A stretch of DNA of 39,206 nt, from the NCBI RefSeq assembly GCF_024623785.1, contig NZ_JANKBZ010000056.1, positions 1 through 39,206 on the forward strand. The letters run 5' to 3'. This DNA comes from Archangium lipolyticum. Lineage in GTDB: Bacteria; Myxococcota; Myxococcia; Myxococcales; Myxococcaceae. Both the position numbers and the translations under genes were made by a program. This document shows positions 1 through 39,206 of the stretch, one piece after another (position 1 is the stretch's first letter; each line of letters begins with the position of its first letter). Below the pieces are notes generated by a model. That model was not told the origin of the DNA. It searched no databases and saw only the letters and a program-made list of their open reading frames with translations.

Positions 1-114
1 TACTACCAGGCCATTCCCATGATGCCCGAAGACACGCTTCTGCCCTTGATGGCTCGATTCGTTGAATTGCTGGCCGAACAACCCGTTTTCCGGGAAGTTT
101 TCGGTCCAATATGA
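1..114 (+). CDS. 3' end of an unidentified protein (partial, repeated element)
   Basis: The reading frame is open from base 1 and ends with TGA at 112-114. It gives a 37-residue C-terminus that starts YYQAIPMMPEDTL and ends VFREVFGPI. The same codons occur once more, inverted, at the other end of the window, with perfect identity that continues 13 bp past the stop. A short coding tail followed at once by the edge of the identity fits a transposase gene ending just inside the terminus of an insertion sequence. I do not recognise the family from this tail, so the mobile-element reading is inference. It could instead be a duplicated host gene. Confidence 0.5.
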   Translation, partial: YYQAIPMMPEDTLLPLMARFVELLAEQPVFREVFGPI

Positions 115-127
115 GGGGATGGCTCAG
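4..127. repeat. 124-bp terminal inverted repeat, left copy
   Basis: Bases 4-127 are identical to the reverse complement of 39083-39206, with no mismatch. Identity stops abruptly after GGATGGCTCAG at 127. The right copy runs to the last base of the window, so the true repeat extends beyond both ends. This is the pattern of an assembly that breaks in a multi-copy element. Confidence 0.95.
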
Positions 128-202
128 ACCGCCGCCCCATCCGGACCCGAGGAAAACAAAACCTACCCGATGGGCTTTCAGCACCTCACCAGACCCGAAG
201 GC

Positions 203-232
203 TTGACTTGGCTGTCAGCCGCTTTCTGTAAT
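203..232 (+). promoter_or_regulatory. Candidate sigma-70-type promoter of first toxin
   Basis: A TTGACT hexamer (203-208) and a TGTAAT hexamer (227-232) are separated by 18 bp. They lie about 50 bp before the first toxin start codon, in sequence noticeably richer in A/T than the rest of the window. This is a motif match only. Confidence 0.4.
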
Positions 233-282
233 CGACGGGTTTGGGCTTCCATCTCGGGCGGTTCGCCCGGCGAGGTGCGGCA

Positions 283-1725
283 ATGTCTAGGCATTCTGTT
301 GATACTCGCCCCGTGGAGACACGGCGGTCCCCGCGCGCGGGGGCGCTGGCTCTGGCGGCGCTGATGCTGGTTACAGCGTGCGCCACGGGGGCCCCTATGG
401 GAGGAGGGTTGACGGCTTCGCGTTACCGTCCACCCGTGCCGCACGACTCGCCCGAGCCATGGGCGCTGGAAGCGGAAGCCGAGGACGGGAGCCAGGAGGG
501 TGAGGCTTTCTTTGCCAGGCTGCCCACGGACTTCCCGCCCGTGCAGGTAAGCGACGCTGAGTTTTCGGCGGCCATGACAACGCTTTGGCTCGACATGCCG
601 CTTCGGGTGGCCGCGTCCCGTCCACCGTTGTATGTCGGTCGTAGGCTGGCGTCAGCTTTCGCGCCCTCGAGTGGCGAAGCGGGGCAATCAGACCTGGCCC
701 GAGCCTATGGGCATTTTTGCGAGCGGTGCGGCACTCCAGGGGATTGCCTGACGCTGTTTGAAGACGGGCCCCGCATTCAGGATGACGACAAGCGAAGTCT
801 TGCGCTCGCCCTGGCGGTTGGGCCAGCCCTGGAAGGCGTAAGTTCGGAAGTGCGGGCCATGCTCGACCCTACGCGAATGCTCGCAATGCTGAGCATTAGC
901 ATCACGGTTTATATGGCGCTGCTGCTGGCGCCAGTGCCCGAGCCGATAACGAAGGGCGCGGCCCTGGTGTTTAGCGCGGCCCTGTGGGGCTATCTTGGTT
1001 ATGAATTCTTTGATTTGCTGCGGGCCTATGCGCAGCTTTACGAAGATGCGCCCCGGGCCTCCACCTTTGCGGAGCTGCGCGAGATTGGGGAGCGTTTCGG
1101 GCGTGTCATCGGCCCCAACAGTGTGCGAATTCTCGTCATCGTGGGGACGGCGGCCATAGGTGAAACGGCGGCCCTCGCTTCCAAGGCCCCGAAGCTCCCC
1201 GGGTTCGCGCAAGCATCGGAGAGAGTCGCGGCCAGTGCCGGCTTGGGCCTGCTGGAGACGGCAACCGGAGCCGAGCGGCTTATTGTCTCTGTGCCCGAGG
1301 GGACGATCCGCATGGTGATGGCGCCTCATGCCGTGGCCATGGCCGCCCGGGGCGTTGGCGCTGGGAGTCCTGCCCCGACTCGGGGTAAGCTCCTGCCGAA
1401 CGGACACAGGGCGTGGGGGTCGTTTAATGGCTTCAAGTCGGCCATGGGGCCAGCGGGCAAAGGCAAGGAGTGGCATCACCTGGTTGAGCAGACCAAAGGG
1501 AACGTCAAGCGATTTGGAGGCGAGGCTATACACAACACCGAGAATGTCGTTGCTCTAGACAAGCCGCTACATGACGAGGTGAGCGCCTTCTATTCGTCGA
1601 TCCAGTGGACCGCCACCAGGTCCTCACGCCTGACGGTGAGGCAATGGCTCAGCACTCAATCCTACGAGGCGCAGCGAGAGTTTGCCTTGCTTGCAATTGA
1701 AAACATCAAGAATGGGGTGTGGTAA
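283..1725 (+). CDS. sitA: SitA-like lipoprotein polymorphic toxin with C-terminal WHH/HNH-type nuclease
   Basis: A 480-aa lipoprotein. An n-region rich in Arg and a hydrophobic stretch end in the lipobox V-T-A-C, with Cys33 lipidated. The centre (about 70-355) is shared with the second toxin: a C-x2-C-x4-DCLTLFEDGP segment, hydrophobic helices around 205-250, and FGRVIGPNSVRIL. The last 100 residues form the toxin domain: LLPNGHRAW, then Trp397-His398-His399, IHNTENV and His430, a treble-clef HNH/WHH-like arrangement suggesting DNase activity. Known SitA toxins of Myxococcus are lipoproteins passed to siblings by TraA/B-dependent outer-membrane exchange; the layout resembles the subfamily called SitA5, recalled and not checked. 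ATG at 283 was chosen because GAGGTG lies about 8 bp upstream and the signal peptide begins there. The immunity gene overlaps its stop codon. Third codon positions are less GC-rich than the neighbours, suggesting transfer. Confidence 0.75.
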   Translation: MSRHSVDTRPVETRRSPRAGALALAALMLVTACATGAPMGGGLTASRYRPPVPHDSPEPWALEAEAEDGSQEGEAFFARLPTDFPPVQVSDAEFSAAMTTLWLDMPLRVAASRPPLYVGRRLASAFAPSSGEAGQSDLARAYGHFCERCGTPGDCLTLFEDGPRIQDDDKRSLALALAVGPALEGVSSEVRAMLDPTRMLAMLSISITVYMALLLAPVPEPITKGAALVFSAALWGYLGYEFFDLLRAYAQLYEDAPRASTFAELREIGERFGRVIGPNSVRILVIVGTAAIGETAALASKAPKLPGFAQASERVAASAGLGLLETATGAERLIVSVPEGTIRMVMAPHAVAMAARGVGAGSPAPTRGKLLPNGHRAWGSFNGFKSAMGPAGKGKEWHHLVEQTKGNVKRFGGEAIHNTENVVALDKPLHDEVSAFYSSIQWTATRSSRLTVRQWLSTQSYEAQREFALLAIENIKNGVW

Positions 1726-2075
1726 TGGATCTGGGCAGCATCGTGGAGGACTTCGCCCAGAATGTAGCGGCGCAGACTGACGCGATCATGCGCGGCGACC
1801 GTAAGGGCGGGAACAAGTATGCGAAGCGATACGTAGCTGCTTACAAGAAGCTACGCGACCAGGGCGAGGCTGGGAGGGATGCGCTCGTGGGACTGTTAGC
1901 GCATCCGCGCATGGATGTTCGAGTCAACGCGGCGGCCTGTTTGCTCAGTGATAGACCCGAGCAGGCAAAACCCGTCCTTGAGGAAGCGGCCAAAGGGAAA
2001 GGCATGGTCCCTTTCTTGGCGTCTCGCGTTTTGAAGTATTGGGACGAGGGCACTTGGAAATTGGATGTTGATTAG
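1725..2075 (+). CDS. DUF2019-like immunity protein (cognate of first toxin)
   Basis: A 116-aa soluble protein. Its second half carries the DUF2019-like pattern: HPRMDVRVNAAACLL, then ALxxA-type helices, and a tail LKYWDEGTW resembling the family ending L-x-x-W-x-x-G. The fold is expected to be helical, HEAT-like. The ATG overlaps the toxin stop by one base (TAATG), so the two are translationally coupled. A GTG two codons earlier is possible but less likely. Position directly after a toxin, and DUF2019 members seen in the same place after the second toxin, point to an immunity protein that neutralises the nuclease in the cytoplasm. That role is inference from context. Confidence 0.75.
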   Translation: MDLGSIVEDFAQNVAAQTDAIMRGDRKGGNKYAKRYVAAYKKLRDQGEAGRDALVGLLAHPRMDVRVNAAACLLSDRPEQAKPVLEEAAKGKGMVPFLASRVLKYWDEGTWKLDVD

Positions 2076-2363
2076 GTGCCGTTCAAGGCGGGAGATGTGG
2101 CCTGTGTTTGGTTGGATCTCCCGCGCCTTTGCTTGGTTTTCGTCCCATGGCTTTTTGACGGCTTGTCTTGCCATTTCGAGCTTGGTTGCGTCGCGCTCAG
2201 TCATCACTGCTCCAGCCTCATTTTGCAGCGAGAAGTAACGCTCCTCGAGTTGATGGAACTTCGGCGGATATTCTAGCTTGTTGGGAAGGAATGGCGGTGA
2301 ATTGGCCTCATCTCTTCCTTGGCCAGTGTTCCAATCGATGAAGCCTTGTTTCCCACAGTGCCC
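2076..2363 (-). pseudogene. Possible gene fragment on minus strand, unknown family
   Basis: On the minus strand one frame stays open after tandem stop codons near 2364-2369. It reads like genuine protein: FIDWNTGQGRDEAN, PPFLPNKLEYPPKFHQLEER, then TERDATKLEMARQAV and KKPWDENQAKAREIQPN. There is no start codon or ribosome-binding site at its beginning, and the frame runs on into the antisense of the immunity gene, so both ends look lost. Codons are relatively A-rich, like the toxin cassette. I read it as the leftover of a displaced gene, perhaps from an earlier toxin module. It could be a chance open frame. Confidence 0.3.
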
Positions 2364-2600
2364 CTATTAGTGCATTGAAAGTCGTGCAGCCCAGGGGCTC
2401 CAGGGACCAAGGACTGAAACGAAGGCGATCCGGGAGAGCTACAGGGCGCGGCAGCCACCTCGGGCCCGGTAGAGGCCACCAGGGCCCGGCAGCCCGGAGA
2501 GATGGGCGCCCCATTTTCAGAGGGAAAACGGGGAGTGGGCCTCTGGTCCCGAGTGGAGGCGGCTCCGGCCTTGGCGGCTTCGATTCCCGCCGACCCTGCT
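2364..2600. other. Intergenic region without a recognised gene
   Basis: This lies between the possible gene fragment and the 3' end of the short-chain dehydrogenase. The only structure seen is an inverted repeat CGGGCCC (2461-2467) with GGGCCCG (2482-2488), loop 14, which could act as a terminator for the leftward dehydrogenase gene. No coding signal is convincing here. Confidence 0.4.
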
Positions 2601-3362
2601 TCAGCCCGCCTCGCCACCGTCGATGTTGTAGGACGAGCCGGTGATGGTGGCCGCCGCGTCCGAGGCCAGGAAGACGCACAGGGCGGCCACCTCCTCCGGC
2701 TGGATGACCCGGCCCATCGCGTTCATGTTCGCCAGCGCGGCGTGCGCCTCCTGCTCCGAGCGGCCCGTCGTCTTGGAGATGGCGGCCTTCGCGTTGGAGA
2801 ACATGTCCGTCTCCACCCAGCCGGGGTTGACGATGTTCACCGTCACGTTCTTGCGCGCCCACTCCACCGCGAGCGACTTCGTCAGACCCATCAGCGCGTG
2901 CTTCGAGGCGCAGTAGGCCGAGGTGTACTTCACCCCTCGGGTGGCCGCGATGCTCCCGATGTTGATGACCCGGCCGCCGCCCGCGGCGGCCATCGCTGGA
3001 ATCAGCTCGCGGCTGAAGAGGAAGGGCGCGGTCACGTTCACCGCCATCACCTTGTTGAAGTCCTGTGTCGTCGTCTTGTTCAGCGGCGCCGATACGGTGA
3101 TGCCCGCGTTGTTCACCAGCACGCGGGGCGTTCCCGCCTCCAGGATGCGCTTGCTCGCCGCGAGCACCGCCGCCTCGTCCGCCACGTCCACCGCCAGCGG
3201 GCGCACCGCGTCGCCCGTCTCTTTCTGGAGGGACTCCAGCGCGTCCGCCGCCCGCGCCAGGGCCCACACCTCGTAGCCCTCCTTCGCGAAGGCCTGCACC
3301 AGGGCGCGCCCGATACCGCGGCTCGCGCCCGTCACCACCGCCATCTTCTTGGAAGTTTTCAT
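2601..3362 (-). CDS. Short-chain dehydrogenase/reductase (SDR)
   Basis: A 253-aa classical SDR of typical family length. The nucleotide-binding motif TGASRGIG lies at 11-18 and the NNAG motif near 84-87. The catalytic triad is Ser137, Tyr150 and Lys154 (SAYCASK), followed by NPGWVETDM and a C-terminal GSSYNIDGGE. It should reduce a ketone or oxidise an alcohol with NAD(P)H; the substrate cannot be read. Overall it resembles FabG/PhaB-type 3-ketoacyl reductases, which would fit its original divergent neighbour, the glutaryl-CoA dehydrogenase gene now 2.3 kb away. The ATG at 3362 starts just before the Rossmann fold; its ribosome-binding site is weak, and ATG six codons later is an alternative. 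Confidence 0.9.
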   Translation of the reverse strand: MKTSKKMAVVTGASRGIGRALVQAFAKEGYEVWALARAADALESLQKETGDAVRPLAVDVADEAAVLAASKRILEAGTPRVLVNNAGITVSAPLNKTTTQDFNKVMAVNVTAPFLFSRELIPAMAAAGGGRVINIGSIAATRGVKYTSAYCASKHALMGLTKSLAVEWARKNVTVNIVNPGWVETDMFSNAKAAISKTTGRSEQEAHAALANMNAMGRVIQPEEVAALCVFLASDAAATITGSSYNIDGGEAG

Positions 3363-3380
3363 GGCCCCGGAGAATACCCG

Positions 3381-3467
3381 GCCCTCGTTCGTGTGGCGCG
3401 CCCGGTGATACAAGCCGTTGGCCGCCCACCAACTCTGGAGGACTCCCCCATGCCTCGCGCGGACATC
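3381..3467 (+). repeat. Direct repeat A: captured dehydrogenase promoter and first codons
   Basis: This segment matches 5639-5723. The first 37 bases, through GGTGATACAAGCCG, differ at only two positions. A variable stretch of about 17 bases follows, then GGAGGACT-CCCCCATGCC and the codons for Met-Pro-Arg-Ala-Asp-Ile. Copy B is the natural start of the glutaryl-CoA dehydrogenase gene; copy A starts the second toxin. It includes the ribosome-binding site GGAGGA before ATG 3450. Confidence 0.9.
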
Positions 3468-4871
3468 GTCGTGTCCCGCCTCACCATGCTGGCCCTGGTG
3501 GTGCTCACGCTGCTCAGCGGATGCTCCACGGAGACTCACCGAGTCGGACAGCCGCCCGGGTTCCGTTACGGGGCACCTCCAGCTCCAGAGTCGTCCCGTG
3601 AACGGCGGGCGCACACAAGGGGGGGACAGGGGCAGGTGGGCCAGAGCGGAGTCGTCTTCGCCAGGCTACCCATGGATTTCGCGCCGGTGCAGGTGGGGGA
3701 GGCGGAGTTCACGGCGGCCGTGTCAGCCCTGTTGCTCGACATGCCGCTGCGGGTGGTGTCCTCCGCTCGCGTGCAGCCCGGCGGAAGACTCGCGCCCGGC
3801 TCCGGAGGCTCGGGCGGGGACGCGTGGCAATCGGACCTGGCGCGGTCCTATGGGCGCTTCTGCGAGCGGCGCGGCACCCAGGGAGATTGTCTCACGCTGT
3901 TTGACGACGGGCCCCAGCTCCAGGCCGATGACAAACTGAAGATGGCGTTGGCACTCGCGGTGGGCCCGGCGCTGGAAGGCGTGGCCGCTGAACTGCGGGC
4001 CACGTTCGACCCCAACCAGGTGCTGGCAACCGTCACCCTCGGAATCACGGCCTACATGGCGCTGTGGCTGGCGCCCGACCCGGTGGTGACCAAGAGCGTG
4101 GCCCTCGCGTCGACCGTGCTCATGTGGGGGTATCTCGGGTCCGAGTTGTTCGAGGTGACCCGAGCCTATGTGCGGCTTTCGGAGGAGGCGGCGCGAGCCA
4201 CGACCTTCGCGGAGCTACGCGATGCGGGCGAGCGGTTCGGCCGCGTCATCGGTCCCAACAGTGTGCGAATCCTCGTCATGCTGACAACGGCCGCGTTAGG
4301 CGAGACAGCGGAGCTCATGGGCAGGGCATCGAAGCTGCCGGGCTTCAGGCAGGTCTCGCGCACGGTCGAGACCAGGCAAGCCTTGCGTCTGGTGGATGCG
4401 GCGACGGGGAGCGAGCGGCTCATCATTTCCAGCGTGGAGGGGACGCTGCGCGCCGTCGTGCCAATGACCGCCCTGGCCATGGCCGCTCCAGGGGGAGGTA
4501 GCGGCTCCTTCTCAAGCGGCGGGAGCCGAACGCCCAAGCAAGGAATACTCCTTCCGAATGGGCACCGTGCCTTCAAGTCCTTTGACGATTTCAAGGACTT
4601 CATGGGCCCCGCAGGCGATGGCAACCAGTGGCACCACATCGTCGAGCAGCGCAAGGTCAACGTCGATCGATTCGGCCCTGAAGCGATCCACAACACCGAG
4701 AATGTCATCGCGGTGGAGAAGGCAAGGCATGATGCAATAAGCGCATACTACTCATCCAAATCCCGGGATACAGGGAATATGGTGGTGCGTGAGTGGCTCC
4801 GCACGAAGTCTTATGAGGAACAGCGCGCTTTCGGATTGGACATCCTGAGACAATTCGGAGTGCTTCCATGA
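3450..4871 (+). CDS. sitA: SitA-like lipoprotein polymorphic toxin 2 with WHH/HNH-type nuclease
   Basis: A 473-aa paralogue of the first toxin. The signal peptide ends in the lipobox L-S-G-C with Cys25. The shared middle region includes RGTQGDCLTLFDDGP, hydrophobic segments around 200-240 and FGRVIGPNSVRIL. The nuclease-like end has Trp394-His395-His396, IHNTENV and His427. Its first six residues, MPRADI, are those of the glutaryl-CoA dehydrogenase downstream, as are the upstream bases, so this toxin has taken over that gene's promoter, ribosome-binding site and start. ATG 3450 is favoured because GGAGGA precedes it and the signal peptide starts there; the open frame extends further upstream without meaning. 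The stop overlaps the immunity gene start (ATGA). The family's known role is killing non-immune siblings after outer-membrane exchange; applied here this is inference. Confidence 0.78.
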   Translation: MPRADIVVSRLTMLALVVLTLLSGCSTETHRVGQPPGFRYGAPPAPESSRERRAHTRGGQGQVGQSGVVFARLPMDFAPVQVGEAEFTAAVSALLLDMPLRVVSSARVQPGGRLAPGSGGSGGDAWQSDLARSYGRFCERRGTQGDCLTLFDDGPQLQADDKLKMALALAVGPALEGVAAELRATFDPNQVLATVTLGITAYMALWLAPDPVVTKSVALASTVLMWGYLGSELFEVTRAYVRLSEEAARATTFAELRDAGERFGRVIGPNSVRILVMLTTAALGETAELMGRASKLPGFRQVSRTVETRQALRLVDAATGSERLIISSVEGTLRAVVPMTALAMAAPGGGSGSFSSGGSRTPKQGILLPNGHRAFKSFDDFKDFMGPAGDGNQWHHIVEQRKVNVDRFGPEAIHNTENVIAVEKARHDAISAYYSSKSRDTGNMVVREWLRTKSYEEQRAFGLDILRQFGVLP

Positions 4872-5239
4872 AGAAGACGGACGTAAAGAAACTACCAACG
4901 GAAGAGTTGGTCGAAAAAACCAGGGCCCTTTCCTCCGAGAGGTGGCGCGCCATCTATGCGGGCAAACCCAAGGAAGGAAACCGGATGTTCGATCTTCTCG
5001 TGGCAATCGACAGGGAGCTGCGAGCAAGAGGGCTCGAAGCGCAACGTCAGTTATTGAAGTTGCTCGACGATCCAGACCCAGGCACTCGTTGCTGGGCTGC
5101 CGCATCGGTCTTGGAGTTCGCTCCGAGCGAGGGAGAACGTGTGCTGACCGAACTCGCCAAACCCCCGAACGGTCTGGTGGGGTTCTCCGCGGAAAGAACG
5201 CTGAAGCAATGGAGGGCGGGCACCTTCAAGCCCCTCTGA
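4868..5239 (+). CDS. DUF2019-like immunity protein (cognate of second toxin)
   Basis: A 123-aa protein. An N-terminal charged helix (KKLPTEELVEKTRALSSERW) precedes a DUF2019-like core with TRCWAAASVLEF, a run of short helices, FSAERTLKQWRAGTF and the end. The ATG overlaps the toxin stop by four bases (ATGA), so expression is coupled to the toxin. It is more diverged from the other two DUF2019 proteins of this island than they are from each other, mostly in the first 60 residues, which is where specificity for the toxin would be expected to lie. The immunity role is inferred from position. Confidence 0.75.
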   Translation: MKKTDVKKLPTEELVEKTRALSSERWRAIYAGKPKEGNRMFDLLVAIDRELRARGLEAQRQLLKLLDDPDPGTRCWAAASVLEFAPSEGERVLTELAKPPNGLVGFSAERTLKQWRAGTFKPL

Positions 5240-5257
5240 GCTCAAAGGAGGAACCAT

Positions 5258-5623
5258 TTGGTCAGACCAGAGGTGAAAATAGAAGAACTCGTAGAGAGGT
5301 TCGCCCGTCATGTGCAGGCGCAGACGGACTCGATTTTCAGGGGAGATGCCAGAACCGGAAACAAGCACGCCGATCAGCTCATTGCTGCATTCGACGAGCT
5401 TTGTGCCCATGGCAACGCTGGGCGGGATGCCCTCACGGCTCTCTTCACGCATCCACGCATGGATGTCCGCGTCAAGGCAGCAGCCTTCCTGCTCCGTCAT
5501 CAAACAGAGGAGGCCAAGGCCGTTCTGCGAGAGGCGGCAGCCGGAGAAGGACTGGCCGCCTTTTCCGCCTCCGAGGCGTTGAAGCGATGGGAGGAGGGGA
5601 CCTGGGCCCTCGACCCCGAATAG
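5258..5623 (+). CDS. DUF2019-like protein, probable orphan immunity gene
   Basis: A 121-aa protein starting at TTG 5258, supported by a strong AGGAGG at 5246-5251. It is closest to the immunity protein of the first toxin: both have V-x-A-Q-T-D-x-I-x-R-G-D near residue 20, GRDAL, HPRMDVRV and a W-x-E-G-T-W ending. It does not closely match its immediate neighbour at 4868. No toxin gene precedes it directly; it follows the second cassette after 18 bp and is probably co-transcribed. A reasonable reading is a spare immunity gene covering toxins of the first type, kept after its own toxin was lost or swapped. Confidence 0.7.
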   Translation: MVRPEVKIEELVERFARHVQAQTDSIFRGDARTGNKHADQLIAAFDELCAHGNAGRDALTALFTHPRMDVRVKAAAFLLRHQTEEAKAVLREAAAGEGLAAFSASEALKRWEEGTWALDPE

Positions 5624-5638
5624 GCGCGGCTCGTTCAG

Positions 5639-5723
5639 GCCCTCGTTCGTGTGGCCCGCTCGGTGATACAAGCCGCCATCCGTTCACCCCCGGAGGACTT
5701 CCCCCATGCCCCGCGCGGACATC
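5639..5723 (+). repeat. Direct repeat B: native dehydrogenase promoter and first codons
   Basis: Partner of the repeat at 3381-3467. It ends at the sixth codon of the glutaryl-CoA dehydrogenase gene and carries the same GTGATACAAG segment and GGAGGACTT ribosome-binding region. Everything between the two repeats is the toxin cassette with its two immunity genes. Confidence 0.9.
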
Positions 5724-6884
5724 ACCGACCTCTTCCGCATCGACGATCTGCTCTCTCCCGAGGAGAAGGCCGCTCGCGACACCGTCGCCCGCTTCGTCGA
5801 TACCGAGGTGCTCCCCATCATCGGCACGCACTTCCGCGAGGGCTCCTTCCCCGCCCACCTCGTTCCCCGTATCGCCGAGCTGGGCGTGCTCGGCGCCAAC
5901 CTCCAGGGCTACGGCTGTGCCGGAATGAACACCGTCAGCTACGGCCTCTGTCTCCAGGAGCTGGAGCGCGGGGACTCGGGGCTTCGCTCCTTCGCCTCCG
6001 TGCAGGGCTCGCTCTGCATGTTCCCCATCCACGCCTACGGCAGCGAGGAGCAGAAACAGCGCTTCCTGCCCGGCATGGCCCGGGGTGAGATCATCGGCTG
6101 CTTCGGGCTCACCGAGGCCGACTTCGGCTCCAACCCCGGCGGCATGCGCACCCGCGCCCGCCGTGACGGCGACTCCTGGGTGCTCAATGGCTCCAAGGCG
6201 TGGATCACCAACGGCACCATCGCCAACGTGGCCGTCGTCTGGGCCAAGACGGACGAGGGCGGCCCCGAGTCCATCCGTGGCTTCCTCGTGGAGAAGGGGA
6301 TGCCCGGCTTCACCGCCCGCGAGATTCCCGGGAAGTTCTCCCTGCGTGCCTCCACTACCAGCGAGCTGTCCTTCCAGGACGTCCGGGTGCCGGACGCCAA
6401 CGTGCTCCCCGGTGTCACCGGCCTGCGCGGGCCCCTGTCCTGTCTCAACAACGCACGCATGACGATCGCCTTCGCCGTCACCGGCGCCGCCATCGCCTGC
6501 TTCGAGGGCGCTCGCGAGTACTCCCTCTCCCGGGGCCAGTTCGACAAGCCCATCGCCGGCTACCAGCTCACCCAGGAGAAGCTGGCGGACATGCTGCAGG
6601 AGATCGTCAAGGCCCAGCTCCTCTCGCTGCGCCTGGCACGCCTCAAGGACGAGGGCAAGGCCACCCCCGTCATGGTGAGCCTCGCCAAGCGCAACAACGT
6701 GAAGGCCGCGCTGGAGATCGCCCGCGTGGCCCGGAGCATCTACGGCGCCAACGGCGTCACCGACGCCTACCCGCCCATCCGCCACATGCTCAACCTCGAG
6801 AGCGTCTTCACCTACGAGGGCACCCACGAGGTGCACACGCTCGTGCTCGGCAAGGCCATCACCGGCCACGACGCCTTCAGCTGA
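5706..6884 (+). CDS. gcdH: Acyl-CoA dehydrogenase, glutaryl-CoA dehydrogenase type
   Basis: A 392-aa FAD flavoenzyme of full family length. It matches glutaryl-CoA dehydrogenase closely: GLRSFASVQGSL, HAYGSEEQKQRFLP, GCFGLTEADFGSNPG, LNGSKAWITNG, IRGFLVEKG, GKFSLRAS, CLNNAR, and YEGTHEVH with the catalytic base Glu371. The Arg in GLRSFASV corresponds to the Arg that contacts the glutaryl carboxylate in the human enzyme, which supports glutaryl-CoA rather than a monocarboxylic acyl-CoA as substrate. The reaction converts glutaryl-CoA to crotonyl-CoA and CO2 in lysine and tryptophan breakdown, passing electrons to ETF. The gene was probably once directly divergent from the SDR gene before the toxin cassette arrived. 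Confidence 0.87.
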   Translation: MPRADITDLFRIDDLLSPEEKAARDTVARFVDTEVLPIIGTHFREGSFPAHLVPRIAELGVLGANLQGYGCAGMNTVSYGLCLQELERGDSGLRSFASVQGSLCMFPIHAYGSEEQKQRFLPGMARGEIIGCFGLTEADFGSNPGGMRTRARRDGDSWVLNGSKAWITNGTIANVAVVWAKTDEGGPESIRGFLVEKGMPGFTAREIPGKFSLRASTTSELSFQDVRVPDANVLPGVTGLRGPLSCLNNARMTIAFAVTGAAIACFEGAREYSLSRGQFDKPIAGYQLTQEKLADMLQEIVKAQLLSLRLARLKDEGKATPVMVSLAKRNNVKAALEIARVARSIYGANGVTDAYPPIRHMLNLESVFTYEGTHEVHTLVLGKAITGHDAFS

Positions 6885-6944
6885 GAAGGAGCAGCGATCC
6901 CGGCGCGGAACCTGCTAGGTTGAGGTCCTGGGAGGTAGTCCCCC

Positions 6945-8729
6945 ATGCCCTCACATCCCCAGCCCGCTGTCCCCAACATCTCGCTCGACGCTTCTCCACT
7001 GCCTCCCGGCACGAACATTGGAGGTGACGTGGTGGAGGCCGTGCTGGGCGCGGGCGGCTTCGGCATCGTGTACCAGGTGCGTGGCCCCCAAGGACACCGC
7101 GCCGCCCTCAAGATGGTGCCGGTGGAGAACGGTGAGGATAGAGCCTGGCGCGAGGCCCTCATCGGCTCGCGCCTGCACCTGCACCACCCCAACCTGGCGC
7201 GGGTGCTGGGCGCGGGCAGCTGGCCCGCCAAGGACCCCCGCTTCGTCTTCGTGAAGCAGGAGTTGGTGGACGGAGTGAGGCTGGACGTCTGGGCGCGCGA
7301 GCACGCCGTGGACACGCACCAGGTGGTGGACAGGGTGCTGGAGGTGGCCCGGGCCCTGGCGGTGGTGCACGAGGCCAGGGTGGTGCACCGGGACGTGAAG
7401 GAGGCCAACATCCTGGTGCGCAAGAGTGACGGGCAGGCGGTGCTGGTGGACTTCGGGGTGGGCTACTACGAGGGGGCGCCCACCCTCACCGAGGGACTGT
7501 TTCCCCCGGGCACGCCCCGCTACCGTAGCCCCGAGGCGTGGCGCTTCGGCCGGGAGAACAAGGACGCGCCGGGCGCGCACTACCGGGCCGGGGTGGGAGA
7601 TGACCTGTACGCGCTGGGAGTCGTCTTCTACCGGCTGCTGACGGGGCGAGACCCCTTCCTGCTGGGCGAGCGCGGAGGCGTGGACGTGGAGGCCGTACTG
7701 CACCAGGCGCCGCTGCCGCCGCACCTCGTCAACCCGCGCGTCCCCCTGGCCGTGGAAGCGGTGTGCCTGCGGCTTCTGGAGAAGAAGCCCGAGGACCGCT
7801 ACCCGGGCGCCGTGGAACTATGCGCGGCATTGGAGACGCTGAGGGCCTGTCCGGACGAGTCCTGGACGGTGCCACTGCGCGGCGGGACTCGTGCGTCCGG
7901 CAAAAGCAAACGGTGGGCACGCGAGCGGCGTGCGGCGGCATGGGCGGGCGTGGGGTTGGGGCTGGTGCTGGGCGGCGCATGGCTCGCCGGAACCGGCTCC
8001 TCACCCGTCACGTCGCCCGCCGAGTCTCCAACACGGGAGGCCAGCGTTGGCCAGGAAGTGGCGCCCCCGGGGCCTGCACCAGAATCTGCACGTGCCGCGA
8101 CTCCGCCGCCGGTGGAGCCTCCCCCCGCGGCCGCCGCTTCGCCCGCGGCGTCCGGAAAGGACACAGCCCCCGTGAAGAAGAAGCAGCAGACGACAGGCCC
8201 CCAGCGGGAAGTGCAGCCCAAGCGCGCCCAGGCCGCCGCGCGCAACATGTGTCTGGGTTTGACCGGAGCCGCCCTGCAGGCCTGCTTGAGCGCGCAGCAG
8301 CAGGTGCCGCCCGTACGCTCGGAGCCTCCACCCCTGGAGTGCCCGGCGGGCGCCGTGAAGATCATGACGGAGACGCTGGGCCTGCGCATTGGAGAAAGGT
8401 GGCCCGTTGAGTTGTCCGACGTGAGGGGCAGGCCCGTGCCCGTGCGCGATGACAGCCCGGTCATCGTCGGTGGCAACTGGCGGACTTCCACCCGCCAGCT
8501 CGCACTGCCGAGCAACACCCGCCTCTCGGGGCGGCTCTACTTCGGCGAGAAGCGGGTGTATGGCCGCTTCACCACGGCCCACACGCCCAGCGGGGAGACG
8601 TATCGGGTCTGCATGGAGTTGCTGGATACGGATGACAACGTTGGCCTCGAGCTCGAGCCCGGCAGCGAGCCGGGGAATGTGCTGGTCATTCCCGTGGCAC
8701 AGGTGCGGGTGGTGGACCGCTTCGACTGA
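6945..8729 (+). CDS. Transmembrane Ser/Thr protein kinase
   Basis: A 594-aa eukaryotic-type kinase. The kinase domain spans about 20-285: glycine loop GAGGFGIVYQV, Lys in AALKMV, catalytic HRDVKEANIL (His148-Arg149-Asp150), DFGVGYYEG, and activation-segment end GTPRYRSPEAW. All catalytic residues are present. A basic stretch then leads to one membrane segment (AAWAGVGLGLVLGGAWLAG, about 328-347), a Pro/Ala-rich linker and a C-terminal domain of about 150 residues outside the cytoplasm, which I do not recognise. ATG 6945 follows GGGAGGT. The gene downstream encodes a secreted DUF2381 protein, a pairing that is recurrent in Cystobacterineae, so the periplasmic part may sense or bind it; that is inference. 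Confidence 0.9.
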   Translation: MPSHPQPAVPNISLDASPLPPGTNIGGDVVEAVLGAGGFGIVYQVRGPQGHRAALKMVPVENGEDRAWREALIGSRLHLHHPNLARVLGAGSWPAKDPRFVFVKQELVDGVRLDVWAREHAVDTHQVVDRVLEVARALAVVHEARVVHRDVKEANILVRKSDGQAVLVDFGVGYYEGAPTLTEGLFPPGTPRYRSPEAWRFGRENKDAPGAHYRAGVGDDLYALGVVFYRLLTGRDPFLLGERGGVDVEAVLHQAPLPPHLVNPRVPLAVEAVCLRLLEKKPEDRYPGAVELCAALETLRACPDESWTVPLRGGTRASGKSKRWARERRAAAWAGVGLGLVLGGAWLAGTGSSPVTSPAESPTREASVGQEVAPPGPAPESARAATPPPVEPPPAAAASPAASGKDTAPVKKKQQTTGPQREVQPKRAQAAARNMCLGLTGAALQACLSAQQQVPPVRSEPPPLECPAGAVKIMTETLGLRIGERWPVELSDVRGRPVPVRDDSPVIVGGNWRTSTRQLALPSNTRLSGRLYFGEKRVYGRFTTAHTPSGETYRVCMELLDTDDNVGLELEPGSEPGNVLVIPVAQVRVVDRFD

Positions 8730-8892
8730 GCCAGGTGGCTCGGGAGCAACTTGTCTTGTTGTCAGACAGGTTCGTCCGGCGCGCGGCCGGAAGGACCCCA
8801 GCGACAATTGCACCCCGTACACTACCGGGTAGGAGGTGTGGTAGAGGCCGACTTTCCCAGTCTCGTCCGCTCGCTCTGGAGGTCTCCGCTCC

Positions 8893-9846
8893 GTGTTCGC
8901 CCTGCCTTCCGCCGCCCTCGTGGGATGGACCCTGCTCGCCGCGCCCACCGATACCGCCGCACAGTCCGCACTCCCTGTCTGCGAAATGGGCACGCGCCAC
9001 CTCGAAGCGGACGCTCCCGGCGCGGTGTTCGAGGTGTGCATCCACCCAGGGCTCTCCACCAACCTGTTCTTCGACTCCAAGCTGGCGCACGTGGAGCTGG
9101 CCGGACGAGAGCGGTTCCGCGTGGTACTCCAAGGGGAGAATGCCCTCACGCTCGTCCCCACGGAGGCGCTGGAGGATGGGGAGCGTGTGCCAATGACAGT
9201 CCACTTCCAGGACGGCGCGGCTCCCGCGAGCGTCACCTTCTGGCTGGCGGTACACCCCTCCCAGGCCGAGCGGCAGGTGGAGGTGACGCGTCAGCCTCGC
9301 ACGCTCGCTTCCCACCGGCAGGGCGAGCGGCAGGCACGGGCCGAAGCGCGGCAATGCCGGGAGGAGAAGGCTCGTGTCCAGGCCGAGTGCGCCGGGCAGA
9401 TGGGGCTCACGGGCCTCATCGCCCACGAGCTCATGGGCAAAGGGGGCGTTGCCTCCAAAAACATCATTGGCGCCGTCACCGCGCGTCCGGGCAACACACT
9501 TCAACTCTTGTCAGCGCGCAGCTACCGCTCCGACACCGAGCGCACGGAGGGAGGGCAGACGGTGGTGCGGCTGATCGTGGAACTGATGCCGTGGAACAAG
9601 GGCGAGACGCCCTGGACGCCCGCCGGTGCGGTGCTGGTGGGTTCCACGCACGCGGAGTTGAAGGTGCTCGGCGTCTGGCCGCGGGAGCCCATGGCCCCGG
9701 ATGAAAAGGGCCGCGTCGTGGTGGAGGTGGAGGCGACGGAGAACGAGGCGCGCGGCACCTTCACCTTGAAACTGTGGAGTCAGGAAGGCAACGCCAGGGG
9801 CGAGCTCCTCGACGGCGTGACGTTCCCGTCAGCCCCATTCCGCTGA
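8893..9846 (+). CDS. DUF2381 family (TIGR02268) secreted protein
   Basis: A 317-aa protein starting at GTG 8893, with GGAGGT nine bases upstream. The N-terminus is a signal peptide with hydrophobic core ALVGWTLLA and likely cleavage near TAAQS. The body is beta-rich: CEMGTRHLEADAPG, EVCIHPGLSTNLFFDS, LTLVPTEALEDGE, then a charged coiled segment with REEKARVQAECAGQ, and a second beta domain with RSYRSD and LKVLGVWPREPM. This matches the family once called the Myxococcus xanthus paralogous family TIGR02268. No biochemical role is known to me. Its position after a receptor-like Ser/Thr kinase suggests a shared envelope-signalling function. Confidence 0.8.
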   Translation: MFALPSAALVGWTLLAAPTDTAAQSALPVCEMGTRHLEADAPGAVFEVCIHPGLSTNLFFDSKLAHVELAGRERFRVVLQGENALTLVPTEALEDGERVPMTVHFQDGAAPASVTFWLAVHPSQAERQVEVTRQPRTLASHRQGERQARAEARQCREEKARVQAECAGQMGLTGLIAHELMGKGGVASKNIIGAVTARPGNTLQLLSARSYRSDTERTEGGQTVVRLIVELMPWNKGETPWTPAGAVLVGSTHAELKVLGVWPREPMAPDEKGRVVVEVEATENEARGTFTLKLWSQEGNARGELLDGVTFPSAPFR

Positions 9847-9904
9847 TGTCCATCAACGCCGCTGCAAGCGTTCGGGCCTTCTCGCCGTGTTGGTAAGGTA
9901 ACGT

Positions 9905-9926
9905 CCAGGGCGGGGAATGACCCTGG
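9905..9926. terminator. Candidate terminator hairpin
   Basis: CCAGGG (9905-9910) and CCCTGG (9921-9926) form a six-base stem with a ten-base loop, about 60 bp after the DUF2381 stop. There is no T-run. The rest of 9847-10054 shows no clear gene or promoter. Confidence 0.3.
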
Positions 9927-10054
9927 CCGAGGGCTGGAACGGCTCCCCGCTCTCTCGAGCCGACAGGAGCGCTTCTCCGAAGTGGACTTCCCAGGTCTCT
10001 CTCGCTAAGGGTGCCTTCGTGGTTGCCCCCCACAGACCCAGGGCTCCTCGAGAG

Positions 10055-10483
10055 ATGCCTGAGCGGAACGTCCACAGCGAGACAGTGAAGGCCTGGCGGG
10101 ACGGCTGGGCGGGAAACCTGTCGCAGCACGAGCTGGTGGAACTCTACGAGCGCGCCCTGGATGCGCTCTGGCGCCGGGCCCACCTGAGCCTGGGAGAGGT
10201 CTCCCTGATGGCCATCGTGGACCGGGTGCTCCACGATGGGGCCGAGCGGTTCCCGCACCTCTCGGCGCTCAAGGTCGAGACGAGCGGAGTGCGGTTCGGG
10301 GAGCTGCGCCAGGGCGCGCCCGTCCTCGACAGGGCGTTGCTCGAGGACTCCCTCACGTTCCTGGTGGTCGAGCTGCTGCGCGTGCTCGGGGCCCTCACGG
10401 GGGAGATCCTCACGCCGGGCCTCCATGTGGAGCTGCGCAAGGTGCGCGTCCAGCAGACGGATGAAAAGGGTGGAAAGGCATGA
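10055..10483 (+). CDS. Unknown 142-aa protein heading the KaiC/histidine-kinase operon
   Basis: I do not recognise the family. The protein is soluble and mainly helical: AWRDGWAGNLSQHELVELY, ALDALWRRAHLSLGEVSLMA, a middle segment with VRFGELRQGAPV, a leucine-rich helix FLVVELLRVLGALTGE, and a beta-like end LHVELRKVRVQQTDEKGGKA. ATG 10055 (MPERN) is chosen because the codons before it read like non-coding sequence, but the ribosome-binding site is weak. Its last bases overlap the start of the KaiC-like gene (ATGA), so the two are translationally coupled. It is not a KaiB (no thioredoxin-like pattern) and does not look like KaiA. A partner or regulator of the KaiC-like ATPase is the simplest guess. 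Confidence 0.65.
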   Translation: MPERNVHSETVKAWRDGWAGNLSQHELVELYERALDALWRRAHLSLGEVSLMAIVDRVLHDGAERFPHLSALKVETSGVRFGELRQGAPVLDRALLEDSLTFLVVELLRVLGALTGEILTPGLHVELRKVRVQQTDEKGGKA

Positions 10484-12705
10484 GCGGTCCAGGTGAACAG
10501 CCGACGATGGACCGGCTGGAGACGGGCATCCCCAACCTGGATGCCGTCTTCCACGGGGGCCTGCCCAAGGGGGTGATGACGGTCGTCGCCGGTGCTCCGG
10601 GCTCGGGCAAGACCATCCTCACCCAGCAGATGTGCTTCCATCACGCCGCCCAGGGCGGCCGGGTCCTCTACTTCAACACCCTCTCCGAGCCGACCGCCAA
10701 GACGCTGCTCTACCTGCGGCCCTTCTCCTTCTTCAAGCCCGAGCTGCTCGAGGAGCGCATCCGCTTCGTCGACCTCGGTGTCATCCTCCGGACCAAGGGC
10801 CTGGAGCTGACGGCCAACCTGGTGATGGAGAACCTCAAGCAGTTCAAGCCCTCGATGGTGGTCATCGACAGCTACAAGGTCTTCGACGACCTGGCCAGGT
10901 CCGCCGAGGAGCTGCGCAAGTTCACCTACGAGCTCACCGTCCGGCTGATGGCCTGGGAGTGCACCACCTTCCTGCTCGGAGAGTACAACCCCGAGCACCT
11001 CGAGCACCCGGCCTTCTCCGCCATCGATGGCATCATCACCCTCAAGCAGCGCGAGCTGTCCGGGGAGCAGCAGCGGCTCCTGCGGGTCGTCAAGCTGCGC
11101 GGCACCGGGCACAGCCGCGACGAGCATCCGTTCATCATCACCGCGGCCGGCGCCGAGGTCTATGCGCCGGGCATCACCCTGCGGCGCAAGCGCCAGACCG
11201 GGCAGCGGCCGGGGCACATCGACCGCCTGAAGACGGGGGTCTCCAAGCTCGATGAGCTCCTCGGCGAGGGCATCCCCCACGGCTCGAGCCTCATCGTCTC
11301 GGGCGTGGCGGGCGCCGGCAAGACGATCCTGGGGCTGGAGTTCCTCTACCGGGGTGCCCGGGACCAGGGCCAGAAGGGCATCTACTTCTCCTTCGAGGAG
11401 ACCGAGGAGCGCCTGCTCGCCACCGCCCGGGGGATGGGTTGGGAGCTGGAACGGGAGATCGACCGGGGGATGCTCCGGATCGTCTTCATCCCCCAGCCGG
11501 ACATCCTGGTGGACCGGCACCTGCTGGAGATGCAGCACCACGTCGAGTTCTTCGGGGCCCGGCGCGTGGTGCTCGACTCGATGTCGGTCTTCCTCCACAA
11601 GATCGACGACAAGCGCATCGTCCGCGACAAGGTGTTCTGGCTGGCCAACATCGTGCAGAACCAGGAGGCGGTGGGCTTCTTCCTCAACGACATCCCCTCC
11701 GGTTCGTCGCAGCACACCCGTTTCGGTGTGGAGGAGACGGTGATGGACGGGCTCATCCTCCTCACGTGGGAGCAGGAGGGCTTCGAGCGCCGCCGCTACA
11801 TCGAGGTGAACAAGCTGCGCAACACCGGGCATGCCAAGGGCCGGCACGCGATGGCCATTGGCCGCGGGGGCATCAGCGTCTTCCCGCGCATCGACGAGGG
11901 GCTGCCCCGCGTGGAGCCCGTCCCGCCCTCGCTCCACCGGGGGCGGCTCTCCTCCGGCGTGCCGCAGCTCGATGCGCTGGTGGGCGGCGGGCTGCTGGCG
12001 GGCAGCGTGACGCTGGTGTCGGGCAGCCCCGGGACGGGCAAGAGCACCCTGGGCATGCAGTTCGTGCTCGAGGCGGTGCGCACCGGGGAGCGCTCGCTCT
12101 ACATCAGCCTGGAGGAAGGCCCCGCCCAGCTCCTCCAGTCCGCCGAGGCGCTGGGGCTGCCGCTGCGGCAGGCGTTCGAGGCCGGAAGCGTGGAGATCCT
12201 CTTCCTGCCGCGCGAGCACCTGCACGCGGCGCGCTTCCTCAGCGTGGTGGAGGACAAGGTCGCCACCCTCCGGCCCGCCCGGGTGGTACTCGACAGCGCC
12301 AGCGACATCGAGGTCCGGGGCCTGGTGTCCGAGGAGCTGCGGCTGCTGCTCTACGGCCTGGTCATCCGCCTGCGCGGCATGGGGGTGACGAGCCTCTTCA
12401 CCCTCGAGGCGCGCTCGCTCTTCGTCTCCGACATCATCAGCGAGCGCGGCCTGTCTCCGCTCGCCGACAACATCCTCATGCTCCGCTACGCCCGGGAGGA
12501 GGGCCAGCTCATCCCGAGCCTGACGGTGGTGAAGACCCGCGGCAGCAGCCATGATCGGGCGACCCATCGCTTCAGCATCGGGGAGGGAGGGCTGCTGCTG
12601 CCGGGTGGCCAGCCAGAAGCCCCGTCTCCACCTTCCAGGAAGCAACCCTCGAAGGGGTTGGCGAAGAAGCGCCGCCCGGTGTCCAAGCGGGGGCGTCGGA
12701 AGTAG
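10480..12705 (+). CDS. KaiC-like ATPase with three RecA/KaiC modules
   Basis: A 741-aa cytoplasmic protein made of three consecutive KaiC domains. Walker A motifs are GAPGSGKT (38-45), GVAGAGKT (275-282) and GSPGTGKS (515-522). Each domain opens with the KaiC signature of the type TGIPNLDAVFHGGLPKG or SGVPQLDALVGGGL. The second and third keep the paired catalytic glutamates (FEETEERL, LEEGPAQL); the first has Ser-Glu in their place (TLSEPTAKT), so its ATP hydrolysis may be altered. Classical KaiC has two domains, so a triple module is unusual. The end is a Lys/Arg-rich tail (KKRRPVSKRGRRK) that could bind nucleic acid. Two histidine kinases follow at once, suggesting that the ATPase signals through them as cyanobacterial KaiC does through SasA; no kaiA or kaiB is present here. 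Confidence 0.88.
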   Translation: MSGPGEQPTMDRLETGIPNLDAVFHGGLPKGVMTVVAGAPGSGKTILTQQMCFHHAAQGGRVLYFNTLSEPTAKTLLYLRPFSFFKPELLEERIRFVDLGVILRTKGLELTANLVMENLKQFKPSMVVIDSYKVFDDLARSAEELRKFTYELTVRLMAWECTTFLLGEYNPEHLEHPAFSAIDGIITLKQRELSGEQQRLLRVVKLRGTGHSRDEHPFIITAAGAEVYAPGITLRRKRQTGQRPGHIDRLKTGVSKLDELLGEGIPHGSSLIVSGVAGAGKTILGLEFLYRGARDQGQKGIYFSFEETEERLLATARGMGWELEREIDRGMLRIVFIPQPDILVDRHLLEMQHHVEFFGARRVVLDSMSVFLHKIDDKRIVRDKVFWLANIVQNQEAVGFFLNDIPSGSSQHTRFGVEETVMDGLILLTWEQEGFERRRYIEVNKLRNTGHAKGRHAMAIGRGGISVFPRIDEGLPRVEPVPPSLHRGRLSSGVPQLDALVGGGLLAGSVTLVSGSPGTGKSTLGMQFVLEAVRTGERSLYISLEEGPAQLLQSAEALGLPLRQAFEAGSVEILFLPREHLHAARFLSVVEDKVATLRPARVVLDSASDIEVRGLVSEELRLLLYGLVIRLRGMGVTSLFTLEARSLFVSDIISERGLSPLADNILMLRYAREEGQLIPSLTVVKTRGSSHDRATHRFSIGEGGLLLPGGQPEAPSPPSRKQPSKGLAKKRRPVSKRGRRK

Positions 12706-12743
12706 CCCCGCGAGCCAGGGGGCCACACCCAGGAGGTCGTCCG

Positions 12744-14618
12744 GTGGAGGATGGGAGCCCGTCGAACATCGAGGTGCCGCGGGGGAGCCCGCCCCGGGTC
12801 TTCCGCGAGCTGGAGCATGCCTGGCGTCACCTCGACTACCTGTATGAGATCAGCAAGCGGCTCACCGGCTTCGAGGGGATGGAGCGGACCCTCCCCGAGG
12901 TGATGGTGCTCGCCTCCCAGGCGCTGCCCCTGCGCATCGCCGTCCTGCTCGTGGGGATGGACCCGAGCGGCGAGCCCGTGCCGGGCCGCCCGCACCTGAC
13001 CGTCTGGCATGCCGGGGAGGTGACGGACACGCAGCTCGTCCTGGCCGCCGACCGGGCGGCTGCTACGTATGCCTGGTTGATGGGGGTGAAGGAGGTGGAG
13101 CCCCAGGGCGAGGCGGTTGCCAGGTTGGAAGAGGGGGGGACGTGGGTCCTTCCGCGGCCTCCCACGCGTGCCGAGCCGGCCTTCATCACCCTGCCCCTGG
13201 TGGCCAAGGGGAGCGTCTTCGGCTCGCTCCAGGTGGAGGCGGCCGAGGTGTTGTCCGAGGAGGGGCTCGCCTTCCTCGACGCGGTGACGAACCAGCTCGC
13301 GGTGGCCCTGGACCGGCACCATGCCCTGCAGCGCGAGATGCACCTGCGCCAGCGCGCGGAGGTGCTCGAGCGTGTCCAGCGCGAGTTCCTGCTGCGCGAG
13401 CGTCAGGCCTACCTGGAAGTCGAGGCGTCCCACCGGCGCCAGTCCTTCCTGGCCGAGGCGAGCGCCGTGCTCGCCGGTTCGCTGGACTACCGTTCCTCGC
13501 TGTCCGGCATCGCGCGCCTGCTGGTGCCCGCCTGGGCCGACTGCTGCGCCATTGATCTCCTCCCGTCGGGCCTGGGTGGTGCCGAGCGCATCGCCATGAT
13601 GGCCGCCGAGCCCCCGGGCCAACCTCCCGGGAGCGAGTCCTTCGTCGCCCGGGTCCTCGCGTCCCATCCCTGGGTCGCTTTCCCGGCGAGTCCCGAGGGC
13701 CTACCGGAGGGGCTCGGCCGGGTGGAGCAGGCGGAGTGGGCCGGTCTCCCCTCCAACATCCGCCTGCCCATCCGTGTGCGCGGCCGCACGGTGGGGACGT
13801 TGTGCCTCATCGCCGCCCAACCGGGGCGCTATGGCCCGGCCGACCTCGCCCTCTTCGAGGCGCTCGCCCAGCGCATCGCGACGGCGGTGGACACCGCGCT
13901 GCTCTACCAGCAGGCCGAGGAGGCGGTGCGCTGGCGCGAGGAGCTGCTCGCGGTCGTCTCCCACGACATCAAGACGCCGCTGCTCGTGGTGCGGATGAAC
14001 GCGGAGATGCTCCTCAGGGCCGCGCGGCCCCCCGGCGAGGAGCGCCGCCATCATGGCCGCCGCCACCTGGAGAGCATCCTCCTGGCGACGGGGCAGATGC
14101 GCGAGCTCATCGGGGGTATCCTGGACCGGGCGCGCCTGCAGGGAATTCCCATGCCGCTGGCGCCCCAGCCGTGGACGGTGGACGAGCTCTTCCGCGAAGC
14201 GCTCGCGGTGCTCCGGCCGCTCGCCCTGGAGAAGTCCCAGGAATTGGTGGTGGAGGTGTGCCCGGGGCTGCCGCGCGTGCTGGCCGACCGGGAGCGCGTC
14301 CTCCAGGTGCTCTCCAACCTGGTGGGCAACGCCATCAAGTTCACCGCCCGGGGCGGCACCCTCACCCTGCGGGCCCGGAAGGTGGATGGGATGGTGCGCA
14401 TCTCGGTGAAGGACAACGGGCCAGGCATCTCGTCCGAGGACCTGCCGCACCTCTTCGAGCGCTTCTGGCGGGCGTCCGGGGTGAGCGAGCGGGGGACGGG
14501 GCTCGGGCTGAGCATCGTCAAGAGCATCGTGGAGGCGCATGGAGGCACCCTCTGGGTGGAATCCCAGGTGGGGGTCGGCAGCACCTTCTTCTTCACCCTG
14601 CCAGCGGCCGGGCCCTGA
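12744..14618 (+). CDS. Sensor histidine kinase with two GAF domains
   Basis: A 624-aa soluble kinase starting at GTG 12744 after AGGAGGT. A first GAF domain occupies about 45-200 and a coiled linker about 200-240 (EMHLRQRAEVLERVQREF). A second GAF domain (about 240-390) is followed by the HisKA domain with LLAVVSHDIKTPLLVV, His407. The ATPase domain has N-box LSNLVGNAIKFTA, G1 VKDNGPGIS, and G2 GTGLGLSIVKSIVEAHGG, all intact. There is no membrane segment, so it senses something in the cytoplasm; the KaiC-like ATPase gene 38 bp upstream is the obvious candidate input. No response regulator gene is nearby, so its phosphotransfer partner lies elsewhere. Confidence 0.9.
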   Translation: MEDGSPSNIEVPRGSPPRVFRELEHAWRHLDYLYEISKRLTGFEGMERTLPEVMVLASQALPLRIAVLLVGMDPSGEPVPGRPHLTVWHAGEVTDTQLVLAADRAAATYAWLMGVKEVEPQGEAVARLEEGGTWVLPRPPTRAEPAFITLPLVAKGSVFGSLQVEAAEVLSEEGLAFLDAVTNQLAVALDRHHALQREMHLRQRAEVLERVQREFLLRERQAYLEVEASHRRQSFLAEASAVLAGSLDYRSSLSGIARLLVPAWADCCAIDLLPSGLGGAERIAMMAAEPPGQPPGSESFVARVLASHPWVAFPASPEGLPEGLGRVEQAEWAGLPSNIRLPIRVRGRTVGTLCLIAAQPGRYGPADLALFEALAQRIATAVDTALLYQQAEEAVRWREELLAVVSHDIKTPLLVVRMNAEMLLRAARPPGEERRHHGRRHLESILLATGQMRELIGGILDRARLQGIPMPLAPQPWTVDELFREALAVLRPLALEKSQELVVEVCPGLPRVLADRERVLQVLSNLVGNAIKFTARGGTLTLRARKVDGMVRISVKDNGPGISSEDLPHLFERFWRASGVSERGTGLGLSIVKSIVEAHGGTLWVESQVGVGSTFFFTLPAAGP

Positions 14619-14649
14619 GCCCGGTGCCCGTCGAGGACCCGCGAACCGT

Positions 14650-16689
14650 ATGCCCAAGGTGGCTGATTTCATCGAGCAGAACCGTGAGTGGATCGTCGAG
14701 CGCTTCGCCGAGGAGGCCGGCAAGCTGGAGTCCGCCCGGGGCGTCAAACCCTACGAGCTCATCGACACCCTGCACGAGTACCTCGGGACGCTGGTGGCCA
14801 TCTCCCGCCAGGGCCACCGGGGAGACAAGGCCAGGACGAAGCAGCGGCTGGAGGAGTCGCACCTGAGCCTGCGGTTGCGGCTGGGTTACAACCAGGAGGA
14901 GGTGACGAACGAGTACGTCATGCTCGGGCGCATCATCTCCTCGCTGTGGGAGCACCTTCCGATCGAGCAGCGCCCGTCACCCGAGGACACGGCCCTCTTC
15001 TTCGAGGATCTCCAGGGCGCGATGGACAACACCATCGCCATCTTCAGCGGCTACTCCTTGGAGGACCGGCAGCGCGAGAAGCGCGCGTTGCGCCGGCTGG
15101 ACGCGCTCGGGCCAGAGGTGCTCAAGCGAGACGAGCCGGGGGCGCTGCGTCAGGCGTTGGTGCCCCTGCTGGAGGTCATCCAGGAGGCGCTGGCGGCGGA
15201 CGGGACGGAGCTGCTGCTGGTGGATTCGAGCCGCAAGTGGCTGGAGCCCGCCGCCGTCTCGGGGGCCTGTCCTCCGTTCCCGCCGGGCTACCGGGCCCCG
15301 CTGGACGGCGCCTCCTTCGTGGCCCGGGTGGCCGGGTCCGAGGAACCCGTGCACCTGCCGGACGCGGCCACCTCCTCGCTGGAGGTGCGCGAGGAGGTGC
15401 GCGGCAGCGGCCTGCGCTCGCTGTTGGGCCTTCGCTTGTGGCCGCACGGCGAGGTGATGGGGGTGCTCTGGGTGGGGGTGCGGCAGATGCGTTCCTTCGA
15501 GCCCCAGGCCCGGCGCTACATGGAGACGCTGGTGGAGTACCTCTCCGGCATCCTCGACCGGGCCCTGCTCTTCGAGGCGCTGCGCGAGGCCAACCGGCGG
15601 CTGCGCCAGGAGCGGGAGCTGCTGTCCGCCGTGCTGGAGCGGATGCCGGCGGCTGTCTTCATCGCGGAGGCGCCGAGCGGCAGGCTCGTCTTCGGCAACC
15701 AGCAGGTGGCGAAGGTGCTCGGTCACTCCTTCCATGCCTCGTCCGACGTGAGCGGGTACGCTCAGTACCAGGCCGTCCACCCGGATGGTCGGCCGTATGC
15801 CCCGGACGAGTACCCCCTGGCACGCGCCATCCAGAAGGGGGAATCCGTCGAGCGCGCGGAGGTGCGTTACCGGCGCGGAGACGGGACCCTGGGTTTCTTC
15901 AACGTCTCCGCCGTGCCCATCCGCGACGCCGAGGGGCGCATCATCTCGGGCGTGGCGACGATCGCCGATCTGACGGAGCAGAAGCGCGCCGAGGAGGACA
16001 TGCGCCGGACGGCGGAGTTCGCCGAGCAGCTCATGGGCATCGTCTCCCATGATCTGCGCAACCCCCTCAACGCCATCGGCCTGTCCGTCGCGGCGCTGCT
16101 GCGCCATGAGAACCTGGACGAGCGCCAGGCCAAGGGCCTCGCGCGCATCACGGCCTCGGCGGAGCGGGCGAACCGGATGATCCGGGATCTGCTCGACTTC
16201 ACCCGCGCCCGGCTCGGTGGCGGCATCCCCATCGAGCGCGCACCGTTCGATTTCCATCTCGTCGTCCAGCAGGCCGTGGAGGAGGTCCGCCTCGCGCACC
16301 CCGAGCGGGAAATATCACTGGCGCGCGGTGGGCCGGGCGAGACCGAGGGGGATGGAGACCGGCTGGCCCAGGTGGTCACCAACCTCGTGGTGAACGCGCT
16401 CACCTACAGTCCCGTGGGGACGCCTGTCCGGGTGGAGACGCGCGGTGAGGAGGATGGCGTCGTCCTGCGCATCAACAACCAGGGCGAGCCCATTCCGCAG
16501 GAGCTGATTCCGCGTCTCTTCGAGCCGATGACCCGCGGGGGACATCGCCGGGACGCGGCGAGCCGCAGCATCGGCCTGGGGCTCTACATCGTGGACAACA
16601 TCGTCCGGGCGCACTGCGGCACCATCGAGGTGCGCTCCACGGCAGAGGAGGGCACGACGTTCACCGTGCGGCTCCCCCGCAGGTGCTGA
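14650..16689 (+). CDS. Sensor histidine kinase with RsbRD-like, GAF and PAS domains
   Basis: A 679-aa soluble kinase. The order is an RsbRD-N-like helical domain (about 1-165, with WIVERFAEEAGKLESARG and VTNEYVMLGRIISSLWEHL), GAF (about 185-335), PAS (about 345-460, ending VATIADLTEQKRAEED), HisKA with GIVSHDLRNPLNAIGL (His467) and HATPase. The N-box NLVVNALTYSP and G2 GLGLYIVDNIVRAHCG are good. The G1 box reads INNQGEPIP instead of D-x-G-x-G; this variant is common in a large class of bacterial kinases and need not mean loss of activity. RsbRD-type domains are linked to stressosome-like signalling. ATG 14650 lies 31 bp after the previous stop, so it is the last gene of the KaiC-like operon. 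Confidence 0.88.
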   Translation: MPKVADFIEQNREWIVERFAEEAGKLESARGVKPYELIDTLHEYLGTLVAISRQGHRGDKARTKQRLEESHLSLRLRLGYNQEEVTNEYVMLGRIISSLWEHLPIEQRPSPEDTALFFEDLQGAMDNTIAIFSGYSLEDRQREKRALRRLDALGPEVLKRDEPGALRQALVPLLEVIQEALAADGTELLLVDSSRKWLEPAAVSGACPPFPPGYRAPLDGASFVARVAGSEEPVHLPDAATSSLEVREEVRGSGLRSLLGLRLWPHGEVMGVLWVGVRQMRSFEPQARRYMETLVEYLSGILDRALLFEALREANRRLRQERELLSAVLERMPAAVFIAEAPSGRLVFGNQQVAKVLGHSFHASSDVSGYAQYQAVHPDGRPYAPDEYPLARAIQKGESVERAEVRYRRGDGTLGFFNVSAVPIRDAEGRIISGVATIADLTEQKRAEEDMRRTAEFAEQLMGIVSHDLRNPLNAIGLSVAALLRHENLDERQAKGLARITASAERANRMIRDLLDFTRARLGGGIPIERAPFDFHLVVQQAVEEVRLAHPEREISLARGGPGETEGDGDRLAQVVTNLVVNALTYSPVGTPVRVETRGEEDGVVLRINNQGEPIPQELIPRLFEPMTRGGHRRDAASRSIGLGLYIVDNIVRAHCGTIEVRSTAEEGTTFTVRLPRRC

Positions 16690-16716
16690 GGGGCCCGCCG
16701 GAAGTCGACGGGCCCC
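16690..16716. terminator. Bidirectional terminator hairpin between convergent genes
   Basis: GGGGCCCG (16690-16697) pairs perfectly with CGGGCCCC (16709-16716), an eight-base GC stem with an eleven-base loop. It sits directly after the kinase stop and just before the 3' end of the opposing lipoprotein gene, so it can serve both transcripts. Confidence 0.65.
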
Positions 16717-16723
16717 CTCGGCT

Positions 16724-19258
16724 CTACGGCTTCAGCTGGAAGTAGAGCAGGTCGGCGGAGCCTCGTGACGTATGGGTGCGCCCGTCGAGCAGGACGGGGG
16801 ACTCGAAGTCACTGCCCAGCACCAGGCTGCCTCCCGGCTGCGGCGCCACGTGGAGCCGGGTCTCGGGCCAGAACACCTCGCCCTCGAGGTTGTTGTCGAA
16901 GGTGCGCGCCCACAGGTAGTCACCCGAGGCCGAGTAGCGCGCCACGAAGGGCGAGTACTTGCCGAAGCCATTGGGGCGCGGGTTGCCCAGGAAGCCACCG
17001 CCCAGGTCCATGATGTCTCCGAAGCCGGTGAGGGAGAACGTGCCGTCGTTCCCCGTGACCAGCTCCTGGAAGTTGGCGCCCGAGCGGGTGCCGCGGGACA
17101 GCATGCGGATCCACCCGTCCTGTCCCGAGCCGCTCAACGTGCCGAGATAGACGCTCCGGTCACTGCCATTGGGCAGCTCCGGCTCGCCTCCGCCCGCGAT
17201 GTACGTGTTGCCGGCGAAGGTGAAGGTGAGCACGAGCTCGGCCACGAAGGCCACCCCGTCGGTGCCCACCGGGCTCACGTCCAGGATGGAGCCCTTGGTG
17301 CCGGTGAAGACCCGCCGCCACAGCTCATTGCCGGAGGCATCGTACTTCGCGATGAACGGATGCGGAGGGTTCGCCGGGTAATAGAGGTAGTCGCCGCGGC
17401 TCGCCTCCACGCCGACGAGCACGTTGCCCGCGGCGTCCGCGGCCACCGCGCGGACCGAGGTCGCGTCGATGGATGGGGCCGTGGGGAAGACCTTGGACCA
17501 GACGTGCTGGCCGTCCCAGGAGAACTTCGCGAGGAAGCCACCGGGCACCGCGTCGCCTCCGGTGAATTCGATGCTCGAGGTGCCCGCGAAGAGCGTCCCC
17601 CCGCCGAGGTCCAGGTTGCCGTGGAAGCCGCCACCGACGATGAGGCTGCCCTGGGCATCCGTGGCCACCGCCTGCACGTAGACGGGCATGGGGTCGAGGT
17701 CGTCCCCATAGTCATAGGTGGCCGGGAAGCCGTGGGACCAGACGGGCTGGCCGGTGGGCGAGAACTTCGCCACGAAGAACGCGTTGAAGTAGCGGTTCTC
17801 GTAGCTCGCGGGCGCCGCGGGCAGCGGGCCCGTGCCCAGGTCCGGCGAGCCGCCGTAGCTGCCCACCACGAGGATGTTGCCCTCGGACGTCACGGTGAGC
17901 GCGCGCACCCGCACGTCACCCGTCGTCACCTGGCGGCTCCACACGAACGTGCCGTCCGCGCCGTAGCGCGCCAGGGCGAAGCCGGTGCCGGTGGGGAAGG
18001 GCGCCTCGCCGAAGTGGCCGGCGGACACGAAGCCTCCCGTGGCGTCGCTGGCCAGGGCCTGGATTCGCTCGGGGCCCGCGCCTCCGAGCCGCCGCGTCCA
18101 CCCGGTGAGGCCTCCGCCCGTGCCCCGGTAGGTGCAGTAGGGATCGGACTCCAGGGTGAGGCGCAGCCTCGGGCGCAGCTCGCTCGTGAGCGAGTCCCGC
18201 GAGACGAAGTCCACCCCGTTGGTGGACTCGGGAATGAGGCCGAAGCTGTAGGTATCGGCCCCCGTCACCGTGCCCGCCACGTCGTACTCCACCCAGGTGC
18301 CGGCTTCGATGGCGCCGAGGTTGCCCACCGGAGCGCCCAGCGGGGTGGGCCGCTTGTCCCAGAGGGGGCCAGCGGAGGACACATCCTCGGTGGTGCGGTA
18401 GAGCAGCGGTCCGTCCGGAGTCGGGTCCGTGGCGTACAGCCGCAGCTTCGCGCCCCGCAGGTGCCAGCCCTGGGCGATGGTGACGTAGAACTGAAGGAAG
18501 CTCTCCAGCCGGGGCGAGCCGTCCACCCGCAGCACCGGCTCGGCGCCGAACGTGCGCGTGGGCTCGCTCTGGGAGGCATACGCGTCGGTGTACGGCTCGA
18601 TGTCGACGAACTGGGTGGTCGTGCGCGGCATGCACTCGGACCCCGTGCTCACGGTGATGACGAGCTGGGGCCGCAGGTCCGTCCTGCCGTGCTCGCGGGA
18701 GTGGAAGTCCAACCCGTCGTTCGAGTTGCCCTCCACCAGGAAGTTGTGTTCGCCGGCGCCGCGCACCGCGCTCGTCACGTCGAACTCCACCCAGCCGCCG
18801 CCCGTGATGGCGCCCTTGTCATCCAGGGGATCGCCGATCGTCCAGGGGCGGGTGTACCAGGTGACGCCGCTCTCCGCCCAGTCGCCCTGGGTGCTGAACA
18901 CGCGCGGCCCGTCCGAGCTGCCATCGCTGGCGTACACCCGCAGCGTCGCGCGCATCACCGCGCCCGGCAGCGCGTTGACGTTGAAGCGCAGGACGCTCTC
19001 CTGCCTGGGTGAGAAGTCCGCCACCAGCTTCGTGTCGCTCCCGAAGTTCGCCGAGGGGGCCGTCACATCCACGCGCGCATCGGCGCTCGCGGGGAAGACG
19101 AGTGTCGTGGCCAGCTCCTGTTTCAGGACGGAGGGAGACTGGGGTACGGGCTCTCCGGTGCTCGGTTCCTCCGCTTCCATGCCTCCGCAGTGGGTCAGCA
19201 GCATCAGCGCCGCGCACCCTCCCGCGAATTTTCTTCCCCACGGCCGCTCACGCTTCAT
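16724..19258 (-). CDS. Secreted lipoprotein with two DNRLRE-type domains and beta-propeller-like repeats
   Basis: An 844-aa envelope or surface protein. A signal peptide ends with L-T-H-C (lipobox-like). Two consecutive DNRLRE-type beta-sandwich domains follow: the first with DARVDVTAPSANFGSD, VLRFNVNALPG, GDWAESGVTWYTRP and WVEFDVTSAV; the second with DAYASQSEPTRTFG, RLESFLQFYV and WVEYDVAGTV. From about residue 410 there are tandem repeats built on F-x-A-K-F-x-x-x-G-x-x-x-W-x-x-x-F and D-x-x-G-N-x-x-V-x-G (for instance LARYGADGTFVWSRQV), typical of SBBP/beta-propeller-like proteins. ATG 19258 follows GGAGGAACG. Binding of a polymer or a cell-surface role is plausible; function is unknown. 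It is convergent with the kinase operon. Confidence 0.82.
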   Translation of the reverse strand: MKRERPWGRKFAGGCAALMLLTHCGGMEAEEPSTGEPVPQSPSVLKQELATTLVFPASADARVDVTAPSANFGSDTKLVADFSPRQESVLRFNVNALPGAVMRATLRVYASDGSSDGPRVFSTQGDWAESGVTWYTRPWTIGDPLDDKGAITGGGWVEFDVTSAVRGAGEHNFLVEGNSNDGLDFHSREHGRTDLRPQLVITVSTGSECMPRTTTQFVDIEPYTDAYASQSEPTRTFGAEPVLRVDGSPRLESFLQFYVTIAQGWHLRGAKLRLYATDPTPDGPLLYRTTEDVSSAGPLWDKRPTPLGAPVGNLGAIEAGTWVEYDVAGTVTGADTYSFGLIPESTNGVDFVSRDSLTSELRPRLRLTLESDPYCTYRGTGGGLTGWTRRLGGAGPERIQALASDATGGFVSAGHFGEAPFPTGTGFALARYGADGTFVWSRQVTTGDVRVRALTVTSEGNILVVGSYGGSPDLGTGPLPAAPASYENRYFNAFFVAKFSPTGQPVWSHGFPATYDYGDDLDPMPVYVQAVATDAQGSLIVGGGFHGNLDLGGGTLFAGTSSIEFTGGDAVPGGFLAKFSWDGQHVWSKVFPTAPSIDATSVRAVAADAAGNVLVGVEASRGDYLYYPANPPHPFIAKYDASGNELWRRVFTGTKGSILDVSPVGTDGVAFVAELVLTFTFAGNTYIAGGGEPELPNGSDRSVYLGTLSGSGQDGWIRMLSRGTRSGANFQELVTGNDGTFSLTGFGDIMDLGGGFLGNPRPNGFGKYSPFVARYSASGDYLWARTFDNNLEGEVFWPETRLHVAPQPGGSLVLGSDFESPVLLDGRTHTSRGSADLLYFQLKP

Positions 19259-19559
19259 CGTTCCTCCCGGGGCAGGTTGTGCCGCGCGGCGCCGGGTGCA
19301 CCCGATGTGCCCGGGGTTTTCCCTGCCGGGGGACCGTTGGAGGCGTGAGATTCCACACGGGAGTGACAAAGAGGGCAGGAACGTGACCCGGGGTGAGAAA
19401 AGGGTTGCTCCGGGTTGGGAATCGGCGTGCCTACCGGTCGGGTGGTCGAGGTGTGGGCTCGCGGGCAGAGTGGCCCCGCCAACCTCCGCGATCCACACAT
19501 CCGGGCCCGGGGTGGTGTAGATGGGGGAAGCGTCTTCCGATCAACCCGGAGCCTGTCCC

Positions 19560-21005
<1,446 letters not shown>

Positions 21006-21027
21006 GTGGGGAACCCGGGGGCCGCCA

Positions 21028-21069
21028 TACCCTCACCCCGACCCTCTCCCGAAGGGAGAGGGAATGGGT
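21028..21069. repeat. Dispersed intergenic palindrome, copy 1
   Basis: TACCCTCACCCCGACCCTCTCCC followed by GAA and GGGAGAGGG. The stem is 9 bp (21042-21050 with 21054-21062) with a 3-base loop. It lies between the convergent M20 peptidase and DUF2058 genes and may terminate both. Two more copies occur at 27018 and 35581. Confidence 0.8.
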
Positions 21070-21116
21070 GGGGGATGGGGGTTATGGGTTGATGGGGGAT
21101 GGGGACGGCGGGTGCT

Positions 21117-21965
21117 TCAGGACTGCGTCGGCTCGGTGCTGCCCTCGGGGCTCGCGGTGCCCTCGGGGGTGGACTCGGCCTCGGTGGACTCGGCCTCGGT
21201 GGACTCGTCGTCCTCCTCCGCCACCGGCTCCTCGCCTCGCGCCTCCGCCGCCTGCTTCTCCTTCACCTGGTCGTCGCTCATGAAGCCGATGGGCAACTCC
21301 TTCCGGTTCAGGAAACGCACCGCCTTCTTGGAGATGGCGTACATCTGCTCGGCCACCTCCGCGGGCACCAGCGAGTGTTCGATCTGCGCCGGCTCCGGCC
21401 GCTCCACCACGCCCAGCTCGCCGTTCTCCAGCTGCTTGGCCTGCGTCTCCGTCAGCTCCAGGCGCCGCAACTTGCCCTTGCGCGTCATGAAGTAGAAGAC
21501 GGTGGCGCCCACGTCCACCGGCACCTGCGCACCCAGCACCAGCTCGCGCAGCTTCCGGTCCTGCTCCACCTGCTTCTTCGACTCCATCCGCTGGGCAGCC
21601 TTCGAGCCCGGCAGTGGCGGCAGCTTGGGGACGATGCCGCCAGCCGGCTCCACGCCCGGCCGCCCGCCCTGCGGACGTCCTCCCTGGGGCCGTCCACCGC
21701 TCGGGGGCCGCCCGCCTCCCTGGGGACGCCCACCTCCCTGCGGACGGCCTCCGTCACGGCCCTCGCGGCGCGGCGGACGGTCGTCGCGCCCGCGCTGCTC
21801 TCGCGGCGGCCGATCGTCCTGCTCACGGTGCGGCGGAGGTCCCTCACGCCTGGGTGCCTGGGAGGGAGCGGGGCGTGCGGCCTTCGGGGCTGCCGTCTCC
21901 GCCTTCTTCGCCTGGTCCTCGGAGACCAGGCCGGCCTTCAAGAGCTTGTCACGCAGGTTCTGCAT
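21117..21965 (-). CDS. DUF2058 family protein
   Basis: A 282-aa cytoplasmic protein of the DUF2058 (YaiL-like) family. The conserved N-terminus MQNLRDKLLKAGLVSEDQ is followed by a disordered Arg/Gly/Pro-rich segment with repeats of GRPQGG (about residues 70-105). The conserved core is KKQVEQDRKLRELVL, VFYFMTRKGKLRRLELT, QAKQLENGELGVVE, and LVPAEVAEQMYAISKKAVRFLN. The tail is acidic with TEAES repeats. Proteins of this family are thought to associate with nucleic acids; no reaction is established. ATG 21965 gives the usual N-terminus. The long low-complexity middle is typical of myxobacterial members. Confidence 0.85.
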   Translation of the reverse strand: MQNLRDKLLKAGLVSEDQAKKAETAAPKAARPAPSQAPRREGPPPHREQDDRPPREQRGRDDRPPRREGRDGGRPQGGGRPQGGGRPPSGGRPQGGRPQGGRPGVEPAGGIVPKLPPLPGSKAAQRMESKKQVEQDRKLRELVLGAQVPVDVGATVFYFMTRKGKLRRLELTETQAKQLENGELGVVERPEPAQIEHSLVPAEVAEQMYAISKKAVRFLNRKELPIGFMSDDQVKEKQAAEARGEEPVAEEDDESTEAESTEAESTPEGTASPEGSTEPTQS

Positions 21966-22067
21966 GAGTGGGGTTGTATCCCGTACATTGGCGCGCGCAA
22001 GCCGTCCCTTGCCGCTCCAGCACACGCCCCGTAATTTGGGCAACCCCTCGCAGGAGCCGGAGGAGTT

Positions 22068-23111
22068 GTGACCCGTTTTCAGAAGTTCACCGCCGCCGCC
22101 GTTCTGGCGTTCGCCACCGTGGCTTGCCAGGACCCCGTCGACAAGGCGGCCAAGGCGCGCATCTTCTCCCCCGAGGACCCGCCCAAGGTGGTGGCCTCGG
22201 CCGCCGAGAAACTGCCCCCGGAGGACGTCGCCGACAACCCCCGGGTGGCCCGCCGCATCCTCTCCATGGATGCCGCCGAGGTGACCGAGCGTCTCGGCCC
22301 CCACTCCTACAAGGCCACCGTCAGCTACGAGTGGAGCGGCGGCCAGGGCACCGTCCCCGTCAAGTTGACGGAGACGCGCACCTTCCGCGCCGGCCCGGGC
22401 GGTGTCAGCGGCGACTTCCATGGTCTGCTGGAGAACAGCCGCGACCAGGGCCTGGAGGTGATGCGCGTGGGCGGCCAGGTGTTCGCCCGCAACCGCTACG
22501 GCACCTTCCGCCAGCGTCTGCGCGACCGCGGCATGGCCGAGCGCACCCGCGCCGAGCTCACCGGCGCCATCCGTGACGTGGACGCGCTCTTCCGGGGCCG
22601 GTTGCACCTGGCGCCCCGCGGCACCGTCACCTACGAGGGCCGTACCGCCTGGAACTACGCCGTGGAGCTCGGTCCGGAAGGCAACACCGGCACCACGCCC
22701 CAGGTGCTGCCCGCGCTCCTCGAGCCCAAGGGCGGCCGCGACGAGACCACGAAGCGCCGCCTGGCCTTCTTCGAGAACCGCACCCCCAAGTCCCTCAGTG
22801 GCGAGGTGGTGGTGGACGCCCAGACGTCCGTCGTCCTCAAGGTGCGCCTGGACGGCCGCATCACCGTGCCCGCCAATGACGCCGCCGGCGCCGCCGAGCT
22901 GCGGATGGTGTTGGAATCCGCCCTGAGTGAAATCGGGAAGGACCCCCAGTTGAAGCCGCCGGAGAGCTTCCTGCCCGACGCGGACAAGCCGCAGGGCATC
23001 GCGGACGCGCTGGACCGCTTCGGGATTCCCCGCAACAAGCCCGAGGGCGCCGAGGGAGCTCCGAGTACCGGCACCCCCGCGGACGAGCCCGCGGACGACG
23101 AGGGGAACTGA
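22068..23111 (+). CDS. Putative outer-membrane lipoprotein, unknown function
   Basis: A 347-aa protein starting at GTG 22068 after a GGAGGAG. The signal peptide FTAAAVLAFATVAC ends in the lipobox T-V-A-C. The mature protein has alternating beta strands: YKATVSYEWSGGQGTVPVKL, TRTFRAGPGG, VMRVGGQVFARNRYGTFRQR, GTVTYEGRTAWNYAVEL, and LSGEVVVDAQTSVVLKVRLDGRI. This pattern recalls LolA/LppX-like half-barrels, but the match is only structural in feel. The tail is acidic and low-complexity. No family name can be given. It is divergent from the DUF2058 gene with about 100 bp between. Confidence 0.7.
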   Translation: MTRFQKFTAAAVLAFATVACQDPVDKAAKARIFSPEDPPKVVASAAEKLPPEDVADNPRVARRILSMDAAEVTERLGPHSYKATVSYEWSGGQGTVPVKLTETRTFRAGPGGVSGDFHGLLENSRDQGLEVMRVGGQVFARNRYGTFRQRLRDRGMAERTRAELTGAIRDVDALFRGRLHLAPRGTVTYEGRTAWNYAVELGPEGNTGTTPQVLPALLEPKGGRDETTKRRLAFFENRTPKSLSGEVVVDAQTSVVLKVRLDGRITVPANDAAGAAELRMVLESALSEIGKDPQLKPPESFLPDADKPQGIADALDRFGIPRNKPEGAEGAPSTGTPADEPADDEGN

Positions 23112-23174
23112 CCCGCCAGGTGTCGCGTGGGAGGCAGGCCGCTACAGGGAGGCAGCGGCCTGTTGGAAGAAAAT

Positions 23175-23202
23175 TTGACCCGATACTTGCGTTCTCTAGA
23201 AT
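23175..23202 (+). promoter_or_regulatory. Candidate sigma-70-type promoter
   Basis: TTGACC (23175-23180) and TAGAAT (23197-23202) are spaced by 16 bp in a local A/T-rich island (GAAGAAAATTTGACC), 72 bp before the small gene at 23274. It is one of the best housekeeping-promoter matches in the window. Confidence 0.55.
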
Positions 23203-23273
23203 CCTCGACGGTTGCGGCCCAGGCGCGTCCGACATGAATGGATGTTCAGGGGCCCACGAGCAAGGGAGCGGAG

Positions 23274-23600
23274 ATGGAGCGCAAGGTCGGTAGCAGCACG
23301 ACGGTGACGTCCAAGGAGGTCAAGGCGTCGCTGGAGAAGGCGCACACCCTGACGTCCGAGGAGGAGAAGGTCCTGCGCCTGCGGCACGGGGCCGGGGCCT
23401 CCAGCAAGAGCGCACCGCTCCCTCGTGCCGCTGGCAACAACGAGGAGCTGGGTGACGAACTGCTCCTCATCGAGATGCAACTCATGAAGGCCATGCGCGA
23501 GCGCACCGGCCAGACGAAGTCGGCCAGCAAGCCCAAGGCGGCCGCCGCCGCGAGCGCGACGAAGGACAAGATCGTCCGCGCGCTGCGCAAGAAGAAGTAG
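23274..23600 (+). CDS. Small conserved-looking protein with sigma-region-4-like motif
   Basis: A 108-aa basic protein. ATG 23274 follows AAGGGAGCGGAG. The first half reads SSTTVTSKEVKASLEKAH and then LTSEEEKVLRLRHG. That last motif looks like the start of sigma-70 region 4 (L-T-x-x-E-x-K-V-L-R-x-R-x-G), but no helix-turn-helix follows. A helix ELGDELLLIEMQLMKAMRER comes next, then a Lys/Ala-rich tail ending IVRALRKKK. It may contact RNA polymerase or nucleic acid; this is inference from the motif alone. It has its own promoter candidate and ends at a hairpin shared with the convergent peptidase gene. Confidence 0.7.
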   Translation: MERKVGSSTTVTSKEVKASLEKAHTLTSEEEKVLRLRHGAGASSKSAPLPRAAGNNEELGDELLLIEMQLMKAMRERTGQTKSASKPKAAAAASATKDKIVRALRKKK

Positions 23601-23608
23601 CCACCACG

Positions 23609-23624
23609 GCCCCGTTCCCGGGGC
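23609..23624. terminator. Bidirectional terminator hairpin
   Basis: GCCCCG (23609-23614) pairs with CGGGGC (23619-23624) around a TTCC loop. It lies in the 30-bp gap between two convergent genes. Confidence 0.55.
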
Positions 23625-23630
23625 TGGCGC

Positions 23631-25151
23631 TCAGCGGTCGAGCAGAGCCACGAGGCGGGCACCCGCCTCGGGGAGCGCGAGTTCTTTTGCCGAAATCTCC
23701 GTGGCGAGCGCTTCGGCGTCGTCGGTTCCCCCGCGTCCGAAGAGCCCCTGGAGCCAGCGGCCCGCTGCGGGGTTGCGCCACCAGTCCTCGTTGAAGCGCC
23801 CGGTGAGCTGCGCGGTGAGCCGCGCCTCCAGGGCCCAGCCGCGCAGGTAGCGCGTCACGTAGAGCTGAGGGTCCACGTCGAAGAGGAAGAAGCCCGGGTG
23901 CGGCTCGACGAAGAGCGCGCGGCGCTGGGCATCCGCGTACTCCTCGGCGCGCTCGGGCGAGGGGCCGCGTGTGTGGAGGGACAGCTCGTAGGGCAGCTTC
24001 GCGCAGTGGCGGCGCAGCACGGTGAGCCCCTGGAAGGCGGCCAGGCGCGTCACGTCGCGGGCGGTGGCCGAGGGCAGGCGCAGGTAGCGCTTGAGCCACT
24101 CCTCTTCCGTGAGGAGCCGCTCGAAGAGGGTGGCGAAGGCCTCGGTGACGGAGGCGTCCCCGAGCCGGCGCAGCTCCAGCGGCAGCTCCTCCTTCACGTG
24201 GGCGTGGTGCAGGGCGTGGCCGTACTCGTGCAGGAGGCTGCCCAGGGCGTCCATTCCCCCGCGCCGCTGGAGGACGAGGCGCACCTCGCCGGGGATGCGC
24301 ACGGAAACGGTGAAGGGGCGCGAGGCCTTGCCGGGGCGCTCCTCGTCGTCGATGCGGATGCGGCCCTGGGCGGCCGGGTGGAAGCCCCACTCGCCGAGCC
24401 AGCGGATGACGGCGGGCAGCTCGTCCTCGCGCTTGAAGAAGCCGCTCATCCACGGGGCCTGGGTGGCCGCCTGCAGGTCGTGCCTGCGCGCGTTGCCCGA
24501 GGGCAGGGGGCGCAGCGTGGGCTCCACCTTCTTGAGCACGTAGCCGAGCACGTCGCGGTAGGCGTCCTCGGTGAGGCGCAGCGTCTCCTGGGCGGCCTCG
24601 GCCAGCTTGTTCAGGTCGATGCCGGAGACGTCCTCGCGCAGGGCGACGTAGCTGGGGGCGCGGAGGCGCTCGGTGACGCGGAAGGAGGCCTCGCGGCGGG
24701 TGCCATAGCGGCCCCGGTTGTCCCAGAGGAAGCCGCCCGTGGCGCTCTCGAGCAGGGCGCGCCGGCCGCGGTTGGGCTCATGGGGGAGCTGGCCGAGCGC
24801 CTCACCGAAGGAGAGGGTCTGGTCATCCACGGGGAGGCGGGCGCGGGCCTCGAGCTGGGCCACGGCCTCGGCCTCGGGGGCGGCGAGGGACTCCTCGACC
24901 TGGGTGGCGATGAAGTCGCGCAGGAGGCGGAGGCGGCGGACGCCGAGCAGGTCGCCCTTGGCCTGCGCCTTGGGGACGGCTTCGGTGGCGGCGGCGAAGG
25001 CCTCGGGGGAGGCGATTTCGGGCGAGTCCTCGTAGAGCTCGCGGAGGGGGAGGTCCGGGGACAGGCCGGCGGCGTGGCGGTAGTGGAGGGTGGCCAGCTG
25101 GGCGAGGAAATCGTCCAGGCTCGCGCGCAGGGAGGGGAGGGGACGGTCCAT
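23631..25151 (-). CDS. M3-like zinc metallopeptidase
   Basis: A 506-aa cytoplasmic peptidase. The zinc site is HEYGH (His308-Glu309-Tyr-Gly-His312) within GSLLHEYGHALHHAHV, and the third ligand lies in VTEAFATLFERLL, the arrangement of M3-type gluzincins. The N-terminal half is all-helical (FLAQLATLHYRHAAGL; LRLLRDFIATQVEESLAA), and the C-terminal part has DVDPQLYVTRYLRGWALEA. There is no signal peptide. It should cleave oligopeptides. ATG 25151 is preferred; a GTG at 25181 would add ten residues. It is convergent with the small basic gene at 23274. Confidence 0.82.
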   Translation of the reverse strand: MDRPLPSLRASLDDFLAQLATLHYRHAAGLSPDLPLRELYEDSPEIASPEAFAAATEAVPKAQAKGDLLGVRRLRLLRDFIATQVEESLAAPEAEAVAQLEARARLPVDDQTLSFGEALGQLPHEPNRGRRALLESATGGFLWDNRGRYGTRREASFRVTERLRAPSYVALREDVSGIDLNKLAEAAQETLRLTEDAYRDVLGYVLKKVEPTLRPLPSGNARRHDLQAATQAPWMSGFFKREDELPAVIRWLGEWGFHPAAQGRIRIDDEERPGKASRPFTVSVRIPGEVRLVLQRRGGMDALGSLLHEYGHALHHAHVKEELPLELRRLGDASVTEAFATLFERLLTEEEWLKRYLRLPSATARDVTRLAAFQGLTVLRRHCAKLPYELSLHTRGPSPERAEEYADAQRRALFVEPHPGFFLFDVDPQLYVTRYLRGWALEARLTAQLTGRFNEDWWRNPAAGRWLQGLFGRGGTDDAEALATEISAKELALPEAGARLVALLDR

Positions 25152-25271
25152 GGGGGGCCGGAAGGTAGACACTTCGTCCACCGGGGAAAAGGCCCGAGGA
25201 AGCCGAGCGTGGCGCGGTGGACCCTCCGTCCCTCTTTCTCTGTCGGTTACCGTGCCACCGTGGACCCGGAT

Positions 25272-25871
25272 TCAGAGGGCACTCGCGGGCAGTGGCCGAG
25301 GTGCGAGCGCGGAGGGCACGGGCCTGCCGAGTTGCTCCATCACCGCCGCGAAGTCCTGGGAATGCTGCCGGAGGGACAGCGTGTCCGTACCGATGATGTA
25401 GCGCTCCTCGATGCGCTTCAGGTCCGGCATGGGGACGACGGGCCGGAGGATGAGGCGCTTGAGGGTGGGCCAGGACAGGCCCGTCATCTGGCAGGCGGCG
25501 GTGACTCCGAGGCGGTGCCACAGCCAGGGCGCCATCTGCTCGACCTCTGTGGTGAAGAGGGAGTCGTGCGCCGCCCAGGTGACGCGCTCCACGCGGACGC
25601 CATGCTCGGGGCACTGCATGCGGCGGGGCGCGTAGCTCAGCCACACCGGCGTGCGCTCCAGCGTGAGATGGCGCCACCGGCGCACCGGCTGCGTGTCGTA
25701 GCCACTCCAGAAGTCGTTACAGACTCCGCACCGGCGCGCGGGCACGCGTAACCGGACGTGCACCACCAGGCCGTGGGGTTGGAGGCTGGCGCCGCGCACG
25801 CGCAGGCCCTCCAGCCCCAGCACTCGCTCCAACGTCTCATTCACTGCCTCATTCACGCCCACGCTCTCCAT
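25272..25871 (-). CDS. Truncated ISL3-type transposase (N-terminal domains only)
   Basis: A 199-aa ORF whose first 150 residues match the N-terminus of ISL3-family transposases: VRLRVPARRCGVC, then WRHLTLERTPVWLSY, RRMQCPEHGVRVERVTWA (a C-x2-C...C zinc-binding region), and the helix-turn-helix QMTGLSWPTLKRL. A full transposase has about 400 residues with a DDE catalytic core; here it stops after IEERYIIGTDTL and an unrelated-looking tail. It cannot transpose by itself. It still has a clean ATG with AAGGGAGA upstream, so a DNA-binding protein may be made. No terminal inverted repeats were found around it. Confidence 0.7.
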   Translation of the reverse strand: MESVGVNEAVNETLERVLGLEGLRVRGASLQPHGLVVHVRLRVPARRCGVCNDFWSGYDTQPVRRWRHLTLERTPVWLSYAPRRMQCPEHGVRVERVTWAAHDSLFTTEVEQMAPWLWHRLGVTAACQMTGLSWPTLKRLILRPVVPMPDLKRIEERYIIGTDTLSLRQHSQDFAAVMEQLGRPVPSALAPRPLPASAL

Positions 25872-25885
25872 CGTCGTTCTCCCTT

Positions 25886-25905
25886 GGAGGGCGTCGTTGC
25901 CCTCC
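25886..25905. promoter_or_regulatory. Perfect inverted repeat upstream of the truncated transposase
   Basis: GGAGGGC (25886-25892) and GCCCTCC (25899-25905) flank GTCGTT. The hairpin lies 15-34 bp before the start codon of the leftward truncated transposase gene, covering its leader. It could be an operator or a translational hairpin. Confidence 0.4.
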
Positions 25906-26055
25906 TACGTGCGGCGGCGCCCGATGCAAGGCGATGGCCAGGAGCCACTCCCGAGGGGAACCCGTGCGCAGTGGAGGGCTCGACCGTCTTGGGTGGGAGA
26001 TGACCGTCCACTCGGAGCGAATCAGGGACGTGAAGGGCTGGTAACCTCCGGAGGG

Positions 26056-27009
26056 ATGAAGCGCCGAACCTTCCGAGTCGAATCTACCCTCACGGGCCGC
26101 ACCGTGAGCGAAGCACTGGCGGCGGAACTGGGCCTGTCTCTCGAGGAGGCGGAGCGCCTGGTGGGCGTGGGCGCGGTGTACGTGGCCGGGCGCCGGTGCC
26201 GGGATGCGAAGACGCGGCTGGTCATGGGGCAGGTGGTGACGGCGGTGTTGGAGGAGGGGGGGGAGAGCCCGCTCGCGGAGGCTCCGGCGCAGGCTCCGAG
26301 CTTCCGCGTGCTGCATGAGGACGCGGATGTCATCGCGGTGGACAAGCCGGCGGGGATGACGGCGCAGCCCACGGAAGGGCGGGTGGGGGACAGTCTGGTG
26401 GACCGGGTGGGCGAGCACTTGAAGACGCCCGCGGGGCTGGTGCACCGGTTGGACCGGGAGACGTCCGGAGTGACGGTGTTTGGCAAGACGCCCCAGGCGA
26501 CGACCGCTCTGGCGGAGGAGTTCCGCGAGGGCCGCGCTCGCAAGCGCTACCTGGCCGCGGTGGGTCCCGTGGAGCTGCCGTCCCAGGGGACCATCGATCT
26601 GCCGCTGTCGAAGGACCCCTCCCGGCCGGGACGCTGGCGCGCCACCCGCGCGGCCAATGGGATTCCCGCGTTCACGGAGTACCGCGTGCTGCACGCGGGC
26701 AAGGACTTCTGTCTGGTGGAGCTGCTTCCCCAGACGGGGCGGACGCACCAGCTGCGCGCTCACCTGACGGCGCTCGGGGCTCCGATTCTTGGAGACAAGC
26801 GCTACGGCGGCGCGGCGAGGGCTGGAGGGATCGAGGCTCCCCGGTGTTTGTTGCACGCGCAGGCGCTGGAGCTGGCGCATCCTCGGACTGGAGTCACCGT
26901 GCGATTCGAAGCTCCCGTACCGGAGGACCTCTCGCGATTCTTCACGGCAGCGGGGATCGTGGCTCCCTCTGGGCTCATTCGTCCACTTGATGCGGCTACC
27001 CGCGGGTAG
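26056..27009 (+). CDS. RluA family pseudouridine synthase
   Basis: A 317-aa enzyme. An S4-like N-terminal domain (TVSEALAAELGLSLEEAERL) precedes the catalytic domain: DVIAVDKPAGM, VHRLDRETSGV with catalytic Asp133, RKRYLAAV, LLPQTGRTHQLRAHL and GDKRYGG. It converts a uridine in rRNA or tRNA to pseudouridine; the target base cannot be read. ATG 26056 is preceded by CCGGAGGG. A second RluA paralogue lies at 37426. The gene ends just before a copy of the dispersed palindrome. Confidence 0.9.
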   Translation: MKRRTFRVESTLTGRTVSEALAAELGLSLEEAERLVGVGAVYVAGRRCRDAKTRLVMGQVVTAVLEEGGESPLAEAPAQAPSFRVLHEDADVIAVDKPAGMTAQPTEGRVGDSLVDRVGEHLKTPAGLVHRLDRETSGVTVFGKTPQATTALAEEFREGRARKRYLAAVGPVELPSQGTIDLPLSKDPSRPGRWRATRAANGIPAFTEYRVLHAGKDFCLVELLPQTGRTHQLRAHLTALGAPILGDKRYGGAARAGGIEAPRCLLHAQALELAHPRTGVTVRFEAPVPEDLSRFFTAAGIVAPSGLIRPLDAATRG

Positions 27010-27017
27010 ACCCTCGA

Positions 27018-27056
27018 TACCCTCACCCCGACCCTCTCCCAGAGGGAGAGGGGATG
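27018..27056. repeat. Dispersed intergenic palindrome, copy 2
   Basis: The first 23 bases (27018-27040) are identical to copy 1. The stem CCCTCTCCC (27032-27040) pairs with GGGAGAGGG (27044-27052) around AGA. It lies between two convergent genes. Confidence 0.8.
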
Positions 27057-27062
27057 TTTCGC

Positions 27063-27566
27063 TCACGGTTTGTTTGAGCGTGACGGAAGGCGCAACCTCC
27101 ACCAGGTCTCACGGCCGGGCTTCCAACGGATGGCCAACACCAGTGTCCGTTGTGGCCGCAGATACCGCAGGCGGAACACCGGCCCTCGTCGCGGTATCAG
27201 TCCCTCGGCCGTCGGACGGAAGCGCAGGCTCACCCGCAGCGACTCCAGTGTCGCCGCCGCTGGAAAGCGGGCCTGGGTCTCCAGCCACCGCGCGAACCGC
27301 CAGCCGTCCGCCATGGGGCCTCCCTCGTGGGGGAGGGGCTCCTCCGCGGCGTATCGGTCGAACAGCGGATGGAACTCGGCGCCGAGCGCTCGTGCCAGCT
27401 CCGGCCAGGTGGCCACCACCGAGTGCTCGCGCTTGTGTGCCAGGGCCTCGGTCGCCGCGCGCACCCGCTCGGGATCGAACCCGGGCGGCAGCTCCTCGTG
27501 GCCCGTCAACGCGGCGAGCAGCGCGGCCTGCGCCCGGGCGAGGGCCTCGCGATCCTCATCCGCCAT
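27063..27566 (-). CDS. MNIO-associated partner protein (SCO6045 C-terminal-domain-like)
   Basis: A 167-aa soluble protein. The N-terminal two-thirds show the pattern of proteins that accompany, or are fused to, MNIO/DUF692 oxidases: ARAQAALLAALTGHEELPPGFD, RVRAATEALAHKREHSV, TWPELARALGAEFHPLFDRYA and GGPMADGWRFARWL. The end is beta-rich (FRLRYLRPQRTLVLAIRWK). Such partners are believed to help recognise the precursor peptide for the iron enzyme that modifies cysteines. Here the TIGR04222 Cys-rich gene lies upstream, but no DUF692 gene is present. ATG 27566 follows GGAAGGAGGTGGCTC. The family match is from memory of the pattern. Confidence 0.65.
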   Translation of the reverse strand: MADEDREALARAQAALLAALTGHEELPPGFDPERVRAATEALAHKREHSVVATWPELARALGAEFHPLFDRYAAEEPLPHEGGPMADGWRFARWLETQARFPAAATLESLRVSLRFRPTAEGLIPRRGPVFRLRYLRPQRTLVLAIRWKPGRETWWRLRLPSRSNKP

Positions 27567-27633
27567 GAGCCACCTCCTTCCGTGTGAGCAGCTCCACGAA
27601 GCCCAGATGCGAGTTGTCGCGCGTCAGCTGCAA
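27556..27633 (-). pseudogene. Possible remnant of a deleted MNIO (DUF692) gene
   Basis: In the 57-bp gap between the TIGR04222 gene and the partner gene, one minus-strand frame reads LQLTRDNSHLGFVELL and TRKEVAHGG before a TGA that overlaps the partner start codon. That overlap is the usual way a real upstream gene would couple to the partner. The peptide looks like a genuine C-terminus. I infer that it may be the tail of the missing MNIO enzyme; a chance frame is also possible. Confidence 0.3.
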
Positions 27634-28481
27634 CCGCCACAACCTCCTCCTCCGCAGCCTCCACCGCAGCCACCGCCACTGCTTCCCCCGTCTCCACCCG
27701 ACGAGGGCGCCGGCATCAGGGCTCGCTGGAGATCCTCGAACTGCGTCCCCGTCAGCGAGGTGGCTCCGAAGAGCCCCACCGCCAGCGCCACGTCACTGCC
27801 AGCGAGCACCGAGGCGTTCGCGCAGACACTGGTACGCAGCGCCTCGTTGCGCTGAGTCAGCTTCTCGAGCGCGGTGTTGCCCCGATTGCTGCGATGGGGT
27901 TTGCGCACGGCGAAGAACAGCGCCGTGCCCAGGACGACGAGACTCATCAGGAACAGGAACCCGACCGGCCGATCCCTCTGCATGCCGATCACCACCTTGG
28001 CGATGCCCACGGCGAACACCCCGAGCATGATCACGCTCGAGTAGAGCGTGATCCTCCCGGAGGTGGTGTCATCGGCGATCAGCTCCAAGCGGAGGAGCCG
28101 GTGTTCCAGCCGCGCACGCAGGGACCCGGCGTTCTTCACCAACTCCTCGATCGTCGCGCCGTTGGCCGAGGCGTGAACCATCGCCTCCAGGGGATGGGGG
28201 CTGGCGTGCAGCTTCTTCTGGACCGTCAGCTCCCGCCCCTCCGGAGTCACCTGGAGGTACTCCTGCCGGACGAGGCTGGCGACCGCGGACTCGACGGCCC
28301 GTTCCATTCCGCCGGAGAGGAAGGAGACCTCGTAGGGGTGGAGATCGGTGATGCGCGGATCCACCGGCCCGTCCGGCCCGAGCAGGTACTTGCGCAGCAA
28401 CCTCGCGCCGAGCCAGGCCGAGATCGCCAGCACGGCGTAGAAGGCGAGGAACTCCGGCCCCGGAAGGTCGAAGGGGTTCAC
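27624..28481 (-). CDS. TIGR04222 domain membrane protein with Gly/Cys-rich tail
   Basis: A 285-aa membrane protein. Membrane segments: FLAFYAVLAISAWLGARLL near the N-terminus, ITLYSSVIMLGVFAVGIA and VGFLFLMSLVVLGTALFFA in the middle. Between them is a cytoplasmic winged-helix-like region (DLHPYEVSFLSGGMERAVES, LVRQEYLQVTPEG). The last 20 residues are Gly/Ser with four cysteines in the pattern GGGCGGGCGGGGCGGC, the mark of TIGR04222 proteins. Proteins with this tail are found beside MNIO/DUF692 enzymes, which modify cysteines, so the tail is a likely modification substrate. The start overlaps the stop of the nucleotidyltransferase gene (ATGA). Confidence 0.82.
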   Translation of the reverse strand: MNPFDLPGPEFLAFYAVLAISAWLGARLLRKYLLGPDGPVDPRITDLHPYEVSFLSGGMERAVESAVASLVRQEYLQVTPEGRELTVQKKLHASPHPLEAMVHASANGATIEELVKNAGSLRARLEHRLLRLELIADDTTSGRITLYSSVIMLGVFAVGIAKVVIGMQRDRPVGFLFLMSLVVLGTALFFAVRKPHRSNRGNTALEKLTQRNEALRTSVCANASVLAGSDVALAVGLFGATSLTGTQFEDLQRALMPAPSSGGDGGSSGGGCGGGCGGGGCGGCS

Positions 28482-29251
28482 AACCGTCCCTCCAACTCAT
28501 GGGCAACGCGTGCGGCACTGTCCAGGCTGGCGAGCACCCGCTCGATGAGCGGCTCGGGCTCATCCAACTCGGCGGTGCCCGCCTTCAGGGACGGGAGCTG
28601 GAGCAGCGCGGAGCCATCCAGCCCGAACGCCGCCGCCGCGGCCTGGAGCACCGCGGCCTCGCCTCCCGTGGGGACGGGGCGGTTGGTGAGGCGCAGCAGC
28701 GTCTCCAACTCGACGACGAGGGGCGCGGTGATGCTCACGAGCTGGGCGGACAGGGTGGCCGGTTCCTCCACGAGCGCGATGTAGCGCCGGCGCAGGCGCA
28801 GCAGCAGGTTGCGCAGCTCCTGCTCCACGCGCAGCCGGATGTGCTCGGGCGAGACGCGCAGGTCGTGGAACGGGTCCTCCCCGGTGAGCACGAGGTGGTG
28901 GCGCTGGATGTCCAGGAAGCGGGTCGGGAACACGTCGGTGGCGTCGGCCACCTCGGAGGGTTTGAGGAGCAGCGGCTCCACCCGCAGGGCCCGCCAGGCC
29001 CGCTTGATGGCGGGCGCGATGTCCCGCAGCTTCGGGGCCGAGGTGTCCCGGAGCAGCACCACCAGGTTCACGTCGCTGGTGCCCTTGCGGTAGCCGCCCC
29101 GGATCGCGCTCCCGAAGACGATGAGCCCGGCCAGGTTGTCACCGGCGGCGCGGGTCAGCTCCTGTTGGAGCTCCTCCAGGATGGGGCGCAGCTCCTCGGG
29201 AAGACGGGGGGCCTCGGTCAGGTCGGGGCGGGTTGCGGTGGAGGGGTTCAC
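28478..29251 (-). CDS. Nucleotidyltransferase-like protein
   Basis: A 257-aa protein. The N-terminal nucleotidyltransferase fold shows LIVFGSAIRGGYRKGTSD with Gly47-Ser48 and then Asp60-Val61-Asn62, where active members have Asp-x-Asp or Glu. A second region is helical (EHIRLRVEQELRNLLLRLRRRYIAL). The Asn in place of the second metal ligand suggests reduced or no catalysis. The first gene of a minus-strand operon; its stop overlaps the start of the TIGR04222 gene. What it modifies, if anything, is unknown. Confidence 0.75.
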   Translation of the reverse strand: MNPSTATRPDLTEAPRLPEELRPILEELQQELTRAAGDNLAGLIVFGSAIRGGYRKGTSDVNLVVLLRDTSAPKLRDIAPAIKRAWRALRVEPLLLKPSEVADATDVFPTRFLDIQRHHLVLTGEDPFHDLRVSPEHIRLRVEQELRNLLLRLRRRYIALVEEPATLSAQLVSITAPLVVELETLLRLTNRPVPTGGEAAVLQAAAAAFGLDGSALLQLPSLKAGTAELDEPEPLIERVLASLDSAARVAHELEGRL

Positions 29252-29293
29252 TCGGTCTGCTCCAGTCTGATGCCCCGGAGGTTACACCAAGGC

Positions 29294-30310
29294 TCAAGCG
29301 GCACAGGTGAAGTGCACGCCCTCGACCCAGCCGAGCGCCGTCAGAGCGCCGCGAATCTCCTCCCGGATGCCTCGCACGCCCACCGCCGCCACCAGGTGCG
29401 TGTCCTCCGGCGGTGTGCCCAGGGACTCCGGTGGATCCACCGGAATCCCGTGGATGCGCGTGCCCACCTTGCGCGGGTGCACGTCGATGAAGCGCTCCAC
29501 CCGGGCTCCCTCCGCGAGCAGGAAGCGCGTGAGGATGAGCCCTCCCGGACCCGTGCCCCACACCGTCAGCGGCCGCCCGGCCACCTCCGGGCTGCGCGCC
29601 AGGTAGTGCGCCTTCACCCAGATGAAGCGCTTGTGCGCGTACCTCGGATCCGTGCGCGTCAGCCGTCCCGTGCTGTCCCTCCACCGCAGCAGCACCTCGG
29701 GCAGGTTGTGCATCCGGTGGCCGGATTCGATGAGCTTCAACCAGAGGTGGTAGTCCTCCGGGAAGTCGCCGTGTGCCCAGCCCCCGGCCGCCACCACCGC
29801 CTCCCTCCGCAGGCACACCGAGGGGTGACAGATGGGGCTCTCCACGAAGCGCTCGCGGTGGAGCCGCTCGGGGGTGGTGAGGCCGTTGAGCCACGTCGCG
29901 TAGTCCCTCATCGAGGGGCTCACCGGCTGATCCTCCCGGAACAGCTCCACGCCCGTGCCCACGCCGCCCAGCCCGGGGTCCGCCTCCAGCGCCGCGACGC
30001 TCGCCTCCAGCCGCCGGGGCAGCGCCTCGTCATCCGCGTCCATGCGCGCCACGTAGGGGGAGGTGGCATGCGCCAGCGCGAGGTTGAGCGCGGCGACGAG
30101 CCCCCGGCCTCCCCCGTCCAGCACCTCCACCCGGGCGTCCCTCGCCGCCAGCCCCCGCAGCACCTCGCGCGTGCCGTCCGTGGAGCCGTCGTCCACCGCC
30201 AGCACCTGGATTTCACGCAACGTGCCTCCGAGGAGGCTCTCCACGGCGCGTGCCACGGTGCGCTCGGCGTTTCGGGCGGGGAGGAGGACGGTGACGACCG
30301 GAGGCGGCAT
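29294..30310 (-). CDS. GT2 family glycosyltransferase with extra C-terminal nucleotide-binding-like domain
   Basis: A 338-aa protein. The GT-A fold occupies about 1-230: VTVLLPARNAERTV, VDDGSTDGTREVL, MDADDEALP (metal-binding DxD) and FPEDYHLWLKL with the catalytic-acid ED motif. After about residue 245 a separate domain begins, LTVWGTGPGGLILTRFL, with a glycine-rich loop and a Rossmann-like strand pattern (FIDVHPRKVG). It has no membrane segment. Transfer of a sugar from a nucleotide sugar in exopolysaccharide or lipopolysaccharide assembly is likely. It is divergent from the TPR protein gene, with only 21 bp between the starts. Confidence 0.85.
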   Translation of the reverse strand: MPPPVVTVLLPARNAERTVARAVESLLGGTLREIQVLAVDDGSTDGTREVLRGLAARDARVEVLDGGGRGLVAALNLALAHATSPYVARMDADDEALPRRLEASVAALEADPGLGGVGTGVELFREDQPVSPSMRDYATWLNGLTTPERLHRERFVESPICHPSVCLRREAVVAAGGWAHGDFPEDYHLWLKLIESGHRMHNLPEVLLRWRDSTGRLTRTDPRYAHKRFIWVKAHYLARSPEVAGRPLTVWGTGPGGLILTRFLLAEGARVERFIDVHPRKVGTRIHGIPVDPPESLGTPPEDTHLVAAVGVRGIREEIRGALTALGWVEGVHFTCAA

Positions 30311-30331
30311 CCTGTGTAGACTGCCCCACCC

Positions 30332-33300
30332 ATGGGTGGCGTGAGAAACGGCAAGGACGCCGGTTCACCGGAAACGGCAGATGCGCGTCAGCGCTCGCCC
30401 GCTGGCATGCCCCCGTCCAGGGAAGGTGTGGACGTGCCCGATCTCGTGGAGCGGCACCGCCAGAATGCCTCCCGCCTGTTGAACGAGGGGCAGGCGGCGC
30501 GGGCCTTCGGAGAGCTGGTGCGGGCCAGCCGCTCCCTGCCCATGACGCCGCGCCTGGCCGCGGTGCTCGTCGCCTTCTCGCTGCGGGCGGGGACCGAGGC
30601 CGCCGCCATCGCCCTCCTGTCCTCCTCCCTCGGCAACACCCGGGGGGACACCCGCCGCGCCGTGCGGCTCCAGCTCGCGCGCTTGCTGCGCCGGGTGAAC
30701 CAGCTCCCTCGCGCCATCGAGGCGCTCCAGGCGCTCGTCGACGAGTCCCCCGGAGACCGCCACGCCCGCCGGCTCCTCGAGGTCATCTTCCGCGGCATCG
30801 GTCGGGAGAAGCCGCCTCCCGGCCCCTCCGCTTCCCTGGAAGCGCGGGCATCCAAGCCTCGGGAGGCGCACGCCGCCGAGGATCCGCTCCATCGGAGCGA
30901 GACCATCGAGTTCTCCTCGCCCTGGATGGAAGACGAGCACACGGCGGAGGCCTTCGGCCCGCCGGATACGCGGTTCGCGCCTCGCGCTCCCCAGCCCCGG
31001 GCCAGGGCCGCCGCGGAGCCTTCCCCCGAGTCGCCGCGCACCGTCCTCGAGATGCCCGCCGTCTGGTCTCAGGACGAGGTGACTTCCGGGGCCGAGCTGC
31101 CATTCGGGGTCGCCCTGGCTCCTTCCTCCCCCCCTCGGGACGACTCCGCCGGGGCGGCCTTCAGCCACCGCCGCCTGACCCTCGAGGTCCCCACCGTCCG
31201 GCCCGAGGCGGCTCCCGCCAGGACTCCGGTTTCCCGGCTCGAGGCCCCGCTCGTTCCGCCACCCGCCGGGCTCAAGGCCAACGCGCCCGTTCCCTGGAGC
31301 GGCGACGAGGACACCGAGCCCTCGCGCCAGCTGGTGCCCCGGCAGGAGGACCCGGAAGAGGCGCGCCAGGAGGCCCAGCTCATCGCGCGCCGGGCGTGGC
31401 GCGAGCTGGCGCAGTTCTACCTGGCACGTGCCGATCGGGCGAAGGACCTGGTGGTCCGCACGGACATCCTCACGCGGCTCGCCGAGCTGTTGGAGGACGA
31501 GCTGAGGGATCTGGCGGGCGCCGCCCGGGTGTACGGGCAGATCGTCGCCCTCACGGGAGACAAGGCCGCGCTCGCGGAGCAGGTGCGGCTGGTGTCCCAG
31601 CGCGAGGACGGCGACGAGTGGGTGGTGCTGCGCGTGCTCGACGAGGCGGTGCAGCGCGCGAGCAACCCCCGGGCCCGTGCCGCGGCCTTCCTGGCTCGCG
31701 GCGAGCGGCTGCTGTCCACCGGCGAGGTGGCCCGGGCGCGCGCGGACTTCGAGGCGGCGGCGGCCATCAACCCCGGCTCGCTCCTGGCGCTGATGGGGCT
31801 CGCCCGGTGCGCGCCCGAGGCGGACCGGGCCCGTGCCACCGAGCGCCTGCGCGTGGCGCTCGCCGCCGTACCCCGGCGCTCGCCCTACCGGGTGGAGGGC
31901 TTGCGGTGCCTCGCCGAGGTTTCCGGAGGGTCCCTCGCCAACGCGAAGCTCGCGTACTGGGCGTGGACGGAGGTGCTCGCGGAGAGCCCCGAGGACGTGC
32001 ACGCCCAGGACAAGCTCCTGGATCTGTCGCGGCAGCTCGGGGACAAGGCCGGGTTCAGCCGCCTGCTGCGCGCCCGCATCGAACGGGAGCCGCGAGGGCT
32101 GGTGGCGCGCAAGGCCCGGCTGGAGTTGGTGTCCACGCTGGAGGCCCTGGGAGAGCGCGAGGCCGCGCTCGCCGAGCTGCGCCAGGCGGTGCGCTTCGAG
32201 CCCGGTCACAAGGAGGCCTGGCTGCTGCTCGTGGACCGGCTCATCGCGCTCAAGCAGCACGGCGAGGCCGCGTGGGCCCTGGAGCACGCCGCCACCGCCA
32301 CCGAGGACGATGAGGAGCGCCTCGGGGCCTGGGCTCGCCTGGCGCGTTTCTGCCGCGAGACGCTCGGGGACGCGGCCCGCGCGCAGGTGTACGCCAACCG
32401 GGCGGAGAACCTTCGCAAGGCCATCTCGGAGCGAGCGGCGCCCACGCTGCACCCCGAGCCGCCTCGCAGCGCCGTCCCCAAGCGCGAGTCGAGCGGTCCC
32501 CGCACCGGCGTCCTCATTCCTCCGCCCGGCGCGGTGGAGCTCACGCCCACTCCGGCGGCGCCAGCGGCCCCGCCACCCGCCGCCGGGCTGGAGTCGGCGC
32601 GCACGGTCCTTGAGATGCCCGCGGTCGGCGCCAGGGTGTCCGAGCCCGCGCCCGCCCCTGCCCCGGCGCTCGAACCTCCCGACGCGCCGGTGCCCGTGGA
32701 GAGCACCCGGGTCATCGCCTGGGAGGCGCCTCCCGGGAAGATGGACCCCGTGCGCCGCCGTGCCCGGGGCGAGCATCCCGTCCCCGTGGCGCCTCCCGCG
32801 CCCGTGGTGCCTCCCGCTCCGGTGAGCGCCGTCAAGCCCGCACCGGCTCCGGCGCAGGCGGAGGCGCGGCCGGCGGCCATCGAGCGCGTGCGCGAGCGTC
32901 CGCTCGAGGCGGCCGCCTACCGGGAGCTCTCGGCCTTCTTCGTGGGCCGGGGCGACACGGCGCGTGGCTCGCTGATGGCGGAAGTGGCCTCGGCGCTCGA
33001 GGGCGGCGGGAAGGACGCCGTCCTCCGGCCTCCGCGCCGGACGCTCACCCCCGAGGAGCGCGCGGGCCTGCGCCATCCCGGCCTGCGCAACCCGGCGGGC
33101 GAGCTGCTCGCCTCCGTGGGCCTCGCCCTCTGCCGCCTCTTCCCCACCTTCGGACGGGCGGCGGGCTCCAACGAGCCCCTCCGCTCGGACGTGGGTCCCG
33201 GAGCACGGGCCGCCCAGGAGGCGCTGCTGTTCGTCTCGCGCATCCTCGATGTGCCGATTCCGGAGGTCTTCCTCTCCGAGGACGAGGGCCCGCCCTTCAC

Positions 33301-33772
33301 GCTCGTCCACCCGGGAGCCCCGCGCCTGTTGGTGGGGCGGAGCGCGGTGCGTCAGGTGTTGCCGGAGCCGGAGCTGCGCTTCTTCGCCGGGCGGGCGCTG
33401 TCCTGCCTCGGGCCGGACCTGCTCGCGCTGCGCTGCCTGAAGAAGGACCAGCTGCTGCGCGCGGTGGCCATCCTGGCCTCGGTGCTGCGTGGAGGCTCGG
33501 AGCTGGGCCCCGAGACCCGCGTGGTGCGCGATGCACTGCACCCCAGTGCGCGCTCGCGGGCGCTGCTGCTGATGGAGTCGGCCCAGCGGGAGTTCGACGC
33601 CTCGGCGCTCGCGGAGGCGGCGCGCCACTCGGCCAACCGCGCGGGGCTGGTGGCCTGCGGAGGCCCGGGGCCGGCGGTGGCCGCGCTGCGGGCCCTCAAG
33701 TCCAGCGAGCAGGAGCTGGTGGAGCTGGTGCGCTTCTCCGCCTCGGAGCGCTACCTCCCGCTGCGCGGCTGA
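30332..33772 (+). CDS. Large TPR-repeat protein with Pro-rich linkers
   Basis: A 1146-aa protein. TPR-like helical repeats lie at about 40-150 and about 350-690 (RASRSLPMTPRLAAVL; RADFEAAAAINPGSLLALM; ALAELRQAVRFEPGHKEAWLLL). They are separated by Pro/Ala-rich segments. The first linker holds three copies of a short motif W-x-x-D-E-x-T (WMEDEHT, WSQDEVT, WSGDEDT) and several T-V/I-x-E-x-P phrases such as RTVLEMPAV. The last 270 residues form a globular domain (LLFVSRILDVPIPEVFL, RLLVGRSAVRQVLPEPELRFFAGRAL) that recalls an M48-type peptidase with its HExxH lost. No signal peptide; cytoplasmic scaffold is likely. The start is uncertain: ATG 30407 or a GTG near 30434 are alternatives. Confidence 0.75.
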   Translation: MGGVRNGKDAGSPETADARQRSPAGMPPSREGVDVPDLVERHRQNASRLLNEGQAARAFGELVRASRSLPMTPRLAAVLVAFSLRAGTEAAAIALLSSSLGNTRGDTRRAVRLQLARLLRRVNQLPRAIEALQALVDESPGDRHARRLLEVIFRGIGREKPPPGPSASLEARASKPREAHAAEDPLHRSETIEFSSPWMEDEHTAEAFGPPDTRFAPRAPQPRARAAAEPSPESPRTVLEMPAVWSQDEVTSGAELPFGVALAPSSPPRDDSAGAAFSHRRLTLEVPTVRPEAAPARTPVSRLEAPLVPPPAGLKANAPVPWSGDEDTEPSRQLVPRQEDPEEARQEAQLIARRAWRELAQFYLARADRAKDLVVRTDILTRLAELLEDELRDLAGAARVYGQIVALTGDKAALAEQVRLVSQREDGDEWVVLRVLDEAVQRASNPRARAAAFLARGERLLSTGEVARARADFEAAAAINPGSLLALMGLARCAPEADRARATERLRVALAAVPRRSPYRVEGLRCLAEVSGGSLANAKLAYWAWTEVLAESPEDVHAQDKLLDLSRQLGDKAGFSRLLRARIEREPRGLVARKARLELVSTLEALGEREAALAELRQAVRFEPGHKEAWLLLVDRLIALKQHGEAAWALEHAATATEDDEERLGAWARLARFCRETLGDAARAQVYANRAENLRKAISERAAPTLHPEPPRSAVPKRESSGPRTGVLIPPPGAVELTPTPAAPAAPPPAAGLESARTVLEMPAVGARVSEPAPAPAPALEPPDAPVPVESTRVIAWEAPPGKMDPVRRRARGEHPVPVAPPAPVVPPAPVSAVKPAPAPAQAEARPAAIERVRERPLEAAAYRELSAFFVGRGDTARGSLMAEVASALEGGGKDAVLRPPRRTLTPEERAGLRHPGLRNPAGELLASVGLALCRLFPTFGRAAGSNEPLRSDVGPGARAAQEALLFVSRILDVPIPEVFLSEDEGPPFTLVHPGAPRLLVGRSAVRQVLPEPELRFFAGRALSCLGPDLLALRCLKKDQLLRAVAILASVLRGGSELGPETRVVRDALHPSARSRALLLMESAQREFDASALAEAARHSANRAGLVACGGPGPAVAALRALKSSEQELVELVRFSASERYLPLRG

Positions 33773-33775
33773 GCG

Positions 33776-34663
33776 TCAGCGGACCTGCACCTTGAAGGTG
33801 AGGGCGACGAGCCGTCCCTTCTCGCCGCCGAACTCGTGGTGGTAGGCCAGGTCGAGCCCACCTCCTGGCGTCAGCAGGCCGATGCCCATGCCCAGCTCCG
33901 AGGCGCGGGTGAAACCATTCCAGGTGTAGCCGGCGCGGATGGGGAAGCTCTGCCCGATGACGTACTCCACGCCACCGCTGTAGGTGAACGTGGTGCGCTT
34001 GTACGTTTCGAAGTCGGCGCGCACGTCGGCGGCGACGGTGAGCAGGCCGGCGAGGACACCGGCATGGGCCGAGTAGTAGCGGGTGAGCTCGGGATTGCCG
34101 GTGCCGATGAGGTTGTGACCGGAGACGCCGAGGGCGAAAGCCGGGCTGGGGCGGAAGAGGAGGCCCGCGTCGCCGGTGACGGCGTTGGCCTGCCGGGCTC
34201 CGCGCATCAGCAGGTAGCGGGTGGAGACGCCGATGAGGAGGCTGTCGGCGATGGGCAGGGCCATGGACACGGTGTTGATGTGGGCGGTGGTCCGCTGGGG
34301 ACCCTTGCCGAGGGTGACGAGCTGGTAGGTGACGCCGCCTGCGAGCACGCTGGTGGACGCGTCGGAGATGGACACCATGCCGGCGGCATCCTTGCCGACC
34401 CAGTCCCAGGCGCCGGTGAGCTCGATGCGGTAGGTGGGGTAGGCGGCGAGGGCGGCGGGGTTGCCGGTTCCCGACTCGGCGCTCACACCGAGGGCGCGCC
34501 AGGCGCCGCCCATGCCGTAGCCGCGCGCGCTCAGGAGGCTGCGCAGGTCCTCGGCGGCGGGATGGCGGTAGAGGGAAGGCGCGGTCTGCTCCTGGGCAAG
34601 GGCGGGGGCGGACAGAGCGAGGGCCAGCAGGAGGAGCATCGAACGGTGCCACATGGGGGGCAT
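33776..34663 (-). CDS. Outer-membrane beta-barrel protein
   Basis: A 295-aa exported protein. The signal peptide SMLLLLALALSAPALAQ ends near the AxA-type site. The mature part opens with RGYGMGGAWRALGVSAESGTGNPAAL, a hallmark of PorV/FadL-like barrels, and continues as amphipathic strands to YHHEFGGEKGRLVALTFKVQVR, ending on an alternating strand as barrels do. It may act as a pore or as part of a surface-export complex. ATG 34663 gives the most compact signal peptide; ATG 34696 is possible. It is convergent with the TPR gene, whose stop lies 3 bp away. Confidence 0.75.
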   Translation of the reverse strand: MPPMWHRSMLLLLALALSAPALAQEQTAPSLYRHPAAEDLRSLLSARGYGMGGAWRALGVSAESGTGNPAALAAYPTYRIELTGAWDWVGKDAAGMVSISDASTSVLAGGVTYQLVTLGKGPQRTTAHINTVSMALPIADSLLIGVSTRYLLMRGARQANAVTGDAGLLFRPSPAFALGVSGHNLIGTGNPELTRYYSAHAGVLAGLLTVAADVRADFETYKRTTFTYSGGVEYVIGQSFPIRAGYTWNGFTRASELGMGIGLLTPGGGLDLAYHHEFGGEKGRLVALTFKVQVR

Positions 34664-34798
34664 CCTAACTGCCTTGATGGAGGGGAGGGCCATCACTAGA
34701 TTCGCCGCCCCATGTCGACCCCATCCACGACGAGAGCTGGCTTGCGCATCCTGTCGGCCACCAAGGCCCTATCCAAGGAGCTGTTCGAGGGGGCAGCC

Positions 34799-35545
34799 GT
34801 GAAGAGGGGGCTGCTGGTGATGGGAGTGCTGGCGTCGCTGAGCGCGGGCGCGTACGTGCTGCCGGGAGGGTCCATCCTGCGGCGGATGATGGGGGAGAGG
34901 GAGGAGCTGAACCTGTCCGCGCTGCGGGCGGACGGCTCGTTGAGTTTCTACGGACCTGGGGTGAAGGAGGCGGGGGCGGCGCTGGGGCTGCCGGCGGATC
35001 GGCCCGAGCTGCAGGCGGACGGCACGGTGTACCTGAAGGTGCCGGGCCGCTGCCGGTTCGAGGCGAAGGCGCTGGAGGGCAACACGGTGGCGACGGTGGT
35101 ATCCGGGGGCCGCAAGAGGGTGGAGGGCACGGAGATTCCGGCGCTGACGGAGGCGGTGCAGCAGGTGTGCGCGATATTGGCGGCGCGTGCGGGGTCGGCG
35201 GTGGAGGGGCGGGAGGTGGTGGAGACGTACCTGCGCTCGTTGGGAATCGAGCCTCGGACGACGTCCCTGGGCCGCTTTGGAGGCGAGGTGGCGTACGTGC
35301 TGGGAGGGCAGGGGGAGGGCAAGCCTCAATTCTGGGTCTACAAGGAGGGCTTCAAGCCGGCACGAGTGCGCTACAAGGACGGGAAGGGGACGGCGTGGGA
35401 CGTGCGCTTCCTGGACTACAACTCGCCGGCGACGGGCGACGCGGTGCCGAGAACCCTCGAGGTCTGGCGAGGGGGCGAGCGGGTAATGCGTTACACGGTG
35501 CTGTCAGGTGACACGAGGGCGAAGCTGGCGGACACGCTCTTCTAG
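34799..35545 (+). CDS. Exported protein of unknown function
   Basis: A 248-aa protein when started at GTG 34799, which is preceded by GAGGGGG and begins directly with a signal peptide (KRGLLVMGVLASLSAGAY). The open frame also has ATG 34712, which would put 29 unlikely residues before it. The mature protein has a beta-rich second half: TTSLGRFGGEVAYVLGGQ, KPQFWVYKEGFKPARVRYKDG, WDVRFLDY, and LEVWRGGERVMRYTVLS. I do not recognise the family; the pattern resembles LolA-like or DUF4292-like envelope proteins. Divergent from the barrel gene. Confidence 0.65.
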   Translation: MKRGLLVMGVLASLSAGAYVLPGGSILRRMMGEREELNLSALRADGSLSFYGPGVKEAGAALGLPADRPELQADGTVYLKVPGRCRFEAKALEGNTVATVVSGGRKRVEGTEIPALTEAVQQVCAILAARAGSAVEGREVVETYLRSLGIEPRTTSLGRFGGEVAYVLGGQGEGKPQFWVYKEGFKPARVRYKDGKGTAWDVRFLDYNSPATGDAVPRTLEVWRGGERVMRYTVLSGDTRAKLADTLF

Positions 35546-35580
35546 GTAGGTGTACCGAGCATCCCAGGTCGAGCCCGTGT

Positions 35581-35622
35581 CTACCCCCTCTCCCTCTGGG
35601 AGAGGGCTGGGGTGAGGGTCTA
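35581..35622. repeat. Dispersed intergenic palindrome, copy 3 (inverted)
   Basis: The same unit as at 21028 and 27018, in opposite orientation. CCCTCTCCC (35586-35594), TCT, GGGAGAGGG (35598-35606), then CTGGGGTGAGGGT, the complement of the conserved flank with one change. It lies 36 bp after the stop of the exported protein. Confidence 0.75.
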
Positions 35623-35780
35623 CGGTCGCAAGGCGGCTGTGCAAGCACTCCAGGCCCCTGGGGCATCCAAGAAGCCCGCGCGACGTTGCAGAAATAAGAG
35701 ATGCTTCGTCTCCGAACGAGCTGACGGGCGTCATCCGCCCCAGGCCCACGTCGTCTCCTCCGGCCCATGAGGACACACCC

Positions 35781-35948
35781 ATGAGGGACAATCGCTTTCC
35801 GAGCACCCAGCCGACCTGGCGTCCGGCCAAGCCCAAGAAGATGGGCAACCCGGTTTCGAAGATGACGCAGGTGGCGGGACGGCGAATTGGAGGAGCGCTG
35901 CGAGCGGAGCAGGCGCGTCAGCAGAAGAGGCGCGATACCCGACGCTGA
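35781..35948 (+). CDS. Small basic protein, 55 aa
   Basis: ATG 35781 is preceded by TGAGGA seven bases upstream. The protein is strongly basic: RDNRFPSTQPTWRPAKPKKM, then GNPVSKMTQVAGRRIGGAL, and RAEQARQQKRRDTRR at the end. It has about 17 Arg/Lys residues and no hydrophobic segment, so it may bind nucleic acid or a ribosome. It is short, and coding status rests on composition and the ribosome-binding site. It lies between the palindrome copy and the methyltransferase gene, in the same direction. Confidence 0.5.
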   Translation: MRDNRFPSTQPTWRPAKPKKMGNPVSKMTQVAGRRIGGALRAEQARQQKRRDTRR

Positions 35949-36024
35949 GAAGATCACCGAGCCGCGGGAAGGTGGCATCCTCGGAGAGACAGACGCTGCG
36001 AGCGGGGCTCGCGCGGGAGGATCC

Positions 36025-36588
36025 ATGTCCGAGGAAGATCGGCGCAAGTGGAACACGCGCTACGGTGAGCAGGGGGGAATGCTGGAGCCCTCGGGGTTCC
36101 TACGCTCGCTGGCGGACCGGCTCCCGAGCAAGGGCCGAGCGCTGGACGTAGCAGGAGGCTCGGGCCATGACGCGCTCTGGCTGGCGAGACATGGCCTGGA
36201 GGTCACCCTGGTGGATGTCTCGGACGTGGCGCTCGAGCGGGCGGCGAAGGCCGCGCGCGAGTCGGGGGTGCCGCTCCGGGTGCGGCGGTTGGACCTGGAG
36301 GAGGAGCCGCTGCCTTCGGGGCCCTTCGATGTGGTGCTGTGCCTGAACTTCCTCCTCAGGCCGCTGTTCGCCGGGTTCGCGAAGGTGCTGGCGCCGGGCG
36401 GGCTGCTCGTCTTCGCACAGCCCACGCGGAGCAACCTTCAGCGGAACGCGCATCCCTCGGCGCGCTTCCTGTTGGAGGACGGCGAGCTGCCGCGGCTGAT
36501 CCAGGACCTGGAGGTCGTCTCGTATACCGAGGGGTGGACCGGGGAGGGCCGGCACGAGGCGAGGCTGGTGGCGCGTCGCGCGGATTGA
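36025..36588 (+). CDS. SAM-dependent methyltransferase
   Basis: A 187-aa class I methyltransferase. Motif I is ALDVAGGSGHDALWLA, with the acidic end of the next strand in VTLVDVSDVAL, then LDLEEEPLPSGPFDVVLCL (motif IV region) and LAPGGLLVFAQ. The opening WNTRYGEQGGM and overall size resemble TehB-like small-molecule methyltransferases. The acceptor is unknown. ATG 36025 has GGGAGG five bases upstream. The upstream extension of the frame overlaps the small basic ORF and is not used. Confidence 0.85.
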   Translation: MSEEDRRKWNTRYGEQGGMLEPSGFLRSLADRLPSKGRALDVAGGSGHDALWLARHGLEVTLVDVSDVALERAAKAARESGVPLRVRRLDLEEEPLPSGPFDVVLCLNFLLRPLFAGFAKVLAPGGLLVFAQPTRSNLQRNAHPSARFLLEDGELPRLIQDLEVVSYTEGWTGEGRHEARLVARRAD

Positions 36589-36670
36589 AATGGCGCGGCC
36601 GTGCCTCCAGGTGAAGGGTTTTCGACGCTCGGTGAACCGGGGGCTTGAACGCGGAGTCGCGGTGTCAACA

Positions 36671-37378
36671 ATGCGCCGCATGACCCCTTCCCAGATGGAG
36701 TTTTCCTCGCGCGCGGCCGCCGGGCTGCGCGTTGTCCTCGGCTGCCTGTCGCTCGCGGTGTTCGCCGCCTGTGATGACTCCGGCTCCGAGCAGCCCAAAG
36801 CCACGCCCATCACGCAGGCGCGCACCCAGGGCAATGGCACGACGGTGACCGTGGAGGGCTACGTCACGGTGCCTCCCGGGAACTTCAAGTCGGCCCTGGA
36901 GAACGAGGGCTTCGCCATCCAGGACAACACCGGAGGCATCTACGTGAAGCTGGCGGAGAAGCTCGACTTCGGGCTGGGCACCCGCGTCCGGGTGACGGGC
37001 AAGCTCAACGACGAGGCCAATCTGCGCATCCTCGAGAGCGAGCCCGCCTCCGTCGAGAAGCTGGAGGGCACGCAGCAGGTGACGCCCAAGGAGGTACGCA
37101 CTGGCGACGTCAATGAATCCACCGAGGGCCTGCTGGTGCGTATCTCCGCGACGGTGACCCGGGCCGCCAATGATGAATTGCCCTACGGCTACGAGCTGTA
37201 TGTCGACGATGGCTCGGGGGAGGTGCAGGTGTACATCCACGGGTCGGCCGGCTTCGCGCCGGAGACGGTGAACGCCCTGTCCGTGGGTCAGCGCATCGAG
37301 GTGACGGGCCTCGCGGCGCAGTACGAGAACACCTACGAGGTGGCGCCCCGGCAGCCCTCGGACCTCGTGGTGAAGTAG
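36671..37378 (+). CDS. OB-fold-like lipoprotein
   Basis: A 235-aa exported protein. A hydrophobic segment VVLGCLSLAVFAAC ends in the lipobox F-A-A-C. The mature part has two copies of an OB-fold-type beta pattern: TTVTVEGYVTVPPGNF, GFAIQDNTGGIYVKL and LGTRVRVTGKLNDEAN; then LLVRISATVTRAAND, LYVDDGSGEVQVYIHG and VGQRIEVTGLAAQYENTY. This looks like the YhcR/OB-like domains found in extracellular nucleases and binding proteins. A ligand-binding role at the outer membrane is a guess. ATG 36671 is used; ATG 36680 is an alternative. Confidence 0.7.
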   Translation: MRRMTPSQMEFSSRAAAGLRVVLGCLSLAVFAACDDSGSEQPKATPITQARTQGNGTTVTVEGYVTVPPGNFKSALENEGFAIQDNTGGIYVKLAEKLDFGLGTRVRVTGKLNDEANLRILESEPASVEKLEGTQQVTPKEVRTGDVNESTEGLLVRISATVTRAANDELPYGYELYVDDGSGEVQVYIHGSAGFAPETVNALSVGQRIEVTGLAAQYENTYEVAPRQPSDLVVK

Positions 37379-37425
37379 CCCCCGGAGTGGTTTCCCGGAG
37401 GGCGCCGCCGTAGAAGGGGGACGCC

Positions 37426-38343
37426 ATGTCGCTCCAGAAGATCTCCGTCCTCCGCGAGTCCGCCGGCGAGCGGCTCGACAAGTACCTCTCGGCGCACGTG
37501 CCCGGGCTCTCGTTGGAGCGGGCGCGTGTGCTCATCGAGCAGGGCCACGTGCGGATCCGCGGGAAGAAGTGCCAGGCCTCGCGCAAGCTCTGGGGTGGCG
37601 AGGAGATTGAAATCAGCCGGCCCCCGCCGCGAGCCCCGGCGAGGCGCTCGGCGGAGGGGCCCGAGCTGCCCGTGCTGCACGATGACGAGGCGCTGGTCAT
37701 CGTGAACAAGCCGGCGGGCCTGGTGGTGGAGCCCTCGGGGAACGTGCCCTCGGTGGTGGAGCTGCTGGCGGCGAGGCTGCCACCGTTCGACGTGGAGGGA
37801 CTGGCGCAGCCGGGAGTGGTGCACCGGTTGGACCGCGAGACGAGCGGGTGCCTGGCGCTCGCGCGCACGGACGAGGCGGTGGCGGCGCTCGACCGGGCGT
37901 TCCAGGAGAAGCGCGTGGACAAGCGCTACTGGGCGCTCGTGCTGGGAGAGACGCCCGAGAGTGGAAGGCTCGAGGCGCCGTACGGGAGGGATCCGAAGGA
38001 CCCGAGGCGGTTCACGACGAAGGTGCGCTCGGCGCGGCGAGCGGCGCTCTCGTACGAGGTGCGCGAGCGGCTGAAGGGGGCGACGCTGGTGGAGGTGAAG
38101 CTGGAGACGGGGCGCACGCACCAGATCCGCGTGCAGATGGCGGAGGCGGGACACCCGGTGCTCGCGGACTCCGTGTATGGCCCCGAGGAGGCGCGAGCGC
38201 ATCCGGCGGCGAAGGCGCTGGGACGCCACGCGCTGCACGCGCTCCGGCTGTCGCTGCCGAGCCCCCTCACGGGCGGGCCGGTGAGCGTCGAGGCGCCGCT
38301 GCCCGAGGATTTCCAGCGGGCCCTGGCGATGCTTCGGGGTTGA
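37426..38343 (+). CDS. RluA/RluD family pseudouridine synthase
   Basis: A 305-aa enzyme. An S4 RNA-binding domain (GERLDKYLSAHVPGLSLERA, LIEQGHVRIRGKK) precedes the catalytic domain: ALVIVNKPAGLVVEP, VHRLDRETSGC with catalytic Asp136, DKRYWALVLG, KLETGRTHQIRVQMAEAGHP and ADSVYG. Domain order and length are those of RluD-like 23S rRNA synthases. It shares only the fold-level motifs with the paralogue at 26056. ATG 37426 lies 47 bp after the preceding lipoprotein gene. Confidence 0.9.
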   Translation: MSLQKISVLRESAGERLDKYLSAHVPGLSLERARVLIEQGHVRIRGKKCQASRKLWGGEEIEISRPPPRAPARRSAEGPELPVLHDDEALVIVNKPAGLVVEPSGNVPSVVELLAARLPPFDVEGLAQPGVVHRLDRETSGCLALARTDEAVAALDRAFQEKRVDKRYWALVLGETPESGRLEAPYGRDPKDPRRFTTKVRSARRAALSYEVRERLKGATLVEVKLETGRTHQIRVQMAEAGHPVLADSVYGPEEARAHPAAKALGRHALHALRLSLPSPLTGGPVSVEAPLPEDFQRALAMLRG

Positions 38344-38627
38344 GGTCCGGGGACGGCGGGAACCGTGTGCTATCGGGCACCGTCCGGCACCCGACGAACA
38401 GATGACTCTGGGGGTCGTGTATTCGGGAGCCCACCATCTGGGAGGGGCCCGTAAACGTCCGGAATGACTGGGGCCCGTAGCCGTCCTCCGTGAGGGGATG
38501 GGGAGGGGTCCATCGTGGGGGATGCCCCCGGGGATGTCAGACCCTTGGGGTAGTTTGCGTCCTTGCTGCTGAACCGGAACCGACGCGCCATCGGCGTGAA
38601 GGAGTGTGTCAGCCGCAAGGGGGTTTC
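38344..38627. other. Intergenic region without a recognised gene
   Basis: About 280 bp between the pseudouridine synthase and the small cysteine-rich protein. No ORF with a convincing start was seen. A small palindrome GGGGGATGCCCCC near 38516 is the only structure noted. The promoter of the following gene presumably lies here, but no clear hexamers stand out. Confidence 0.4.
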
Positions 38628-38963
38628 ATGCGAACGAAGCTGTGCGTGCTGGGGGCGGTGTTGGGGACGGCGTCGGTGCTGCCGGTGGTGTGCATGCCGG
38701 TGGAGGCTCCGACACAAGAGCGGAAGCAGGAGGAGCAGCGGGGCGGCGTTTCAAGGCAGGCGGGACGGCCGTTCGACGGGCACGGGTCCGAGCGGCTCTC
38801 GCCGGTCGAGGTTCCGGTGGTCCCGGCGAGCCGCATGTCGGACGAGCCGAAGCACCCGTGCGAGCTCGTCACCGTGATGCAGGTGCCGTGCGACCCCACG
38901 GCGGCCACCTGCGAGTACACCTATTGGGAGTGCCCGCGGAACGTGAAGCCGCTGAGGGCATGA
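38628..38963 (+). CDS. Small secreted protein with C-terminal cysteine cluster
   Basis: A 111-aa protein starting at ATG 38628 after AAGGGGG. The signal sequence RTKLCVLGAVLGTASVLPVVC could be a signal peptide or a weak lipobox at V-V-C. A charged, disordered segment follows. The last 36 residues hold four cysteines in the order C-x9-C-x6-C-x6-C (HPCELV, VPCDPT, ATCEYT, WECPRN), probably two disulfides. I do not know the family. It is followed by a hairpin and then the terminal repeat. Confidence 0.6.
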   Translation: MRTKLCVLGAVLGTASVLPVVCMPVEAPTQERKQEEQRGGVSRQAGRPFDGHGSERLSPVEVPVVPASRMSDEPKHPCELVTVMQVPCDPTAATCEYTYWECPRNVKPLRA

Positions 38964-38975
38964 CGGAGTGACAGA

Positions 38976-38995
38976 GCGGCCCGTGCGCGGGCCGC
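38976..38995 (+). terminator. Terminator-like hairpin
   Basis: GCGGCCCG (38976-38983) pairs perfectly with CGGGCCGC (38988-38995) around TGCG. It starts 12 bp after the stop of the small secreted protein gene. There is no T-run. Confidence 0.55.
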
Positions 38996-39082
38996 CTCGG
39001 CGCGGCGGGTCGGGCTCTTCGGAGCCTGGCTCGCCGCGCTGCCGTTTTCAGGCCCAGGAGCAACTTCCGAGGACCCTATGGG

Positions 39083-39206
39083 CTGAGCCATCCCCTCATA
39101 TTGGACCGAAAACTTCCCGGAAAACGGGTTGTTCGGCCAGCAATTCAACGAATCGAGCCATCAAGGGCAGAAGCGTGTCTTCGGGCATCATGGGAATGGC
39201 CTGGTA
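39083..39206. repeat. 124-bp terminal inverted repeat, right copy
   Basis: Exact reverse complement of bases 4-127. The outer end is the last base of the window, so the real element continues beyond it. Confidence 0.95.
39096..39206 (-). CDS. 3' end of the same unidentified protein as at the left end (partial)
   Basis: On the minus strand this encodes the same C-terminal 36 residues as the left end, beginning YQAIPMMPEDTL and ending at a TGA whose last base is 39096. Both copies read outward-to-inward, that is, the genes point into the window from either side. See the left copy for interpretation. Confidence 0.5.
   Translation of the reverse strand, partial: YQAIPMMPEDTLLPLMARFVELLAEQPVFREVFGPI

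Follow-up and report, generated by a model that had tools for sequence, protein, structure and literature searches.

A cysteine-tailed TIGR04222 module without an MNIO gene in Archangium lipolyticum, and a candidate enzyme at a second locus

The genome of Archangium lipolyticum (G000; 12.6 Mb in 75 contigs) holds the parts of a TIGR04222-MNIO system at two loci in complementary form: a locus on contig C56 has the presumed partner gene without an MNIO gene, and a locus on contig C2 has an MNIO gene without a partner. C56 in its entirety is the window analysed here, a stretch of 39,206 nucleotides. From gene content and comparison with relatives, we put at about one half the probability that the module on C56 lost its own MNIO gene by deletion and that the resident MNIO encoded on C2 acts on it in trans, in concert with the partner protein P0001. 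We regard the locus as a variation on TIGR04222-MNIO clusters already described, and the pattern of interchangeable maturases described further below is the more interesting lead. The features of the module and its flanks are as follows.

25897..27009, plus strand: RluA-family pseudouridine synthase, flank outside the module
27063..27566, minus strand: P0001, presumed MNIO partner protein, 167 aa, the sole match to its family in this genome
27567..27623, minus strand: gap of 57 bp, the slot of the MNIO gene in most relatives
27592..27606, minus strand: LGFVE match of 15 nt, exact and in-frame relative to N-terminal codons of the resident MNIO gene, a possible remnant
27624..28481, minus strand: P0002, TIGR04222 membrane protein, 285 aa (148.1 bits), the presumed substrate
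27627..27704, minus strand: C-terminal Gly/Ser/Cys tail of P0002, with four Cys, ending CGGGGCGGCS
28478..29251, minus strand: P0003, nucleotidyltransferase-like protein, 257 aa, leading gene of the module
29294..30310, minus strand: family-2 glycosyltransferase, flank outside the module, with at least 91% identity in 5 other genomes of the genus

On the minus strand the gene order is P0003, P0002, the 57 bp gap and P0001, with P0002 beginning at a GTG codon and overlapping the end of P0003 by 4 bp. P0003 is the third gene within a stretch described earlier in a sequence-only reading of this DNA, where it went unmentioned. The match of P0002 to TIGR04222 covers positions 1-228 of 229 (cut-off 43), and its C-terminus reads ...SSGGGCGGGCGGGGCGGCS; the tail core GGCGG is invariant in 12 of 12 aligned TIGR04222 proteins, and the longer GGCGGC is present in 11 of them. 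P0001, labelled SCO6045-like in the sequence-only reading, has no family match in Pfam or NCBIfam that would bear on the label. A profile search of all contigs found no DUF692/MNIO gene (PF05114) on C56, and no Rfam match was obtained at gathering thresholds between positions 25000 and 31000. The sequence-only reading had remarked that the partner follows the Cys-rich TIGR04222 gene with no MNIO between them, and that layout is indeed present both here and in G003, the closest relative compared, which makes an assembly fault unlikely as the cause of the missing MNIO.

The missing MNIO is a real departure, because in 28 of the 30 genomes that have the partner family the partner gene comes immediately after an MNIO gene. 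A partner profile built from 19 of the 30 sequences gave 31 matches in 30 genomes among the 195 Myxococcota genomes searched, and MNIO positions were mapped in 33 genomes, all 30 partner-bearing ones included. Directly downstream of an MNIO lie 28 of the 31 matches, 27 of them at a distance of 39-291 bp plus the one in G072; the remaining three are the genes of G000 and G003 and, at G008:C820, a fragment of 71 residues. Intact genes of the P0001 type with no MNIO next to them were thus seen in G000 and G003 only. The earlier expectation that a DUF692 gene normally sits at such loci is borne out for the partner family in this way. For TIGR04222 itself, MNIO-free genes are common: the same 195 genomes contain 43 TIGR04222 matches above cut-off (32 genomes), and 12 of the 43 have no MNIO inside 3 kb, in some cases trivially, as where a contig ends. 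Antoine et al. (2025, PMC12452194) give 490 of 1372 genomes with TIGR04222 as lacking an MNIO.

A search of the genome for DUF692 genes, which the sequence-only reading had proposed, proved informative. G000 has seven matches (PF05114), one of which, at C2:491111-491893, adjoins a TIGR04222 gene. There are two TIGR04222 genes in this genome, P0002 on C56 and one at C2:490146 that is followed directly by the MNIO. No partner gene was detected inside 1 kb of the TIGR04222-MNIO pairs of G000 and G003, and the partner profile found no second match in either genome (one match each). G003 has three DUF692 matches, and the C2-type one alone adjoins a TIGR04222 gene. The C2 MNIO is full length, and in an alignment of 17 MNIOs of which it is one, it has the invariant columns. 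Other MNIOs that initially had no P0001-type match were those of G130:C44, G135:C22 and G072, the last having a short partner that was found later; the G130:C44 and G135:C22 enzymes share 32-34% identity with the C2 MNIO, and the stretches read around them contained no TIGR04222 match. When the C2 surroundings are compared with the TIGR04222-MNIO-partner loci of G001, G002 and G005, the TIGR04222 and MNIO genes alone match and the flanks differ. The C2 locus thus lies at another position than theirs, and the comparison gives no support to a loss of the partner from C2 at an ancestral position.

We read the C56 module as probably acquired beside a resident system. In trees, the C2 TIGR04222 protein forms a group with its counterparts in G001, G002 and G005 (100/99), and the C2 MNIO joins the MNIOs of these genomes and of G008 (81/87), whereas P0002 and P0001 fall outside the genus groups, P0001 with G029 (94/94; G029 is a long branch); the trees were built without G002b and G131b (TIGR04222) and without G072 (partner). 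The flanking glycosyltransferase is kept in 6 of 6 genomes of the genus, and an RluA gene lies near it in G001, G004 and G005, though the part of G002 that was read did not contain one. Next to the glycosyltransferase, G001, G002, G004 and G005 have no match to TIGR04222, the nucleotidyltransferase or the partner. With the flank conserved and the module missing beside it in these four genomes, the module was either inserted at a variable site or replaced other DNA there. The ancestral gene order within it is unsure, because G029 has the order TIGR04222-nucleotidyltransferase-MNIO-partner, in which the nucleotidyltransferase precedes the MNIO and the MNIO phase differs.

Between G003 and G000, which have the module in like layout, identity is 84% for the TIGR04222 protein, 92% for the partner and 93% for the nucleotidyltransferase, and all four tail Cys of P0002 are conserved. 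For the same pair of genomes, dN/dS is 0.42 in P0002 and 0.37 in the TIGR04222 protein of the resident locus; P0001 has 0.20, P0003 0.24 and the C2 MNIO 0.25, and three flanking genes have 0.12-0.21. The module is under purifying constraint, P0002 to about the same degree as its paralogue beside the MNIO, and a freshly decaying locus is ruled out by the values of 0.20-0.42.

The gap contains the frame that the sequence-only reading had described, LTRDNSHLGFVELLTRKEVAHGG, whose first codon, a CTG, shares bases with the stop codon of the TIGR04222 gene and which ends at a TGA a short way into the partner gene. That reading had taken it for the tail of a deleted MNIO gene, an idea that fails because the C-terminal part of the MNIO profile (17 of 30 sequences) gives p 0.76-0.77. 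Against this profile the gap peptide scores highest at the N-terminal motif LGFVEVL, a moderately significant result: of 1500 controls taken from coding DNA in frame, 4 do as well, and of 1500 taken in any frame, 13 do (p 0.003-0.009); the N-terminus was examined after the motif had been noticed, and the whole-protein values take account of that. With BLOSUM scoring, p is 0.17 for the best score, 0.03 for the mean score and 0.008 against the shuffled peptide. The longest in-frame exact match, of 15 nt, has p 0.041 against in-frame coding DNA and 0.005 against any DNA, or 0.004 when limited to MNIO N-termini, and the MNIO gene behind TIGR04222 is in the phase of the gap frame at 27 of 29 loci, G130 and G029 being the exceptions (29 of 30 rows were taken in for the LGFVE match and the phase comparison). 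An N-terminal remnant needs a second deletion, since seven codons precede LGFVE in the gap versus about 20 or more in MNIOs. The sequence-only reading had held that its account would be refuted by relatives with the same two-gene layout, no DUF692 gene and a non-homologous gap. G003 has the layout, with a gap of 12 bp from which 45 nt (15 codons) of the G000 gap are absent, the LGFVE match included; this goes part of the way to refuting the remnant, though not the loss of the enzyme. On these data the gap somewhat more probably than otherwise holds a remnant of an MNIO N-terminus, and it is likely that the module lost an MNIO by one route or another.

We hypothesize that the module arrived complete with an MNIO gene, that this gene was later deleted, and that the C2 MNIO together with P0001 would oxidise Cys residues of both TIGR04222 tails, on C2 and on C56. 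Enzyme and partner, each absent where the other is present, would then be a single MNIO system split over two loci, with action in trans suggested by genome content. The likeliest product would be thiooxazole-type, metal-binding heterocycles, a chemistry predicted for TIGR04222 tails mainly because SbtM and bufferin MNIOs are both reported to yield thiooxazole from Cys. Clean deletion of the enzyme and action with an enzyme encoded elsewhere had been put forward earlier as alternatives; the two are compatible, and the data favour both jointly. P0001 need not fit the resident MNIO, since it shares only 44-47% identity with the partner proteins found in G001, G002 and G005, and the resident MNIO may need no partner, because many TIGR04222-MNIO clusters are seemingly without partner genes (PMC12452194). 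The same paper suggests that bufferin precursors may be modified by MNIOs of another locus.

Several other explanations, compatible with one another, have to be weighed against this. It may be that P0002 is an unmodified protein of an MNIO-independent TIGR04222 type, and that P0001 serves some other purpose, old or new, for instance as a chaperone of the tail. MNIO-free TIGR04222 genes are known from this survey, and MNIO-free TIGR04222 clusters are reported in PMC12452194; orphan genes with Cys tails are present in L039, L113 and L114, with a shortened one in L045, and the layout on C56 is stable in two species under purifying selection. The stretches read for those four loci contained no MNIO, partner or radical SAM match, and no radical SAM match was found near the MNIO-free TIGR04222 gene of L115. 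We consider this explanation rather unlikely, given that the P0001 family is tied to an MNIO in 28 of 30 genomes and that P0002 keeps four tail Cys and an ending, CGGCS, that is also present in the MNIO-linked proteins of G130, G131 and G146. Less likely again is a module that never had an MNIO, in which recombination brought a partner gene together with a nucleotidyltransferase-TIGR04222 pair and the resemblance to LGFVE arose by chance. G029, with a gene order unlike that of G000, can be cited on both sides: it has all four genes together, and its partner is the one that clusters with P0001, on a long branch. The LGFVE match is absent from the G003 gap, some of the remnant tests are weak, and G041 has a nucleotidyltransferase-TIGR04222 pair with no MNIO match genome-wide, all of which would suit such a joining, but the match lies in the MNIO phase of 27 of 29 loci.

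A radical SAM/SPASM enzyme encoded at another locus seems an improbable modifier of P0002. Radical SAM/SPASM genes are present at three of the five other nucleotidyltransferase-TIGR04222 loci; the best match in G000 to the one in G041, however, has 29% identity and 64 bits, no better than the matches in G001, G002 and G005, whereas the linked gene of G163 reaches 316 bits, and none of the four loci with a radical SAM gene had a P0001-type match. Defence pairs can consist of a nucleotidyltransferase and a neighbouring membrane protein, and in a PADLOC search P0003 matched candidate family PDC-S09 (6.2e-10, 37.4 bits) and P0002 weakly matched effector family '4TM' (2.5e-4, 18.2 bits). That P0003 and P0002 are such a pair, a nucleotide-signal enzyme and a membrane effector with an incidental Cys tail, is nevertheless highly improbable: the PADLOC hits are weak or incomplete, all seven aligned nucleotidyltransferases have Asn in place of the second acidic residue, and maturase genes are present at the five other nucleotidyltransferase-TIGR04222 loci. 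Deletion of the module's MNIO with takeover by the C2 enzyme is the reading that we prefer.

P0003 scores 20.4 bits against NTP_transf_2 (cut-off 21), and its homologue in G041 scores 22.6. The catalytic motif of nucleotidyltransferases is a D-x-D pair, which is not found here: P0003 has the motif GS...SDVN, with Asn at the expected second acidic residue, and all seven aligned sequences, P0003 included, have SDxN, i.e., D-x-N. Homologues of P0003 adjoin TIGR04222 genes in G003, G041, G029, L011, L012 and L013. The last three came from a genome scan with P0002, which gave three loci with the homologue just upstream of TIGR04222 in each, in metagenome-assembled genomes labelled Nitrospirae, Alphaproteobacteria and Victivallales. 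Downstream of the TIGR04222 gene, L012 has an MNIO, L011 a radical SAM/SPASM gene, and L013 a radical SAM/SPASM gene with one gene between. The order in G041 is radical SAM-nucleotidyltransferase-TIGR04222; G163 has a TIGR04222 gene and a radical SAM gene with 51% identity to that of G041, and no nucleotidyltransferase match. A maturase gene is thus present at five of seven nucleotidyltransferase-TIGR04222 loci (2 MNIO, 3 radical SAM), G000 and G003 being without, and four of the five other loci are outside Myxococcaceae; locus frequencies from this sample are not general, because it is small and was gathered through P0002. Against TIGR04082 (SbtM; cut-off 350), the L011 and L013 radical SAM proteins reach 537 and 492 bits, and those of G041 and G163 score 128 and 125 bits, below cut-off. 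No TIGR04082 or radical SAM gene was matched in the window.

A tentative and on balance doubtful extension is that nucleotidyltransferase-TIGR04222 genes form modification cassettes across phyla in which MNIO and SbtM-type radical SAM, iron enzymes unrelated to each other, are interchangeable and would put the same Cys-derived thiooxazole on the tail of a membrane protein, the slot in this genus having been emptied and its function taken over in trans by a resident MNIO via the acquired partner. If two unrelated enzymes do fill one slot, the chemistry of the tail (thiooxazole) becomes predictable and testable. The words 'nucleotidyltransferase' and 'SPASM' are absent from the main text of PMC12452194, and 'radical SAM' occurs in its references only. 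Among the matches listed in a literature search (titles and starts of abstracts, mostly open-access literature), none described an arrangement of this kind.

The closest known systems are the TIGR04222-MNIO clusters with PME-type 2 partners of Antoine et al. (2025), which, as described in that paper, share with the present locus a Gly/Ser/Cys-tailed TIGR04222 protein and a small partner-like gene without a Pfam signature. In contrast to those clusters, the middle MNIO is missing here, an MNIO is present at a partnerless second locus, and a nucleotidyltransferase-like gene leads the module. In the bufferin system (BufA/BufB/BufC), an MNIO and its partner oxidise Cys to thiooxazole (PMC12452194). 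Bufferin precursors have Sec signal peptides and the partners have DUF2063, whereas P0001 has no DUF2063 match, nor have any of 19 members of its family; in G000, DUF2063 (Pfam) is found in the protein encoded behind the C18 MNIO. An hhalign comparison of the partner family with 13 of 16 proteins encoded behind buf-type MNIOs gave a probability of 3.4% and E 0.013, in one collinear stretch of 85 columns. A PDB sequence search with the partner profile found nothing up to E 1, and the single-sequence structure model of P0001 (mean pLDDT 46.7) is too poor for use. SbtM, of the thio(seleno)oxazole system defined by TIGR04082, is reported in a review to make thiooxazole on Cys (PMC11002830), and the radical SAM proteins encoded near the TIGR04222 genes of L011 and L013 are those that score above its cut-off.

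The function of TIGR04222 tails and their modification by MNIOs are presented as an open question in PMC12452194, and the separated enzyme and partner genes of A. lipolyticum, with two candidate substrates, would allow a clean deletion test of the need for a partner and of action across loci. A plasmid search returned one distant TIGR04222 record (Gloeothece) and no nucleotidyltransferase match. By hydropathy, three membrane segments were predicted in just 6 of 41 proteins, and four or five in the remaining ones.

At four loci from different lineages, TIGR04222 genes that lack a DUF692 (MNIO) enzyme gene have a radical SAM/SPASM gene adjoining or close by:

L034:2462-3532, radical SAM/SPASM gene near an MNIO-free TIGR04222 gene
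L110:3245-2232, minus strand, likewise
L011:5872-6987, likewise
L013:7616-8674, likewise

Two of the four encoded proteins exceed the cut-off of the SbtM family (TIGR04082). When the C-terminal ends of TIGR04222 proteins from L032-L115 were compared, CGGCGG..D proved to be the ending of many MNIO-linked tails, and CGGCS that of some others. Repeated CGG without the D closes the tails of the radical SAM-linked proteins of G041 and G163, as well as that of G001b, an orphan with no MNIO gene beside it; the tails of the orphans G123b and G124b, however, do have a final D.

Orphan TIGR04222 genes at L039, L113 and L114 also carry Cys tails, and the same genomes hold a full locus elsewhere; within the 8-10 kb read around these orphans there were no matches to MNIO, partner or radical SAM. 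In G015 (L040:4151-8305, minus strand), a tandem of four TIGR04222 genes is followed by a single MNIO and partner.

Because SDxN replaces the expected second catalytic Asp in all seven nucleotidyltransferase-like sequences (P0003, 28478-29251, and its homologues in L032, L034, L044, L011, L012 and L013), the motif suggests that catalysis by this protein is altered or lost. In PADLOC, P0003 matched the candidate defence family PDC-S09 (6.2e-10), and the TIGR04222 protein P0002 (27624-28481) weakly matched a '4TM' effector (2.5e-4).

Comparison of 27010-29293 with L118-L121 shows that the stretch beside the conserved glycosyltransferase gene is a variable site within the genus, occupied by the nucleotidyltransferase-TIGR04222-partner module in two species, by DNA common to G001 and G005, and by other DNA in G004. 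Nearby lies:

25272-25871, minus strand, 199-aa reading frame matching only the ISL3 transposase zinc ribbon and HTH

This frame would be either a transposase fragment or a domesticated piece; G003, the closest relative among the genomes compared, has it in the same position at 92% identity.
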